A DNA stretch of 64,000 nucleotides, taken from NCBI RefSeq assembly GCF_012272825.1, contig NZ_JAAWWS010000122.1:1-64000 (forward strand), given 5' to 3'. The DNA comes from Wenzhouxiangella sp. XN79A (GTDB lineage: Bacteria; Pseudomonadota; Gammaproteobacteria; Xanthomonadales; Wenzhouxiangellaceae). Positions 1-64,000 of the stretch are shown in pieces (position 1 is the stretch's first letter; each line of letters begins with the position of its first letter). The notes below the pieces were generated by a model that worked only from the letters and a program-made list of their open reading frames with translations, was not told where the DNA came from and searched no databases. The position numbers and the translations under genes were made by a program.

Positions 1-157
1 CAACGCTGCCGATGCGCCCGCGTCGCCAGGCGCACGATTCGAACCGCCGACCATCAACAATGGGTTCGAACCGAGCGGCGCAGCCGCGAGCTCGCGTGAG
101 TGCAGCGAACGCCATCCCTCCGTCGGCACCATTTCCGGACCCGTCGGTCCGTCGAGG
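1..157. other. Stretch downstream of mscS without a recognisable gene
   Basis: The first 157 bases lie beyond the 3' end of the minus-strand MscS gene. Open frames crossing it are GC-rich shadow frames without family resemblance. A TTCGAA-containing segment looks like a tRNA T-loop at first sight, but its flanks do not pair. No terminator with a T tract is visible. Any neighbouring gene lies outside the window. Confidence 0.4.
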
Positions 158-1447
158 TCAGCGACTGCGGCCTTCCGAAGGTGCATGGTTCTCGGTATCC
201 GCTCCCGTCAGGGACCGCGCCAGCGATCGAACATCGCTCCCGTTCGGCGCCTGGTGCAGTCGAAGTCCGAACCCCGGCAGGACGGCGTAGACGTGGTCGA
301 AGATCTCGGACTGGACGTTCTCGTAGGGAATCCAGCTCGTTTCGTGGCTGAAGGCGTAGAGTTCGAGCGGGATGCCGTCGTCGCCGGCCTGGAGCTGGCG
401 GACCATGTGGGTCAGGTCGGTGTTGATTGCCTTGCGCGAACCGAGATAGCGCGTCAGGTAGGCACGCAGCAGGCCGATGTTGGTCAGGCGGCGGGCATCG
501 GTCGGGGAGTCGGGGTCGATTCCGCGCCGCTCGTTCTCCTCGCGAATGCTGGCGAGCTTCTCTTCGATGTGTTCGGTCAGCAGTTCGGCCTCGCGCAGCC
601 GTTCGATCAGTTGCTCGGAGGCGAACCCGACGCTGCTGGCCTCGATCCGGATCGAACGCTTGATCCGGCGGCCGCCCACGGTTTCGATGTTGCGCCAGTT
701 CTTGAACGAGTTCGAGACCAGCGCGTAGTTCGGAACCGAGGTGATGGTCTTGTCCCAGTTCCGGACCTTGACGGTGGTCAGACTGATGTCGACGACATCG
801 CCGTCGGCGCCGTAGTCCGGCATTTCCAGCCAGTCGCCGACCGACAGCATGTCGTTGGCCGACAGCTGGATGCCGGCGACCAGGCCGAGAATCGGGTCGC
901 GGAAGACGAGCAGGACCACGGCGGTCATCGCGCCCAGGCCGCTGAACAGGATCAGCGGCGATTTTCCGATCAGGAACCCCACCGCAAAGATCAGTCCGAT
1001 GATGCTTCCGGCCAGCTTCATCCCCTGGAACAGGCCGCGCAGCGGCAGTCGCCGGCTGGATCGTGCGTCTCGGCTCAAGCGCTCGACGCCGTCGAGCAGG
1101 GCGAACAGCGCCAGCACGGTGAACAACACGATCCAGAGATGGGTGACGGTTTCGAGCAGGGCGAGCGCCCAGTGATCGGGGTCGAGAAAGGCGCTGCCCA
1201 TGACCCAGACGACCACGCCCTGGGCGGCCAGAGCCAGTCGTGAAGCCAGCCTGGCATCGAACATGCGGACTTGCGAGTGGCGGCTGGCTTCGGTCATTCG
1301 AGTCAGCGCGCGCAGCAGCACGCGATGCACGGCCAGGTGAACCAGTGCGGTCACGAGCGCGATCAGGCCGATGACCGTCAGCGAGTAGATCAGCGAATCG
1401 TCGGCCACTCCCCAGTCGGCAAGAAGCGCTTTCAGTGCGTCCTTCAT
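158..1447 (-). CDS. Small-conductance mechanosensitive channel, YbdG/MscM-like MscS family
   Basis: A 429-residue inner-membrane protein that should open under membrane tension and release solutes on osmotic downshock. The N-terminal ~170 residues hold about five hydrophobic segments. They are followed by the MscS pore and beta-domain region (residues ~170-290, with FRDPILGLVAGIQL and SVGDWLEMPDYGADGDV). A long C-terminal extension carries ELYAFSHETSWIPYENVQSE, which resembles the YbdG subgroup rather than short MscS. Length fits YbdG (about 415 residues). It starts 67 bases after the creatininase-family gene on the same strand and may be the last gene of that cluster. The subgroup is judged from remembered sequence only. 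Confidence 0.88.
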   Translation of the reverse strand: MKDALKALLADWGVADDSLIYSLTVIGLIALVTALVHLAVHRVLLRALTRMTEASRHSQVRMFDARLASRLALAAQGVVVWVMGSAFLDPDHWALALLETVTHLWIVLFTVLALFALLDGVERLSRDARSSRRLPLRGLFQGMKLAGSIIGLIFAVGFLIGKSPLILFSGLGAMTAVVLLVFRDPILGLVAGIQLSANDMLSVGDWLEMPDYGADGDVVDISLTTVKVRNWDKTITSVPNYALVSNSFKNWRNIETVGGRRIKRSIRIEASSVGFASEQLIERLREAELLTEHIEEKLASIREENERRGIDPDSPTDARRLTNIGLLRAYLTRYLGSRKAINTDLTHMVRQLQAGDDGIPLELYAFSHETSWIPYENVQSEIFDHVYAVLPGFGLRLHQAPNGSDVRSLARSLTGADTENHAPSEGRSR

Positions 1448-1514
1448 GAATCATCCCGGAGCGGAGCGAACGTCCACCCTAACAAGGATGGCGTGCGTGC
1501 TTCCGGAATGTCGT

Positions 1515-2246
1515 TCAGGCCGTGAAGTCGCTCCAGACGTCGCGGAGGTCGTTCAGCGCGGTTTCGAAGAAGCGCTGGCCGTGTTCGACACAGGCCAGGG
1601 TCGGGTCGGACCCGCAGCGGCCGTCGGAGTAGCGCCGTCGGAAGTCGGCCGCGTCGCGGATCGGTCCATCGGGCGCGATCCGCGGCTCGAGCCGTGCCTG
1701 GCGCTGCGCTTCCGGATGGGCGAACCAGGTCAGCGAAATCTCCGACGGCGTGGCGTGGCTGCCCTCGGCACTGCCATAGAGTTCGCGGGACAGGGCGCGA
1801 ACGCCTGGCAGGGTGAACCAGTTGACCAGTTTCAGCGACAGCGGCGAGACCGCTCCGGCATGGCTGGATCGGGCCCAGATCTCCGAGAACGCGGCCTGGA
1901 CGGTCGCGATGTTTCCGCCGTGGCCGTTCAGGAACAGGATGCGCCGGAAGCCGGTGGCGGCCAGCGATGAAACGACGTCGTCGATGACGGCGATCAGGGT
2001 GCTCGGCCGCAGCGCGATCGAGCCCGGGAAGCCGAGATGATGCTGCGCCATTCCGATGCTCAAGGTGGGTGCGACCAGGACGCCTTCGTCGGCCATGCCT
2101 TCGGCGATTCGCTGCGGACACAGTGCGTCGGTGCCGATCAGCCCGGTCGGCCCGTGCTGCTCGGTCGAGCCGATCGGCACGAGGATGGCGTCGCTTCGTT
2201 CCAGGTAGTTCTGGATGTCGGGCCAGGTCGAAAGCTGGAGTTTCAT
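1515..2246 (-). CDS. Creatininase-family metal-dependent amidohydrolase
   Basis: A 243-residue cytoplasmic protein of the creatininase / creatinine amidohydrolase superfamily. Family metal and active-site signatures are visible: PIGSTEQHGP near residue 25, LNGHGGN near residue 105 and GSHATPSEIS near residue 150. Members hydrolyse cyclic or linear amides (creatinine, formamidopyrimidine, mycofactocin precursor); the substrate here cannot be told from sequence. Its ATG overlaps the stop of the upstream YkgJ-type gene by four bases (ATGA), implying translational coupling. Length is normal for the family. Confidence 0.85.
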   Translation of the reverse strand: MKLQLSTWPDIQNYLERSDAILVPIGSTEQHGPTGLIGTDALCPQRIAEGMADEGVLVAPTLSIGMAQHHLGFPGSIALRPSTLIAVIDDVVSSLAATGFRRILFLNGHGGNIATVQAAFSEIWARSSHAGAVSPLSLKLVNWFTLPGVRALSRELYGSAEGSHATPSEISLTWFAHPEAQRQARLEPRIAPDGPIRDAADFRRRYSDGRCGSDPTLACVEHGQRFFETALNDLRDVWSDFTA

Positions 2247-2962
2247 CGTGGTGTTCCTGTCTTGATCGATTCGTCAGTGGGGTCGTCGAGGGTCAGCGCC
2301 TGGCGGAACACGCGCTCGCCTGCCGCCAGCCGCTCGCGGGTGGTCGGATCGTCGAGCGCCTCGGCCAGCGCGCTCACCAGTTCGTATTGCCGGGCGTCCC
2401 GTCCGGCCTCGGACAGGGCCGCGACCAGCCCGGCCTGGACGCCGGCATGGACCCGGGCCAGCGGGGCCAGTTGCGGGTGGCCGAGGTGCAGGTCTTCGGG
2501 GTGATCGTAGGAGTCTCGACAGGCATCGACCGACAGCGAATGGTAGGCGCGGCAGTTCAGCGGTCGGCCGGCATAGCCGCTGCAACGGCCGTCGACCAGT
2601 GCGGGGCAGGGCAGGTTGACGGTCAGCACCTTGTCGACCGGCAGTGCGCGCAGCCGCGACTCGGTCCGGTGGACGCGCTCGACGAAGCTTTCGAAGGCCT
2701 CGGCGTCCAGGCGCTGCTCGAGAAAATCGAGCAATGCGAAGACCTCGACCGGCGTGGCCATGACCCGCAGGTGACAGCAGAAGGCGCAGCCGCTTCGGCA
2801 GGCCACCGGGCCGCGATCGGCGCGGGGCAGGGCGGCAAGCTCGGCCTCGAGCGCCCGCTGGGTTCCACGCAAAGCGTTCGAGGCCGAGGTCCGCAGGCCA
2901 CGGCTGCCCGCCTCGCGCCCGGCTTCGGCCGCCCGGATCCGCAGGGCGTCGAGACGACTCAT
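2243..2962 (-). CDS. YkgJ-family cysteine-cluster protein
   Basis: A 239-residue protein with the zinc- or iron-chelating CxxCxxxCC-type cluster (CRSGCAFCCHLRV near residue 55), then CPALVDGRCSGYAGRPLNCR near residue 115. These are the signatures of the YkgJ/UPF0153 family, whose biochemical role is unknown. The ATG at 2962 was chosen over longer frames because it overlaps the upstream patatin stop by four bases and begins the conserved part. Its own stop overlaps the creatininase-family ATG by four bases. This tight packing suggests the three proteins are made together. Confidence 0.82.
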   Translation of the reverse strand: MSRLDALRIRAAEAGREAGSRGLRTSASNALRGTQRALEAELAALPRADRGPVACRSGCAFCCHLRVMATPVEVFALLDFLEQRLDAEAFESFVERVHRTESRLRALPVDKVLTVNLPCPALVDGRCSGYAGRPLNCRAYHSLSVDACRDSYDHPEDLHLGHPQLAPLARVHAGVQAGLVAALSEAGRDARQYELVSALAEALDDPTTRERLAAGERVFRQALTLDDPTDESIKTGTPR

Positions 2963-3918
2963 CGGTTCGCTCCGTCGGGTCCCTGCTCGTTTCGATGCGC
3001 TTCCAGGTAGGCGCGCAACTCCGCGGCCGCTGGCGCGGACTGCGCGAGCACGCTTTCGATCCGGTTGAAGTGGAGCAAACGGACGTCGTGAATCTCGGGC
3101 TTGATGTAGAGGTCGGGTGGATCGCGGAATCGCGCATCGGCGATCAGTGCCTGCTGCATCAGCTCGAAACTCCCGAACAGCAGGTCGGAGAATTCGGCGG
3201 CGGCCTGGTCGCCGGGGCGGGGCCGGGCGCCGGAGACATCGACGGCGATGACGCGGGCGCACCCCGCTCGGAGGCGGTCCAGCGGCAAGGGCCGGGTGGT
3301 GCCGCCGTCGATCAGCATGTGCGCACCGCGACGAACCGGAGAGAACAGCCCGGGCACCGCCATGCTGGCTTCAACGGCTTCGAACAGCGGGCCTTCGTCG
3401 AGGACGACCGTCTCGCCGGTCCAGTAATCGGTGGCGATGACCTCGAGCGGAATTCTCAGGTCGCCGAAGTCGCGTGCTTCCGTGTGCGTGGCCAGGAACT
3501 CGATGAACCCCTCGGGATCGATCAGTCCACCGTGCTCGAGGTCGAGGTTCAGGACATCCCGCAGGCCCAGTCCATTGTCGCCATCGATCATTCGGGACAG
3601 CGCATCGAGCCCGGAGCCGCCGAATTCGGCGAACAGCGTTTCGATCGAATCGGCATCGAGACCGGCGGCGTACAGTGCGCCGATCACGGCACCGATGCTG
3701 GTGCCAGCGATCCTCGAGGGTCGCAGCCCCAGTTCATCGAACACGTTCAGCATCGCGATGTGGGCAAGCCCGGCCGCGCCGCCGGAGCCCAGGGCCAGCC
3801 CGATCTCGCAGTCGGTCGCCTCCGAGGCGGCCGACTCGACGGTTTCGGCGGCGACGTGGGCGTCGGGGGCCAGCACGACCAGGAGAAGCAGGGTGGCGAG
3901 GAACGGGCGGGGAGGCAT
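2959..3918 (-). CDS. Secreted patatin-like phospholipase (RssA type)
   Basis: Patatin-family serine lipase or acylhydrolase with a Ser-Asp dyad. The N-terminus [18 protein letters not shown] is a signal peptide, so it is probably periplasmic or secreted. Visible motifs are the oxyanion loop [10 protein letters not shown], the nucleophile elbow GTSIGA, and the catalytic Asp in [15 protein letters not shown] at 3945 would add nine residues before the signal peptide; the ATG at 3918 gives a cleaner signal sequence and is preferred. It is first in a 4-base-overlap chain with the YkgJ and creatininase genes. Families with this architecture cleave phospholipid acyl chains; the real substrate is unknown. 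Confidence 0.85.
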
Positions 3919-4008
3919 CGTGGCGATCCGGTCGGGCAGAGGCACAGCATACTGATCCGCGACGGTTCGGGTCGGACGAAACTGCAGGTTCGTTCTTGCA
4001 CCCGCAAG

Positions 4009-4035
4009 AAAAAGCCCCGGCCGATGGCCGGGGCT
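4009..4035 (-). terminator. Rho-independent terminator of the S8 peptidase gene
   Basis: Read on the minus strand, a perfect 10-bp GC stem (AGCCCCGGCC / GGCCGGGGCT) with a 3-base loop is followed directly by TTTTT. It lies about 30 bases after the peptidase stop codon and separates that gene from the patatin cluster. Confidence 0.9.
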
Positions 4036-4065
4036 CGTGCGAACGTTCGGTTCGCGGATCGCGGC

Positions 4066-5991
<1,926 letters not shown>

Positions 5992-6245
5992 CGAGTTTTC
6001 TCCCATGTGAACTGCTTTTTTCGAGTCCCCTTGCTACTTTCCCCTTTGTGCGACCTCCGATTTGCGTCGGAAGTGGGTTTCGAGGTTGCAACCCGCTCTT
6101 TCCTGGCCGCAGTTCCCACGCTGCGACAATTCAGGTTCGGTTTTTGGCCGGAGGCGTTGCGGCCCTCGTCCCCAACAAGCACCCATTGGTTATACGGGAG
6201 CCAGCGCGTGAAAATCCAGCGATTTTCCGACCGAATTTACGGAAA

Positions 6246-6260
6246 TGTGACGAATATCAC
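6246..6260. promoter_or_regulatory. CRP/Clp-like site TGTGA-N6-TCAC
   Basis: TGTGACGAATATCAC matches the CRP-family palindrome with the canonical six-base spacer. It lies 255 bases upstream of the S8 peptidase start in an AT-rich island of otherwise GC-rich DNA. In Xanthomonads the CRP homologue Clp activates extracellular enzyme genes through such sites; its role here is inferred. Confidence 0.5.
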
Positions 6261-6266
6261 GCAAAA

Positions 6267-6287
6267 AAGTGACATTTTTTGTCACTT
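6267..6287. repeat. Perfect 8-bp inverted repeat AAGTGACA-T5-TGTCACTT
   Basis: Eight-base arms flank five T residues, seven bases after the CRP-like site. GTGA and TCAC are nine bases apart here, so it is not a second CRP site. It could be an operator for another dimeric regulator or a small hairpin. Confidence 0.55.
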
Positions 6288-6343
6288 CATGACCATTCGG
6301 GCGCGTACGGCGGGGTCCGGAGCGTGCCGGAGTCGAGGTGCTG

Positions 6344-6603
6344 TCAGGGGGAGATCAGGTCCCGGTGCGCCGCCACCGGAATCCTCGTGCGTGCTCGCCA
6401 GCCAGGGCAGGCCGGTCGGCGTGTCGGTCGCGTCGATGAACAGCACCCCTTCGGGTGCGTTCACGCCCGGCGGCTCTGCACCAGCGCCTGCAGACGGCGT
6501 CGGGTCGTGGACGAACAAGCTGTCGGCCCGCTCCAGGCCGATGAACGCGAAACGGGGGGTCGACCAGACCGGTCGCGATGCCCTCGGGTTCCGGGTCGGC
6601 TCC
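6344..6603 (-). pseudogene. Frameshifted remnant of a choice-of-anchor-I domain protein
   Basis: On the minus strand, family-like segments appear in order but in different frames. ADPEPEGIATGLVD (6600 to about 6560) is followed, after a shift at a run of six C (plus-strand G at 6554-6559), by RFAFIGLER. Then come APEGVLFIDATDTPTG and LASTHEDSGG, and after another shift a short HRDLISP tail with a stop at 6344. These resemble the C-terminal blocks of choice-of-anchor-I / alkaline-phosphatase-like surface proteins (PEPEGV, YAFIGLER, GPEGLLFIPA, SPTG). The N-terminal bulk is missing, cut off where the hydrolase gene ends. Family assignment is from memory of motif order. Confidence 0.6.
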
Positions 6604-6618
6604 CGGACATCGGCCCGG

Positions 6619-7920
6619 TCAATCGGGACGACGAATCCGGAGGTCCGGCCGGCTCATGCGCTCGGCGAGACGGTCGGGATAGTCGGGAGGAACCGCCCAG
6701 AGGATCGAGGTGGCTTGCCGCTGCAGTGCGCGCTCGTCGGCATCGAGGTCGCTGCGGATCGCCAGCACCAGGTCACTGCTGGCCCAGGGGTGATCGAACC
6801 AGTAGCGGTGGCCGGTGATGTCGAAGCCGCGCTGGTCGGCACCGTAGGACATGTCGATCACCTCCAGCCGCTCGGCGCCCCGCACCGTATCGAGCTGCTC
6901 GTCGTTCAGCGGTCGTTGGCGCAGCTGTCCGATCCGATCGTCGCCGCCCATGAATCGACGCGCCATCCGCAGCGCACCGTCGTTCGACGACGACGTGACA
7001 ACGATCCGTCGAGCGAGTCGATCGATCTTCGGCAGGGCATCGATGAACTCGTTGCCGGGGACGTCCGCGGCGGCAAAGTAGATGGTTCCGAGGCGGAATC
7101 GCTCGCGCAGGTCCACGCCGTCGGCGGCGTGACGTGCGTAGAGATCCGAAAGCGCCCGGGTGACCAGGCGACCCCCGGCGCTCCAGGTCACGATGTGGAT
7201 CCGCCGTGCGATGGAGTCCTGCGCCAGCTGCTCGAGCAGCGCGAGCAGCGCCGAACTGCTGCGGTAGGCACGACGCACGTCGCCGCCCGTGCCATAGGCG
7301 ATGATGTTCTGCCGGGTCGGCCAGGAAAAGGCCATCGAGGTCATGTCGCGGCCCATGAAGTGGTCGAGCTGGGCGGCGAAGGCGTTGGCGTTGTAGAAGT
7401 TCACCTTCGCCCCGTGGACGTAGATCAACAGGTCGCGATCCCGGGCCGCCTCGATCGAGGCATTCAGGTCGGCCATCAGCCAGGACGCCGAGCCGCTCGG
7501 ATCGACCGCCCGGCCGTGTTCGTCGAGCGTGAAGTGTCCGGCCTCGACCAGGCCGGCGATCGACAGGTCGACGTTCCGTTCGCGCTCGGCGCTGCGCGAG
7601 AATTCGTTGAGCTCGGACCAGCTGATGTCGGGACCGCCGAAGCCGATCAGCGACATCCCGACCGAAACCCGATCGCTCTCGTTGTTGTTGTAGTCGATCC
7701 GCTGCAGGTCCGGTTCGCGTTCGCGGGTGGTCGCGTAGTACACCCGCCGCGGTTTCCAGCGCTGGTCGGCCGGAACGTGATCGAGCGGCCCGACCTCGAG
7801 TTCGGAAAACAGCACCGGCGTGGGCATCAGGGGCTGGACGCGAGGCCCGGCACAGCCCGCGAGGACCAGGCCTGCGACGAGGATCGCGATGCCCTGGAAG
7901 AAGCGGTGACGATCAGGCAT
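6619..7920 (-). CDS. Lipoprotein alpha/beta hydrolase (DUF900 family)
   Basis: A 433-residue predicted lipoprotein: its N-terminus ends in the lipobox LVLAGC, so it should be anchored in the envelope. The alpha/beta-hydrolase fold of the DUF900 type is indicated by RRVYYATTRERE (the usual start of that domain), LLIYVHGAKVNFYNA and the nucleophile region IVTWSAGGRLVT, where TWSAGG replaces the usual GHSMG. SWPTR is also typical. Substrate is unknown; esterase or lipase activity is plausible. It is alone between metH and the broken gene, on the same strand as both. Confidence 0.8.
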   Translation of the reverse strand: MPDRHRFFQGIAILVAGLVLAGCAGPRVQPLMPTPVLFSELEVGPLDHVPADQRWKPRRVYYATTREREPDLQRIDYNNNESDRVSVGMSLIGFGGPDISWSELNEFSRSAERERNVDLSIAGLVEAGHFTLDEHGRAVDPSGSASWLMADLNASIEAARDRDLLIYVHGAKVNFYNANAFAAQLDHFMGRDMTSMAFSWPTRQNIIAYGTGGDVRRAYRSSSALLALLEQLAQDSIARRIHIVTWSAGGRLVTRALSDLYARHAADGVDLRERFRLGTIYFAAADVPGNEFIDALPKIDRLARRIVVTSSSNDGALRMARRFMGGDDRIGQLRQRPLNDEQLDTVRGAERLEVIDMSYGADQRGFDITGHRYWFDHPWASSDLVLAIRSDLDADERALQRQATSILWAVPPDYPDRLAERMSRPDLRIRRPD

Positions 7921-8005
7921 GGGAGCGAGGGCGAGGGATGGGCCGCCGTCGACTATACCAGCGGCACCGGCGGACGCACGCCGGACGGGACCCGCCCCGG
8001 GTCGT

Positions 8006-10681
8006 TCAGTCCTCGAGGATGGGGCGCAGGTACTTCTGCGCCCGCTCCAGCGGGATTTCCTTGCGCCGGGCGTAGTCTTCCAGCTGGTCGCGGCCGATCT
8101 TTCCGACCACGAAGTACTTCGATTCCGGATGTCCGAAGTAGTAGCCGCTGACCGCGGCAGCCGGATGCATGGCGAAGGATTCGGTCAGCTCCAGGCCGAT
8201 GTTGCCGGGCGCATCGAGCAGGTCGAACAGCTTGGTCTTCTCGCTGTGGTCGGGGCAGGCCGGGTAGCCGGGCGCCGGTCGGATGCCGCGGTAGGTTTCC
8301 TTGATCAGTTCCTGGTTGGACAGGTTCTCGTCGGGGGCGTAGCCCCAGAGCTCGCGTCGGACCTTCGCATGCAGTGCTTCGGCCAGTGCCTCGGCCAGGC
8401 GGTCGGCCAGGGCCTGGAGCAGGATGCCGGCGTAGTCGTCGTTGTCGGGCAGCTTCTGCCTGGCCTCCTCGATGCCGTGGCCGGTGGTCACGGCGAACAG
8501 CCCGGCCCAGTCCTCGACGCCCGAGTCGGCCGGCGCGACATAATCGGCCAGGCACAGGTTGGCCGAAGGCTTGTCGGCCTGCTGGCGCAGACAGACCATG
8601 CGTTCCAGCACCGTTTCGCGGGATTCGTCGGTGTAGAGCAGGATATCGTCACCGTCTCGCGCGGCCGGCAGCAGGGCGCAGACCGCCTTCGGCTGCAGCC
8701 ATTTCTCGTCGACGATCCGTTTCAGCATGTCCTGGGCATCGTCGAACAGGCTGGTCGCGGCTTCGCCGACGACCTCGTCGTCGAGGATGTCGGGATAGCG
8801 GCCGGCCAGTTCCCAGGTCTGGAAGAACGGCGTCCAGTCGATGACCTCCACCAGGTCCTCCAGCGGCCAGTCGTCGATGACGTTGAGACCCGGCTTCAGG
8901 GGCCTGTTCGGCGTGTAGGCGCTCCAGTCGATCTCGAACGCCTTGTCGCGCGCCGCTTCGATCGGGATCAGCGGCTTGCGCTTCTTCCGGTTGGCGTGCC
9001 GCTCGCGGAATTCTTCGTAGTCGGCCGCGATGTCCGCGGCGTAGTTGGGCCGATGGGTCCGACTGGCCAGCTTGCGGACCACGTCCACGGCTCTGGACGC
9101 GTCCTTGACCCAGACCACCGGCGCCTCGTAGGCCGGGTCGATCTTCAGCGCGGTATGGGCGCGCGAGGTCGTCGCACCGCCGATCAGCAGCGGCAGGTCC
9201 ATGCCGCGCTTCCTCATGGCTTCGGCCACGGTCACCATCTCGTCCAGCGACGGGGTGATCAGCCCCGAGAGGCCGACCATGTCGACGTCGTGCTTTTCGG
9301 CTTCGTCGAGGATCCGGTCGGCCGGTACCATGACGCCGAGATCGTGCACATCGAAGCCGTTGCAGGCCAGCACGACGCCGACGATGTTCTTGCCGATGTC
9401 GTGCACATCGCCCTTGACGGTGGCCAGCAGCACGCTGCCCTTCTTCTCGCCGACCTTCTTTTCCTTCTCGAGGTAGGGCACGAGGTGGGCGACGGCCTTC
9501 TTCATCACGCGGGCCGACTTGACGACCTGGGGCAGGAACATCTTGCCGGCGCCGAACAGGTCGCCGACGTAGTTCATGCCGTCCATCAACGGGCCTTCGA
9601 TGACCTCCAGCGCGGTGTCGTGCTGCTGACGCGCTTCCTCGGTGTCGTCGATGACGTACTTGTCGATGCCCTTGACCAGGGCGTACTTCAGCCGCTCGGC
9701 CACCGGTTTCTCGCGCCAGGCTTCATCCTTTTCCTGTTTCTGCCCGTCGCCCTTGTACTTGTCGGCGGCCTCCAGCAGCCGCTCGGTGGCATCGTCGCGG
9801 CGGTTGAGCACGACGTCCTCGACCAGCTCGCGCAGCTCGGGGTCGATGTCGTCGTAGACGGCCAGCTGGCCGGCGTTGACGATGCCCATGTCCATCCCGG
9901 CCTGCATGGCGTGGTACAGGAACACCGAGTGCATGGCCTCGCGCACCGGGTTGTTGCCGCGAAACGAGAACGACATGTTCGATACGCCGCCGGAGATGTG
10001 GCAGTGCGGGAAGCGTTTCTTGAGTTCCCGGGTGGCCTCGATGAACTCCATGGAGTAGTTGTTGTGCTCCTCCATGCCGGTGGCGACGGGAAAGATGTTG
10101 GGGTCGAAGATGATGTCTTCGGGCGGAAAGCCGATCTCGTCGACCAGCAGCCGGTGGGCGCGCGACAGGCATTCCACCATGCGCTCGGCATTGTCGGCCT
10201 GACCGGTTTCGTCGAAGGCCATGACGATCACCGCCGCGCCGTAGCGGCGGATCTTGCGTGCCTGGTCCAGGAACTGTTCTTCCCCTTCCTTCAGGCTGAT
10301 CGAATTGACGATGCCCTTGCCCTGCAGGCACTTCAGCCCGGCCTCGATCACCGACCACTTCGAGGAGTCGACCATGATCGGTACCCGAGCGATGTCCGGC
10401 TCGGCCATGATCAGATTCAGGAAATCGGTCATGGCCTGTTCCGAATCCAGCAGGCCCTCGTCCATGTTGACGTCGATGATCTGGGCGCCGTTCTCGACCT
10501 GCTCGAGCGCGACCTCGACCGCCTCGTCGTACTTCTCCTCGGCGATCAGGCGCTTGAAGCGCGCCGAGCCGGTCACGTTGGTCCGCTCGCCGACGTTGAC
10601 GAAGCCGAGCTCGGGGGTGATGGTCAGCGGCTCCAGGCCGCTCAGCCGGGTGTAGCGTCGTTCGGGTTGCGATTGGCTCAT
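8006..10681 (-). CDS. metH: Cobalamin-dependent methionine synthase, C-terminal subunit (pterin, B12 and AdoMet-activation domains)
   Basis: An 891-residue protein covering the last three modules of MetH. It has a pterin-binding TIM barrel (residues ~20-280, [14 protein letters not shown]), a B12 cap and cobalamin domain ([11 protein letters not shown] with the cobalt-ligand His, near residue 420, and [10 protein letters not shown]), and a C-terminal AdoMet-activation domain ([30 protein letters not shown]). The homocysteine-binding module is a separate gene just upstream, and the two overlap by four bases (ATGA), so a two-subunit enzyme is likely. The reaction transfers methyl from 5-methyl-THF to homocysteine. 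Such splits occur in Xanthomonads. Confidence 0.95.
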
Positions 10682-11718
10682 GCTGCCTTCTTGGTTTCGA
10701 GTTTGCGCGGCGGGAACGGCTCGACGGCCTCGCGGATGGCGTCGAGGTGGGCGGGCGTGGTGCCGCAGCAGCCGCCGATGATGTTGATCAGGCCGTCTTC
10801 GGCGTAGGTCCTGACGATTTCGGCCATTTGCGCCGGGGTCTGGTCGTACTCGCCGAATTCGTTCGGCAGGCCTGCGTTCGGGTGCGCGCTGACCAGGCAT
10901 TCGGCGACGCGCGCCAGGTCCTCGATGTGCTTCTTGAGCTGATCGGCGCCGAGCGCGCAGTTGAAGCCGACGCCGAACGGTTCGGCGTGGCGCACCGAGT
11001 GATAGAAGGCCTCGGGCGTCTGGCCGGACAGCGTGCGGCCGCTGGCGTCGGTGATCGTGCCGGAGATCAGCACCGGCCAGCGCGCGCCGCGACGATCGAA
11101 CTCCTGCTCGATCGCGAAGATCGCTGCCTTTGCGTTGAGCGTGTCGAAGATCGTTTCGACCATCAACAGGTCGGCGCCACCGTCGAGGAGTCCGCGGATC
11201 GCTTCGCTGTAGGTCGATACCAGGTCGTCGAAGGTCACGGCCCGATAGCCGGGGTTGGACACGTCCGGCGAAATCGACGCGGTGCGGTTGGTCGGGCCGA
11301 GGGTGCCGACGACGAAACGCGGTCGCGTCGGCGTTGCGGCTTCGGCCTCGTCACAGGCCGCCCGGGCCAGTTTCGCGGCTTCGAAGTTCAGTTCTTCGGC
11401 CAGTTCTTCGAGCGAATAGTCGGCCTGGCTGATGCGGTTGGCGTTGAAGGTGTTGGTCTCGATGAAATCGCAACCGACCTCGAGGAACTCCTTGTGGATC
11501 CGCTTGATCAGTTCCGGACGGGTCAGCACCAGCAGGTCGTTGTTGCCCTTGAGATCGTCTTCGTGGTCGGCGAAGCGCTCGCCGCGGAAGTCGTCCTCGT
11601 CGAGCACTTCGGCCTGGATCATGGTGCCCATGGCACCGTCCAGCAGCAGGATGCGTTCGGCCAGCGCGTCGCGCAGGGCATCCACGCGCTTCGGGTCGTG
11701 CCAGGTGTCTCGGGTCAT
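10678..11718 (-). CDS. metH: Methionine synthase N-terminal subunit: homocysteine S-methyltransferase domain
   Basis: A 346-residue stand-alone homocysteine-binding module of MetH. It begins with the family signature [12 protein letters not shown] and has [17 protein letters not shown]. The zinc ligands are visible as Cys in [11 protein letters not shown] and the Cys pair in [13 protein letters not shown]. It ends in KLETKKAA with no pterin domain; the following gene starts within its stop codon. Its ATG overlaps the ArsR-methyltransferase stop by four bases (11715-11718), so three genes form one coupled unit. The ATG at 11718 is chosen because longer frames run through the upstream gene. Confidence 0.95.
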
Positions 11719-12644
11719 GTTCGTCTCGCCAGTAGCGTGATGATTTCGAAATTCGGGGGTTTCTTCTCGACCGAGGTGACTTCGCAGAAACCCACCTCGA
11801 GCCCGGCGTCGCCGAACAATCGTTCCAGCGCGCGGGGCGAGAAACCGTTGTTGACGTGGCCGTAGGCCTCCACCTGCCGGGTGTGGCGGTGCGACTTCAG
11901 CGCAGCGGCGATCAGCGTGCCGCCGTCGCGGAGGACCCGGGCCGCCTCGCGCGCGGCCACGTCCGGCCGGTCGCTGTAGGTCAGGGCGTGAAGCAGCAGC
12001 ACGGTGTCGAACGTCGCGTCGTCGAACGGCAGGGCATGCATGTCGCCCTGGTGGAAGCGGACGTTGGCGAGGGATTCGACCCGTGCCTGGCCGGCATCGA
12101 CCACGCGCGTCGACAGATCGATGCAGTCGACCGACTCGGCCCGTCCTCCCAGCAGTTCGCCCATCACGCCGTCGCCGGAGGCGATGTCGAGCACCCGACC
12201 CGGCGTGATCAGCTGGACCAGCGCCCGCGCGGTGGACTCCCAGCTGCGACCCGGCGAATAGTGGCGTTCCATGTCGCCGGCCACCGCATCGGGCCAGTTG
12301 CGGCCGCGGGCACGCTGCGCGAGCACGTCGGGCAGACGTTCGGCGTCGGCCGCGATGACCGGGTCGTCGAGTCGGCCACGGACCATTGCCCACAGCTGGC
12401 AAAGCGCCGTGTCCCGACCATCGGTCATCGAGCGGTAGTAGACCGACACGCCCTCGCGGCGATCGGCCACCAGGCCGGCATCGCGCAGCTTTGCCAGGTG
12501 CGTCGACACGCGCGGCTGAGCCAGCCGCATGGTTTCGGCAAGCTCCGCGACGGTCAGTTCCTCGGTGTCCAGCAGTGCCAGCAGGCGCAGTCGGGTGGGG
12601 TCCCCGAGCAGCGAGCAGTGGCGGCCTACGCGTTCCAGTTCGAT
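11715..12644 (-). CDS. ArsR-type winged-helix regulator fused to a class I SAM methyltransferase
   Basis: About 309 residues: an N-terminal ArsR winged helix ([20 protein letters not shown], then [20 protein letters not shown]) joined to a Rossmann methyltransferase ([37 protein letters not shown]). It heads the split metH operon, so a regulatory role sensing SAM or SAH in the methionine cycle is likely. No ATG, GTG or TTG precedes the helix-turn-helix; the in-frame stop is TAA at 12657-12659. The first ATG (12530) would delete half of the DNA-binding domain. An ATC at 12644, seven bases after AAGGA, or a CTG at 12638, is the probable start. Confidence 0.82.
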
Positions 12645-12648
12645 GACC

Positions 12649-12690
12649 TTATCCTTTTATCTCGATCGAAAGATATATTCGCAAGGATAA
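12649..12690. promoter_or_regulatory. Inverted repeat TTATCCTT-N26-AAGGATAA over the ArsR/metH promoter and ribosome site
   Basis: Two perfect 8-base arms sit in an AT-rich stretch upstream of the ArsR-metH operon. The inner arm (minus-strand AAGGATAA at 12656-12649) contains the Shine-Dalgarno sequence of the ArsR gene. It may be an autoregulatory operator for the ArsR protein, or in RNA a stem that hides the ribosome site. Both ideas are inference. Confidence 0.5.
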
Positions 12691-12771
12691 AGCCTGGAGG
12701 GCCGCTTCGCAACCGCCGGAGCGATTCGGCGCGCGGTCCGGAAGAGGCGGTCGAGCGCGCGGGGAGTCCCG

Positions 12772-13542
12772 TCAGAACCGGTCCTTCCAGCGTCTCAGCG
12801 TGGCGAACACGGCCTCCGGCGTGCCGTCGCAGCCAGCGTCGTGGGCCCGGGCCGCCGCGATCACGGCGGGCGCGCGGGTGCGCAGGAACGGGTTGCAGCG
12901 CTTTTCCTGCTCCAGCCGGCTGGGTACGGTCCGATGGCCCTGTTCGCGCAGTTGCTCGACCTCACGGCAGCGGGCGAGCAGGTCGCGGTTTTCGGGCTCG
13001 ACCGTACGCGCGAACGCGCAGTTGGCGCGGGTGTACTCGTGGGCGCAGTGAACGAGGGTGTCGTCGGGCAGGGCCGCAAGCGCGTCCAGCGAGGCCAGCA
13101 TCTGGGCCGGCCGACCCTCGAACATCCGGCCGCAGCCGATCGAGAACAGGGTGTCGCCGCAGAACACTCGCCCATGGCCGTGGAAGGCGATGTGGCTGGT
13201 GGTATGGCCCGGGGTTTCGAGCACCCTGAAGGCCAGCGACGGGGCATCGACCCGAACGTGCTCGCCCTCGCGGCAGGGACGGTCGACGGCCGGAATCCTC
13301 GGGTCGGCCGGGCCGAAGACCGGGCAGGGCGCCTCGGCGAGAAGGGCCTCGACGCCGCCGATGTGGTCGGCATGGTGATGCGTCAGCAGGATCGCGCCCA
13401 GCTCGAGGCGCTTCCTGGCCAGGTATTCGATCACCGGCCCGGACTGGCCGGGATCGACGACCGCGGCGTGCCGACCGTCGTCGATGATCCAGATGTAGTT
13501 GTCGTCGAAGGCCTCGACGGCCTCGATCCCGAGCTTGGTCAT
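12772..13542 (-). CDS. gloB: Hydroxyacylglutathione hydrolase (glyoxalase II)
   Basis: A 256-residue metallo-beta-lactamase-fold enzyme that hydrolyses S-lactoylglutathione to lactate and glutathione in methylglyoxal detoxification. The dinuclear metal motif THHHADHIGG is near residue 55. GHTTSHIAFHGHGRVFCGDTLFSIGCGRMF around residues 115-140 supplies further ligands (split here only for quoting; see positions 13120-13200). The C-terminus has the glutathione-side motif LRTR. Its divergent partner is a yafS-like gene, the same order as in E. coli, although a repeat element now lies between them. Cytosolic; length is normal. Confidence 0.94.
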   Translation of the reverse strand: MTKLGIEAVEAFDDNYIWIIDDGRHAAVVDPGQSGPVIEYLARKRLELGAILLTHHHADHIGGVEALLAEAPCPVFGPADPRIPAVDRPCREGEHVRVDAPSLAFRVLETPGHTTSHIAFHGHGRVFCGDTLFSIGCGRMFEGRPAQMLASLDALAALPDDTLVHCAHEYTRANCAFARTVEPENRDLLARCREVEQLREQGHRTVPSRLEQEKRCNPFLRTRAPAVIAAARAHDAGCDGTPEAVFATLRRWKDRF

Positions 13543-13599
13543 GGCGTCGTCTGCTTTTGTTCCGAAAGCGGGTCCGAAGATGTCCGCGACACCCTACTG

Positions 13600-14023
13600 T
13601 ACCCCCGCCATTCATTGTGTAACGCCTCGTGGGCCATCCGACAAATGCAGGTAACACGCCGCCGTCGCACCCGCACCGTAGGCTGCGTTCCGCTCGCTCG
13701 ACGGCCCGGCAAGGACGCCTGCACTCGCGCGCCTTGCATACGAAGCGGGTGCGACGGCGGCGTGTCACCTGATTTGCCGCATGGCCCACTGGCGAGTCGG
13801 AGAGCGTTTGGCTGCAAGGCCGGTCCCGCGGGGAATGGCAGCGTCCTTTCCAGGCGACAGAACGCCGCAGATGAAGGCGCTCCGGCTCGCCCTTCGAGGA
13901 GCGCGCCTGAACCGACATCGCGGCCTTGCGTCCCTTGTACAGGGCGGGCCCTTCACTGCGGGCCGCGCCGTGCACTGTCGATTCAGGCGCACTCGATAAG
14001 TCACACAATGAGTGGCGGGGTAC
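13600..14023. mobile_element. MITE-like fold-back element with 25-bp imperfect terminal inverted repeats
   Basis: The left end GTACCCCCGCCATTCATTG (13600-13624 in full) is the reverse complement of the right end (14000-14023), apart from one C insertion and two mismatches. Inside, a much longer pair of arms (13630-13675 and 13745-13789) pairs over about 45 bases with three or four differences. No transposase is encoded and no convincing open frame exists. It fills the gloB / yafS-like divergent interval. Such a structure suggests a non-autonomous, multi-copy element, but only one copy is in the window. Confidence 0.6.
13630..13789. repeat. Long internal inverted repeat (about 45-bp arms, 69-base spacer)
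   Basis: The left arm 13630-13675 runs GTGGGCCAT through CAGGTAACACGCC to CGTCGCACCCGC. The right arm 13745-13789 is its near-perfect reverse complement: the 27-base core (13649-13675 versus 13745-13771) differs at only one position. It could extrude as a cruciform or form a strong RNA hairpin. Confidence 0.85.
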
Positions 14024-14065
14024 ACTACCGCCGACACCGTACCCGAAGAGTCGTCGATCGCCGTC

Positions 14066-14668
14066 ATGTCCGTTGGCTTCGCATCGCTGCAGCACGCCGA
14101 GAACGCCGTGATTCCCGAGCTGCTGCGCGGAGCCGGGGTGGACTGGCTGGTGGAATTCGCGCCGGCCTCGAGCCCGTCGCCGGCCATCGATGTGCCCCGT
14201 CACCGGGTCCTGCACGACTCCAGCGGCTGGATCTGGCCGTTCCGGGCGGACGGACACACATTGCCATTCGCCGACGAGTCGCTGCCTGCGGTGCTGGTTC
14301 GCCACCTGTTCTGGGATGATCTTGCCCTGGAGCGCTTCGCCGAAGCGCTGCGGGTGCTCGCGCCGGGCGGACTGATCGTTTCGGTCACGGCCAATCCCTG
14401 GCATCGCGGCAGCTGGCGTGAGCTGGGCCGCGATACGTTCCGGCTGCCGGCCTGGCCGCGCTTTCTCTATCTGCATGCTCGCCACGACCTGCTGTTGCAG
14501 ATTCCGACCCGTCGCTACTGGACCAGCGTGCTGCCGGGTCTTTCGCCGCTGCTGCTGGTGGTCGGCCGCAAGCCGCCGCGGGCGGCAACGGTCCGCCGCC
14601 TGGACCTGCGCCGCGGTTTCGCGTCGGCGGCACGGGCTGCGCCGACCACCACCTGCCGAGCCGCATGA
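14066..14668 (+). CDS. YafS-like methyltransferase-fold protein
   Basis: A 200-residue protein resembling type-11 SAM methyltransferases in its second half (LPFADESLPAVLVRHLFWDD, then LRVLAPGGLIVSVTANPWH). The usual glycine-rich SAM motif I is not recognisable (LVEFAPASSPSPAIDV), so catalysis is uncertain. Its place between gloB and rnhA matches E. coli yafS. The ATG at 14066 (MSVGFASLQHAENAV) is preferred over an in-frame ATG at 14012, which would lie inside the repeat element. rnhA follows after 15 bases. Confidence 0.72.
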   Translation: MSVGFASLQHAENAVIPELLRGAGVDWLVEFAPASSPSPAIDVPRHRVLHDSSGWIWPFRADGHTLPFADESLPAVLVRHLFWDDLALERFAEALRVLAPGGLIVSVTANPWHRGSWRELGRDTFRLPAWPRFLYLHARHDLLLQIPTRRYWTSVLPGLSPLLLVVGRKPPRAATVRRLDLRRGFASAARAAPTTTCRAA

Positions 14669-14683
14669 GAGGGAGAGGCCGGA

Positions 14684-15124
14684 ATGACTGACGAGACGGT
14701 CGAGATCTGGACCGATGGGGCCTGCAGCGGCAACCCCGGTCCGGGCGGCTGGGGCGCGGTGCTCCGGTTCCGGGGCGTCGAGAAGGAACTGTCCGGCGGC
14801 GAGCGGGACACGACCAACAACCGGATGGAGCTGATGGCCGCGATTCGCGCGCTGGAGTCGTTGAACCGCCCCTGTCGTGTCCACCTGACGACCGACTCGA
14901 ACTACGTGCGTCAGGGCATTACCGAGTGGCTGCCGCGCTGGAAGGCCAACGGCTGGAAGACGGCGGCCCGCAAGCCGGTCAAGAACGCCGATCTCTGGCA
15001 GCGCCTCGAAGCCGCGGCGAACGAGCACCGGGTCCGCTGGTCCTGGGTGCGCGGACACTCGGGGCACCCGGAGAACGAGCGGGCCGACCGCCTCGCCACG
15101 AGCGCCGCCCAGCGCGCGGCCTGA
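14684..15124 (+). CDS. rnhA: Ribonuclease HI
   Basis: A 146-residue endonuclease that cuts the RNA strand of RNA-DNA hybrids (primer removal, R-loop control). The four acidic metal ligands are all present: Asp11 ([17 protein letters not shown]), Glu49 (NNRMEL), Asp71 (LTTDSNYV) and Asp135 (NERADRLA), together with the His of [11 protein letters not shown]. The basic-protrusion helix ([15 protein letters not shown]) is intact. A GAGAGG ribosome site lies upstream. Gene order gloB, yafS-like, rnhA, dnaQ is as in E. coli. Confidence 0.97.
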
Positions 15125-15153
15125 ACCCCGACCCGAGGAGCACTGCGAACCCG

Positions 15154-15870
15154 ATGCGACAGATCGTCCTGGACACCGAAACCACCGGCCTGGAACCCGA
15201 GGAAGGTCATCGGATCATCGAGATCGGCGCACTGGAACTGATCGATCGGTCACTGACCGGACGGCAGTTCCACAAGTACATCAATCCCGAGCGCGAGGTC
15301 GACGCCGGCGCGGTCGAAGTCCATGGGTTGAGCGACGAGTTTCTCGACGACAAGCCGCGCTTCGCCGAGATCGCCGAAGAATTCATCGAGTTCATCCGCG
15401 GCGCCGAACTGATCATCCACAACGCGGCCTTCGATGTCGGCTTCCTGGACGCCGAGCTGGCCCGCTTGCCGGAGCCGACGCGCGTGATCGAGCTGGCCCG
15501 GGTGCTGGACACCCTGGAACTGGCGCGCGAGCTTCACCCCGGCCAGCGCAACAGCCTCGACGCGCTGTGTCGGCGCTACGAGGTCGACAACTCCAACCGC
15601 ACGCTGCACGGCGCGCTGCTCGACTCGGAGCTGCTGGCCGATGTCTACCTGCTGATGACCGGCGGTCAGGTCGATCTCGGGCTCGATCTCTCACCGGCGG
15701 GTTCGACGACGCAGTCGCTCGGAGCGGTCGATTACGACCCTTCGCGTCTGCGGGTCCGGGCCGCGAACGCCGACGAATGCGCCGCCCACGAGCAGCGTCT
15801 GCAGGCCATCGAGCAGGCCGCCGGCGAGTCCGGCTGTCTGTGGCGGACGCTGGCCGGCCGGGCTTCTTGA
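15154..15870 (+). CDS. dnaQ: DNA polymerase III epsilon subunit (3'-5' proofreading exonuclease)
   Basis: A 238-residue DEDDh exonuclease that proofreads for the replicative polymerase. ExoI is VLDTETTGL at the N-terminus, ExoII is HNAAFDVGFLDAEL near residue 90, and ExoIII is HGALLDSELLADVYL near residue 155. The C-terminal tail, which binds the alpha subunit, is present. The ATG at 15154 follows GAGGAG with a somewhat long spacer. It lies 29 bases after rnhA and 8 bases before miaA, so all three may be co-transcribed. Confidence 0.96.
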   Translation: MRQIVLDTETTGLEPEEGHRIIEIGALELIDRSLTGRQFHKYINPEREVDAGAVEVHGLSDEFLDDKPRFAEIAEEFIEFIRGAELIIHNAAFDVGFLDAELARLPEPTRVIELARVLDTLELARELHPGQRNSLDALCRRYEVDNSNRTLHGALLDSELLADVYLLMTGGQVDLGLDLSPAGSTTQSLGAVDYDPSRLRVRAANADECAAHEQRLQAIEQAAGESGCLWRTLAGRAS

Positions 15871-15878
15871 GCGAACCG

Positions 15879-16844
15879 ATGCCGCGGCCGGTCCGGGTAC
15901 GATCGGCGGTGCCGCCGTGCATCGTCGTGACCGGGCCGACCGCAGCCGGCAAGACGACGCTGGCCTTCGCGCTGGCCGAGCGGTTTCCGTGCCGCCTGAT
16001 CAGCGTCGACTCCGCCCAGGTCTATCGCGGCCTCGACGTCGGTACGGCCAAGCCGACTGCCGAAGAGCTGCGTGCGCATCCCCACGACCTGATCGATATC
16101 CGCGAACCGGAAGATGTGTACTCGGCCGCCGAGTTCGTCGCCGACGCCCAACGCTGCATCGCCGGGGCGCACGCGGCGGGGCGCCTGCCGGTGCTGGTCG
16201 GAGGGACGACCATGTATCTGAACGCACTTCGCTACGGGCTCGATCCGCTGCCACCGGCCGATCCCGCGCTGCGCGCTGCGCTGACCGCGGAGGCCGAGCG
16301 GATCGGTTGGGCGGCGATGCACGCCCGGCTGGCCGAGCTCGATGCCGAGGCCGCCCGCCGGATCCGTGCCAGCGATCCGCAGCGGATCCTGCGGGCATTG
16401 GAAATCCACGGCCTGACGGGTCGGCCGCCGACACAGCTGTGGACCGGACGGGGGCCCGATCGGATGCAGGACAGCCTGATGCTGATCGTGAGCCCGGCCG
16501 ACCGTTCGGAACTTCATGCACGGATCGATCGGCGCTGGTCGACGATGCTCGCTCAGGGACTGCTCGACGAGGTCGCCGCGCTGCTCGAACGCCCCGGCCT
16601 CGATCCCGACGGTCCGGTGATGCGCGCGGTCGGTTATCGCCAGTCGCTGGAGTGCCTGCGCGGCGAGTACGATCGGTCGACGCTGGTGGCGCGGGGGGCT
16701 GCGGCCACTCGGCGGCTGGCCAAGCGGCAGCTGACTGCACTGCGCCAATGGGCGGGTGGCCGATGGTACGACCCGTTGAATGCATCGTCGATCGACCGCA
16801 TAATCAGGCGTACAGGGCGGTTTGCGGAGCGCGTCGGGGGCTGA
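15879..16844 (+). CDS. miaA: tRNA dimethylallyltransferase
   Basis: A 321-residue enzyme that adds dimethylallyl to A37 of tRNAs reading UNN codons. The P-loop is GPTAAGKTTLA near residue 20. DSAQVYRGLDVGTAKPT, LIDIREP, LVGGTTMYLNAL, and RAVGYRQ with RRLAKRQLTALR are all family landmarks. An in-frame TTG at 15867, overlapping the dnaQ stop, is an alternative start adding four residues. miaA directly before hfq-hflX-hflKC matches E. coli; here amiB-mutL upstream are replaced by rnhA-dnaQ. Confidence 0.96.
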   Translation: MPRPVRVRSAVPPCIVVTGPTAAGKTTLAFALAERFPCRLISVDSAQVYRGLDVGTAKPTAEELRAHPHDLIDIREPEDVYSAAEFVADAQRCIAGAHAAGRLPVLVGGTTMYLNALRYGLDPLPPADPALRAALTAEAERIGWAAMHARLAELDAEAARRIRASDPQRILRALEIHGLTGRPPTQLWTGRGPDRMQDSLMLIVSPADRSELHARIDRRWSTMLAQGLLDEVAALLERPGLDPDGPVMRAVGYRQSLECLRGEYDRSTLVARGAAATRRLAKRQLTALRQWAGGRWYDPLNASSIDRIIRRTGRFAERVGG

Positions 16845-16962
16845 TCCGAGCGCACGGCCCGCAGCCGGCGGCCGCGGAAGTTCGTAGCGCGCGTGGCGTT
16901 CACGAATCCGCCGGCATACTGCCTGCGACCCAGAATAACGATACGCCAAAAGGAGAACTCCA

Positions 16963-17205
16963 ATGTCCGGCAAGGGTCAATCGCTGCAGGATCCGTTTCT
17001 CAATGCTCTGCGCAAGGAGCGGATTCCCGTGTCCATCTTCCTGGTCAACGGAATCAAGCTGCAGGGCCAGATCGAGTCATTCGACAATTTCGTCGTGTTG
17101 CTGAAGAATTCCGTCAGCCAGATGATCTACAAGCACGCCATTTCGACCGTGGTGCCTGCGCGCAACGTCCGGCTCGCGCCGAGCGGGGAGTCGGACGGCG
17201 ATTGA
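16963..17205 (+). CDS. hfq: RNA-binding protein Hfq
   Basis: An 80-residue Sm-like hexameric RNA chaperone that pairs small RNAs with mRNAs. Sm1 ([21 protein letters not shown]) and Sm2 ([10 protein letters not shown]) are intact, and the proximal-face QSLQDPFLN and lateral [15 protein letters not shown] are as in E. coli. The C-terminal tail is short ([13 protein letters not shown]). A strong AAAGGAG ribosome site precedes it. Its TGA shares bases with the proposed TTG start of hflX. Confidence 0.98.
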
Positions 17206-18512
17206 TCGGCTCGGAACCGGCACATCGGCCCGCGGCGAACCGACAGCGGGCCGTTCTGCTCCAACCCACGTTCGGCGCCCCCCTGACCGCGCGTGAACAG
17301 GAGGAGTTCTGCCTGCTGGCCGAATCGGCCGGCTGCGACATCGTCGCATCGCTGACGGCGCGTCGTGATCAGCCCGACGCGCGCACCCTGGTCGGCCGCG
17401 GCAAGGTCGACGAGATTCGGGACGCCGTGGAGCAGCACGACGCCGGGCTGGTGCTGGTCAATCACCGGCTCAGCCCGATCCAGGAGCGCAACCTGTCGCG
17501 AGACGTCGGCGTCGCGGTGCTCGATCGCACCACCTTGATCCTCGACATCTTCGCCCAGCGCGCGCGCTCGCACGAAGGCAAGCTGCAGGTCGAACTGGCT
17601 CAGCTCGAGCACCTGGCCACCCGACTGGTCCGCGGCTGGACCCACCTCGAACGTCAGCGTGGCGGGATCGGCATGCGCGGGCCAGGCGAAACCCAGCTCG
17701 AAACCGACCGTCGGCTGTTGGCAGGACGCATTCGCCAGCTCAAGCGAAGGCTCGATCGGGTCGAGCGCCACCGCGCACGCGGCCGGCAGGCGCGTGAGCG
17801 CAATGCGCTGCCGCTCGCTGCCCTGGTCGGCTACACCAACGCCGGCAAGTCCAGCCTGTTCAATCGCTTGACGGCCGGTGAGGTGGTGGCCCGCGACCAG
17901 CTGTTCGCGACGCTGGATCCCACGGTGCGCCGGATCGACGACCTCGACGGCGGCGCGGTCCTGGCCAGTGATACCGTGGGCTTCATCCAGGACCTTCCGC
18001 ACGAGCTCGTCGCCGCGTTTCACGCCACCCTGGAAGAAACGCTCAGCGCCTCGCTGGTGGTCCACGTCATCGATGCCTCCGACCCGGATCGCGACGTCCA
18101 GATCGCTACCGTCGAGGATGTGCTCGACCGGATCGGCGCCGGGGAGCTGCCGCGCCTGCGGGTCTACAACAAGATCGATCTGACCGATGCCGGGCCCGGC
18201 GTCGAGCGCGACGAAGCCGGCGACGTGATCCAGGTGCGCTGTTCGGCGCAGACCGGTGCCGGTCTCGCCGAGCTTCGAACCGCGCTGGCCGAGCGCGTCG
18301 GCGGCGGTCGGATCCGGGCCCGGGTTGTCCTGCCCGCGTCGCTGCAGCGCTTGCGCTCGAAGCTGTTCGAGCTCGGCGCGATCGCCGACGAGCGCGTTGC
18401 CGACGACGGTTCGAGCCGGCTGGTGGTCGATCTGGCGCGTCGCGATGCGCGCGAACTGGGCCGATTGAGCGGTCGGGATGGATCGTGGGTCCACGAACAC
18501 CTGTTAAAATGA
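17202..18512 (+). CDS. hflX: Ribosome-associated GTPase HflX
   Basis: About 436 residues. The N-terminal HflX domain ([30 protein letters not shown]) and a glycine-rich linker ([17 protein letters not shown]) precede a G domain with G1 [10 protein letters not shown]3 DTVGFI and G4 NKID. HflX splits stalled ribosomes after stress. No ATG exists near the N-terminus; TTG at 17202 overlaps the hfq stop (TTGA) and gives the usual length (E. coli 426), so translational coupling to hfq is likely. GTPase motifs are complete. Confidence 0.93.
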
Positions 18513-18590
18513 TCAATTGTGTCTTTCGAGTCGTTCGGCAGCCTTCGGTGGCCGCCGGATTCACCCAACAGAAACGCAACGGAGAGCGGA

Positions 18591-19760
18591 ATGCCCTGGA
18601 ATGAACCGGGCCGCGGTGGCGGTAACGGACAGGACCCGTGGAAGGGCGGTGACGGCCAACGGCCACCCGATCTGGACGAAGTCTTTGCCAATGTCCAGAA
18701 ACGATTGAAGAAGATCATCGGCGGTGGCGGCGACGGCGGCAACGAACCGTCGGGCGGCAACAAGGACATGGGGCCGGGCTTCGGCGGCATCCTGGCCTTG
18801 TTGCTGGTGCTGGCCGGCATCTGGGCGGTCTGGAACTCGATCCACATCATCGACGAGTCCGAGCGTGGCGTCGTGCTGCGCTTCGGTTCCTACGACCGCA
18901 CGCTGATGCCGGGCCTGAACCTGACCCTGCCGGCGCCGATCGAAGCGGTCCGCACCGTCAACGTCGAGCAGGTCCGCTCGATCGAGAGCAGCTCCCGGAT
19001 GCTGACCGGCGACGAGAACCTGATCGATCTCGGCTATGCCGTCCAGTACCGCGTGGTCGATCCGGAGAAGTTCCTGTTCCAGGTCCAGGAGCCGGAGATC
19101 TCGCTGCAGGAGGCGACCGACAGTGCCATACGCGAAGTCGTCGGCACCAACAACATGGATTTCATCCTGGAAGTCGGCCGTGGCCTGATCGCGACGTCGG
19201 CCGGCGAGCTGCTGCAGCAGATCGTCGATCGCTACGATTCCGGAATCGAAGTCACCCAGTTCAACCTGCAGCAGGTCCGGCCGCCGAACCAGGTGCAGTC
19301 GGCCTTCGACGACGTGGTGCGGGCCCGCGAGGACCAGATCCGCTTCGCCAACGAGGCCCAGGCCTACGCCAACCAGGTCGTCCCGGAGGCGCGCGGTCGC
19401 GCCGCCCGTGTTCTCGAAGAAGCGCAGGGGTACCGAGACTCGCTGATCGCCCAGGCCGAAGGTGAGGCCGACCGCTTCATCGCCGTCTACGACGAGTACA
19501 TCCGGGCCCCGGAGGTCACCCGTCAGCGCCTGTACCTGCAGACCCTGCAGGACCTGTATTCGACCGTGCCGAAGGTGTTGCTCGACGTCGAGAACGGCAA
19601 CAACATCATGTACCTGCCGCTTGACGGGCTGCTCAACGGGGGTGCCGCTCCGGCGTCCTCCGGCCGCTCGATTCCGCCGCCTCCGCTGATGAACAGCGAA
19701 GAGCAGGCACGTTCGACTTCCACCCAGACGCGCGGCCGGCCCGGCCGCGAGGGGCGCTGA
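18591..19760 (+). CDS. hflK: FtsH protease modulator HflK
   Basis: A 389-residue SPFH/band-7 protein of the HflKC complex, which cages FtsH in the inner membrane. It has the typical Gly-rich cytoplasmic N-terminus (NEPGRGGGNGQDPW), one transmembrane helix near residues 65-85, and the SPFH domain (SERGVVLRFGSY onward). A coiled-coil with Ala/Glu-rich helices ends in a proline-rich tail. Start at ATG 18591 after GGAGAGCGGA. hflC follows after 3 bases. Confidence 0.96.
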   Translation: MPWNEPGRGGGNGQDPWKGGDGQRPPDLDEVFANVQKRLKKIIGGGGDGGNEPSGGNKDMGPGFGGILALLLVLAGIWAVWNSIHIIDESERGVVLRFGSYDRTLMPGLNLTLPAPIEAVRTVNVEQVRSIESSSRMLTGDENLIDLGYAVQYRVVDPEKFLFQVQEPEISLQEATDSAIREVVGTNNMDFILEVGRGLIATSAGELLQQIVDRYDSGIEVTQFNLQQVRPPNQVQSAFDDVVRAREDQIRFANEAQAYANQVVPEARGRAARVLEEAQGYRDSLIAQAEGEADRFIAVYDEYIRAPEVTRQRLYLQTLQDLYSTVPKVLLDVENGNNIMYLPLDGLLNGGAAPASSGRSIPPPPLMNSEEQARSTSTQTRGRPGREGR

Positions 19761-19763
19761 TCC

Positions 19764-20621
19764 ATGAGAATCCTGATTCCGATCCTGGTCGTGGTCGCCG
19801 TCGTGGTCGGCCTGCAGAGCGTGTTCATCGTCGACGAGACCGAGACGGCGCTGAAGTTCCGTCTCGGTGAAATCATCCGCGATGACTACCAACCCGGCCT
19901 TCATTTCAAGACGCCGTTCATCAACAACGTGGTCAAGTTCGACAGGCGGCTGATCACGCTGGACATGCCGCCGGAGCAGATGAACACGGCCGAACAGAAG
20001 TTCGTCGAGGTCGACTACTACGTGAAATGGCGGATTGCCGACCCGTCGCGGTTCTATACCTCGACCTCGGGCGGTGACTTCGCGATCGCCCGGTCGCGCC
20101 TGGCCCAGCTGCTTCGCAACGACCTGCGCGACGAGTTCGCCCAGCGCACGCTCTCGGAGGTCGTCTCCGAGCAGCGCCGCAACATGATGAACACCATCCA
20201 GACCCGGGCCAACGAGCGGGTCGGTGATTTCGGCATCGTGGTCAACGATGTCCGGATCAAGAAGATCGAGCTGACCGAAGAGGTGCTGGACTCGGTGTTC
20301 GACCGGATGGAAACCCAGCGGACGGAGTTCGCCAACGAGCTGCGCTCGCTGGGTCGCGAACGGTCCGAGGAAATCCAGGCCGAGGCCGATCGCCAGGTCC
20401 GGGTGCTGCTGGCCGAGGCCGAGCGTGATGCCGCGCGCATCCGCGGTGAAGGGGATGCGCGCGCGACCGAAATCTACGCCAACGCCTACCAGCGTGATCC
20501 GGAGTTCTACGCCTTCCTGCGCAGCCTGGAGGCCTATCAGGCGAGCTTCGGCGGTAACCAGGACGTCCTGCTGCTCGACACCGGCTCGGACTTCTTCCGC
20601 TACTTCGACCAGAAGGACTGA
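19764..20621 (+). CDS. hflC: FtsH protease modulator HflC
   Basis: A 285-residue partner of HflK. The N-terminal hydrophobic anchor (ILIPILVVVAVVVGLQSVFIV) is followed by the SPFH domain (ETALKFRLGEI, GLHFKTPFI) and the coiled-coil with RSEEIQAEADRQVRVLLAEA. It ends with EFYAFLRSLEAYQASFGG, the conserved C-terminal block. Co-transcribed with hflK and a yjeT-like gene. Confidence 0.96.
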   Translation: MRILIPILVVVAVVVGLQSVFIVDETETALKFRLGEIIRDDYQPGLHFKTPFINNVVKFDRRLITLDMPPEQMNTAEQKFVEVDYYVKWRIADPSRFYTSTSGGDFAIARSRLAQLLRNDLRDEFAQRTLSEVVSEQRRNMMNTIQTRANERVGDFGIVVNDVRIKKIELTEEVLDSVFDRMETQRTEFANELRSLGRERSEEIQAEADRQVRVLLAEAERDAARIRGEGDARATEIYANAYQRDPEFYAFLRSLEAYQASFGGNQDVLLLDTGSDFFRYFDQKD

Positions 20622-20631
20622 GCCGGCCGCG

Positions 20632-23497
<2,866 letters not shown>

Positions 23498-23522
23498 TCG
23501 CGCCGGTCGATCGACATCGCGA

Positions 23523-25292
23523 TCAGGTCGTGAAGCGGGCCGGCCCGAGCGCCAGCCGGGCTACCGTCACGACCCGGTCCCGGCCGCTGTCCTTGGCGTC
23601 GTAGAGGGCCTGGTCGGCGCGCGCGTACAGCGCATCGAGGTCAGGCTCTCGGACCCGCTCGGCCACCCCGAAGCTCAGCGTGAACTCCGGCTCGTCGCGC
23701 GGCCTGTCGCGTCGGATCAAGGCCCGCAGGTGTTCGATTCGGGCGACCGCGGCGTCGGTCCCTTCGTTCGGCAGCGCGACGCCGAATTCCTCACCGCCCA
23801 GGCGACCGAGCAGGGCGCCCTCACCGAAGGCCTCGCGCAGACAGGCGCCGGTGCGCCGCAGGATCGCATCGCCGGTCAGGTGGCCGTGCTGGTCGTTGAT
23901 CTGTTTGAACAGGTCGATGTCGGTGATCACGATGGTGAACGTACGGTCGAGCTGCTGGCTGCGCTGGAACGCCTGGTGGGCCAGCTGGAAGAAACGCGTG
24001 TGGTTCAGCAGTCCGGTCAGCCCGTCGCGCTCCGACATCCGCTGGAAGCGCCTGCGGTCACGGGCCGTCTGGACCAGCAGCGCGATGACCAGCGCCGCGG
24101 CGATCACAGCGCCGACACCGCCGTAGAGCAGCCCGAGATCGGCTTGCTGGCGTCGTTCCGATTCAAGCTCCAGCGCCCGATTCCGGTCGCGCAGCAGTTC
24201 CAGTTCCTGCGCGCGGGCCTCGGTGTCCTGCTCGTTGATCAGCAGGGCGATTCGCATCGCCCGTTCCCGCCGGGAGCGATCGCGGCGCAGGGCGACCGCG
24301 CGCTGCAGCCGGTCCAGCGCCAGCCTGCGGTTGCCGTCCCGTTCGGCCAGCTCGGCCAGGACCTGCCAGGCCGCGGCCCTCGCGGCCCGGTCGCCCGGCG
24401 CGTCCAGGCGGTCGATGATCGGATCGAGGACGGCCTTGGCGGCCTCGGGCCGGCCTGCGATCAGTGCCCGCTCGGCCAGCACCGTGCGGGTTTCCAGCAC
24501 GCCCTCGGGAAATCCGGCCCGTTCGAACACCGCCAACGCGTTCCGCAGTTCCGCGTCGGCGCCCGGGTCCTGCTGCGCGCCCAGGGCGCGGCCGAGACCG
24601 AGCCGGGCCTGGCCTTCGAACACACGCTCCCCGGCCTCGATACAGGCCCGGGTCGCGGCAGCGAAGCGTTCCTCGGCCTCGTCGGTGCGGCCGGAATTGA
24701 GCAGCGCCCGGCCACCGCGCTCCAGCGCGATGCACGCGGTTCGCCCGAGATCGAATTCGCGGGCCAGGGCCAGCGCCTGGTCGGCATAGGTCAGTGCGGT
24801 TGCCGTCTCACCGATCCGGTCGTAGAACTCCGCCGCCACGCTGTAGGTGCCGGCGCGCATGCGCGGGTCGGCCACGCTCGGCGCACGGTTCAGTGCGCGG
24901 CGGAAATAGCGGAAGCCGGCGTCGAACCGATCGTTGACGACGAGCACGTTGGTGGCCAGGTTCAGCGCACGCTGGGCCAGGTCCGGATCCATCCGTTCGA
25001 GTTCGCCGATCAGGGCGACGATGGCGTCGCTGGCGCCGTCCAGGTCGCCGGCACGCGCGGTGTGGCGGATCCGGATCAGCTCGAAGCGGTCGCGCTGATC
25101 GGGGGTGGCCGAGGCGACCCGGAGTTCGATTTCCCCGATCAGCCGCTCCACGTCCTCGCCGCTGGAGGCCACGCTGAGCGCATCGGCCCGGTCGAGCAGC
25201 GTGTCCAGCGAGTCGTTTCCGTCCTGGCCGGTGACAGGAACGGTGGCGACAGCGAACAGGAGTGGCAGGAACCGGACGTTGAACTGCGGCAT
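23523..25292 (-). CDS. Diguanylate cyclase with periplasmic TPR-like sensor
   Basis: A 589-residue protein. A signal peptide (NVRFLPLLFAVATVPVTG) is followed by about 350 residues of helical TPR-like repeats (for example TALTYADQALALAREF and RLALDRLQRAVALRRD), predicted periplasmic. A coiled-coil and one transmembrane helix near residue 400 (LLYGGVGAVIAAALVIALLV) lead to a GGDEF domain with the active-site variant GGEEF near residue 515. The RxxD inhibitory I-site expected just upstream is absent. It should make cyclic-di-GMP in response to an envelope signal, probably without product inhibition. Confidence 0.9.
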   Translation of the reverse strand: MPQFNVRFLPLLFAVATVPVTGQDGNDSLDTLLDRADALSVASSGEDVERLIGEIELRVASATPDQRDRFELIRIRHTARAGDLDGASDAIVALIGELERMDPDLAQRALNLATNVLVVNDRFDAGFRYFRRALNRAPSVADPRMRAGTYSVAAEFYDRIGETATALTYADQALALAREFDLGRTACIALERGGRALLNSGRTDEAEERFAAATRACIEAGERVFEGQARLGLGRALGAQQDPGADAELRNALAVFERAGFPEGVLETRTVLAERALIAGRPEAAKAVLDPIIDRLDAPGDRAARAAAWQVLAELAERDGNRRLALDRLQRAVALRRDRSRRERAMRIALLINEQDTEARAQELELLRDRNRALELESERRQQADLGLLYGGVGAVIAAALVIALLVQTARDRRRFQRMSERDGLTGLLNHTRFFQLAHQAFQRSQQLDRTFTIVITDIDLFKQINDQHGHLTGDAILRRTGACLREAFGEGALLGRLGGEEFGVALPNEGTDAAVARIEHLRALIRRDRPRDEPEFTLSFGVAERVREPDLDALYARADQALYDAKDSGRDRVVTVARLALGPARFTT

Positions 25293-25515
25293 GCGAAGCG
25301 GGACCGGGTGGGAAGCAGGACACCTTCGAGCATAGCGAGTGCGACGCGGATTGGAAAGCGGCCCGGTGCGACAGCCGGTGTCCGGACACGGCGGCCGGCA
25401 TGCACGGGTCGTGGCGCGGCGATCAGATGTTCGCTGCTGGGCCGCACGGCAGCGGGAGAGCTTGCGCTATCATCGCAACGATGCCGATCCTCTCATTCCG
25501 ATGCCGCGGTCCGTC

Positions 25516-26427
25516 ATGACGACCTCTTCGCCGAAGTCGCTGGTCGTCGCGATCTCCTCGCGCGCACTGTTCGATCTGGATTCGACCCACCAGATCTACG
25601 AAGAACAGGGCCTGCAGGCCTACATGGATTACCAGCGCGAGCGGGAGGACGAGATTCTCCAGCCCGGCGTGGCCTTCCCGCTGGTCACCAAGCTGCTGGG
25701 TCTCAACGCCGACGACATGGACCACCCGGGCGTCGAGGTCCTGTTGCTGTCGCGCAACAGCGCCGATACGGGCCTGAGGATCTTCAATTCGATCGAACAT
25801 TACGATCTGAACATCGAGCGCGCGGTGTTCACCAACGGCGCCAGCCCGGCCAACTACATCGAGCCGGTCGGCGCCGACCTGTTTCTATCGGCGAATGCCG
25901 AAGACGTCCGAAAGGTGCTGATGGCCGGCTATGCCGCCGCGACCATCCTGCCGCAGGCCACCCGCGAGAATCGCTCCGGGCAGCTGCGCATCGCCTTCGA
26001 CGGCGACGCGGTGATCTTCAGCGACGAAGCCGAACGCGTCTACAAGACCCAGGGTCTGGCCGCGTTCTCGTCGAGCGAGCGCGAGGCGGCGATGAAGCCG
26101 CTGCGCGCAGGCCCGTTCAAGGCCGTTCTCGAGGCCATCCATCGCATCCAGTCGGCCTATCCGGCCGACGAAACCCCGATTCGCACGGCGCTGGTCACGG
26201 CCCGCTCGGCACCGGCGCACAAACGGGTCATCATGACGCTTCGTGCCTGGGGGATCCGGATCGACGAGTCGATGTTCCTCGGCGGCCGCGACAAGGCGGC
26301 ATTCCTGCGCGCCTTCGGCGCCGACATCTTCTTCGACGACCAGCAGCTCCATTGCGAGGCCGCCAGCCGGATCATCGCCACCGGGCACGTCCCGCACGGT
26401 GTGGCCAACGAGTCGACCGACGACTGA
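25516..26427 (+). CDS. 5'-nucleotidase (PF06189-type)
   Basis: About 303 residues. Family landmarks are LVVAISSRALFDLDSTHQIY at the N-terminus, RNSADTGLRIFNSIEHY, FDGDAVIFSDEAE, and ARSAPAHKRVIMTLRAWGI. The family dephosphorylates nucleoside 5'-monophosphates such as AMP or IMP. It is predicted cytosolic; no signal peptide is seen. The start could be ATG 25516 (MTTSSPKSLVV) or 25501; neither has a clear ribosome site. It stands alone between a divergent GGDEF gene and the propeller-amidohydrolase gene. Confidence 0.85.
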   Translation: MTTSSPKSLVVAISSRALFDLDSTHQIYEEQGLQAYMDYQREREDEILQPGVAFPLVTKLLGLNADDMDHPGVEVLLLSRNSADTGLRIFNSIEHYDLNIERAVFTNGASPANYIEPVGADLFLSANAEDVRKVLMAGYAAATILPQATRENRSGQLRIAFDGDAVIFSDEAERVYKTQGLAAFSSSEREAAMKPLRAGPFKAVLEAIHRIQSAYPADETPIRTALVTARSAPAHKRVIMTLRAWGIRIDESMFLGGRDKAAFLRAFGADIFFDDQQLHCEAASRIIATGHVPHGVANESTDD

Positions 26428-26503
26428 TCGCGGTCGCGGTTTCATTTCGTTTCTTTCCTTCCCATCCTGTTGCTCCGTTCATTCCTTTCCCGATGAGGTT
26501 TCC

Positions 26504-29500
26504 ATGCGCCTTCGTTCGCTGATCCTGCTGATTTCCGTGCTGTACATTTCCGGCCCGCTACCTGCCCGGGAGGCCTCGCCCGGCGTCGATGCGCCCGGCG
26601 GATGCGAACCCGGAGAAGACGCCGCCACCGAGTGCGAGGACCGCGAATGGTCGGTGCAGGACCCACCCGGTGAGTGGACCGAGATCGAGATCGACACCGA
26701 CCGGGTCACCTGGTCGACGGTGACGGTCAGCCCGGACGGCCGAACCGTCGTGTTCGACCTGCTCGGCGACCTGTACCGGGTGCCGATCGACGGTGGCGAT
26801 GCCGTGTCGCTGACTTCGGGCATCGCATGGGATTTCCAGCCGACCTTCAGCCCGGACGGATCGCGGATTGCCTTCATCAGCGATCGCGGCGGTGCGGAGA
26901 ACCTCTGGACCATGGCTGCCGACGGCAGCGATCCGCGCCCGGTGACGGACGAATCCGACCAGCTGCTGCACAACCCGGCCTGGTCGCCGGACGGCGAATT
27001 CATTGCCGCGCGCAAGGCCTATGTATCGGCGCGCTCGATTCCGGCCGGTTCGATCTGGATGTACCACCGCTCCGGCGGCGCCGGCGTCGAGCTGGTCGAG
27101 CGCCTGCACGGAGCGCAGTCGCAGAAGAACATTGCCGAGCCGGCCTTCTCGCCGGACGGCCGCTACGTCTATTTCAGTCAGGACACCACGTCCGGCACGG
27201 TCTGGCAGTACAACAAGGACGCCAACACCGGCCTCTTCGCGATCCGCAGGCTGGACCGCGAAGCCGGTGGCATCGAGACGGTGGTGGCGGGCCCCGGCGG
27301 TGCCATCCGCCCGGTGCCGTCGCCCGACGGCCGATACCTGGCGTTCGTCCGGCGCAACCCGACCGAGTTGAGCAGCCGGCTGATGATCAAGGACCTCGAC
27401 TCGGGCGTCGAGACCACGCTGGTCGAGCGGATCTCGCGCGACATGCAGGAAACCAGCGGCGACCGCGGAAACTACCCCGGCTTCGCCTGGCTGCCCGACG
27501 GACAAGGCCTGGTGCTGTGGTCGGACGGTGGCCTGCACCGGGTCGGCCTGGACGGCGACCGGGCGGATATCGAATTCCGTGTCCGCGACCGTCGCGCGGT
27601 TCACCCGGCGCTGAAGCTGACCGTGCCGGTCGCGCCGGACCGGGTCGCGGTCCGCATGCTGCGCTGGAATCAGTACAGCCCCGACGGGTCGAGTGCGCTG
27701 TACCAGGCGCTCGGCCACGTCTGGCTTCACGACCTCGAAACCGATCGGCGCCGCCGGCTGACCGACCAGGACGAGCACTGGGAGTTCTACCCGCGTTTCT
27801 CGCCGGATGGCCGTTCGGTGGTCTATACGACCTTCGACGACGAAGCGCTGGGCAGCGTGCAGATCAAGCGAGTCGGGCGCGGCCGGGCCCGGGTGCTGAC
27901 CGACGAGCCGGGCCATTACGTCGAGCCGTCGTTCTCGCCGGACGGTGAGCAGGTGGTCTTTCGCAAGACCACCGGCGGCTACCTGACCTCACCGACCTGG
28001 TCGGAACGGCCCGGCATCTATCGGGTGTCGGTCGATGGCGGGGAGCCGGTCCGGGTTCTCGACCGCGGCAGCAACCCGCAGTTCTCGGCCGACGCGACCC
28101 GCATCCTGTTCAGCGAACGCACCGACACCACCACGCTGGCCCTGAAGAGCGTGAACCTCGACGGCGAGGACGAGCGCACCCACCTGACCGGCAGCTGGGT
28201 CACCGACTACCGGGTCTCGCCGGACGGTCGCTGGGTCGCGTTCACCCAGGAGTACAACGTTCATGTCGCGCCCTTCTTCGCGGCCGGGAAGCCGGTTTCG
28301 ATCAGCGCGTCGAGCTCGGCCTATCCGGTTCGCCAGGTCTCGGCCCGGGCCGGCGAAGTGCTGCACTGGCTGGAGGACAGCTCGGTGCTGGGCTGGTCCT
28401 ACGGGTCCTACCTGTACCAGCGCCCGCTGAGCGATGCCTTCGCCTTTCTCGAGGGTGCGCCGGAGGAGCTGCCGGCGCCGGCGACCGAGGGTCGCAACCT
28501 GGCCTTCGAGGTGGCCGCCGACGTTCCCGAGGGTCGCATCGCGCTGGTCGGCGGCCGGGTCGTGACGATGCGCGATGCCTATTCGCGTGAAGAAGTCATC
28601 GAAAACGCCGTGGTGCTGGTCCGAGGCCACCGGATCGAGGCGGTCGGGTCGGCCGACGAGGTCGCGGTGCCGGACGGCTACCGGGTGGTCGACGTGTCCG
28701 GTCATACGGTGCTGCCCGGCCTGATCGACGCCCACGCGCACGGCGCGATGAGCAACGAGCAGCTGCAGCCGGTGCAGAACTGGATGCAGTATGCCAACCT
28801 CGCGTTCGGCGTGACCACGATCCACGATCCGTCCAACGACAACTGGGGCATCTTTTCGGTCGCCGAGCTCCAGCGCACCGGCCAGACCCTGGCGCCGCGC
28901 ATCTTCTCGACCGGTCGGATTCTCTATGCCGGGCTGTTCCCCGGGGTGACGGCGAAGATCGACGACTACGAGGACGCGCTGTTCCATGTCCGTCGTCAGC
29001 AGCAGCAGGGCGCGATCTCGGTCAAGAGCTACAACTACCTGCGCCGCGATCAGCGCCAGCAGGTGCTGCATGCCGGTCGCGAGCTCGGCATGCTGGTCGT
29101 GCCCGAAGGCGGAATGCGGCTGGAGCAGAACCTGACCCAGATCGTCGACGGCCACACCGGCATCGAGCACAATCTGTCGGTCCACCGGATCCGCTCCGAC
29201 ATCGAGCAGCTGTGGAGCCAGACCGAGGTGGTCTACTCGCCGACCTTCGTCGTTGCCTACGGCGGCCTGATGGGCGAAGAGTACTGGTACGACCGCACCG
29301 AGGTCTGGAAGAACCAGCGCCTGATGAACTTCGTGCCGAAGTCGGTCGTGTACCCGCGCTCGATCCGCCGGCCGACCGCACCCGACGCGCACTACAACCA
29401 TTTCTCGGTTGCCGAGGAGGCCCGGGAGCTGAACGCGTTGGGGGTACCGGTGGTCATCGGCGCGCACGGTCAGTTGGCCGGGCTTGGCGCGCACTGGGAA

Positions 29501-29863
29501 TTCTGGATGATGGCCCAGGGCGGGTTCACGCCGTTCCAGGCCCTGCGCGGCGCGACCATCGACGGCGCGCGGTATTTCGGAATGGAGCGCGAAATCGGCT
29601 CGATCGAGGCCGGCAAGCTGGCCGACCTGGTGATTATCGACGGCAACCCGCTCGACGATATCCGGGTCAGTCAGAACGTGGCCTATACGATGTTGAACGG
29701 CCGGCTGTACGACGCCGACACGATGAACCAGGTCGCCCCGGATGCCGTGGAACGCGAGCCGTTCTTCTTCGAGCGACCCGGCGGAGACGCCTGGCAGGCC
29801 GAGACCCATCGCCGCTTCGAGGCCATGGCCCGCAACCTGGGCTGGACGCACGACGATCATTGA
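26504..29863 (+). CDS. Secreted TolB-type beta-propeller / amidohydrolase fusion protein
   Basis: A 1,119-residue protein with signal peptide LRSLILLISVLYISGPLPA. Residues ~65-640 contain many PD40/TolB repeats (PTFSPDGSRIAFISDR, PAWSPDGEFIAARK, PAFSPDGRYVYFSQD, PRFSPDGRSVVYTT). Residues ~680-1,080 are an amidohydrolase domain: NAVVLVRGHRIEAVGSADEV, HTVLPGLIDAHAHGAM (metal site), then GSIEAGKLADLVIIDGNPL. Homologues are annotated as TolB-amidohydrolase fusions, possibly peptidase-like or cyclic-amide hydrolases. Ribosome site GAGG lies five bases before ATG 26504. Substrate unknown. Confidence 0.9.
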   Translation: MRLRSLILLISVLYISGPLPAREASPGVDAPGGCEPGEDAATECEDREWSVQDPPGEWTEIEIDTDRVTWSTVTVSPDGRTVVFDLLGDLYRVPIDGGDAVSLTSGIAWDFQPTFSPDGSRIAFISDRGGAENLWTMAADGSDPRPVTDESDQLLHNPAWSPDGEFIAARKAYVSARSIPAGSIWMYHRSGGAGVELVERLHGAQSQKNIAEPAFSPDGRYVYFSQDTTSGTVWQYNKDANTGLFAIRRLDREAGGIETVVAGPGGAIRPVPSPDGRYLAFVRRNPTELSSRLMIKDLDSGVETTLVERISRDMQETSGDRGNYPGFAWLPDGQGLVLWSDGGLHRVGLDGDRADIEFRVRDRRAVHPALKLTVPVAPDRVAVRMLRWNQYSPDGSSALYQALGHVWLHDLETDRRRRLTDQDEHWEFYPRFSPDGRSVVYTTFDDEALGSVQIKRVGRGRARVLTDEPGHYVEPSFSPDGEQVVFRKTTGGYLTSPTWSERPGIYRVSVDGGEPVRVLDRGSNPQFSADATRILFSERTDTTTLALKSVNLDGEDERTHLTGSWVTDYRVSPDGRWVAFTQEYNVHVAPFFAAGKPVSISASSSAYPVRQVSARAGEVLHWLEDSSVLGWSYGSYLYQRPLSDAFAFLEGAPEELPAPATEGRNLAFEVAADVPEGRIALVGGRVVTMRDAYSREEVIENAVVLVRGHRIEAVGSADEVAVPDGYRVVDVSGHTVLPGLIDAHAHGAMSNEQLQPVQNWMQYANLAFGVTTIHDPSNDNWGIFSVAELQRTGQTLAPRIFSTGRILYAGLFPGVTAKIDDYEDALFHVRRQQQQGAISVKSYNYLRRDQRQQVLHAGRELGMLVVPEGGMRLEQNLTQIVDGHTGIEHNLSVHRIRSDIEQLWSQTEVVYSPTFVVAYGGLMGEEYWYDRTEVWKNQRLMNFVPKSVVYPRSIRRPTAPDAHYNHFSVAEEARELNALGVPVVIGAHGQLAGLGAHWEFWMMAQGGFTPFQALRGATIDGARYFGMEREIGSIEAGKLADLVIIDGNPLDDIRVSQNVAYTMLNGRLYDADTMNQVAPDAVEREPFFFERPGGDAWQAETHRRFEAMARNLGWTHDDH

Positions 29864-30005
29864 TCGGTGGCGTGATCCGCGGCACTCCAGTGCGCGCGGC
29901 GATCCGTGACCACGCCGGGGCCTTTCCCGGCCTTGTCGTCGTTCGCGCCCGCAGCGCAGGCCGCTCGGCTATCCTCGGACCGGGAAACCAAGGAACGGGG
30001 CAGGA

Positions 30006-32450
30006 ATGAGCTGGATCGTCCACAAGTTCGGCGGCAGCAGCCTGGCCGATGCCGACGCCTTCGAGCACGTCGGTCGCCTGCTACTCGAGCGCGCTGCCGA
30101 CGGGCGCTCGCAGGCGGTCGTGGTCTCGGCAATGCAGGGCACCACCGACGCCCTGATCGACATGGCCCGGGCGGCCGGGCGCGATGCCGGCCACTGGCGC
30201 GACGGGCTCGGCGTGCTGCGCCAGCGCCATCGCGACTGCGCCGTTGCGCTGGCGTTGCCGGAACAGACCTGGGCGGCGATCGAGTTGTCGTTCCGCCGTC
30301 TCGAGCACCTGTTGGAGAGTTTCGGCCTGCTCGGGAGCGTCCCGGACGAGGCGATGGACCTGGTCTCGGCGCTCGGCGAGCAATGGTCGGCGCGGCTGTT
30401 GTCGGGCTGGTTCGAGGCCGTCGCGCAGCCCGGCCGGTTCGTCGATGCCCGCGAGGTGATCCGGATCCGGCGCGGCGAACTCGGTCCGATCGCCTGCATC
30501 GAGGACAGTCGCCTGCGGCTGGAGACGCTGTTCGACGGGCGATCGCCGGCGCGGTTCGTGATCACCGGGTTCTGCTGCCGCGACGAGCAGGGCCGGGTGG
30601 CCACGCTGGGTCGCGACGGCAGCGACTTCACCGCAACGATCGTCGCTGCGCTGCTCGAGGCCGACGAGGTCGAGATCTGGACCGACGTCGACGGCGTGCT
30701 GAACGCCGATCCCGGGCGCGTGCCGCGGGCCGAGGTGGTCGAGCGACTGTCCTACCGCGAGGCCTTCGAACTGGCCTACTTCGGCGCGCGGGTGCTGCAT
30801 CCGCAGACCCTCTCGCCGCTGCTCGAGCGCGACGTGCCGGTCCGGATCCGTTCGACCCGGCACCCGGACCGTCCCGGAACCGGGATCGACCGCGCAGGCG
30901 TCGCGCAGCCGCCGGTCAAGGGCCTGACCTGCATCCGTGAGCTGGCCCTGGTCAACGTCGAGGGCGCCGGCATGCTCGGCGTGCCCGGAACCGCCGAACG
31001 GGTGTTCGCCACGCTGCACCGGGCAGGCATCTCGGTGACGATGATTTCCCAGGGCAGCTCGGAGCACTCGATCTGCTGCGTCGTTCCGGCGAAGGAGGCC
31101 GAACGCGCCGAGCGGGTGCTGGGCGACGCCTTCGCGCGCGAGATCGATGCCGGTCAGCTGCAGTCGATCCGGCGCCAGGACGGCATCGAGGTGCTCGCCG
31201 CGGTCGGCGACGGCATGGCCGGGGCGCCGGGTGTGGCCGGCCGGATGTTCACCGCGCTCGGCCGGGCCGGCGTCAACATCCGCGCCATCGCCCAGGGCAG
31301 TTCCGAACGCAACATCTCGGTCGCGGTCGACGCGGCCCAGGCCGAGCGGGCGATGCGGGCGGTGCACTCGGCGTTCTACCTGTCGGAACAGACCTTGTCG
31401 ATCGGCGTCATCGGTCCCGGCCAGGTCGGCCGCGCGCTGCTGGCCCAGCTGCGCGACGCCGCGCCGCGGCTGGCTGCCGCCTCGGGCATCGACCTGCGGA
31501 TTCGCGCGGTCGCGAATTCCAGTCGCATGGTGCTGGCCGAGGAACGGATCGACCACGCTTCGCTGGACGGCGACCTGGCCGGCGGCCTGGCGCTGGATTT
31601 CGACCGCCTGGCCGGCCACGTGCACGCCGAACGGCTGCCGCACGCGGTGTTGATCGACTGCACCGCCAGCGCGGTCCCGCCCGGGCACTATGCCGAATGG
31701 CTGGACGCCGGCATCCACGTGATCACGCCGAACAAGCAGGCCGGCGCCGGCGACCTGGCGCGCTATCGAGCGCTGCGCGCGCTCGATGCACGGGGTCCGG
31801 CGCGCTGGCGCTACGAGGCCACGGTCGGGGCCGGCCTGCCGGTCATCCAGACGCTGCGCGATCTGATCGACAGCGGCGACCGGGTCGACATGATCGAAGG
31901 CATCTTCTCCGGCACGCTGGCCTGGTTGTTCAATCGCTTCGAACCGGGCACGGCATTCTCCGCGCTGGTCCGCGAAGCCCACGCGGCCGGTTACACCGAG
32001 CCCGATCCGGCCGATGACCTTTCCGGGCTGGACGTGGCGCGCAAGCTGGTGATCCTCGGCCGCGAGCTCGGGCTGGACCTTGCGATCGACGATGTCGAGA
32101 TCGAGCCGCTGTTGCCGGACGCCGATCTGCGTGGCGCCGACGCGGTGTTCGAAGCACTGCCGTCGCTCGACGCCGGAATGGCCGCACGGCGGGAGCGAGC
32201 CGCCGAGCAGGGCGCCTGCCTTCGCTATACGGCGCGACTGACCGCCGACGGCACGGCCCGCGTGGGGCTGGAGGAGCTGCCGGGCGACCATCCCTTCGCG
32301 CATCTCGCGCTGACCGACAACGTGGTCGCGTTCCGGACCGCCCGGTATTGCGACAATCCGCTGATCGTCCAGGGGCCGGGCGCCGGCCCGGCCGTGACCG
32401 CCGCCGGCGTGTTCTCCGACCTGCTGCGGATCGCCCAGTCGCTGGGTTGA
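30006..32450 (+). CDS. thrA: Bifunctional aspartokinase / homoserine dehydrogenase
   Basis: An 814-residue enzyme, close to E. coli ThrA (820). The aspartokinase domain (residues 1-~290) starts IVHKFGGSSLADADAF and contains VVVSAMQGTTDALI and GRDGSDFTATIVAA. Two ACT domains (~310-455: ISVTMISQGSSEHSIC and VNIRAIAQGSSERNIS) suit allosteric feedback. The homoserine dehydrogenase part (~460-814) has the nucleotide motif IGVIGPGQVGRALL, then ITPNKQAGAG and GIFSGTLAWLFN. It catalyses the first and third steps to threonine and methionine. Whether threonine or another amino acid inhibits cannot be told. thrB and thrC are not adjacent. Confidence 0.94.
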   Translation: MSWIVHKFGGSSLADADAFEHVGRLLLERAADGRSQAVVVSAMQGTTDALIDMARAAGRDAGHWRDGLGVLRQRHRDCAVALALPEQTWAAIELSFRRLEHLLESFGLLGSVPDEAMDLVSALGEQWSARLLSGWFEAVAQPGRFVDAREVIRIRRGELGPIACIEDSRLRLETLFDGRSPARFVITGFCCRDEQGRVATLGRDGSDFTATIVAALLEADEVEIWTDVDGVLNADPGRVPRAEVVERLSYREAFELAYFGARVLHPQTLSPLLERDVPVRIRSTRHPDRPGTGIDRAGVAQPPVKGLTCIRELALVNVEGAGMLGVPGTAERVFATLHRAGISVTMISQGSSEHSICCVVPAKEAERAERVLGDAFAREIDAGQLQSIRRQDGIEVLAAVGDGMAGAPGVAGRMFTALGRAGVNIRAIAQGSSERNISVAVDAAQAERAMRAVHSAFYLSEQTLSIGVIGPGQVGRALLAQLRDAAPRLAAASGIDLRIRAVANSSRMVLAEERIDHASLDGDLAGGLALDFDRLAGHVHAERLPHAVLIDCTASAVPPGHYAEWLDAGIHVITPNKQAGAGDLARYRALRALDARGPARWRYEATVGAGLPVIQTLRDLIDSGDRVDMIEGIFSGTLAWLFNRFEPGTAFSALVREAHAAGYTEPDPADDLSGLDVARKLVILGRELGLDLAIDDVEIEPLLPDADLRGADAVFEALPSLDAGMAARRERAAEQGACLRYTARLTADGTARVGLEELPGDHPFAHLALTDNVVAFRTARYCDNPLIVQGPGAGPAVTAAGVFSDLLRIAQSLG

Positions 32451-32468
32451 CGGCGCCGGTCGGTCCGT

Positions 32469-34952
32469 TCAGCGGCAGTGCCAGCAGCCCTCGGCGCTGC
32501 CGATCGGGCTGCCCGGCGGGATCGCCGGTCCGTCCGGGACGGGTTCGGCCGGCGGGGCGGGGCGCTCGAGGTGGCCGACGATCTGCGCACGCAGCAGCGC
32601 GGCGAAGGCCGGATCGGTCGGCCGAGGCAGGCGCTTGCCGAGCGAAACCAGTCCGGCCCGCGCAGCGGCCCGCACCTCCATCGACGCCGAGCCGGCGTCC
32701 AGCCCGGTCAGGGCCGAGGCATAGCGCGCCGCCACGCGCTGCGCCAGCACCCGGGCCCGGTCATCGTCCGGACGCCGCAGCGCGTCGGTCACACGCTCCT
32801 CGATGGCATCGATCACCTGCTCCAGCGACGGAAGATCGGCCTGCAGGGCGTGCTGGCGGACCAGTCGTTCGGCTCGCCGGGGATCGAGCAGCGCGGCCAG
32901 CGTGATGTCGGCGGCGGTCTCGGCGGCCGTGAAGGGATCGAAGGCCGGTTCGGTCCGCGAGGCCAGTGTTTCCGGCGATGCCTCGTCGAAGCCGAACCCG
33001 CGCGTGCCGGGCGGCAGCAGCTCGAACAGCCGGTCCGGCAGGTCGAGGACCTTCGGCGACAGCGTGTCGAGCAGCGCGTCGAGCGCGCGCAGCTGGTCGG
33101 CGGCGGCAACCGGCGCCGGCGGCGGCGTGAACCGTCCGCGCCGGGCGTAGCGGAAGCGGACGCCGCCGAGGGACTTGGCAGCCGCATCGACCTGGTAGCG
33201 GTGATAGAGGTAGATCGGAACGAGCACTTCGCCGAGCTCGTTCAGCGGACGGCCGTCGGCGATCCGGTCCGGGCCGAAGCGCGCCAGGGCATGGGCGCGG
33301 ACCTCGAGCACCCGACGCAGTTCGTCGACGGCGTCGGCGCCGTTGTCCCAGACCGACGCCTCCGGATGCGCGCTGCCGACCGCGCGGCCGTGTTCGTCGG
33401 CGATGTACCACAGGCCACGCTCGAAGGCCTCGGCCAGGATCGCGTCCAGCGCGGCGGACTCGTCGACGTCCGGCGCGAACTCGGAGTACAGCCAGCGCGT
33501 GGTCACGATGTCCCACTCGCCGATTCCCTGGTCGTAGGCCCGGCTGAAGTCCAGCCGGCCGCCGCGCAGGTCCACCCACGGTGCGGGATAGTCCATGACC
33601 GAGGCGCGGTCGTTGCTGGAGGCGGCGAAGTTGTGGCCGAAGCCCAGCGCATGGCCGATTTCATGGGCCGACAGCTGACGGATGCGATCCAGCGACAGCT
33701 CGACCGGGTCGTCGTCACGGCCGGTGCCGGTGGCCTCGACGCCGGCCAGGCCCTCGAAGATCATCCGGTCCTGGCGGACGCGCTGCGAGCCGAGAATCAC
33801 GTGACCCTTGATGATCTCGCCGGTGCGCGGATCGATGACGCCGCCACCGTAGGACCAACCTCGGGTCTGGCGGTGGACCCACTGGACCACGTTGTAGCGG
33901 ATGTCGAGCGGATGGGCATCCTCGGGCAGCAGTTCGACCCGGAAGCCGTCCGCGAATCCGGCGGCCTCGAAGGCCTCGGCCCACCAGCCTGCGCCGTCGA
34001 GCAGCGCCTCGCGAATCCGCTCGGGCGCGCCGGGGTCGATGTAGAACACGATCGGCTCATCGATGCCCGAGGCCGGGTTGCCGGGTTCGACGTACTGCAG
34101 CCGCTGGCGGGCCGCGTAGCTGCGAACGATCGCTTCGTCCAGCGGCGCGGCGAAGTCGCGGAAGGCCCGTTCGAAACTGCCCGAGCGCGGATCGGCCTCG
34201 CGCACTCGATAGCCGGCATCGGGCAGTCGGACGAAGCTGTGGTGCTGGATCAGCGTGACGCTGTTCGGGTCGGCCGCCGTGGCCCGGACCTGGGCGCCGG
34301 GTTCGTCACCGCTGAACGTCATCCAGACGTCGATCTCGACATTGTCCGGAAACACCAGCAGCGAGCTCGTGTCCGGCAGCGAGCGGTCGTCGGCCCGCTT
34401 GAACGCGCCGCCGTCCGCCGACAGCCGCCGGGCCAGGCCCAGTTCGTCCAGGGTCAGGAAGCCGCCCAGATCGATCAGCACCCGGCCATCGTCGGCTTCG
34501 GCCAGCACCTCGGTGGCCCACACGAAGGAACGGGCGAACGACTCGGCCACGGCCTCGCGCTCCAGGCCGTTGGCGGTCTCTGCGCGGTAGCGGTGGTTCT
34601 CCGCCTCGAACACCACTCGGTCGCCGATCCGGCGGGCATTCAGGATCCGCCCGCTGTTGCCCCAGCCCCGATCGAGACCGAGCGGGTTGGAGCCGAGGCC
34701 GCGGGTCAGGCGAAGGGCGTGGATGAACCGGATCCGCGGACCGTCATCGGTGACCGGCGGCAGGGCAAGCAGCACAAGGCCGCGGTCTTCGTCGACGTAG
34801 GTTTCGAGGAACCCGGCGGTCCGTTCGAGCCCGTCGATGCGATCGTCGAACGACGCACTGCCGTCGCCGGGCTCGGCGGCCCGGGTCGGCGACGGTGTTG
34901 CGAGAGCCATGATGCCCAGCAGGGCCAGCGGGAGCAGGAGAGTGCGCAGCAT
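32469..34952 (-). CDS. Secreted zinc metalloprotease of the metzincin type (DUF5117/DUF4953-like)
   Basis: An 827-residue protein with a signal peptide (LLLPLALLGIMALATPSPTRA). The zinc site is HEIGHALGFGHN near residue 430, matching the metzincin HExxHxxGxxH, and is followed by SVMDYP as Met-turn. Conserved blocks around it (WGLDR-like GLDRGWGNSG, WWAEAFEAAGFADGF, GHVILGSQRVRQDR) recall the DUF5117/DUF4953 metalloprotease family, often about 800 residues. The C-terminus ends in GCWHCR. It is convergent with thrA and divergent from the BNR-repeat gene. Substrate unknown. Confidence 0.88.
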   Translation of the reverse strand: MLRTLLLPLALLGIMALATPSPTRAAEPGDGSASFDDRIDGLERTAGFLETYVDEDRGLVLLALPPVTDDGPRIRFIHALRLTRGLGSNPLGLDRGWGNSGRILNARRIGDRVVFEAENHRYRAETANGLEREAVAESFARSFVWATEVLAEADDGRVLIDLGGFLTLDELGLARRLSADGGAFKRADDRSLPDTSSLLVFPDNVEIDVWMTFSGDEPGAQVRATAADPNSVTLIQHHSFVRLPDAGYRVREADPRSGSFERAFRDFAAPLDEAIVRSYAARQRLQYVEPGNPASGIDEPIVFYIDPGAPERIREALLDGAGWWAEAFEAAGFADGFRVELLPEDAHPLDIRYNVVQWVHRQTRGWSYGGGVIDPRTGEIIKGHVILGSQRVRQDRMIFEGLAGVEATGTGRDDDPVELSLDRIRQLSAHEIGHALGFGHNFAASSNDRASVMDYPAPWVDLRGGRLDFSRAYDQGIGEWDIVTTRWLYSEFAPDVDESAALDAILAEAFERGLWYIADEHGRAVGSAHPEASVWDNGADAVDELRRVLEVRAHALARFGPDRIADGRPLNELGEVLVPIYLYHRYQVDAAAKSLGGVRFRYARRGRFTPPPAPVAAADQLRALDALLDTLSPKVLDLPDRLFELLPPGTRGFGFDEASPETLASRTEPAFDPFTAAETAADITLAALLDPRRAERLVRQHALQADLPSLEQVIDAIEERVTDALRRPDDDRARVLAQRVAARYASALTGLDAGSASMEVRAAARAGLVSLGKRLPRPTDPAFAALLRAQIVGHLERPAPPAEPVPDGPAIPPGSPIGSAEGCWHCR

Positions 34953-35078
34953 GCGGGATCCGGTGAAAAAAGCCTGGCCGGAGTATGCCCCAGCTGGCCC
35001 GCGGCGCGTTTTTGCGGTGGATTCCGTTTGCTTTGCTGGAGGACGCCACCACGACCAGTGTGCGCGACACGCGAGGCG

Positions 35079-37907
35079 ATGACCATGGATCGAAACAGCA
35101 GCCGGTCCCGGCGGATCGCCGGGCTGATGATCCTGACCCTGCTGAGTCCGCCGTCGTTCGGCTCGGGGCTGAGCTGGATGCCGCTCGGTCCGGCGGGCGG
35201 CAGGATCGATGCCTTGACCGCCTCGCCGTTCGCTGCCGGACGGCAGTGGGCGCTGGCCTCCGGCGGGATCTTCGCCAGCGCCGACGGCGGTGCGACGTGG
35301 TCGGAGCGAAGCAGCGGCCTGGCCGAGCCCTGGTTCGGCCCCTCGGTGCGACGCCCGTTACTGGCCAGCCCGACCGGCCCCGACGCACTCTACCTGGTCG
35401 GCTGGTGGCGTCTGCATGCATCGATGGACGGCGGCCTGAGCTGGCAGGATCGGACCCCGCCGGCGGCCCTGCTTCCGTCGGACACCGTGCTGTACCGTGC
35501 CGTTGCCTCGAGGACCGTGCCGGGCCGCGTTCACGTGGCGTTGTTCAACGGCGACCTGTTGACCAGCAGCGACGCCGGCCGGACCTGGACGAGGACGCCC
35601 GGCTCGGGCCTTGCGTTTCCCTGGGTCATCAATGCGATCGACAGCCACCCGATCCGGCCGGACGAGTTGTTCGTCGCCTACCGGGATTTCCTGGGCTCCC
35701 GCGCCGATCATCGCCTGTACCGGGTCACCGGCGGTGGCACGCGCTGGAGCCTGATCGGCTGTGCATCCGGCTGTCCATGGGAGAGCGATCCGATCGAGGA
35801 TCTGGGCTTCTCACCCGGCGGCCGGCTCTGGCTCGTGACCGAGCAGGGCGCCGCACGCAGCGATGACGACGGCACCAGCTGGACGCCGGTTGCCGGGGGT
35901 GCAGGGCAATGGATCGAACCGCACCCCAGCGATCCCGACCGCGCTGCGGTCGGCGGCCGGGTGGGCCTGTCGGAGACCTCCGACGGCGGGGCGGTCTGGG
36001 CCGACGTGGTTGCCGGCATTCCCGGCAACAGCCTCGGCGAACCGGCCGAGACCACGCAGCCGGCCTGGGATCGTGGTGCGCCGGATCGGGTTCTGATCGG
36101 CACCGAGGGCAATGGCGTCATGCAGCGCAGTGCTGCCGGCAGCTCGACGTTCGTGCGGGTCGGGGTCGGTCTGAACGCGCTCGATACCGGTGCTGTCGTT
36201 GCCGTCGGGTCGGCGCTGCTGGCCGGTGTGCGGCGTGGCGATCTCGGTGCTGCCGAGGTTCTGTATCGAAGCAGCGACGGCGGATCGAGCTGGCGTCCGG
36301 CCGGCAACGGCATCGGGCCGGACGAGATTCTGGATTTCGCGCTCGATCCGGATGATTCGCTCCGCGTCCATGCCGCGGGCACCAACCGGACGTCGCCGGA
36401 CGGCTTCGGTAGCGCCGGTGGGGCCGACGGTGGCGTGTACCGCAGCAACGACGCGGGGGCAACCTGGACGGTGACCGACGGCGGTCTGCCGGACGATTCG
36501 GCCGATGGCGGGCTCGGGAATCCGCGCTTCGCGCCGGTCAACGCGCTGGCCGCCTCACCGCGGATCGGCTCCAACGAACTGTGGGCCGGCGGGGTCGGCA
36601 GTTTCGTCCCGGATGGTTCCGGCGGCTTTACCCAACAAGCGGCGCGAATCTATTCCACGATCGACCTCGGCACGAACTGGAGCGGCGCCGACGCTGGCCT
36701 CGGCGGGGTCGAGATCGTGCCGGATCCCGATGGATTCGGCCTTTTCTCGGCGCGGGCCTCGGTGGTGGACCTGGTCGTCGATGTCGCCGATCCGCTGGGC
36801 CGGACCCTGTATGCGGCCGCTCGTGTGGACGGCCTGTTCGACGACCTCGACGATCCGACCCCGCTGAGCACGCCGAACGGCGTCTTCCGCAGCAGCGACG
36901 GCGGGCTGAGCTGGAGCGCGGCCTCGACCGGTCTGCCCGGGTTCAATGATGATCCCGCAGCCGCCACGGCCGACGTCTCGGCGCTGGCCCAGGACCCGAC
37001 CGATCCGACCGGTCTGACGCTGTACGCGGCGGTCTACGACGACGATGTCGCGGCCTCGGTGTATCGCAGCGTCGACGGCGCGGTCAGCTGGGCCCGGGCC
37101 GATGTCGGGCTGGTCGGCCGCGAGGTCCGCGACCTCCTCGTGCACCCGATGAGCGGCGATGTCTATGCCGCTGTCGACGCCCCGGGACCTGGCGGCGTCT
37201 TCGTACGTCCTGCCGGCGCCACTGGCTGGAGCGCGCTCGGGTCGGGCCTCCCGCGCCTGCTCGGCGCACACCGACTGTGGCTGGACGCGTCGGCCGACCG
37301 ACTCTACGCCGGTACCGATCGCAGTGTCTGGGCGCTGTCGTTGGCGCCCGACGAGGACATCGACGGCGCGCCGGACGCGGTCGAGCAGGCGGCGCCGAAC
37401 TCCGGCGACGGCAACGGCGATTCCGTGCCGGACGCCGCCCAGTCCTCGGTGGCCAGCCTGCTCGTCGACGTGGCAGGCCTGCGCGGCGGCGATGACTACC
37501 GGACCCTCGCCGTGGTTCCGCTGGCTGGCGATTGTTCGAGGATCGAACAGGTCGATACGTTGGCGGCCTGGCCGGACGTGCCCGCCGAGCGCAGTCACGA
37601 CGACCCGTTCGGCGGCCTGGGCTGGCGGTTGCCGGACTGTACCGAGGCCCAGCTGACCTGGATTCATCACGGCCGTGCCTTTCCGGACCCCGCCACGGCG
37701 GTGCGGGCATGGCAATTCGACCCCTCTGGTTCGCAGCGGCTCGGCTGGCAGGCCGTGCACGCGGTGGTCAGCGGCGACCGTTGGACGCTGACGGTGCGGG
37801 ATGGCGGGGCCGGGGACGCCGACGAGGAACCGGGCGCGATCACCGTCCGCGCCGCGGTGAAGGTGCTGGCCGAACGGTTCTTTCGCGACGGGATGGAGCC
37901 GGAATGA
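35079..37907 (+). CDS. Secreted BNR/Asp-box beta-propeller protein with choice-of-anchor-U-like C-terminus (paralogue 1)
   Basis: A 942-residue protein with signal peptide (RIAGLMILTLLSPPSFG). About ten Asp-box motifs run through the body (SADGGATW, SMDGGLSWQD, SSDAGRTWT, SDDDGTSW, SSDGGSSWR, SNDAGATWT, SSDGGLSWS), typical of sialidase/VPS10-type propellers. After residue ~765 the pattern changes to calcium-like DEDIDGAPD and GDGNGDSVPDAAQSSVASL, then a domain resembling choice-of-anchor-U. The last residues, RFFRDGMEPE, recur in the neighbouring paralogue. No catalytic residues for sialidase are evident. It is probably surface-exposed or secreted. Confidence 0.85.
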   Translation: MTMDRNSSRSRRIAGLMILTLLSPPSFGSGLSWMPLGPAGGRIDALTASPFAAGRQWALASGGIFASADGGATWSERSSGLAEPWFGPSVRRPLLASPTGPDALYLVGWWRLHASMDGGLSWQDRTPPAALLPSDTVLYRAVASRTVPGRVHVALFNGDLLTSSDAGRTWTRTPGSGLAFPWVINAIDSHPIRPDELFVAYRDFLGSRADHRLYRVTGGGTRWSLIGCASGCPWESDPIEDLGFSPGGRLWLVTEQGAARSDDDGTSWTPVAGGAGQWIEPHPSDPDRAAVGGRVGLSETSDGGAVWADVVAGIPGNSLGEPAETTQPAWDRGAPDRVLIGTEGNGVMQRSAAGSSTFVRVGVGLNALDTGAVVAVGSALLAGVRRGDLGAAEVLYRSSDGGSSWRPAGNGIGPDEILDFALDPDDSLRVHAAGTNRTSPDGFGSAGGADGGVYRSNDAGATWTVTDGGLPDDSADGGLGNPRFAPVNALAASPRIGSNELWAGGVGSFVPDGSGGFTQQAARIYSTIDLGTNWSGADAGLGGVEIVPDPDGFGLFSARASVVDLVVDVADPLGRTLYAAARVDGLFDDLDDPTPLSTPNGVFRSSDGGLSWSAASTGLPGFNDDPAAATADVSALAQDPTDPTGLTLYAAVYDDDVAASVYRSVDGAVSWARADVGLVGREVRDLLVHPMSGDVYAAVDAPGPGGVFVRPAGATGWSALGSGLPRLLGAHRLWLDASADRLYAGTDRSVWALSLAPDEDIDGAPDAVEQAAPNSGDGNGDSVPDAAQSSVASLLVDVAGLRGGDDYRTLAVVPLAGDCSRIEQVDTLAAWPDVPAERSHDDPFGGLGWRLPDCTEAQLTWIHHGRAFPDPATAVRAWQFDPSGSQRLGWQAVHAVVSGDRWTLTVRDGGAGDADEEPGAITVRAAVKVLAERFFRDGMEPE

Positions 37908-38064
37908 TCCCGTCGGTCGAACGGATCTTCGCCCGTGAGCCGGGCGCACTGGCTGGTTCTGCCCGCCGTTTGCGTCTTTAATGAAAGCAACGTACCTTTT
38001 GGGGCGCGGCGGTCGCTGTGTTCGAGCCGATCGTGCGCGCGTCCGCCGTCTCGAGGAGAGTTCG

Positions 38065-40905
38065 ATGAAATCCAGACTTCTGTTCTGCCTGCCGCTTGCA
38101 CTGATCCTTCTGGCCTGGTCCGACCCGTCCTCGGCGGGGCCCGGCGTGTGGACGTCCAGCGGGCCCGCGGGCGGCCGCGCTGACGTGCTGGTGGCCTCGC
38201 CGTTCACCGCCGACGAGTTCTACGCGCTCGGCAACGGCACCGTCTTCAAGAGCATCGACGGGGGCACCACCTGGTCGGAGGCCAGCGCCGGCATCAATCG
38301 TCGCGTGTTCCAGCTGGTCCACGGCGGGACCGCGGCCAACCGGCTGCTGGCGTCCAATTCCTCGAAGATCTGGTACAGCAACGACGGCGCCATGACCTGG
38401 CAGGATCGTTCGCCGCCAGCGGCCCTGCTCGGCACCGAATCGATCGGCCGCATTGCCGCCTCCTCGGCCTTGCCGGGGACCTACTACGCCGCGGCGTCCG
38501 ATGGTCGTGTCCTGATCACGGAGGATTCCGGCCTGACCTGGCGGGCCTCGGCACCGATCGTTCAACCGGACGATCTGTTCATCCAGGCGATCGCAGCCGA
38601 CCCGGCCGTTCCGCATCGCGTGCTGGTTGCGACCGCAACGGACTTCGGGGTTTCGGATCATCGGATCTGGGTCGGTGACCTCAGCGACCCGCCGCCGCCC
38701 ACGGTCTGGACGACCGTGCCGTGCGCGGTCGATTGTCCCTGGGACCAGGCGCCCATCGCGGAATTCGAATTCGGCAGCATGGGGCGGGTCTGGGCGATCC
38801 CGTCCTTCGGCGGTCCCGTGACGCGCAGCGACGACGGCGGCCTGACCTGGACGGCGACCAGCGTCGTCAGTGGCAACCGGATTTCGGTGAACCCGGTCGA
38901 CAACACCGAGGCCTACGTGGCCGGTGACGAGGGCCTGCACTACACCACCGACGACGGCGCAACCTGGACCCAGGTCCTGTCCGGTTTCGTCGGCAACGAC
39001 CTGCTGCAGCCGGCGCGCTCGAGCGACGTGATCTACAACCCCTTCAACCCTTCGATCCAGCTGGCGGGCTCCTTCACCAACGGCGTCTACCGCCGCAACG
39101 CGCTGCCGCCGCTCGATACCTTCGTTCCGCAGATTTCGGGCTTTACCGCGCAGCAGATCCGTGCGGTTGCGTCGAATACCCTGGATCGGGTGCATGCCGG
39201 CGTCAGCGATTCGTTCGGCGCGACCTATGTCGGCTTCCGCAGCGTCAACAACGGCGCGACCTGGTCGACGGCCAACGCGGGGCTGGACGCCGACCAGTTC
39301 CGAGCGCTGGTGGTCGATCCGAACGACAGCGACGTGATCTACGCCGGCGGTCGATTCGACCCGAAGTCCGATAACCTGGGCGTCACCGTCCCCGGCAACG
39401 GGGGGGTGTTCAAGAGCACCAACGGCGGGCTGAACTGGGTGACCATCGACAACGGCATTCCGTTGACGCCCGCGCCGTTCGCCTTCTCGCTGTTCGGGAC
39501 CGTGCGCGACATCGCGATCGATCCCGGTTCGGCCGATCCGGTGAGCGGCGAGTCGCAGGTGCTCTACGCGGTCGGCAGCGGCCGGTTCCGTCAGGACTCG
39601 GCAATGCCGGGAACCGTCGTCCAGGACGCCGCCCGGATCTACAAGAGCACCGATGCCGGAACGACCTGGGTGGCTTCCGAAACGGGCATCGGCGGTGGGG
39701 AGATCACCGCCACCGGCCAGGTGATCTTCGCCTCGGGCGTCCAGATCATCGTCGATCCGACCGACCCCAGCGGTAACACGCTGTACTTCGCCGCGTTCAT
39801 TTCGCGCCCCACCGCGACCGAGCCGACGATCGATAACGGGGTGTTCAAGAGCATCGACGGCGGTGCGACCTGGAGCAACGTGACCAACGGACTGCCGCGG
39901 GCGAACGGCAGCACGGCGCCGGGGGCCGTCTCGGCCGATGTTCTCTCGCTGGCGATCGATCCGACCAGTGGGCACCTGTATGCATCCATCAACGATCTCA
40001 CCAACAGCGCGCTGGGGACGGTCTACACGTCGACCGACGGCGCGCTGAACTGGTCGTTCGCCGGCACCGGCCTGGACAACCGGGACGTGCGCGACCTGGC
40101 CGTCGACCCAGTGACCGGGGATGTCTATGCCGCGGTCGTCGATCCGCTCGGCAACGGCGACGGCGGGGTGTTCGTCAGCGATGACGGCGGCGCCAGCTGG
40201 GCATCGCTGAGCACCGGTTTTCCGGGCACGGCCGTCGCCCTGAAGCTCGAGCTCGACAATTCCGGGCCCGAGTTGCTGATCCATGCCGGAACCTCCCGTG
40301 GCGTGCAGAGCTTTACCGCGCTGCCCGACGGCGATACCGACGGCGCGACCGACGATACCGAGGACGCCGCACCGGCCGTCGCACGCGGCGGACTTCCCGG
40401 CGACGGCAACGGCGACGGAACGCTCGATCGACTGCAGCAGGACGTGGCCTCGCCCCAGGTGGTGACGGCGACGCGTGGCACGCCGGTCACGATCACGGCC
40501 AGCATCACGCCGATTTCCGGGACCTGCGATCGGCTCGAGAACAGCTTCGGGCTCGGCCTGCTCAGCGGCGTCCCGTCCGAAGCGACCTACGATTCCCCGT
40601 TCAGCGGGCTTCACCTGCGGATTCCGGACTGCGAAGAAGCCGAAGTGCAGCTGGTCTACCACACCCGGAGCTTCGACGACGATCCGAGCTGGCGGATCCG
40701 CGGTTACGGACTGGCGTTTCCCGATCAGGAAACCACGGCCTGGTTCGACATCGAACCGGCCAGTGTGAGCGGCAGCACCTGGAGCTTCACGGTGGCCGAT
40801 GGCGCGATCGGCGATGCGACGCCGGACGACGGCATCATCGTGTTCCAGGGTGCGGCCAAGCAGCTGACCGAGGCGTTCTTCGCCGACTCGATGGAAGCCG
40901 AGTAA
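38065..40905 (+). CDS. Secreted BNR/Asp-box beta-propeller protein with choice-of-anchor-U-like C-terminus (paralogue 2)
   Basis: A 946-residue tandem paralogue of the preceding gene. Signal peptide SRLLFCLPLALILLAWSDPSSA is split for quoting as LLFCLPLALILLAW. About eleven Asp-box motifs follow (SIDGGTTWSE, SNDGAMTWQD, SDDGGLTWT, TTDDGATWTQ, STDAGTTWV, SIDGGATWSN). The tail has GDTDGATDDTEDAAP and GDGNGDGTLDRLQQDVAS, then ends AFFADSMEAE. GAGGAG eight bases upstream marks ATG 38065. Both paralogues keep length and architecture but differ widely in sequence, so the duplication is old. Confidence 0.86.
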   Translation: MKSRLLFCLPLALILLAWSDPSSAGPGVWTSSGPAGGRADVLVASPFTADEFYALGNGTVFKSIDGGTTWSEASAGINRRVFQLVHGGTAANRLLASNSSKIWYSNDGAMTWQDRSPPAALLGTESIGRIAASSALPGTYYAAASDGRVLITEDSGLTWRASAPIVQPDDLFIQAIAADPAVPHRVLVATATDFGVSDHRIWVGDLSDPPPPTVWTTVPCAVDCPWDQAPIAEFEFGSMGRVWAIPSFGGPVTRSDDGGLTWTATSVVSGNRISVNPVDNTEAYVAGDEGLHYTTDDGATWTQVLSGFVGNDLLQPARSSDVIYNPFNPSIQLAGSFTNGVYRRNALPPLDTFVPQISGFTAQQIRAVASNTLDRVHAGVSDSFGATYVGFRSVNNGATWSTANAGLDADQFRALVVDPNDSDVIYAGGRFDPKSDNLGVTVPGNGGVFKSTNGGLNWVTIDNGIPLTPAPFAFSLFGTVRDIAIDPGSADPVSGESQVLYAVGSGRFRQDSAMPGTVVQDAARIYKSTDAGTTWVASETGIGGGEITATGQVIFASGVQIIVDPTDPSGNTLYFAAFISRPTATEPTIDNGVFKSIDGGATWSNVTNGLPRANGSTAPGAVSADVLSLAIDPTSGHLYASINDLTNSALGTVYTSTDGALNWSFAGTGLDNRDVRDLAVDPVTGDVYAAVVDPLGNGDGGVFVSDDGGASWASLSTGFPGTAVALKLELDNSGPELLIHAGTSRGVQSFTALPDGDTDGATDDTEDAAPAVARGGLPGDGNGDGTLDRLQQDVASPQVVTATRGTPVTITASITPISGTCDRLENSFGLGLLSGVPSEATYDSPFSGLHLRIPDCEEAEVQLVYHTRSFDDDPSWRIRGYGLAFPDQETTAWFDIEPASVSGSTWSFTVADGAIGDATPDDGIIVFQGAAKQLTEAFFADSMEAE

Positions 40906-40912
40906 GGACCGA

Positions 40913-41926
40913 TCAGAGGGCCCCGCCGACCAGGCGGGGTTCCGGCTCGAGGGTGACGCCGAAGCGCTCACCGACCGAGTCCCGGATCGCGCGGGCCAGC
41001 GCGAGCACGTCGGCGCCGGTCGCGCTGCCGTCGTTGGTCAGGACCAGCGCGTGACGGTCGTAGACCCGCGCACCGCCGATCGAGCGGCCGCGCCAGCCCA
41101 ATCGATCGATCATCCAGGCGGCCGACAGCTTCCTCCGGCCGTCGATCTCCCAGCACGGCAGTTCGGGGTTGCGGGCCAGCAGCTCATCGGCCCTGGCGGC
41201 GTCGACCACCGGGTTCTTGAAGAAGCTGCCGGCGTTCGGCCGGAGGGCCGGGTCCGGGAGCTTGCTCCGGCGGATGCCCATGACTGCGTTCGCCACGTCG
41301 GCGGGTCGAAGTTCCGCCGGCGATCGGCCGGTCAGCGCCTCGGCCAGCGCCGGATAGTCGAGCCGCGGGCCGGCGCTGCGCGTCAGGACGAGCCGGACGG
41401 CGAGCAGCACGTAACGGTCCTCGTTCTTGAAGCGGCTGGTCCGGTAGCCCAGCGCGCAGTCGGCGACGCCGATCCAGCCGGTTTGCCCGGTCGCCCGATC
41501 GAACACTTCGACCGCGTCGAGCAGGTCGGCCAGCTCCACGCCGTAGGCGCCGATGTTCTGCATCGGCGCGGCGCCGACGCTGCCCGGAATCAGGGTCAGG
41601 TTCTCCAGTCCCCACAGGCCGCGCGCCACGGCGTCCTCGACCAGCTTGTGCCAGTCCTCGCCGGCGGCGGCTTCGACCAGCACGCGGTCGGCGTCGAGGT
41701 CGTGGAAACGTCGCCCGAGGAGCCGGTTCAGGACCACACGCCCGGCCGGATCGCCGACGAACAGGGTGTTGCTGCCGCCGCCGAGCAGCAGCAGTTCGCG
41801 TTCGGTATCGAGCAGGCGGGGGAGGTCGGCCACGTCGTCGAGCACGGCCAGCTCGGCCGCCCGGGCCGGCAGACGAAACGTGCTCAACGGCCCGAGATCC
41901 GCGTTGCGCTGGAGCTCAGCCGTCAT
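40913..41926 (-). CDS. murB: UDP-N-acetylenolpyruvoylglucosamine reductase
   Basis: A 337-residue FAD enzyme that reduces the enolpyruvyl group in peptidoglycan precursor synthesis. FAD-binding LLLLGGGSNTLFVGD, LIPGSVGAAPMQNIGAYGVE, and the catalytic serine region NAGSFFKNPVV are visible, with the C-terminal Glu in EPEPRLVGG. Length and the Tyr-loop (GYRTSRFKNEDRYV) mark it as the E. coli-like type I. Its ATG at 41926 lies 11 bases inside the end of pyrD, an unusual operon partner. Confidence 0.95.
   Translation of the reverse strand: MTAELQRNADLGPLSTFRLPARAAELAVLDDVADLPRLLDTERELLLLGGGSNTLFVGDPAGRVVLNRLLGRRFHDLDADRVLVEAAAGEDWHKLVEDAVARGLWGLENLTLIPGSVGAAPMQNIGAYGVELADLLDAVEVFDRATGQTGWIGVADCALGYRTSRFKNEDRYVLLAVRLVLTRSAGPRLDYPALAEALTGRSPAELRPADVANAVMGIRRSKLPDPALRPNAGSFFKNPVVDAARADELLARNPELPCWEIDGRRKLSAAWMIDRLGWRGRSIGGARVYDRHALVLTNDGSATGADVLALARAIRDSVGERFGVTLEPEPRLVGGAL
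40921..40939 (+). terminator. Possible terminator hairpin at the convergent BNR / murB ends
   Basis: CCCCGCC-GACCA-GGCGGGG is a perfect 7-bp stem 15 bases after the BNR paralogue stop, within the last codons of murB. It is followed only by TTCC on the plus strand, so rho-independent function is uncertain. Confidence 0.35.
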
Positions 41927-42944
41927 CGCCGGTCTCGGCCAGGGCCTGCGCACAGGCGCGGACCAGCGCCGGACCGTGATAGATGAAACCGGTGTAGAGC
42001 TGCACCAGGTCGGCGCCGGCGGCTCGCTTGGCGACGGCGTCCTCGGCGCGGGTGATGCCGCCGAGACCGATGATCGTGCGGTCCGGGCCGAGCACGTCGC
42101 GGGCCCTGGCCAGCACATGATTCGCGGCATCGAGCAACGGTGCACCGCTGAGTCCGCCGGCTTCGGCGGCGTGCGGACTGCCGGCCACGGCGTCGCGGGC
42201 CAGCGTGGTGTTGGTCGCGATCAGGCCGTCGATCGAGGAATCGGCGATGACCTCGAGCGAGGGATGGAGCGCTTCGTCGCTCCAGTCGGGCGCGATCTTG
42301 ACCAGCATCGGACGTCGCACGCCGTGCTCGGCGTCCAGGGCGTCGCGCGCGGCCGTGAGCTCCGCGAGCAGCTCGCGCAACGGCCCGGTGTCCTGCAGCG
42401 CCCGCAGGTTCGCGGTGTTCGGCGAGGAGATGTTGACGGTGATGTAGTCGCAGTGCGGGTGGACCCGTTCGAGGCAGTAGCGGTAATCCTCCGCCGCGCG
42501 CTCGACCGGGGTCTCCTTCTGCTTGCCGATGTTGGCGCCGACCGGGCCGGCGAAGCGCCGCGCCTTCAGCCGCTCGACCAGGTGATCGACGCCCTTGTTG
42601 TTGAAGCCCAGGCGATTGATCAGCGCTTCGTGCCCGGTCAGGCGGAACATCCGCGGTTTCGGGTTGCCGGGCTGCGGCTTCGGCGTCACGGTGCCGACCT
42701 CGATGAAGCCGAAGCCGAGCTGGCCGAGCGCGTCGATGAAGTCGCCGTTCTTGTCCAGCCCGGCGGCCAGGCCGACCGCGTTCGGGAAGGTCAGCCCGAG
42801 GTGGTCGACCGGTGCGGCGACCGGGCAGCCCGCGATCAGTCGCGCAGCGCCGAAGCGGCCGCCCAATCGCAGCGCGTTCAGCGCCACGTCGTGGGCAGTT
42901 TCCGGGGGCAGGGTGAACAGCCCGCGACGCAGCCAGCCGTACAC
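41916..42944 (-). CDS. pyrD: Dihydroorotate dehydrogenase (quinone), class 2
   Basis: A 342-residue membrane-associated flavoprotein that oxidises dihydroorotate in pyrimidine synthesis, using quinone. The N-terminal amphipathic part (MYGWLRRGLFTLPPETAH) is typical of class 2. FMN and substrate motifs include AAGLDKNGDFIDALGQLGFG, NRLGFNNKG, the catalytic Ser in NISSPNTANLR, and GLGGITRAEDA. It starts 3 bases after the small membrane-protein gene and overlaps murB by 11 bases. Confidence 0.96.
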   Translation of the reverse strand: MYGWLRRGLFTLPPETAHDVALNALRLGGRFGAARLIAGCPVAAPVDHLGLTFPNAVGLAAGLDKNGDFIDALGQLGFGFIEVGTVTPKPQPGNPKPRMFRLTGHEALINRLGFNNKGVDHLVERLKARRFAGPVGANIGKQKETPVERAAEDYRYCLERVHPHCDYITVNISSPNTANLRALQDTGPLRELLAELTAARDALDAEHGVRRPMLVKIAPDWSDEALHPSLEVIADSSIDGLIATNTTLARDAVAGSPHAAEAGGLSGAPLLDAANHVLARARDVLGPDRTIIGLGGITRAEDAVAKRAAGADLVQLYTGFIYHGPALVRACAQALAETGDDG

Positions 42945-42947
42945 GGC

Positions 42948-43307
42948 TCAGACCCCGCCGACGAAGAACATCGCCATCAGGCCGAGCAGGGCGGCGGCCA
43001 GTGCGACACCGAGCACGACCAGCACGATGACTCCGAGACCGGTCAACGCGCCGGCCAGCAGGGCCAGTGCAATCCAGAAGGCGGCAACCAGCACGATCAG
43101 GCCGATCTGCAGCCAACCGAGGATCAGGCCGGCGCGGGCCAGGCCCGCGCCGCCGACCTCGAAGCCTTCTCGCTTCGATTGGTTCAGGGCGGCGTGCCCG
43201 GCGACGATCGCGACCAGCGAGCCGAGGATCGGGAACGCGACCCAGGCCAGGATGCCGCAGATCAGGCTGAGCAGCGCCAACGGGTGGGTCTCTGAAGATG
43301 CGGCCAT
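42948..43307 (-). CDS. Small DUF4190-like membrane protein
   Basis: A 119-residue protein with three or four hydrophobic helices (LALLSLICGILAWVAFPILG, GLILGWLQIGLIVLVAAFWI, and a long Leu/Val/Ala stretch at the C-terminus). The block GHAALNQSKREG with GLARAGLILGW matches DUF4190 proteins. Function is unknown. The ATG at 43307 is chosen because the upstream part of the open frame runs into the dehydrogenase gene. It is closely packed before pyrD. Confidence 0.75.
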   Translation of the reverse strand: MAASSETHPLALLSLICGILAWVAFPILGSLVAIVAGHAALNQSKREGFEVGGAGLARAGLILGWLQIGLIVLVAAFWIALALLAGALTGLGVIVLVVLGVALAAALLGLMAMFFVGGV

Positions 43308-43371
43308 GCGACGGCTCCCGGCGGTCGTTCGGATCGGTCCCGGCCGCGCGCGGCGACCGGGACCGGAGTCG

Positions 43372-44898
43372 TTACAGGTCGAACTTGATGCCCTGGGCCA
43401 GCGGCAGTTCGGTGGAGTGGTTGATGGTGTTGGTCTGGCGACGCATGTAGGCCTGCCAGGCATCCGAACCCGACTCGCGACCGCCCCCGGTCTCTTTTTC
43501 GCCGCCGAACGCACCGCCGATCTCGGCGCCGGAGGTGCCGATGTTGACGTTGGCGATGCCGCAGTCCGAGCCCAGGTGGCCGAGGAAGAACTCGGCGTTG
43601 CGCAGGTCGGTGGTGAAGATCGCCGACGACAGCCCCTGGCGGACGTCGTTGTGCATGGCCATCGCGTCCTCGAGCTTCGAGTAGGTCATGACGTAGAGGA
43701 TCGGCGCGAAGGTTTCTTCCTGGACGATGTCCCAGTGGTTTTCGGCACGCACGATGGCCGGCTCGACGAAGAAGCCGTCCCGGTCCAGCTGCTTGCCGCC
43801 GGTCAGCACTTCGCCGCCGGCCTCGCGAGCCCGATCGAGCGCGCTCGTGTACCGGTCGACGGCCGCCTGGTCGGTCAGCGGACCCATCAGGGTGCCTTCG
43901 TCCAGCGGATCGCCGATCCGGACCTGCTGGTAGGCGTCGACCAGCGTGGCGATGACGTCGTCGGCGATCGACTCGTGCAGGAACAGGCGTCGCGTGCTGG
44001 TGCAGCGCTGGCCGGCCGTGCCCACCGCTCCGAACACGATCGCCGGGATGGCCAGCTTCAGGTCGGCCGTTTCGTCGACGATGATCGCGTTGTTGCCGCC
44101 CAGTTCGAGCAGGCTCTTGCCCATTCGCGCGGCGACCCGCTCGCCGACCATCCGGCCGACCTTCGACGAACCGGTGAACGACATCAGATCGACGCGTTCG
44201 TCGTCGATGAACTTCTGCGAGAGCGCGTGGCCGTTTTCCATGAAGCTGGTGAAGATGGGCGGGAAATCGGTGCCCTCGAGTGCCTTGTTTGCGATGTTCT
44301 GGACCGCGGCACAGCACAGCACGCCCTTCGGTGAGGGCTTCCAGACCGTAGCGTTGCCGCAGACCGCCGACAGCAGCGCGTTCCAGGCCCAGACCGCGAC
44401 CGGGAAGTTGAACGCGGTGGCCACGCCGACCACGCCCAGCGGGTGCCACTGTTCGTACATGCGGTGGCCCGGACGCTCGGAGTGCATCGTCTTGCCGTAC
44501 AGCATCCGCGACTGGCCGACCGCGAAGTCGCCGATGTCGATCATTTCCTGGACCTCACCGTCGCCTTCGGGCTTGATCTTGCCCATTTCCAGCGAGACCA
44601 GGCTGCCGAGCGGGTCCTTGTACTCGCGCAGGGCTTCGGTGACGAGACGCACCGCTTCGCCGCGGATCGGCGCCGGAACCTGGCGCCAGGCCCGTGCGGT
44701 CTCGACGGCCTGCTGCATGACCCGCTCGTAGTCGTCCTCGGAGGCGGCATGGACGCGGGCGATGACCTCGCCGGTGGACGGATTGATCGATTCGATCGTG
44801 CCGGCGTCGGTGGTCGTCGACCACCGGCCGGGACCGAAGCAGGCACCGGGGTTGTCGGCCTTCAGGCCGAGGCTGTCGAGAATATGGCGATGGCCCAT
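43372..44898 (-). CDS. ALDH7-type aldehyde dehydrogenase (probable alpha-aminoadipic semialdehyde dehydrogenase)
   Basis: A 508-residue NAD-dependent aldehyde dehydrogenase. The catalytic Cys lies in [13 protein letters not shown] and the general-base Glu in [11 protein letters not shown]; the NAD site has FTGSSKVGR. The pairing of GNN after [29 protein letters not shown], and the overall length match family 7 (antiquitin), which oxidises aminoadipate semialdehyde in lysine breakdown or betaine aldehyde. A strong GGAGGAA site precedes ATG 44898. Lysine catabolism partners are not nearby. Confidence 0.88.
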
Positions 44899-45124
44899 GC
44901 GGGTTCCTCCAGGATGCTTGAAACGGGTGCGCCGGCCATCGGAAGACCCGGCCTCGGGGGCGCGGGGTCGCGAAGACGACCGGATGATCCCGCCATTATC
45001 GCATCGAACGCCGCGGTCCGGGCGTGCACAGGGACGAGCCAGCGGCCCTCGGGTCGAACGACCACCGAGCCGGGGCCGATGGCGGGGGCGGTGTGTGCCG
45101 GGTTGTCCTGAACGCGTCCCCGGA

Positions 45125-45781
45125 TCAGTCCGACGGCGGATTCGCGGTGCTCCGGTCGGCCGTTCGGTCGGCCAGTCGATCGGCAATCCGGCCGGCAAGG
45201 TCGGCCAACGCGGCCTCGAAGCCGGCGACCACCTCGGTCGCCCCGGCCGAGGCCAGCGGGGCCTGGTGCAGCATACGCAACCGGGCCACGGGCGCGCCGC
45301 TGTCGGCGTCGAGCAGACGCGCATCCAGCTCGATGACCGCGGCCAGTCCATCGTCGGTTTCGGCCAGCTCGAAGCGACGCAGGTCGATGAACAGGGCTCG
45401 ATCGACCAGCGAAGCGCTCGGCGTGACATCGGAGAACAGCTCGGCGTCGCGAAGGTAGCGGATCAGCGTGGTCTGGAGCAGGTCGGGCGCCGGTGCGACC
45501 CAGCGCAGCTGCGGCAGCACCTGCAGGCGGCCGCCGGCGGTTCGCACCAGCACCCGGTTGGCGTCGCGGGCCGGATCGGCTTCCGGACGCGGCAGGCCCA
45601 ACCGTCCGGGGCGGGTCGGCCCGTGTGCGCCGGGTACGCCGTCGATGCGCGGGTCGAGTTGTTGCACCGCGACCTTTTCCGGCAGCACCGAGCAGCCGGC
45701 AAGACCCAGCGAAACGGCCAGCGCGGCGATGAGCAAAGGCAGGCTGTTCAGTCGAACGGCCTTCGGGACGGAACGGATCAT
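45125..45781 (-). CDS. ABC-type transport auxiliary lipoprotein (PqiC/MlaE-system partner)
   Basis: A 218-residue lipoprotein with lipobox LGLAGC near residue 29. The body resembles the ABC-transport auxiliary component family (PqiC/YmbA-like): [22 protein letters not shown]-like [14 protein letters not shown], and [12 protein letters not shown]. It probably works at the inner face of the outer membrane with the MCE protein encoded just upstream; the two overlap by four bases. It is last in the operon. Confidence 0.84.
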
Positions 45782-46743
45782 GGCGTCGAATACTCCTCTG
45801 GTCGTTCGCCGCCGAGCAGGAAGCCCGACGGGTCCTGCTCGAGTTCGCGGATCAGGCCGGACAATTGGCGAATCAACTGGCGCAGGTCATCGAGGCCGCC
45901 GCCGACCTGGCGCATGCCGACCCCGCCCAGGCGGCTGAGATCGTCCTGGTTGGCCGCGACGATCCGGTCGAGTCGGCCGGCCAGCGACTCGATCCGCGCC
46001 AGCGTGCCGGTCAGGCGCTCGCTGACTTCGGGCAGGTCGCGGACCAGGCCGCGATCGATCGCATCGACGGTCTCGGTGAAGCGCGCGGCGGCCTCGTTCA
46101 GCCGCTCGATCAGCGCCGGCAGGTCCTCGCCGGTCGCCGCGGCGCCGGCCAGTGCCCGGTTCAACGGGTGGTCGGGCCGATTGAGGCCGGTGCTGAAGGT
46201 CTCCAGCGCGGCCAGGGTCTGCTCGACGCGCTCGATGTTGTCGGCCTCCAGCAGCTGGCCGAGCTGGTTGAGCACGGAATTGGCGGTCACGACGATGCCC
46301 TCGGACGACTCCAGCAGCCTTGCCAACGGTGAGGCGTTGGACGGGATCCGCGGCAGCTGTCGGCCGGGCGCTTCGAGCATCGGCGAGCCGGGCGTGCCGC
46401 CGGTCAGCTGGATGGCCGCGGTCCCGGTCAACCCGGTCAGTCGCAGCGTCGCGACGGTGTCGGTATGAATCGGCACGTCCGACTCGATGTCGACGATGAC
46501 CTGCACCTGGCGTGCGTCGCCCGGATACAGGCCGATGTCGGTCACGCGGCCGACATTGACGCCGTTGTAGAGCACTGCGCTGCCGTTGGACAGGCCCATC
46601 ACCGACTCGTCGAACACGATTTCGTAGCGATCCCAGGCGCGATCGGTCGTGTAGCGGGCCGTGAACAGCCCGAACAGCACGGCGACCACGGCCACGCCGA
46701 AGGTGAAGGCGCCGATGATGACGTAGTTCGCTCGAGTTTCCAT
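45778..46743 (-). CDS. MCE-domain lipid-transport protein (MlaD-like)
   Basis: A 321-residue protein with one N-terminal transmembrane helix (YVIIGAFTFGVAVVAVLFGLF) and a single MCE domain (residues ~40-120: GLSNGSAVLYNGVNVGRVTDI, RLTGLTGTAAIQLTGG). Long helical segments (residues ~160-300) then probably extend into the periplasm. MCE proteins form rings that carry phospholipids between membranes. Longer than E. coli MlaD (183 residues). Nine bases separate it from the ATPase stop. Confidence 0.88.
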   Translation of the reverse strand: METRANYVIIGAFTFGVAVVAVLFGLFTARYTTDRAWDRYEIVFDESVMGLSNGSAVLYNGVNVGRVTDIGLYPGDARQVQVIVDIESDVPIHTDTVATLRLTGLTGTAAIQLTGGTPGSPMLEAPGRQLPRIPSNASPLARLLESSEGIVVTANSVLNQLGQLLEADNIERVEQTLAALETFSTGLNRPDHPLNRALAGAAATGEDLPALIERLNEAAARFTETVDAIDRGLVRDLPEVSERLTGTLARIESLAGRLDRIVAANQDDLSRLGGVGMRQVGGGLDDLRQLIRQLSGLIRELEQDPSGFLLGGERPEEYSTP

Positions 46744-46752
46744 CGTGGTTCC

Positions 46753-47523
46753 TCAGCGCTTGGGGTGGGCGGCGCGGGCCCGGGGGCCCTGGAAATAGTC
46801 GCGCACCCACGGGTGATCGAGTCGCTCGACCTCGTCCAGCGAGGCATTGGCCAGCACCCGGTGATCGGCGAGCACGGCGATACGATCGCAGATCGCGTAG
46901 AGCGTGTCGAGGTCATGGGTGATCAGGAAGACGGTCAGTTCGAGCGCCTGCTGCAGCGTTCGCAGCAGGCGGTCGAACTCGGCCGCGCCGATCGGGTCGA
47001 GGCCGGCGGTCGGTTCGTCGAGAAACAGAAGTTCGGGTTCGAGCGCCAGCGAGCGGGCCAGCGCCACGCGCTTGCGCATGCCGCCGGAGAGTTCGGACGG
47101 CATCTTCGCGCAGGCCGAATCGGGCAGGCCGGTCAGCTGGATCTTCGAACGGGCCAGATCGCGCCGGAGCTGTCGCGGCAGGTCGGGATACTGCGTGCGC
47201 ATCGGCAGTTCGACGTTCTCGATGACGCTCAGCGACGAGAACAGCGCGCCGTCCTGGAACAGCACGCCGGCGCGCCGGGCCATTCGTTGCTGGGCGATCT
47301 CGGGGTCGTCGAGGCGTTCGCCGAACACCTCGATCCGACCGCCGGTCGGCCGGCGCAGGCCTAGGATGGAGCGCATCAGCACCGATTTCCCGGTGCCCGA
47401 GCCGCCGACCACGCCGAGAATCTCGCCGCGCGGCACGTCGAGATCCAGTCCGTCGTGGACCAGGTCTGCGCCGAAGCGGTTGACCAGCCCGCGCACGCGG
47501 ATGACCGGCTCGCCGCCGCTCAC
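46753..47523 (-). CDS. ABC transporter ATPase of the Mla type
   Basis: A 256-residue ATPase powering MCE-linked lipid transport. Walker A is GGSGTGKSVL, signature LSGGMRKRVALAR, Walker B LLFLDEPTAGLDP, and the switch His in LITHDLDTL. The start is GTG 47523, overlapping the permease TGA by four bases (GTGA); no ATG precedes the conserved start VIRVRGLVNRFG. The LSGGMRKR signature is typical of MlaF-like proteins. Confidence 0.92.
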   Translation of the reverse strand: MSGGEPVIRVRGLVNRFGADLVHDGLDLDVPRGEILGVVGGSGTGKSVLMRSILGLRRPTGGRIEVFGERLDDPEIAQQRMARRAGVLFQDGALFSSLSVIENVELPMRTQYPDLPRQLRRDLARSKIQLTGLPDSACAKMPSELSGGMRKRVALARSLALEPELLFLDEPTAGLDPIGAAEFDRLLRTLQQALELTVFLITHDLDTLYAICDRIAVLADHRVLANASLDEVERLDHPWVRDYFQGPRARAAHPKR

Positions 47524-48653
47524 CAGCCGATCTCCATGAAATAGATCGCGGCCAGCGCGTCGATCACGATGACCATGGTGATGCTGCGGACCACGGCGGT
47601 CGTGGTGTGCTCGCCGACCGACTGCGCGGTGCCGCTGACGCGCAGTCCCTCGAGGCAGCCGATCAGTGCGATGACCAGCGCGAAGATCGGCGCCTTGATC
47701 ATGCCGATCAGGTACTGGCGCAGGGTCAGGGTCTGCTCGACGCGCTCGATGTACAGCGACAGATTGATGTCCAGCGATACCACGGAAACGACCAGCCCGC
47801 CGAACAGGCCGGCCAGGGTGGCCAGGAACGTCAGCAGCGGCAGCGCGATCAGCAGGGCGATCAGGCGCGGCAGCACCAGCACCTCGACGGTGTCCAGGCC
47901 GAGGATGCGGATCGCGTCGATCTCCTCGCGCGATTTCATCATCCCGATCTGGGCGCAGAACGCGCTGGCGGTCCGCCCGGCCAGCAGGATCGCGGTCAGC
48001 AGCACGCCGAACTCGCGGGCGAAGGCAAAGGCCACCAGGTCGACGACGAACAACTCGGCCCCGAAGTCGGCCAGCACCGTTGCGCCGAGAAAGGCGATCA
48101 CCGCGCCGACCAGGGCCGCCAGCAGGATCAGCAGCGGCACGGCGTCGAGCCCGGTCTGTTCGATGTGGTGGACGACCGAGGTCAGGCGCAGCCGCTTCGG
48201 CTGGAGCAGGGTGCGGACCAGTCGATGCAGGGTCAGGCCGAGGAAGCCGAACAGCTCGCGAGTCGAGGTCGCGATCTCGACGGTGGCCCGGCCGATTCGC
48301 TCCAGCACCTGCCGCCAGGCGGGTTCGTCGGGCGGATCGTCGGCCGGCCGGTCGTCGCAGGCCTGGTCGACGGCCTCGAACACGCGCTGCCATCGTTCGG
48401 GAAGCCCGGCATCGCGGGCGGTCTGGCCCCGGCGTTCGGTCAACCGCTCCAGCAGCAGCGCGCCGCTGGCGTCGAGCCGGGTGATGCCGCGGAAGTCCAG
48501 CCGGGCGGCGCGGCTGCCCGTCCGTTCGACCTGGTCGGCCAGCGTGATCGCATGGAGCAGCGTCCAGTCGCCGAAGGCTTCGATCCGGTCGCCGTCGTCG
48601 CCTTGCGCCCGACGCAGGCCGGGACCGCGTTCGGTGTGTGCTTCAGCCGGCAT
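47520..48653 (-). CDS. MlaE-type lipid-transport permease with N-terminal STAS domain
   Basis: A 377-residue inner-membrane protein. Residues ~20-105 look like a STAS domain (LDFRGITRLDASGALLLERL), the role normally played by separate MlaB. Residues ~140-377 form the MlaE permease with about five helices (AVPLLILLAALVGAVIAFLG, FGVLLTAILLAGRTASAFCA) and the family EIDAIRILGLD motif. The fusion explains the lack of mlaB in this operon. Its start lies 11 bases inside the SRAP gene end, so the whole operon is translationally linked. Confidence 0.9.
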   Translation of the reverse strand: MPAEAHTERGPGLRRAQGDDGDRIEAFGDWTLLHAITLADQVERTGSRAARLDFRGITRLDASGALLLERLTERRGQTARDAGLPERWQRVFEAVDQACDDRPADDPPDEPAWRQVLERIGRATVEIATSTRELFGFLGLTLHRLVRTLLQPKRLRLTSVVHHIEQTGLDAVPLLILLAALVGAVIAFLGATVLADFGAELFVVDLVAFAFAREFGVLLTAILLAGRTASAFCAQIGMMKSREEIDAIRILGLDTVEVLVLPRLIALLIALPLLTFLATLAGLFGGLVVSVVSLDINLSLYIERVEQTLTLRQYLIGMIKAPIFALVIALIGCLEGLRVSGTAQSVGEHTTTAVVRSITMVIVIDALAAIYFMEIGW

Positions 48654-49368
48654 CGTCGCTCTCGAGCAGGTCGTCGCCGGTGTACCCCGGGTTGTTGACC
48701 CGCCGGGTGACGGGCTGCGCCGTCAGGGCATCGTCCGGCGGGGGGCGGAGCACGGCTTCGGCTTCGGCGGGCGGCGCGTCCAGCCAGGTGTCCAGCTGGC
48801 CGGGACCGAGCAGCACCGGAGCGCGATGGTGGCCGATCGAGCGGAGCGTCTCGTTCGGCTCGGTGGTCAGCAGCGTCAGGCTTTCGCGGGTGGTGCCGGC
48901 GGCGTCGGTGCTGCGGTCCCAGAGGCCGGCAAGCACCAGGATCGGTGCGCCGGCCGGAGCGACGCGCCACGGCTGACGCGGCTGCGAGCGCGGATCCCAT
49001 TCATAGAACCAGCCGATCGGCACCGCGCAGCGCTGGTTGCGGCGCCAGGCGCTGCGGAAGGCCGGTTTTCCACCGACGGTCTCGGTGAACGAGCGGCCGG
49101 GTTCGGTCCGGCAATTGGCGGTGGCGTACTTCGGCAGTTCGTCGTCGAGCCAGTGCGGGATCAGTGGCCAGACCAGCGCATCGACCCGGCGACCGCCGTC
49201 GGCACCGGGGCGCAGCGCCGGCAGGGTTCGCCAGTCGACGCCGTCCCGGGTCCGCGTACTCGGCGCCACGTTGTAGCGCGCCTCGCCCCCGGCCGGCGGC
49301 TCGCCCGGCAGCGACAGGAAGCCCCAGACCGTTTTCCAGTCGAACGCCAGGCCGACACGACCGCACAT
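48643..49368 (-). CDS. SRAP-family abasic-site DNA-protein crosslink protein (HMCES/YedK type)
   Basis: A 241-residue protein starting MCGRVGLA: Cys2, exposed after Met removal, covalently traps abasic sites in single-stranded DNA. Other family blocks are ARYNVAPSTRT, LVWPLIPHWL, NCRTEPGRSFTET (active-site region), CAVPIGWFYEWD and TTEPNETLRSIGHHRAPVLL. The ribosome site GAGGGAG precedes ATG 49368. Its end overlaps the MlaE-like permease start by 11 bases, an unexpected partner for a DNA-repair gene. Confidence 0.93.
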   Translation of the reverse strand: MCGRVGLAFDWKTVWGFLSLPGEPPAGGEARYNVAPSTRTRDGVDWRTLPALRPGADGGRRVDALVWPLIPHWLDDELPKYATANCRTEPGRSFTETVGGKPAFRSAWRRNQRCAVPIGWFYEWDPRSQPRQPWRVAPAGAPILVLAGLWDRSTDAAGTTRESLTLLTTEPNETLRSIGHHRAPVLLGPGQLDTWLDAPPAEAEAVLRPPPDDALTAQPVTRRVNNPGYTGDDLLESDDAG

Positions 49369-49457
49369 GGTTGCTCCCTCGGGTTGCCGATGAGAAACGA
49401 ACTGATTGTACCGGGCGAGCCCGAAGCGGCCGGAGTTTCGAAAAACACGCCCTTGCA

Positions 49458-49487
49458 TGGACACGCAGCCATGCCTCGGGATATACT
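49458..49487 (+). promoter_or_regulatory. Predicted sigma70 promoter for the rpmI operon
   Basis: TGGACA and TATACT are separated by 18 bases, matching -35 and -10 elements. Transcription would begin near 49494, leaving a leader of about 150 bases before rpmI. GGCTTG-N9-CAAGCC at 49491-49511 could be a leader stem for L20-type autoregulation, but that is inference. Confidence 0.5.
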
Positions 49488-49644
49488 CAGGGGCTTGCTC
49501 AACCAACAAGCCGGACTGCAGCTCGTGGGCACGACAAGTGCGCCGGGCCGACCGGGCGGATCTCATCCGACCGGCATGCGCGACGCCGCTGCAGCGAAGG
49601 CATCGATGAAAACTGCGACCGATCTCAATTCGTAGGAGTTGCAC

Positions 49645-49842
49645 ATGCCCAAGATGAAATCCAACCGGGGCGCGGCCAAGCGCTTCCGCAAGACCGGCAG
49701 CGGGCGCATCAAGCGCAAGCACGCCTTCCACAGCCACATCCTGACCAAGAAGGACACCAAGCGCAAGCGTCGCCTGCGCTCGACGTCGATGGTCGCGAAG
49801 GCCGACGAAAAGGCCATTCGCAAGATGCTTCCCAAGCTCTAA
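49645..49842 (+). CDS. rpmI: 50S ribosomal protein L35
   Basis: A 65-residue basic protein starting [19 protein letters not shown], the L35 signature. Start at ATG 49645 after GTAGGAG; an in-frame TTG at 49639 is less likely. L20, PheS and PheT follow. Unlike most gammaproteobacteria, infC and thrS do not precede it; a divergent SRAP gene lies there instead. Confidence 0.97.
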
Positions 49843-49854
49843 GGAGAACGAGAC

Positions 49855-50211
49855 ATGGCACGAGTAAAACGTGGAGTGGTTGCCCGCCGCCGTCACCGCA
49901 AGGTCCTGAGCCGGGCCAAGGGCTATTACGGCGCCCGCCGCAAGGTCTATCGCGTCGCCAAGCAGGCCGTCATCAAGGCCGGTCAGTACGCGTATCGCGA
50001 CCGCCGGACCCGCAAGCGCGAGTTCCGTGCGTTGTGGATCCAGCGGATCAACGCCGCGGCCCGCGAGCACGGTCTGTCGTACAGCCGCTTCATCAACGGG
50101 CTGAAGAAGGCCGAGATCGGCATCGATCGCAAGATGCTGGCCGAGCTGGCCGTCAACGACAAGGTCGCCTTCAAGGCGCTGGCCGAGAAAGCCCAGGCCC
50201 ACCTGTCCTGA
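49855..50211 (+). CDS. rplT: 50S ribosomal protein L20
   Basis: A 118-residue rRNA-binding assembly protein ([41 protein letters not shown]). The start follows AAGGAGAACGAG. In E. coli L20 represses its own operon by binding the mRNA leader; whether the leader here does so is not shown. Confidence 0.98.
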
Positions 50212-51234
<1,023 letters not shown>

Positions 51235-51273
51235 GCGGGCCAGGGCCGGCACAGCGGAATCACGGGAAAAGCA

Positions 51274-53655
51274 ATGCGTTTCAGCTATCAATGGCTCACG
51301 GAGTGGGTCGATACCGAACTGACGGCCGAGCAAGCGGCCGAGCGCCTGACCGCGGCCGGTCTCGAAGTCGATGAGCTCGTCCGCCTCGGCGGCGATCTGG
51401 ACGGCGTGGTGGTCGGTCGAATCGACCGCTGCGAGCCGCACCCCGATGCCGACCGGCTCAAGGTCTGCTCGGTCGATATCGGCGCCGACCAGCCGCTCCA
51501 GATCGTCTGCGGCGCGCCGAACGCCCGCGCCGGCCTGCGCGCACCGGTCGCCACAGTCGGAAGCCGCCTGCCGGGCGGCCTGAAGATCCGTGCCGCCAGG
51601 CTGCGCGGGGTCGAATCGGCCGGCATGCTGTGTTCGGCGCCGGAACTGGAGATCGGCGAAGACGCATCGGGGCTGCTCGAGCTGGCCGACGACCTGGAAA
51701 TCGGGATGCCGCTGCATCGCGCGCTGGGGCTGCCGGACCACGCGATCGAGCTCGACCTGACGCCGAACCGGGCCGATTGCCTCTCGATCCGCGGGATTGC
51801 CGGGGAATTCGCGGCGCTGGGCGCCGGCACGCTGCGCCCGCCCCGGATCGACGCGGTTGCGACCGCCGGGTCACGGATCGTTTCGATCGAGCTCGCCGAG
51901 GGTGCCGGTTGCCCGCGCTACGTCGGCCGGGTCATCGAGGGCGTCGATCCGAGCGCGCCGACGCCGCCGTGGATGGTTCAGCGCCTGGAACGCTGCGGTG
52001 TGCGCAGTCTCGGACCGATCGTCGACGTCACGAACTACGTACTGCTCGAGTTCGGTCAGCCGATGCACGCCTTCGACCTCGACCGCCTCGACGGCGGCAT
52101 CCGGGTCCGTCGCGCTGTCCGAGGCGAAACGCTGGAGCTGCTCAACGACCAGACCATCGAGCTCGACGAGGAGCTGCTGGTCATCGCCGACCATGGCGGG
52201 CCGGTTGCGCTGGCCGGCATCATGGGCGGACGCCCGAGCTCGGTTCAGGACGACACCCGCGACATCCTGCTCGAATCGGCCTGGTTCGATCCGGCGGTGA
52301 TCATCGGCAAGGCCCGGCGCTTCGGCCTGGCCACCGACTCCTCGCATCGCTTCGAGCGCGGCGTCGATCCCGAACTGCAGCAGCTCGCGATCGAACGCGC
52401 AACCCGGCTGATCGTCGAGATCGCCGGCGGCACGCCCGGGCCGGTGCTGGACCGCACGCACACGGAGGCCTTGCCGGCGCGTCCGCGGATCGAGCTTCGG
52501 CCGGACCGCGTCAATCGGGTGCTGGGTACTGTGCTGGACCCGGACCGGATGCGCGAGGTGCTCGAGCGCTTGGGCATGGCGGTCGATCACGGCACGGTGC
52601 CGTGGGCCGTCGTGCCGCCATCGAGACGACGCGATCTGGCCATCGAAGAGGACCTGATCGAAGAAATCGCCCGGGTCGTCGGCTACGATCGACTGCCGGT
52701 GCGGGCCCCGGGTGGCCGTCTGCGCGCGCGAGTCGCGAGCGAGTCCGAAACTCCGATCGATGCGATCGGCGCAGGACTGCAGGCCAGGGGGTTCCAGGAA
52801 ATCATCAGCTGGAGCTTCGTCGGCGAGCAGCTGCTCGAGCGGTTCGGCCTTGCAGCCGGTGCCCAGCCGCTCGCCAATCCGCTCAGCCAGGACATGGGCG
52901 TGCTCCGCACCAGCCTGGTTCCCGGCCTGGTCCAGACCGTGGCCGCCAACCTGCGCAAGCAGCAGGCCCGGATCAAGCTCTACGAGACCGGCCACGTGTT
53001 CCGGGTCGGCGCCGAAGGGTTCGAGGAATCGCACCGAGTGGGCCTGGCGCTGGCCGGGCGTGCCGTTGGCGAGTCATGGACCGCGGCCCGGCGCGACTTC
53101 GATTTCTTCGACCTCAAGGGTGAAGTCGAACAGATGCTTGCGCTGGCCGGCCTGGGCCATGGGCAGGTGGTGTTCCGACCGACACGACGGGACTGGCTGC
53201 ATCCGGGGCAGTCCGCCGAGGTCCTGATCGACGACGAGACGGCGGGGACCCTCGGCCAGCTCCATCCGGCGCTGGTCGATCCGCTGGGCCTGGCGCATCC
53301 GGTGTTCGTCGCCGAACTTGAACTCGCGCCGATCCGGTCCCGCGCGCTGCCGGAGTACGGCGGTCTGTCGCGGTTCCCGTCGGTCCGGCGCGATCTGGCC
53401 CTTGCGGTGCCCGAGGACGTCGCCGCGGCCGAGCTGGTCACGGTCGCGAAAAAGGTCGGCGGTGACCGGGTGCGTGAGTGTATTATTTTCGACACGTACG
53501 AAGGAAAGGGCATAGAATCAGGCTTCAAAGGAATCGCTATAGGCTTGATTCTTCGCGATGTTTCGCGCACTCTTACGGACCAGGACGCCGACCGGGTCGT
53601 CACGGACGTGATGGCGGCGCTGAACCAGACGTACGGAGTATCTTTGAGAGGGTGA
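51274..53655 (+). CDS. pheT: Phenylalanyl-tRNA synthetase beta subunit
   Basis: A 793-residue subunit with the tRNA-binding OB domain (residues ~40-150, [20 protein letters not shown]), B3/B4 editing domain (~210-380), B5, and a C-terminal ferredoxin-like anticodon-binding domain ([18 protein letters not shown] onward). Length equals that of E. coli (795). The stop codon overlaps a possible GTG start of ihfA, so coupling is likely. Confidence 0.97.
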
Positions 53656-53660
53656 CCGAA

Positions 53661-53960
53661 ATGGCGCTGACGAAAGCCGATCTGGCCAATAGTCTGTTCG
53701 AGGAAGTGGGGCTCAACAAACGCGAGGCCAAGGAATTCGTCGACGCCTGGTTCGAGTCGATCCGCGACGCGCTCGAAGCCGGTGAACACGTGAAGCTTTC
53801 CGGCTTCGGGAACTTCCAGCTGCGCGACAAGCGCCAGCGGCCGGGTCGCAACCCGAAGACCGGGGAGGAGATCCCGATTTCGGCGCGTCGAGTCGTGACC
53901 TTCAAGCCGGGACAGAAACTGCGCGGAAGAGTGGAGGCCTATGCTGGACCCAGGGAGTAA
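53661..53960 (+). CDS. ihfA: Integration host factor alpha subunit
   Basis: A 99-residue DNA-bending protein: [20 protein letters not shown], the beta-arm block [26 protein letters not shown], and the conserved KLSGFGNF. The ATG at 53661 gives the same N-terminus as E. coli IHF-alpha; a GTG at 53652 overlapping the pheT stop would add three residues. IHF-beta is not in the window. Position after pheT is conserved. Confidence 0.97.
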
Positions 53961-54297
53961 TCAGGAACTTCCGCCGATCCCGGCGAAGCGATACTTCACG
54001 ATCGGTGAGGTCAGCGAACTGTGCGCGGTCAAACCGCACGTCCTGCGCTACTGGGAACAGGAATTCCCGCAGCTCAAGCCGGTCAAGCGGCGTGGCAACC
54101 GTCGCTACTACCAGCGCCACGATGTCATCATGATCCGCCAGATCCGCAGCCTGCTTCACGAGCAGGGCTTCACGATCCTCGGTGCACGCCAGCGGCTGGA
54201 AGGCGAGGTGGCCCAGTCGGATGTCTCGCGCAGCCAGCAGCTGGTGCGCCAGATTCGCAGCGAGCTCGAGGATGTACTTCAGGTTCTCCGCCGCTGA
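53941..54297 (+). CDS. MerR-family transcriptional regulator
   Basis: A 118-residue regulator with the MerR winged helix ([25 protein letters not shown], quoted in part as [20 protein letters not shown]) and a short helical tail, without a recognisable effector domain. It overlaps ihfA by 20 bases, so both are probably co-expressed. The ihfA-merR-tRNA-Pro order is known in Xanthomonads. Target genes unknown. Confidence 0.88.
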
Positions 54298-54323
54298 CGG
54301 ACCCCGCCGTCAGCCGCTATAAT
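54294..54323 (+). promoter_or_regulatory. Predicted promoter of tRNA-Pro
   Basis: A perfect TATAAT at 54318-54323 lies 18 bases after CTGACG, a fair -35. The start would be 6-8 bases downstream, just before the tRNA. The TGACGG...CCGTCA inverted repeat at 54295-54312 falls in the spacer. Confidence 0.6.
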
Positions 54324-54338
54324 TCCCTGTTCGACGGT

Positions 54339-54415
54339 CGGAGCGTAGCGCAGCCTGGTAGCGCACCACAATGGGGTTGTGGGGGTCGGGAGTTCGAATC
54401 TCCCCGCTCCGACCA
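54339..54415 (+). tRNA. tRNA-Pro(GGG)
   Basis: A 77-base cloverleaf with CCA encoded. The acceptor stem CGGAGCG pairs with CGCTCCG. The D arm is GCGC-AGCCTGGTA-GCGC, the anticodon stem is CCACA/TGTGG around loop ATGGGGT (anticodon GGG), and the T arm is GGGAG-TTCGAAT-CTCCC. It matches the E. coli proL type closely and reads CCC and CCU. Confidence 0.97.
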
Positions 54416-54425
54416 TTTTTTTTTT
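54416..54425 (+). terminator. T10 tract after tRNA-Pro
   Basis: Ten consecutive T bases follow the CCA end directly. With the tRNA stem as the hairpin, this could serve as the transcript end. Confidence 0.55.
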
Positions 54426-54562
54426 CATCGGATCTTCGGGCTTGCCGAGCTCGATCCCTGAAACCGCTGCATCACGGGCTCACCCGGTCTGGATACCGGT
54501 CGGCCGGACTTCCCGGATTCTGGCACTCGGCCGCAACGCAGCTTTCCAGGACCGCACCCATC

Positions 54563-55534
54563 ATGAAGAACAGATCGAACGCCGCCGGCATGCCGGACAT
54601 CGCCTCCCAGCCGCACACCCAGCTTGTCGGTGCGCTGGACTGGGTCGGCATGAACGAGATCGAGATCCCGATCCGCCTCGCGGTCGAGGGCGATGACCGG
54701 GAGATTCAATGCCCGGGCCGGGTCAGTGCGTTCGTCAACCTGGACCGTCCCGAAGTCCGTGGCATCCACATGTCGCGCCTGTACCTGCACCTCGACCGAG
54801 CGCTGGCCGAGCACCGCCTGACGCCGATGGCGCTGCACCACCTGCTGGGTGATTTCCTGGCCTCGCACGAGGACCTGAGCACGCGTGCGATGGTCCGGAT
54901 CGATTTCGAATACCCGGTACGCCGGCCGGCCTTGTCCAGCGACAATTCGGGGTGGCGGGTCTATCCGTTCAGCATCATCGCGTCGCTGGAAGGGCGCCAG
55001 CTGGACATGGAGGTCGCCTTCCAGGTCACCTACTCCAGCACCTGCCCGTGTTCTGCCGCGCTGGCCCGCCAGCTGATCCAGCAGCAGTTCGAGCGCGATT
55101 TCTCGGCCGGCGAAACGGTCGACCGGGACGCCGTGCTGGCGTGGCTGGGAACCGAGCAGGGCATCATGGCCACCCCGCACAGTCAGCGCTCCAGCGCCGA
55201 TGTCCGGGTCCGGATGGCGCCGGATTTCGAGGCATTTCCGTTCATCGACTTGATCGACACGATCGAGGATGCGCTGAAGACGCCGGTCCAGACCGCCGTC
55301 AAGCGCGAGGACGAGCAGGAATTCGCCCGCCTCAACGGCCGCAACCTGATGTTCTGCGAAGACGCCGGCCGGCGGGTGCAGCGCGCATTGAACGACCATC
55401 CACGGATCGCCGATTTCTGGGCCCGCTGTCGTCATTTCGAGAGCCTGCATCCGCACAACGCGGTCGCGATCGTGACCAAGGGCGTCGAGGACGGCTACAA
55501 GCCGATCGACGGCCATCCCGACGGTTGGCATTGA
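54563..55534 (+). CDS. folE2: GTP cyclohydrolase FolE2
   Basis: A 323-residue type IB GTP cyclohydrolase making dihydroneopterin triphosphate for folate or queuosine. The family signature includes the metal-ligand Cys in YSSTCPCSAALARQL, then ATPHSQRSSADVRV and LMFCEDAGRRVQRAL. FolE2 uses Mn or Fe rather than obligate zinc. No Zur box was recognised upstream. Alternative starts exist; ATG 54563 is used here, and ATG 54590 would remove nine residues. Confidence 0.95.
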   Translation: MKNRSNAAGMPDIASQPHTQLVGALDWVGMNEIEIPIRLAVEGDDREIQCPGRVSAFVNLDRPEVRGIHMSRLYLHLDRALAEHRLTPMALHHLLGDFLASHEDLSTRAMVRIDFEYPVRRPALSSDNSGWRVYPFSIIASLEGRQLDMEVAFQVTYSSTCPCSAALARQLIQQQFERDFSAGETVDRDAVLAWLGTEQGIMATPHSQRSSADVRVRMAPDFEAFPFIDLIDTIEDALKTPVQTAVKREDEQEFARLNGRNLMFCEDAGRRVQRALNDHPRIADFWARCRHFESLHPHNAVAIVTKGVEDGYKPIDGHPDGWH

Positions 55535-55546
55535 GCCGTTCCGGTC

Positions 55547-55567
55547 GGCGGCGAGGCCGCCTCTCTT
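55547..55567 (+). terminator. Possible terminator after folE2
   Basis: GGCGGC-GAG-GCCGCC with TCTCTT following, 13 bases after the folE2 stop. The stem is strong; the T-tract is interrupted. It lies between convergent folE2 and lpxH. Confidence 0.45.
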
Positions 55568-55662
55568 GCCGTTCCCGCCCGGGCCGGGACGTTCATCGAA
55601 TCGACGGTTGCGACATTTCCGGACCCTGGCGCGCCCCGGCGTAGGGCCTGGAACGATCCGGG

Positions 55663-56421
55663 CTAGCTTCGCGCGTCTTCCGCGCTTCCGCGCGGCAGCG
55701 TGATCAACCGGATATGGCTGTCGTCGGCTTCGATCACGCTGCCCTGATCGAACCAGTCGCCCAGCACGAACCGCCTGACCGGTCGATCGTCGATTCGGTC
55801 GGCATGAACCGCCGGTCGGTGGGTGTGGCCGTGGATCATGCAGCCGACCTGCTCGCGCTGAAGCGTGGCCCTGACTTCGTCCGGATTGACGTCCATGATC
55901 CGTTCCGGCGCGCTGCGCGTGCGCAGGCGGCTGGCCAGGCGAAGCAGCCGGGCCAGCCCCAGGCGCTGCCAGCGCGGACGCGCCAGCATCCGACGCTGCC
56001 AGCCCGGGTCGCGGACACGTGCACGAAAGCGCTGGTAGGCCGTATCGTCGGTGCACAGCACGTCGCCGTGCAGCAGCAGCACCGGCTCGCCACCGAGGTC
56101 CAGATGCAGCGGTTCTTCGGCGCGCCGCATCCCGGCCAGTCGACAGTATTCGTCACCGAGCAGGAAGTCGCGATTGCCGGCGATGAAGATGATCTCCACG
56201 CCGAGTGCCGCGGTGGCGGCCAGCCGGTCGGCGACCTCGCGCTCGAACGGGCCGACGGCGTCGTCGCCGACCCAGGTTTCGAACAGGTCGCCGAGAATCA
56301 GCAGCCGTCGCGCCCGGCGCGCGGGGCCGGCGAGGAACTCGAAGAACTGCCGGGTGATGTCGGGCCGTCCGGCCTGCAGGTGCAGGTCGGAAATGAGCAG
56401 CGTATGGGCGTGGGCCGCGAT
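55663..56421 (-). CDS. lpxH: UDP-2,3-diacylglucosamine diphosphatase
   Basis: About 252 residues; a calcineurin-fold enzyme that makes lipid X in lipid A synthesis. Metal-site motifs are complete: SDLHLQ near residue 13, GDLFETWVGDD near 48, GNRDFLLG near 85, HGDVLCTDD and HGHTHRP. The first GTG in frame (56199) would delete the first metal ligands, so the true start is upstream. No ATG, GTG or TTG occurs there. An ATC at 56421 follows GGAG by 8 bases; CTG at 56400 is the alternative. It follows the cyclophilin gene by 22 bases. Confidence 0.9.
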   Translation of the reverse strand: MAAHAHTLLISDLHLQAGRPDITRQFFEFLAGPARRARRLLILGDLFETWVGDDAVGPFEREVADRLAATAALGVEIIFIAGNRDFLLGDEYCRLAGMRRAEEPLHLDLGGEPVLLLHGDVLCTDDTAYQRFRARVRDPGWQRRMLARPRWQRLGLARLLRLASRLRTRSAPERIMDVNPDEVRATLQREQVGCMIHGHTHRPAVHADRIDDRPVRRFVLGDWFDQGSVIEADDSHIRLITLPRGSAEDARS

Positions 56422-56443
56422 GGCCGGGACTCCGGGCGGCGGG

Positions 56444-57061
56444 TCAGTCCGAGCCGGCGGAGATCTCGACTCGCTCGATGATCACCGGCTCGACCGGTAC
56501 GTTCTGGTGGGGCGGACGCGGGGCGGTTTCGACCGCGCGGATCGCGTCGACCACGTCCATGCCTTCGGTCACGCGGGCGAACACGGCATAGCCCCAGGTC
56601 CGGCCGGACTGAGTGCCTCGATGATCCAGCGCCGGGTTGTCGACCACATTGATGAAGAACTGCGCGGTGGCCGAGTGCGGCATGCCGGTGCGCGCCATGG
56701 CGACGGTGCCCCGTGCGTTCTTCAGGCCGTTGTCCGCTTCGTTGGTGATCGGGTCGCGAGTCGGCTTCTGGTCGAGATCGGCGTCGAATCCGCCCCCCTG
56801 GATCATGAAGTTGCCGATCACGCGGTGGAAGATCGTGCCGTCGTAGTGACCGTCGCGCGCGTAGGCCAGAAAATTCTCGGTCGAGATCGGCGCATCGTCT
56901 TCGAACAGTTCGAGCGTGATCGGTCCCATGGACGTATGAAGAACGACGGTGGGCAGCGCCTGTGCGAACGGGTTGTCGCCGGCCGGTGCCGCATCGTCCT
57001 GGGCCCGGGCGGCAAACGACGACAGCAAAAGCAGGGTAGGCAGCAGGGAAACGAACTTCAT
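56444..57061 (-). CDS. Periplasmic peptidyl-prolyl cis-trans isomerase (cyclophilin type)
   Basis: A 205-residue cyclophilin with signal peptide (KFVSLLPTLLLLSSFAARA), so it should assist folding in the periplasm. Core residues include FHRVIGNFMIQGGGF (catalytic Arg), GTVAMARTGMPHSATAQFFI and the VFARVTEGMDVVDAI block. The catalytic Arg/Phe/Gln set is intact. Short cyclophilins near lpxH are common in gammaproteobacteria (E. coli ppiB-lpxH). lpxH follows on the same strand. Confidence 0.92.
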   Translation of the reverse strand: MKFVSLLPTLLLLSSFAARAQDDAAPAGDNPFAQALPTVVLHTSMGPITLELFEDDAPISTENFLAYARDGHYDGTIFHRVIGNFMIQGGGFDADLDQKPTRDPITNEADNGLKNARGTVAMARTGMPHSATAQFFINVVDNPALDHRGTQSGRTWGYAVFARVTEGMDVVDAIRAVETAPRPPHQNVPVEPVIIERVEISAGSD

Positions 57062-57237
57062 CCGGGGATCCTCCGGGGTCGGTCGGAATTGATTGTGGAA
57101 TCGCTTGTGAGGTCAGGCACGAAAATGGATGTGGAATCGCGCAGGGCCTCTCCAGTGCCGCGAATGATACCCGATCGGTGACGATTCGCAGCAGGCCGCT
57201 CGCCCGCACCGGCCAGGAGACCGAGTAGACTCTGGCC

Positions 57238-58269
57238 ATGGTCAGGTCCACCTCCACCGTGCGCTCCATCCGCTACGCCTCCGGTGTCCTCGAACTGCTC
57301 GATCAGCGCGAGCTGCCGGCGCGCGAACTCTGGTTGCGGATCGACGATCTCGAGCATGCCGCGCGGGCGATCCGCGACCTGGTCGTGCGCGGCGCGCCGG
57401 CCATCGGACTCACGGCGGCCTACGCCTGCGTTCTGGCTGCGCGAGCCCGTGGCAACGACCGTGAGGGCTGGCTGCGCGACCTGGATGTGCTGGCTGCGGC
57501 ACGCCCGACCGCCATCAACCTTCGCGGTGCGGTCGAGCAGATGCGTGGCCTGGCCGAGGGTGCGCCCGGGGAGGCGGTCGAAACGCTCGAGCGTGCCGCG
57601 CTGGCGATGCACGAGGCCGACCTGGCCGCCAACGACACGATGGCCGGATCCGGCGCGAGCCTGATCGAACCCGGTTCGACGGTGCTGACCCACTGCAATA
57701 CCGGCGCGCTGGCCACCGGCGGCATCGGCACTGCCCTGGGTGTGATCGTCCGGGCCTGGAACGACGGCCGGCTGGCCCGGGTGCTGGCCTGCGAAACCCG
57801 GCCGTGGTTGCAGGGGCTGCGGCTCACCGCCTGGGAACTGGCCCATGAAGGCGTGCCGGTGGAGGTGCTGGTCGAAGGGGCGGCGGCCGCTGTGATGCAG
57901 CGGGACGGGGTCGACTGGGTGATCGTCGGCGCCGATCGGATCTGTGCCAACGGCGACGTGGCCAACAAGGTCGGCACGCTGATGCTGGCGGTACTGGCTC
58001 GCCGCTTCGGCGCCCGGTTCATGGTCGTTGCGCCGTCGACCACGCTGGATCCCTCGACGCCCAGCGGCGATCGGATCGAGATCGAGCAACGCGATGGCGG
58101 TGAGCTGTGGCGCGCCGCCGGCCTGGCCGGCGCGCCGGCCGGAGTCGCGACGCTGAACCCGGTCTTCGACCTGACCCCGGCCGAACTGATCGATTGCATC
58201 GTGACCGAGCGCGGGGTGCTCGAGCCGCCGTTCGGCGGCCGGATCCGGGCCGCGGTCGACGAGCCGTGA
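57238..58269 (+). CDS. mtnA: S-methyl-5-thioribose-1-phosphate isomerase
   Basis: A 343-residue aldose-ketose isomerase of the methionine salvage pathway. Family motifs are VRGAPAIGLTAAYA, the catalytic Cys in LTHCNTGALATGG, ETRPWLQGLRLTAWEL, and the catalytic Asp in VGADRICANGDVANKVGT. It stands alone, divergent from the cyclophilin gene and just upstream of gyrA. Other salvage genes are not in the window. Confidence 0.95.
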   Translation: MVRSTSTVRSIRYASGVLELLDQRELPARELWLRIDDLEHAARAIRDLVVRGAPAIGLTAAYACVLAARARGNDREGWLRDLDVLAAARPTAINLRGAVEQMRGLAEGAPGEAVETLERAALAMHEADLAANDTMAGSGASLIEPGSTVLTHCNTGALATGGIGTALGVIVRAWNDGRLARVLACETRPWLQGLRLTAWELAHEGVPVEVLVEGAAAAVMQRDGVDWVIVGADRICANGDVANKVGTLMLAVLARRFGARFMVVAPSTTLDPSTPSGDRIEIEQRDGGELWRAAGLAGAPAGVATLNPVFDLTPAELIDCIVTERGVLEPPFGGRIRAAVDEP

Positions 58270-58295
58270 CGGGCTGTGCGTACGGGGCGCGCTGT

Positions 58296-58303
58296 GGTAG
58301 AAT
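58296..58303 (+). promoter_or_regulatory. Predicted extended -10 promoter of gyrA
   Basis: The minus-10 TAGAAT at 58298-58303 is preceded by TGG, matching an extended -10. The -35 region is weak. A leader of about 100 bases would precede gyrA. Confidence 0.45.
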
Positions 58304-58410
58304 TTCAGGATTGTGACGGACCCGATCCGATGCGTCGGAAGGTCTGAACAAAAGCATCAAAAACAATAAGATGCGAGCTTTTCTTCCGGCCCATTCCAGA
58401 CCTGAATCGC

Positions 58411-60987
<2,577 letters not shown>

Positions 60988-61027
60988 CGGCTTGCCGCCG
61001 TCGGGCGCTTGCTGTACTGTCCACCGG

Positions 61028-61053
61028 GCCGCCTGAGGGCGGCTCGTTGTCAT
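61028..61053 (+). terminator. Weak terminator-like hairpin after gyrA
   Basis: GCCGCC-TGAG-GGCGGC followed by TCGTTGTCATT. The stem is strong but the T-tract is broken. It lies 40 bases after the gyrA stop and before the next gene. Confidence 0.4.
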
Positions 61054-61074
61054 TCCGGATTCAGGAGCCCGCCC

Positions 61075-64000
61075 ATGCCGTTCATTCCTTCCGCGCGTAC
61101 CTCGCCCCCCGCTCTCTGCCGATTGGTGACCACGAAGGTCACGACCATGGTCTTCACGATCGTTGCCATGAGCATCGCAGGAGCCGCGCTGGCCGCCGAC
61201 TCGGCATGGCGCATGGATCCGGCCCGGGCGGCCTCGCCGGAGTTGCTCGAACGTGCCGAATGGGTGCGTGACTATGGCCGCTTCGTCTGGGTCGTCGGCG
61301 ATCGCGCCGAGCTCGCGCCGCTGCTGGCGGCCTCGACCGAGCGGATCGATTCGCCGTACCGGATCGGGCTGCACGGCGAGCGTTTCGACCCGACCGAGCT
61401 GGACCGCGACGAGCCGTCGCGCGCGCCGGACGGCGCCGGTCTGCTGCTGGTCCAGCTTCGCGGCCCGGCCCTGGCCGACGACCTGCTGGCGCTGCGTGAT
61501 GCCGGGCTGGACGTATTCCAGCCGCTGCCGGGCTTCGGCTACCTGGCCTGGGGCGATGCGGTTTCGGCCGGACGGGCCGCCGGCTCGCCGTTCCTTCGGC
61601 ACGTCGGTCCGCTACCGACGCGCCTGAAGACCCAGCCGGGCCTCAAGGCGCGCGGTGAATGGATCCGCAACATCAACGTCCATTTCTACAACAGCGGCGA
61701 TCCCGGCGACGTGGCGCGATCGATCGCGGCTCTCGGCGCACGGGTCATCGACGTCTGGGCCGCCCAGCCCGACCGACGGCTCTACAACGCCGTCATCGAA
61801 GCGGATGTCCGCATGCTGCCGGCTCTGGCCGATCTTTCCGAGGTCATCGCCCTGAGCTACCTCAGCCCGGAGCCGGAGCTGGAGGATGAAAGCGGGGCCC
61901 AGGTGCTGGCCGACAACCTCGACGCGAACAACATCCCGTTCCCGGGTTATCCGGCCTGGCTGGGCTCGGTCGGCCTGGACGGCTCGGGCGTGACCTGGTC
62001 GACCACCGACTCGGGCGTCTGGTACGGCCACGGCGACTACAGCAGCCGGATTGTCGGTGGCGCGAACTATCCGGGCTGCAACCTTGCCAACCCGGGTGAC
62101 GATCCGACCTCGGGCGGCCACGGCACCCACGTCACGGGCATCTTCGCCGGCGACGGCACGGCCGGCTTCGTCGACAGCGACGGCTTCCTCTACGGCCACG
62201 GCGTGGCGCCGGAAGTGTCGATCTTCGCCCAGAACCCGATCTGCGGGTCGCAGAGCAGCTGGCCGCCGGCCGGAGGGTGGCCGGTGCTCAGCCGCGATGC
62301 GCTGACCGGAGGGGCGATCGGCTCGAACAACTCGTGGACCTCCGGCGAAGGCACGCAGCACGGCTATCAGGCCACCGAGCGAACCTATGACCTGATGGTG
62401 CTGGACGGCAACTTCGATACGCCCTCGGTGCTCGACCCGTTCATGGTGGTGTTTTCGGCCGGCAACTCCGGCGGCAGCGGCGTGACCGCACCGAAGGAGG
62501 CCAAGAACGTGGTGGTGACCGGTTCGCTGGAGACCTTCCGCGTCTCGGGCGACGTCGATGCGATCAGCGGCTTCTCCAGCCGCGGTCCGGCCGTCGACGG
62601 TCGCTGGTTGCCGACCATCTCGACGCCCGGCGAGAGCGTCAGCTCCACGCGCCGGCCGAGCGCCTCTTCGTGCGCGTCGCCGATTTCGGGTACCGATGGC
62701 GAATACTCGTTCTGCAGCGGCACCTCGATGGCGGCCCCGCATGCGTCGGGCGCGCTGATCCTGTTTACCCAGTGGTGGCGCCAGCAGTTCGCCGGCGCCA
62801 CGCCGAGCCCGGCGATGGGCAAGGCCCTGTTGATCAATTCGGCGACCGCGCTGTCGGGCTCGCCGCCACCGAACAACGATTCCGGCTGGGGTCGGGTCGA
62901 CCTCTCGACGATCGTCGATGACGGCCTGAGCTTCGAGTTCTGGGACCAGGAAACCCTGTTCACTGCCTCCGGCGAGAGCTTCACCCGGACCGTCGGCGTG
63001 GTCGATCCGACCCAGCCGCTGAAGGTGACCCTGGTCTGGTCGGATGCACCGGGCGCGATCGGCGCCAACCCCGCTCTGGTCAACGACCTCGACCTGACGG
63101 TGACCAACGGCGGGACAACGTATCTCGGCAACAACTACAGCAGCGGCGTATCGCAGCCCGGTGGGTCGCCCGACCGGCTGAACAACATCGAACAGGTGAC
63201 GCTGCCGGCTCCCGGCCCGTCGGCAACGATCACCGTCGATGCCTTCCAGATCGCCGGCAGCGTGCTGCTGGATCAGTCCAGCGTCACCACCGCACAGCAT
63301 TTTGCCCTGATCTGTCAGAACTGTCTGGAGGAACCGGATTACACGCTCGAGCTCGATCCGGCCGAAATCCTGGCCTGCGTGCCGGATTCCCGCGATGTCA
63401 CCGTCCAGGTCGGCAGCCTGCTGGGCTACAGCGACCCGGTTTCGCTGGCCACCAGCGGGCTGCCGGCCGGTGCCTCCGGGACGTTCAGCGTCGACCCGGT
63501 CGATCCGGGGTCGTCCTCCACGCTGTCGCTGACGCTTGGCGCCTCGGTCGTTCCGGGCACCTATGCCGCGCAGGTCGAGGGCAACTCGACCAGCGGGCCG
63601 AAGAGCGCGCCGCTGGACCTGCAGCTGTTCGATGCCGCGCCGGCGGCGCCGACGCTGCAGGCGCCGGTCGACGGCGCGCTTGACCTGCCGACCGACGTCG
63701 CGTTCAGCTGGGCGGCAAGCGCCCAGGGGCTGGACTACCGGCTGGAAGTCGCCACCGACGCCGGGTTCACCGATGTGATCCACGACATCGTGACTCGCGA
63801 ACTGCAAGCGACGCTGCCGCTCGAGACGGCCACCGAATACTACTGGCGGGTGACCGCCTTGAATGCCTGCGGCCAGGACGTCTCCGTGGTGTTCGACCTG
63901 CGCACGGCCGCCGAGCCCGGCGTTTGCGCGTTCGGTCAGGCTGCCGACATCCACTGGATCGACGACATGGAAAACGGCACCAACGGCTGGACCACCGCGG
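61075..64000 (+). CDS. Secreted subtilisin-like serine peptidase, large multidomain (truncated by window end)
   Basis: An open frame of 975 residues with no stop before the window edge. AGGAG is seven bases before ATG 61075; a signal sequence ends near AGAALA (residue 40). The S8 triad is Asp312 (TTDSGVWYG), His349 (GGHGTHVTG) and Ser551 ([13 protein letters not shown]), with Asn of FSAGNSGG. Residues ~600-720 resemble the KP-43-type beta-barrel domain (LKVTLVWSDAPGA, NDLDLTV). Ig/Fn3-like repeats then follow, and the last part (WIDDMENGTNGWTT) looks like the start of another jelly-roll domain. It is unrelated in domain layout to the S8 peptidase near the window start. Confidence 0.92.
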   Translation, partial: MPFIPSARTSPPALCRLVTTKVTTMVFTIVAMSIAGAALAADSAWRMDPARAASPELLERAEWVRDYGRFVWVVGDRAELAPLLAASTERIDSPYRIGLHGERFDPTELDRDEPSRAPDGAGLLLVQLRGPALADDLLALRDAGLDVFQPLPGFGYLAWGDAVSAGRAAGSPFLRHVGPLPTRLKTQPGLKARGEWIRNINVHFYNSGDPGDVARSIAALGARVIDVWAAQPDRRLYNAVIEADVRMLPALADLSEVIALSYLSPEPELEDESGAQVLADNLDANNIPFPGYPAWLGSVGLDGSGVTWSTTDSGVWYGHGDYSSRIVGGANYPGCNLANPGDDPTSGGHGTHVTGIFAGDGTAGFVDSDGFLYGHGVAPEVSIFAQNPICGSQSSWPPAGGWPVLSRDALTGGAIGSNNSWTSGEGTQHGYQATERTYDLMVLDGNFDTPSVLDPFMVVFSAGNSGGSGVTAPKEAKNVVVTGSLETFRVSGDVDAISGFSSRGPAVDGRWLPTISTPGESVSSTRRPSASSCASPISGTDGEYSFCSGTSMAAPHASGALILFTQWWRQQFAGATPSPAMGKALLINSATALSGSPPPNNDSGWGRVDLSTIVDDGLSFEFWDQETLFTASGESFTRTVGVVDPTQPLKVTLVWSDAPGAIGANPALVNDLDLTVTNGGTTYLGNNYSSGVSQPGGSPDRLNNIEQVTLPAPGPSATITVDAFQIAGSVLLDQSSVTTAQHFALICQNCLEEPDYTLELDPAEILACVPDSRDVTVQVGSLLGYSDPVSLATSGLPAGASGTFSVDPVDPGSSSTLSLTLGASVVPGTYAAQVEGNSTSGPKSAPLDLQLFDAAPAAPTLQAPVDGALDLPTDVAFSWAASAQGLDYRLEVATDAGFTDVIHDIVTRELQATLPLETATEYYWRVTALNACGQDVSVVFDLRTAAEPGVCAFGQAADIHWIDDMENGTNGWTTA

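Follow-up and report, generated by a model that had tools for sequence, protein, structure and literature searches.

Candidate non-canonical start codons of lpxH and a samR-like regulator gene in Wenzhouxiangella sp. XN79A and related genomes

Two genes in the 64,000-nucleotide stretch of Wenzhouxiangella sp. XN79A DNA analysed here (hereafter the window), lpxH and a samR-like gene of the ArsR family, have no canonical codon at which their conserved N-termini could begin, and both appear to start at AUC. The explanation we favour, to which as a whole we give a probability of about 75%, is that lpxH is translated from the AUC at 56421, a local variant of a weak start that in most family members overlaps the stop codon of the preceding gene, while the AUC of samR serves to keep a repressor scarce. 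Throughout, G000 denotes the window's genome, G004 its nearest relative and f1 the window's family, which is probably the Wenzhouxiangellaceae.

The window's lpxH gene, for UDP-2,3-diacylglucosamine diphosphatase, lies on the minus strand (55663..56421) and would run over 252 codons from an ATC at 56421 to a TAG at 55663, within a stop-to-stop frame of 55663-56481. Its product scores above the curated cut-offs of two equivalog models, NCBIfam PRK05340 (275 bits, cut-off 134) and TIGR01854 (269 bits, cut-off 190), which identifies it as an LpxH with a predicted enzyme activity. On the same strand, a cyclophilin-type peptidylprolyl isomerase gene (ppi, 56444..57061) ends at a TGA (56446-56444) located 22 nt 5' of the ATC. 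The first-pass annotation had claimed that lpxH lacks AUG, GUG and UUG and that its ATC follows a GGAG at eight bases, and both statements hold: the frame is free of ATG, GTG and TTG from its upstream stop to the SDLHL metal motif, the first in-frame canonical codon being a GTG at 56199, past that motif, and a Shine-Dalgarno-like GGAG (56430..56433, minus strand) stands 8 nt 5' of the proposed start codon (56419..56421, minus strand). The same annotation put the SDLHLQ block about 13 residues past the ATC, and here the closeness is right and the figure is not, as the motif begins 10 codons after the ATC. A start inside the upstream cyclophilin frame, an outcome that the annotation had set against its own proposal, is absent, since the lpxH frame meets a stop 21 codons before the ATC and contains no canonical codon between the two. 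A tRNA gene at 54339-54412 (Rfam RF00005, 59.5 bits) is the sole Rfam match in the window at the gathering score.

Only one strong lpxH match was found in the window's genome, a second (E 1.3e-7) being a distant relative, and LpxI_C was matched in none of six family genomes searched, the window's included, with a control matched in Caulobacter. LpxH is thus probably the only enzyme for its lipid A step in this genome and would have to be made. In G004, whose LpxH is 65% identical, the gene begins at a TTG, and this TTG lies 22 nt after the cyclophilin stop exactly as the ATC does in G000; in both genomes lpxH and the cyclophilin stop are in different registers. This common spacing makes the ATC equivalent in position to a canonical start, and we consider the ATC at 56421 the best candidate start for the window's lpxH. 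A CTG (56447-56445) does overlap the window's cyclophilin stop, out of frame with lpxH. The stop/start overlap that characterises termination-reinitiation pairs is accordingly lacking in the window, which has a gap of 22 nt instead, and is present in 27/42 relatives.

Comparison across the family places the window's gene in a broader pattern. Among the 43 family genomes searched, 42 carry lpxH, and AUC at its start is found in one of them, the 171-contig assembly G000, the others having CTG, TTG, GTG or ATG. In 27 of the 42, an in-frame CTG overlaps the cyclophilin stop and no canonical codon follows between it and the metal motif; these comprise 24 of the 29 lpxH-bearing genomes of genus g6, probably Wenzhouxiangella, and three of the six from the window's own genus. 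(A scripted count of 30 had included G004, G007 and G020, in which the CTG is internal, 2-3 codons before the motif; these were removed.) For 23 of the 27, the 30 codons leading up to the motif are free of canonical codons, and in the other four an in-frame canonical codon 12-25 codons before the motif lies upstream of the CTG, inside the cyclophilin gene. In G017, about 59 codons precede the first canonical codon of lpxH. The overlap comes in two registers, an 8-nt CTGAGTGA type and a 4-nt CTGA type, which place lpxH in differing frames relative to cyclophilin, and the CTG is kept in both. Where the overlap is 8 nt long, the cyclophilin Pro/Ser codon that carries the CTG is CCT (14) or TCT (4) in all 18 Pro/Ser rows, compared with 4 of 184 at the gene's ten further conserved Pro/Ser columns (Fisher p 3e-22, a value that ignores the relatedness of the rows). 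CCT accounts for 3.9-6.1% of Pro codons in G000, G004 and G017, the last with a GC content of 61.9% in the 720 kb read. Finally, G020 has lost the in-frame overlap and has GTG in the CTG column. The lack of a canonical alternative in most genomes, the two registers, the CCT/TCT constraint and the GTG of G020 in the same column all argue that the CTG is the start codon, and the family's CTG looks to be under selection. CUG initiates poorly in an E. coli system (PMC11497404).

The remaining family members, 15 of 42 including G020, fall outside the CTG pattern. Four (G019, G030, G035 and G065) have a TTG just past the cyclophilin stop; G006 has a GTG 18 codons before the motif and G011 an ATG, each with an in-frame CTG overlap further upstream; lpxH starts at ATG in G003, TTG in G004, GTG in G007 and TTG in G009; and G008, G012 and G013 offer an ATG among several candidates. 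G000 alone among the 42 lacks both a canonical codon and a CTG overlap in frame. Outside the family, the 14 order relatives read have ATG, GTG or TTG. At the G020 junction (L028), a CTGAGTAA motif still stands at the cyclophilin stop but is no longer in frame; the GTG start is supplied by a GTGAGTGA stretch further downstream that resembles it, an arrangement that looks like a partial duplication of the junction.

The second gene, samR-like and also on the minus strand (11715..12644), runs from an ATC at 12644 to a TGA at 11715 and encodes an ArsR HTH and a methyltransferase domain (HTH_5 and Methyltransf_11, both above cut-off). The likeness to lpxH that had been pointed out for this ArsR gene is real: its proposed AUC start codon (12642..12644, minus strand) has a Shine-Dalgarno-like AAGGA (12652..12656, minus strand) 7 nt 5' of it, and its first canonical codon lies 37 codons inside. 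The AAGGA falls within the right arm of an operator-like palindrome (12651..12676, minus strand) containing the ATC-10nt-GAT consensus given for SamR/SahR, for which either SAM or SAH may be the effector (PMC4239095). Next to samR on the same strand is a metH1-like gene (10678..11718; PF02574, 321 bits), for the homocysteine S-methyltransferase part of methionine synthase, whose product aligns with the first part of that enzyme. The metH1 ATG (11718-11716) overlaps the samR stop as ATGA (11715-11718), so that the weak samR AUC may also limit metH1 translation by coupling. The ArsR HTH, the metH neighbour and the palindrome together fit a SamR (SahR-like) regulator with a predicted effector. 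The gene is a putative ortholog of the Xanthomonas samR, and relatives at E <= 1e-20 were found in 143 of 151 order genomes.

Within the family, 41 of 43 genomes matched samR, and the start column reads ATC in every one of the 41. In 25 of these, the first ATG, GTG or TTG comes 17 or more codons into the gene or is not found among the first 50 codons; in 14 a canonical codon lies 3-11 codons inside, at varying places, and in two (G007 and G011) upstream of the ATC. Outside f1, rows were taken from 62 of the 119 matching order genomes and from three class genomes, bringing the total to 106. ATC again fills the column in f5 (4/4) and f11 (6/6; three further f11 genomes had no samR match), which gives 51 of 51 rows in three families. 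The 35 rows read in f2, f3, f4, f6, f10 and f12 have only canonical codons in that column (f2, 8 ATG and 1 GTG; f3, 3 ATG; f4, 5 ATG and 3 GTG; f6, 1 GTG; f10, 1 ATG; f12, 9 ATG, 2 GTG and 2 TTG). Family f8 shows 6 ATG, 1 TTG and 5 CTG/CTC, these last five with an ATG four codons upstream. The column fails to align in the 5 rows of f9 and in the three class genomes, all of which have an ATG within a few codons. Isoleucine is encoded by ATC at 304 of 396 positions inside the AUC-start samR genes as against 51 of 51 at the start (log10 P -10.5 if rows are taken as independent, which related rows are not), so the ATC does not reflect codon usage alone. A Shine-Dalgarno-like motif precedes 48 of the 51, in 40 cases as AAGGA at 7 nt, and is missing from three. 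On a quick SamR tree of 105 of the 106 rows (the partial G061 sequence was dropped), poorly resolved and with long branches, AUC versus not-AUC takes at least five changes and f1 is split by f8, so that repeated gain and ancient gain with losses are indistinguishable on it; the samR AUC may be ancient with losses, or may have been gained repeatedly. The lpxH AUC, present in 1 of 42 genomes against CTG, TTG, GTG or ATG elsewhere, has a different history.

How could such genes be translated? We propose that the lpxH AUC at 56421 would be read by initiator tRNA, aided by the GGAG and perhaps also by ribosomes finishing the cyclophilin gene 22 nt upstream. In most relatives lpxH would begin at the CUG that overlaps the end of the cyclophilin gene; G000 and G004 belong to a lineage in which this overlap is out of register, and here UUG (G004) or AUC (G000) would serve as the start. 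Weak starts of this sort probably keep the amount of an essential lipid A enzyme low and coupled to cyclophilin. Across the family, the samR AUC would probably keep the repressor low under discrimination by IF3, as for infC and Streptomyces sigR. In both genes initiator tRNA would probably read a codon disfavoured by IF3, a handicap offset either by a Shine-Dalgarno-like sequence (samR and the window's lpxH) or by a ribosome terminating at the overlapping stop (the lpxH CUG). Two features of IF3-limited starts are found in these genes: an N-terminus without ATG, GTG or TTG, and a conserved codon, the latter for the samR ATC (51/51) and the lpxH CTG (27/42) and not for the lpxH AUC. What the sequences show directly is that canonical starts are lacking, that the codons are conserved, that the neighbouring gene is constrained at synonymous sites and that the start columns correspond to canonical starts in other genomes. 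We infer that ribosomes use the AUC and CUG codons, that the coupling and the IF3 dependence exist and that dosage is their purpose.

A bolder version of this explanation makes the samR AUC a regulatory device, and the lpxH CUGA overlap a weak start under selection through which translation of a chaperone gene would set the lipid A flux. The rate of SamR synthesis would be limited by the ribosome's tolerance of a codon that IF3 discriminates against, so its level would report initiation fidelity, itself set by the supply of formyl-methionine and by the 16S rRNA methylations made with SAM; samR and infC, both of which have AUC here, would form a small AUC regulon joining one-carbon metabolism to translation initiation. 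That the samR AUC might sense SAM by way of 16S rRNA methylation is speculative; the idea comes from a review tying the RsmB, RsmD and KsgA methylations to initiator tRNA selection, in whose text the terms AUC and AUU do not occur (PMC7949028). We regard this extended version as improbable.

The first-pass annotation had gone in another direction and seen in its two AUC candidates a hint of relaxed initiation, perhaps from a permissive IF3. Comparison bears out the non-canonical starts at both genes, and the G004 TTG 22 nt past the cyclophilin stop together with the samR ATC in 41 of 41 family genomes lift the pattern above chance; the relaxation itself was not supported. Under such a scheme a permissive IF3 or initiator tRNA would let many genes start at AUC, CUG and similar codons. 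We surveyed 1,463 genes in three family genomes with a codon-usage gene finder that flags coding signal beginning well upstream of any canonical codon, a signature detectable in 241 of them. G000 (404 genes, 515 kb, 74 detectable) gave three flags, lpxH, samR and infC; G004 (529 genes, 94 detectable) gave seven, namely samR, prfB, two genes broken by TAG, one antisense frame, gcvH and rpmI; and G017 (530 genes, 73 detectable) gave four, lpxH, prfB, one TAG-broken gene and ttcA. None was flagged in the control G117 (400 kb, 324 genes, 52 detectable), where infC lies inside the surveyed stretch and is masked by an upstream TTG. Several flags were rejected: in gcvH and rpmI the first position of the model coincides with a normal ATG or directly adjoins one, ttcA was discounted because its upstream signal looked spurious on visual inspection, the antisense frame was dismissed on reading, and two weak flags (C36 101158 in G000 and C1 311618 in G017) vanish at the gene threshold. 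The gene prfB has a known programmed frameshift. It was picked up as a frame without its first part in both G004 (G004:C1 252505-253581, L201) and G017 (G017:C1 near 2.03 Mb, L206), so the scan works. Apart from prfB and the three TAG-broken genes, no gene without a canonical start was found among the 1,463 other than lpxH, samR and infC, a count with limited power because only 241 were detectable, so that further non-canonical cases are possible.

In each of the three broken genes one in-frame TAG interrupts a coding signal that continues beyond it, and a normal start is present upstream (L327 485 / G004:C1 near 580481, YceI; L314 19179 / G004:C1 near 339175, DUF6279; L299 18981 / G017:C1 58981, no Pfam match). 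Amber suppression as a general feature was rejected, as TAG is the stop codon of 66 called genes in G004 and of 79 in G017. TAG being an ordinary terminator there, these three are probably recent pseudogenes.

An ortholog comparison across 80 genes on the window's contig pointed to samR and lpxH. Among 69 G000/G004 ortholog pairs, 58 share a canonical column that is close to the coding start or lies upstream of it (a range that has no null), and in nine of the other 11 a canonical codon was seen by eye at a slightly shifted position; 67 of 69 thus have one near the N-terminus, leaving samR (in both genomes) and lpxH (in G000). In a narrower window, reaching 12 codons from the coding start, a shared canonical column is present in 51 of 69 pairs, against 0.50 for internal windows, which makes this a weak test. 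Inspection of the infC sequence gave no sign of the permissive IF3 that had been suggested: the IF3 of the window's genome aligns over its full length with that of E. coli, has no obvious lesion and looks ordinary. The infC gene itself reads ATC in seven of eight order loci (L354-L361; the eighth, G022, was not found by motif), among them G043 (f8) and G117 (f2), both of which start samR at ATG. Two genes besides infC flagged among the 74 detectable in G000, and the low power of both tests, leave some room for relaxed initiation; the recurrence of the same two genes, and no other, over three family genomes, the 67 of 69 pairs, weak as that test is, and the ordinary IF3 leave little. Both the survey and the ortholog test speak against wholesale relaxation, which we consider quite improbable, and the lpxH and samR starts are probably gene-specific.

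To much the same degree we doubt that LpxH begins at another nearby non-canonical codon, GTC, ACG, CTG or ATT, in place of the ATC. Several such near-cognate codons do lie within a few codons of it, but only the ATC combines a GGAG at 8 nt with the position of the G004 TTG, and the downstream CTG and ATT would cut into the first conserved stretch. Very improbable, in our estimate, is an error of sequencing or assembly in G000, either a miscalled start codon or an indel hiding an in-frame CTG overlap. Such an error would fit the occurrence of the lpxH AUC in one genome only and of the CTGA overlap in another frame. However, G004 has the same out-of-register spacing, so that the shift was probably inherited and a local assembly indel is unlikely, a single assembly leaving a small chance of a miscalled base at the codon itself; an error would moreover leave the samR ATC (41/41) and the CTG of other genomes unexplained, and in the indel case the start would still be non-canonical. 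A cyclophilin-LpxH fusion made by programmed frameshifting, for which no start codon would be needed, might be suggested by the overlap of the genes in many relatives, but it is hardly tenable and was rejected, since it would need one frame whereas, relative to cyclophilin, lpxH is shifted by +1 in one group and by -1 in another, and the G000 cyclophilin stop lies 22 nt before the ATC.

The favoured explanation, gene-specific weak starts, has partial precedents. The infC gene starts at ATT in E. coli and at ATC in Streptomyces (PMC5472188). Like the genes described here, it has an AUC start with a Shine-Dalgarno-like sequence (ATC in 7/8 order loci), but it encodes the discriminating factor itself and is autoregulated, which lpxH and samR do not. 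Streptomyces sigR starts at GTC and has been shown to be repressed by IF3 (PMC5472188). It resembles samR in being a regulator gene with a conserved non-canonical start, a Shine-Dalgarno sequence and a next gene overlapping by ATGA (here samR-metH1); the codon is GUC in sigR and AUC in samR, and samR is a SamR-like methionine regulator gene in three families for which repression by IF3 is only proposed. Xanthomonadales SamR is likewise an ArsR-family protein, adjoins metH genes and has an ATC-10nt-GAT palindrome upstream (PMC4239095). For lpxH, the nearest counterparts are gene pairs with ATGA or TGATG overlaps translated by termination-reinitiation (PMC6728339, PMC10666635), re-initiation having been studied in E. 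coli (PMC2268962). The ppi-lpxH pair shares their co-directional stop/start overlap in 27/42 family genomes and differs in that the family's overlapping start is CUG and the window has a 22-nt gap and an AUC. E. coli has the same ppiB-lpxH gene order, with lpxH starting 2 nt after the ppiB stop, but its start codon is GTG. A literature search whose scope took in few subscription journals gave no account of a non-canonical start for either lpxH or samR. As far as these searches show, the kind of start is known, being non-canonical and sensitive to IF3, and what is new is a conserved CUG-stop overlap and an AUC kept in several families by a methionine regulator gene.

Few bacterial non-canonical starts have been characterised experimentally, pcnB among them, and lpxH and samR add two candidates, each conserved over many species. 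Also in that small set are infC and sigR (PMC5472188). For the lpxH CUG-stop overlap, the synonymous-site constraint in the neighbouring gene supplies an independent line of evidence, and for samR the AUC is kept in three families while six others have ATG, GTG or TTG in the rows read. Gene finders limited to ATG, GTG and TTG would be expected to truncate both LpxH and SamR. In the window's genome, a start at the GTG at 56199 would strip the metal-binding N-terminus from what is apparently the only enzyme of an essential lipid A step.
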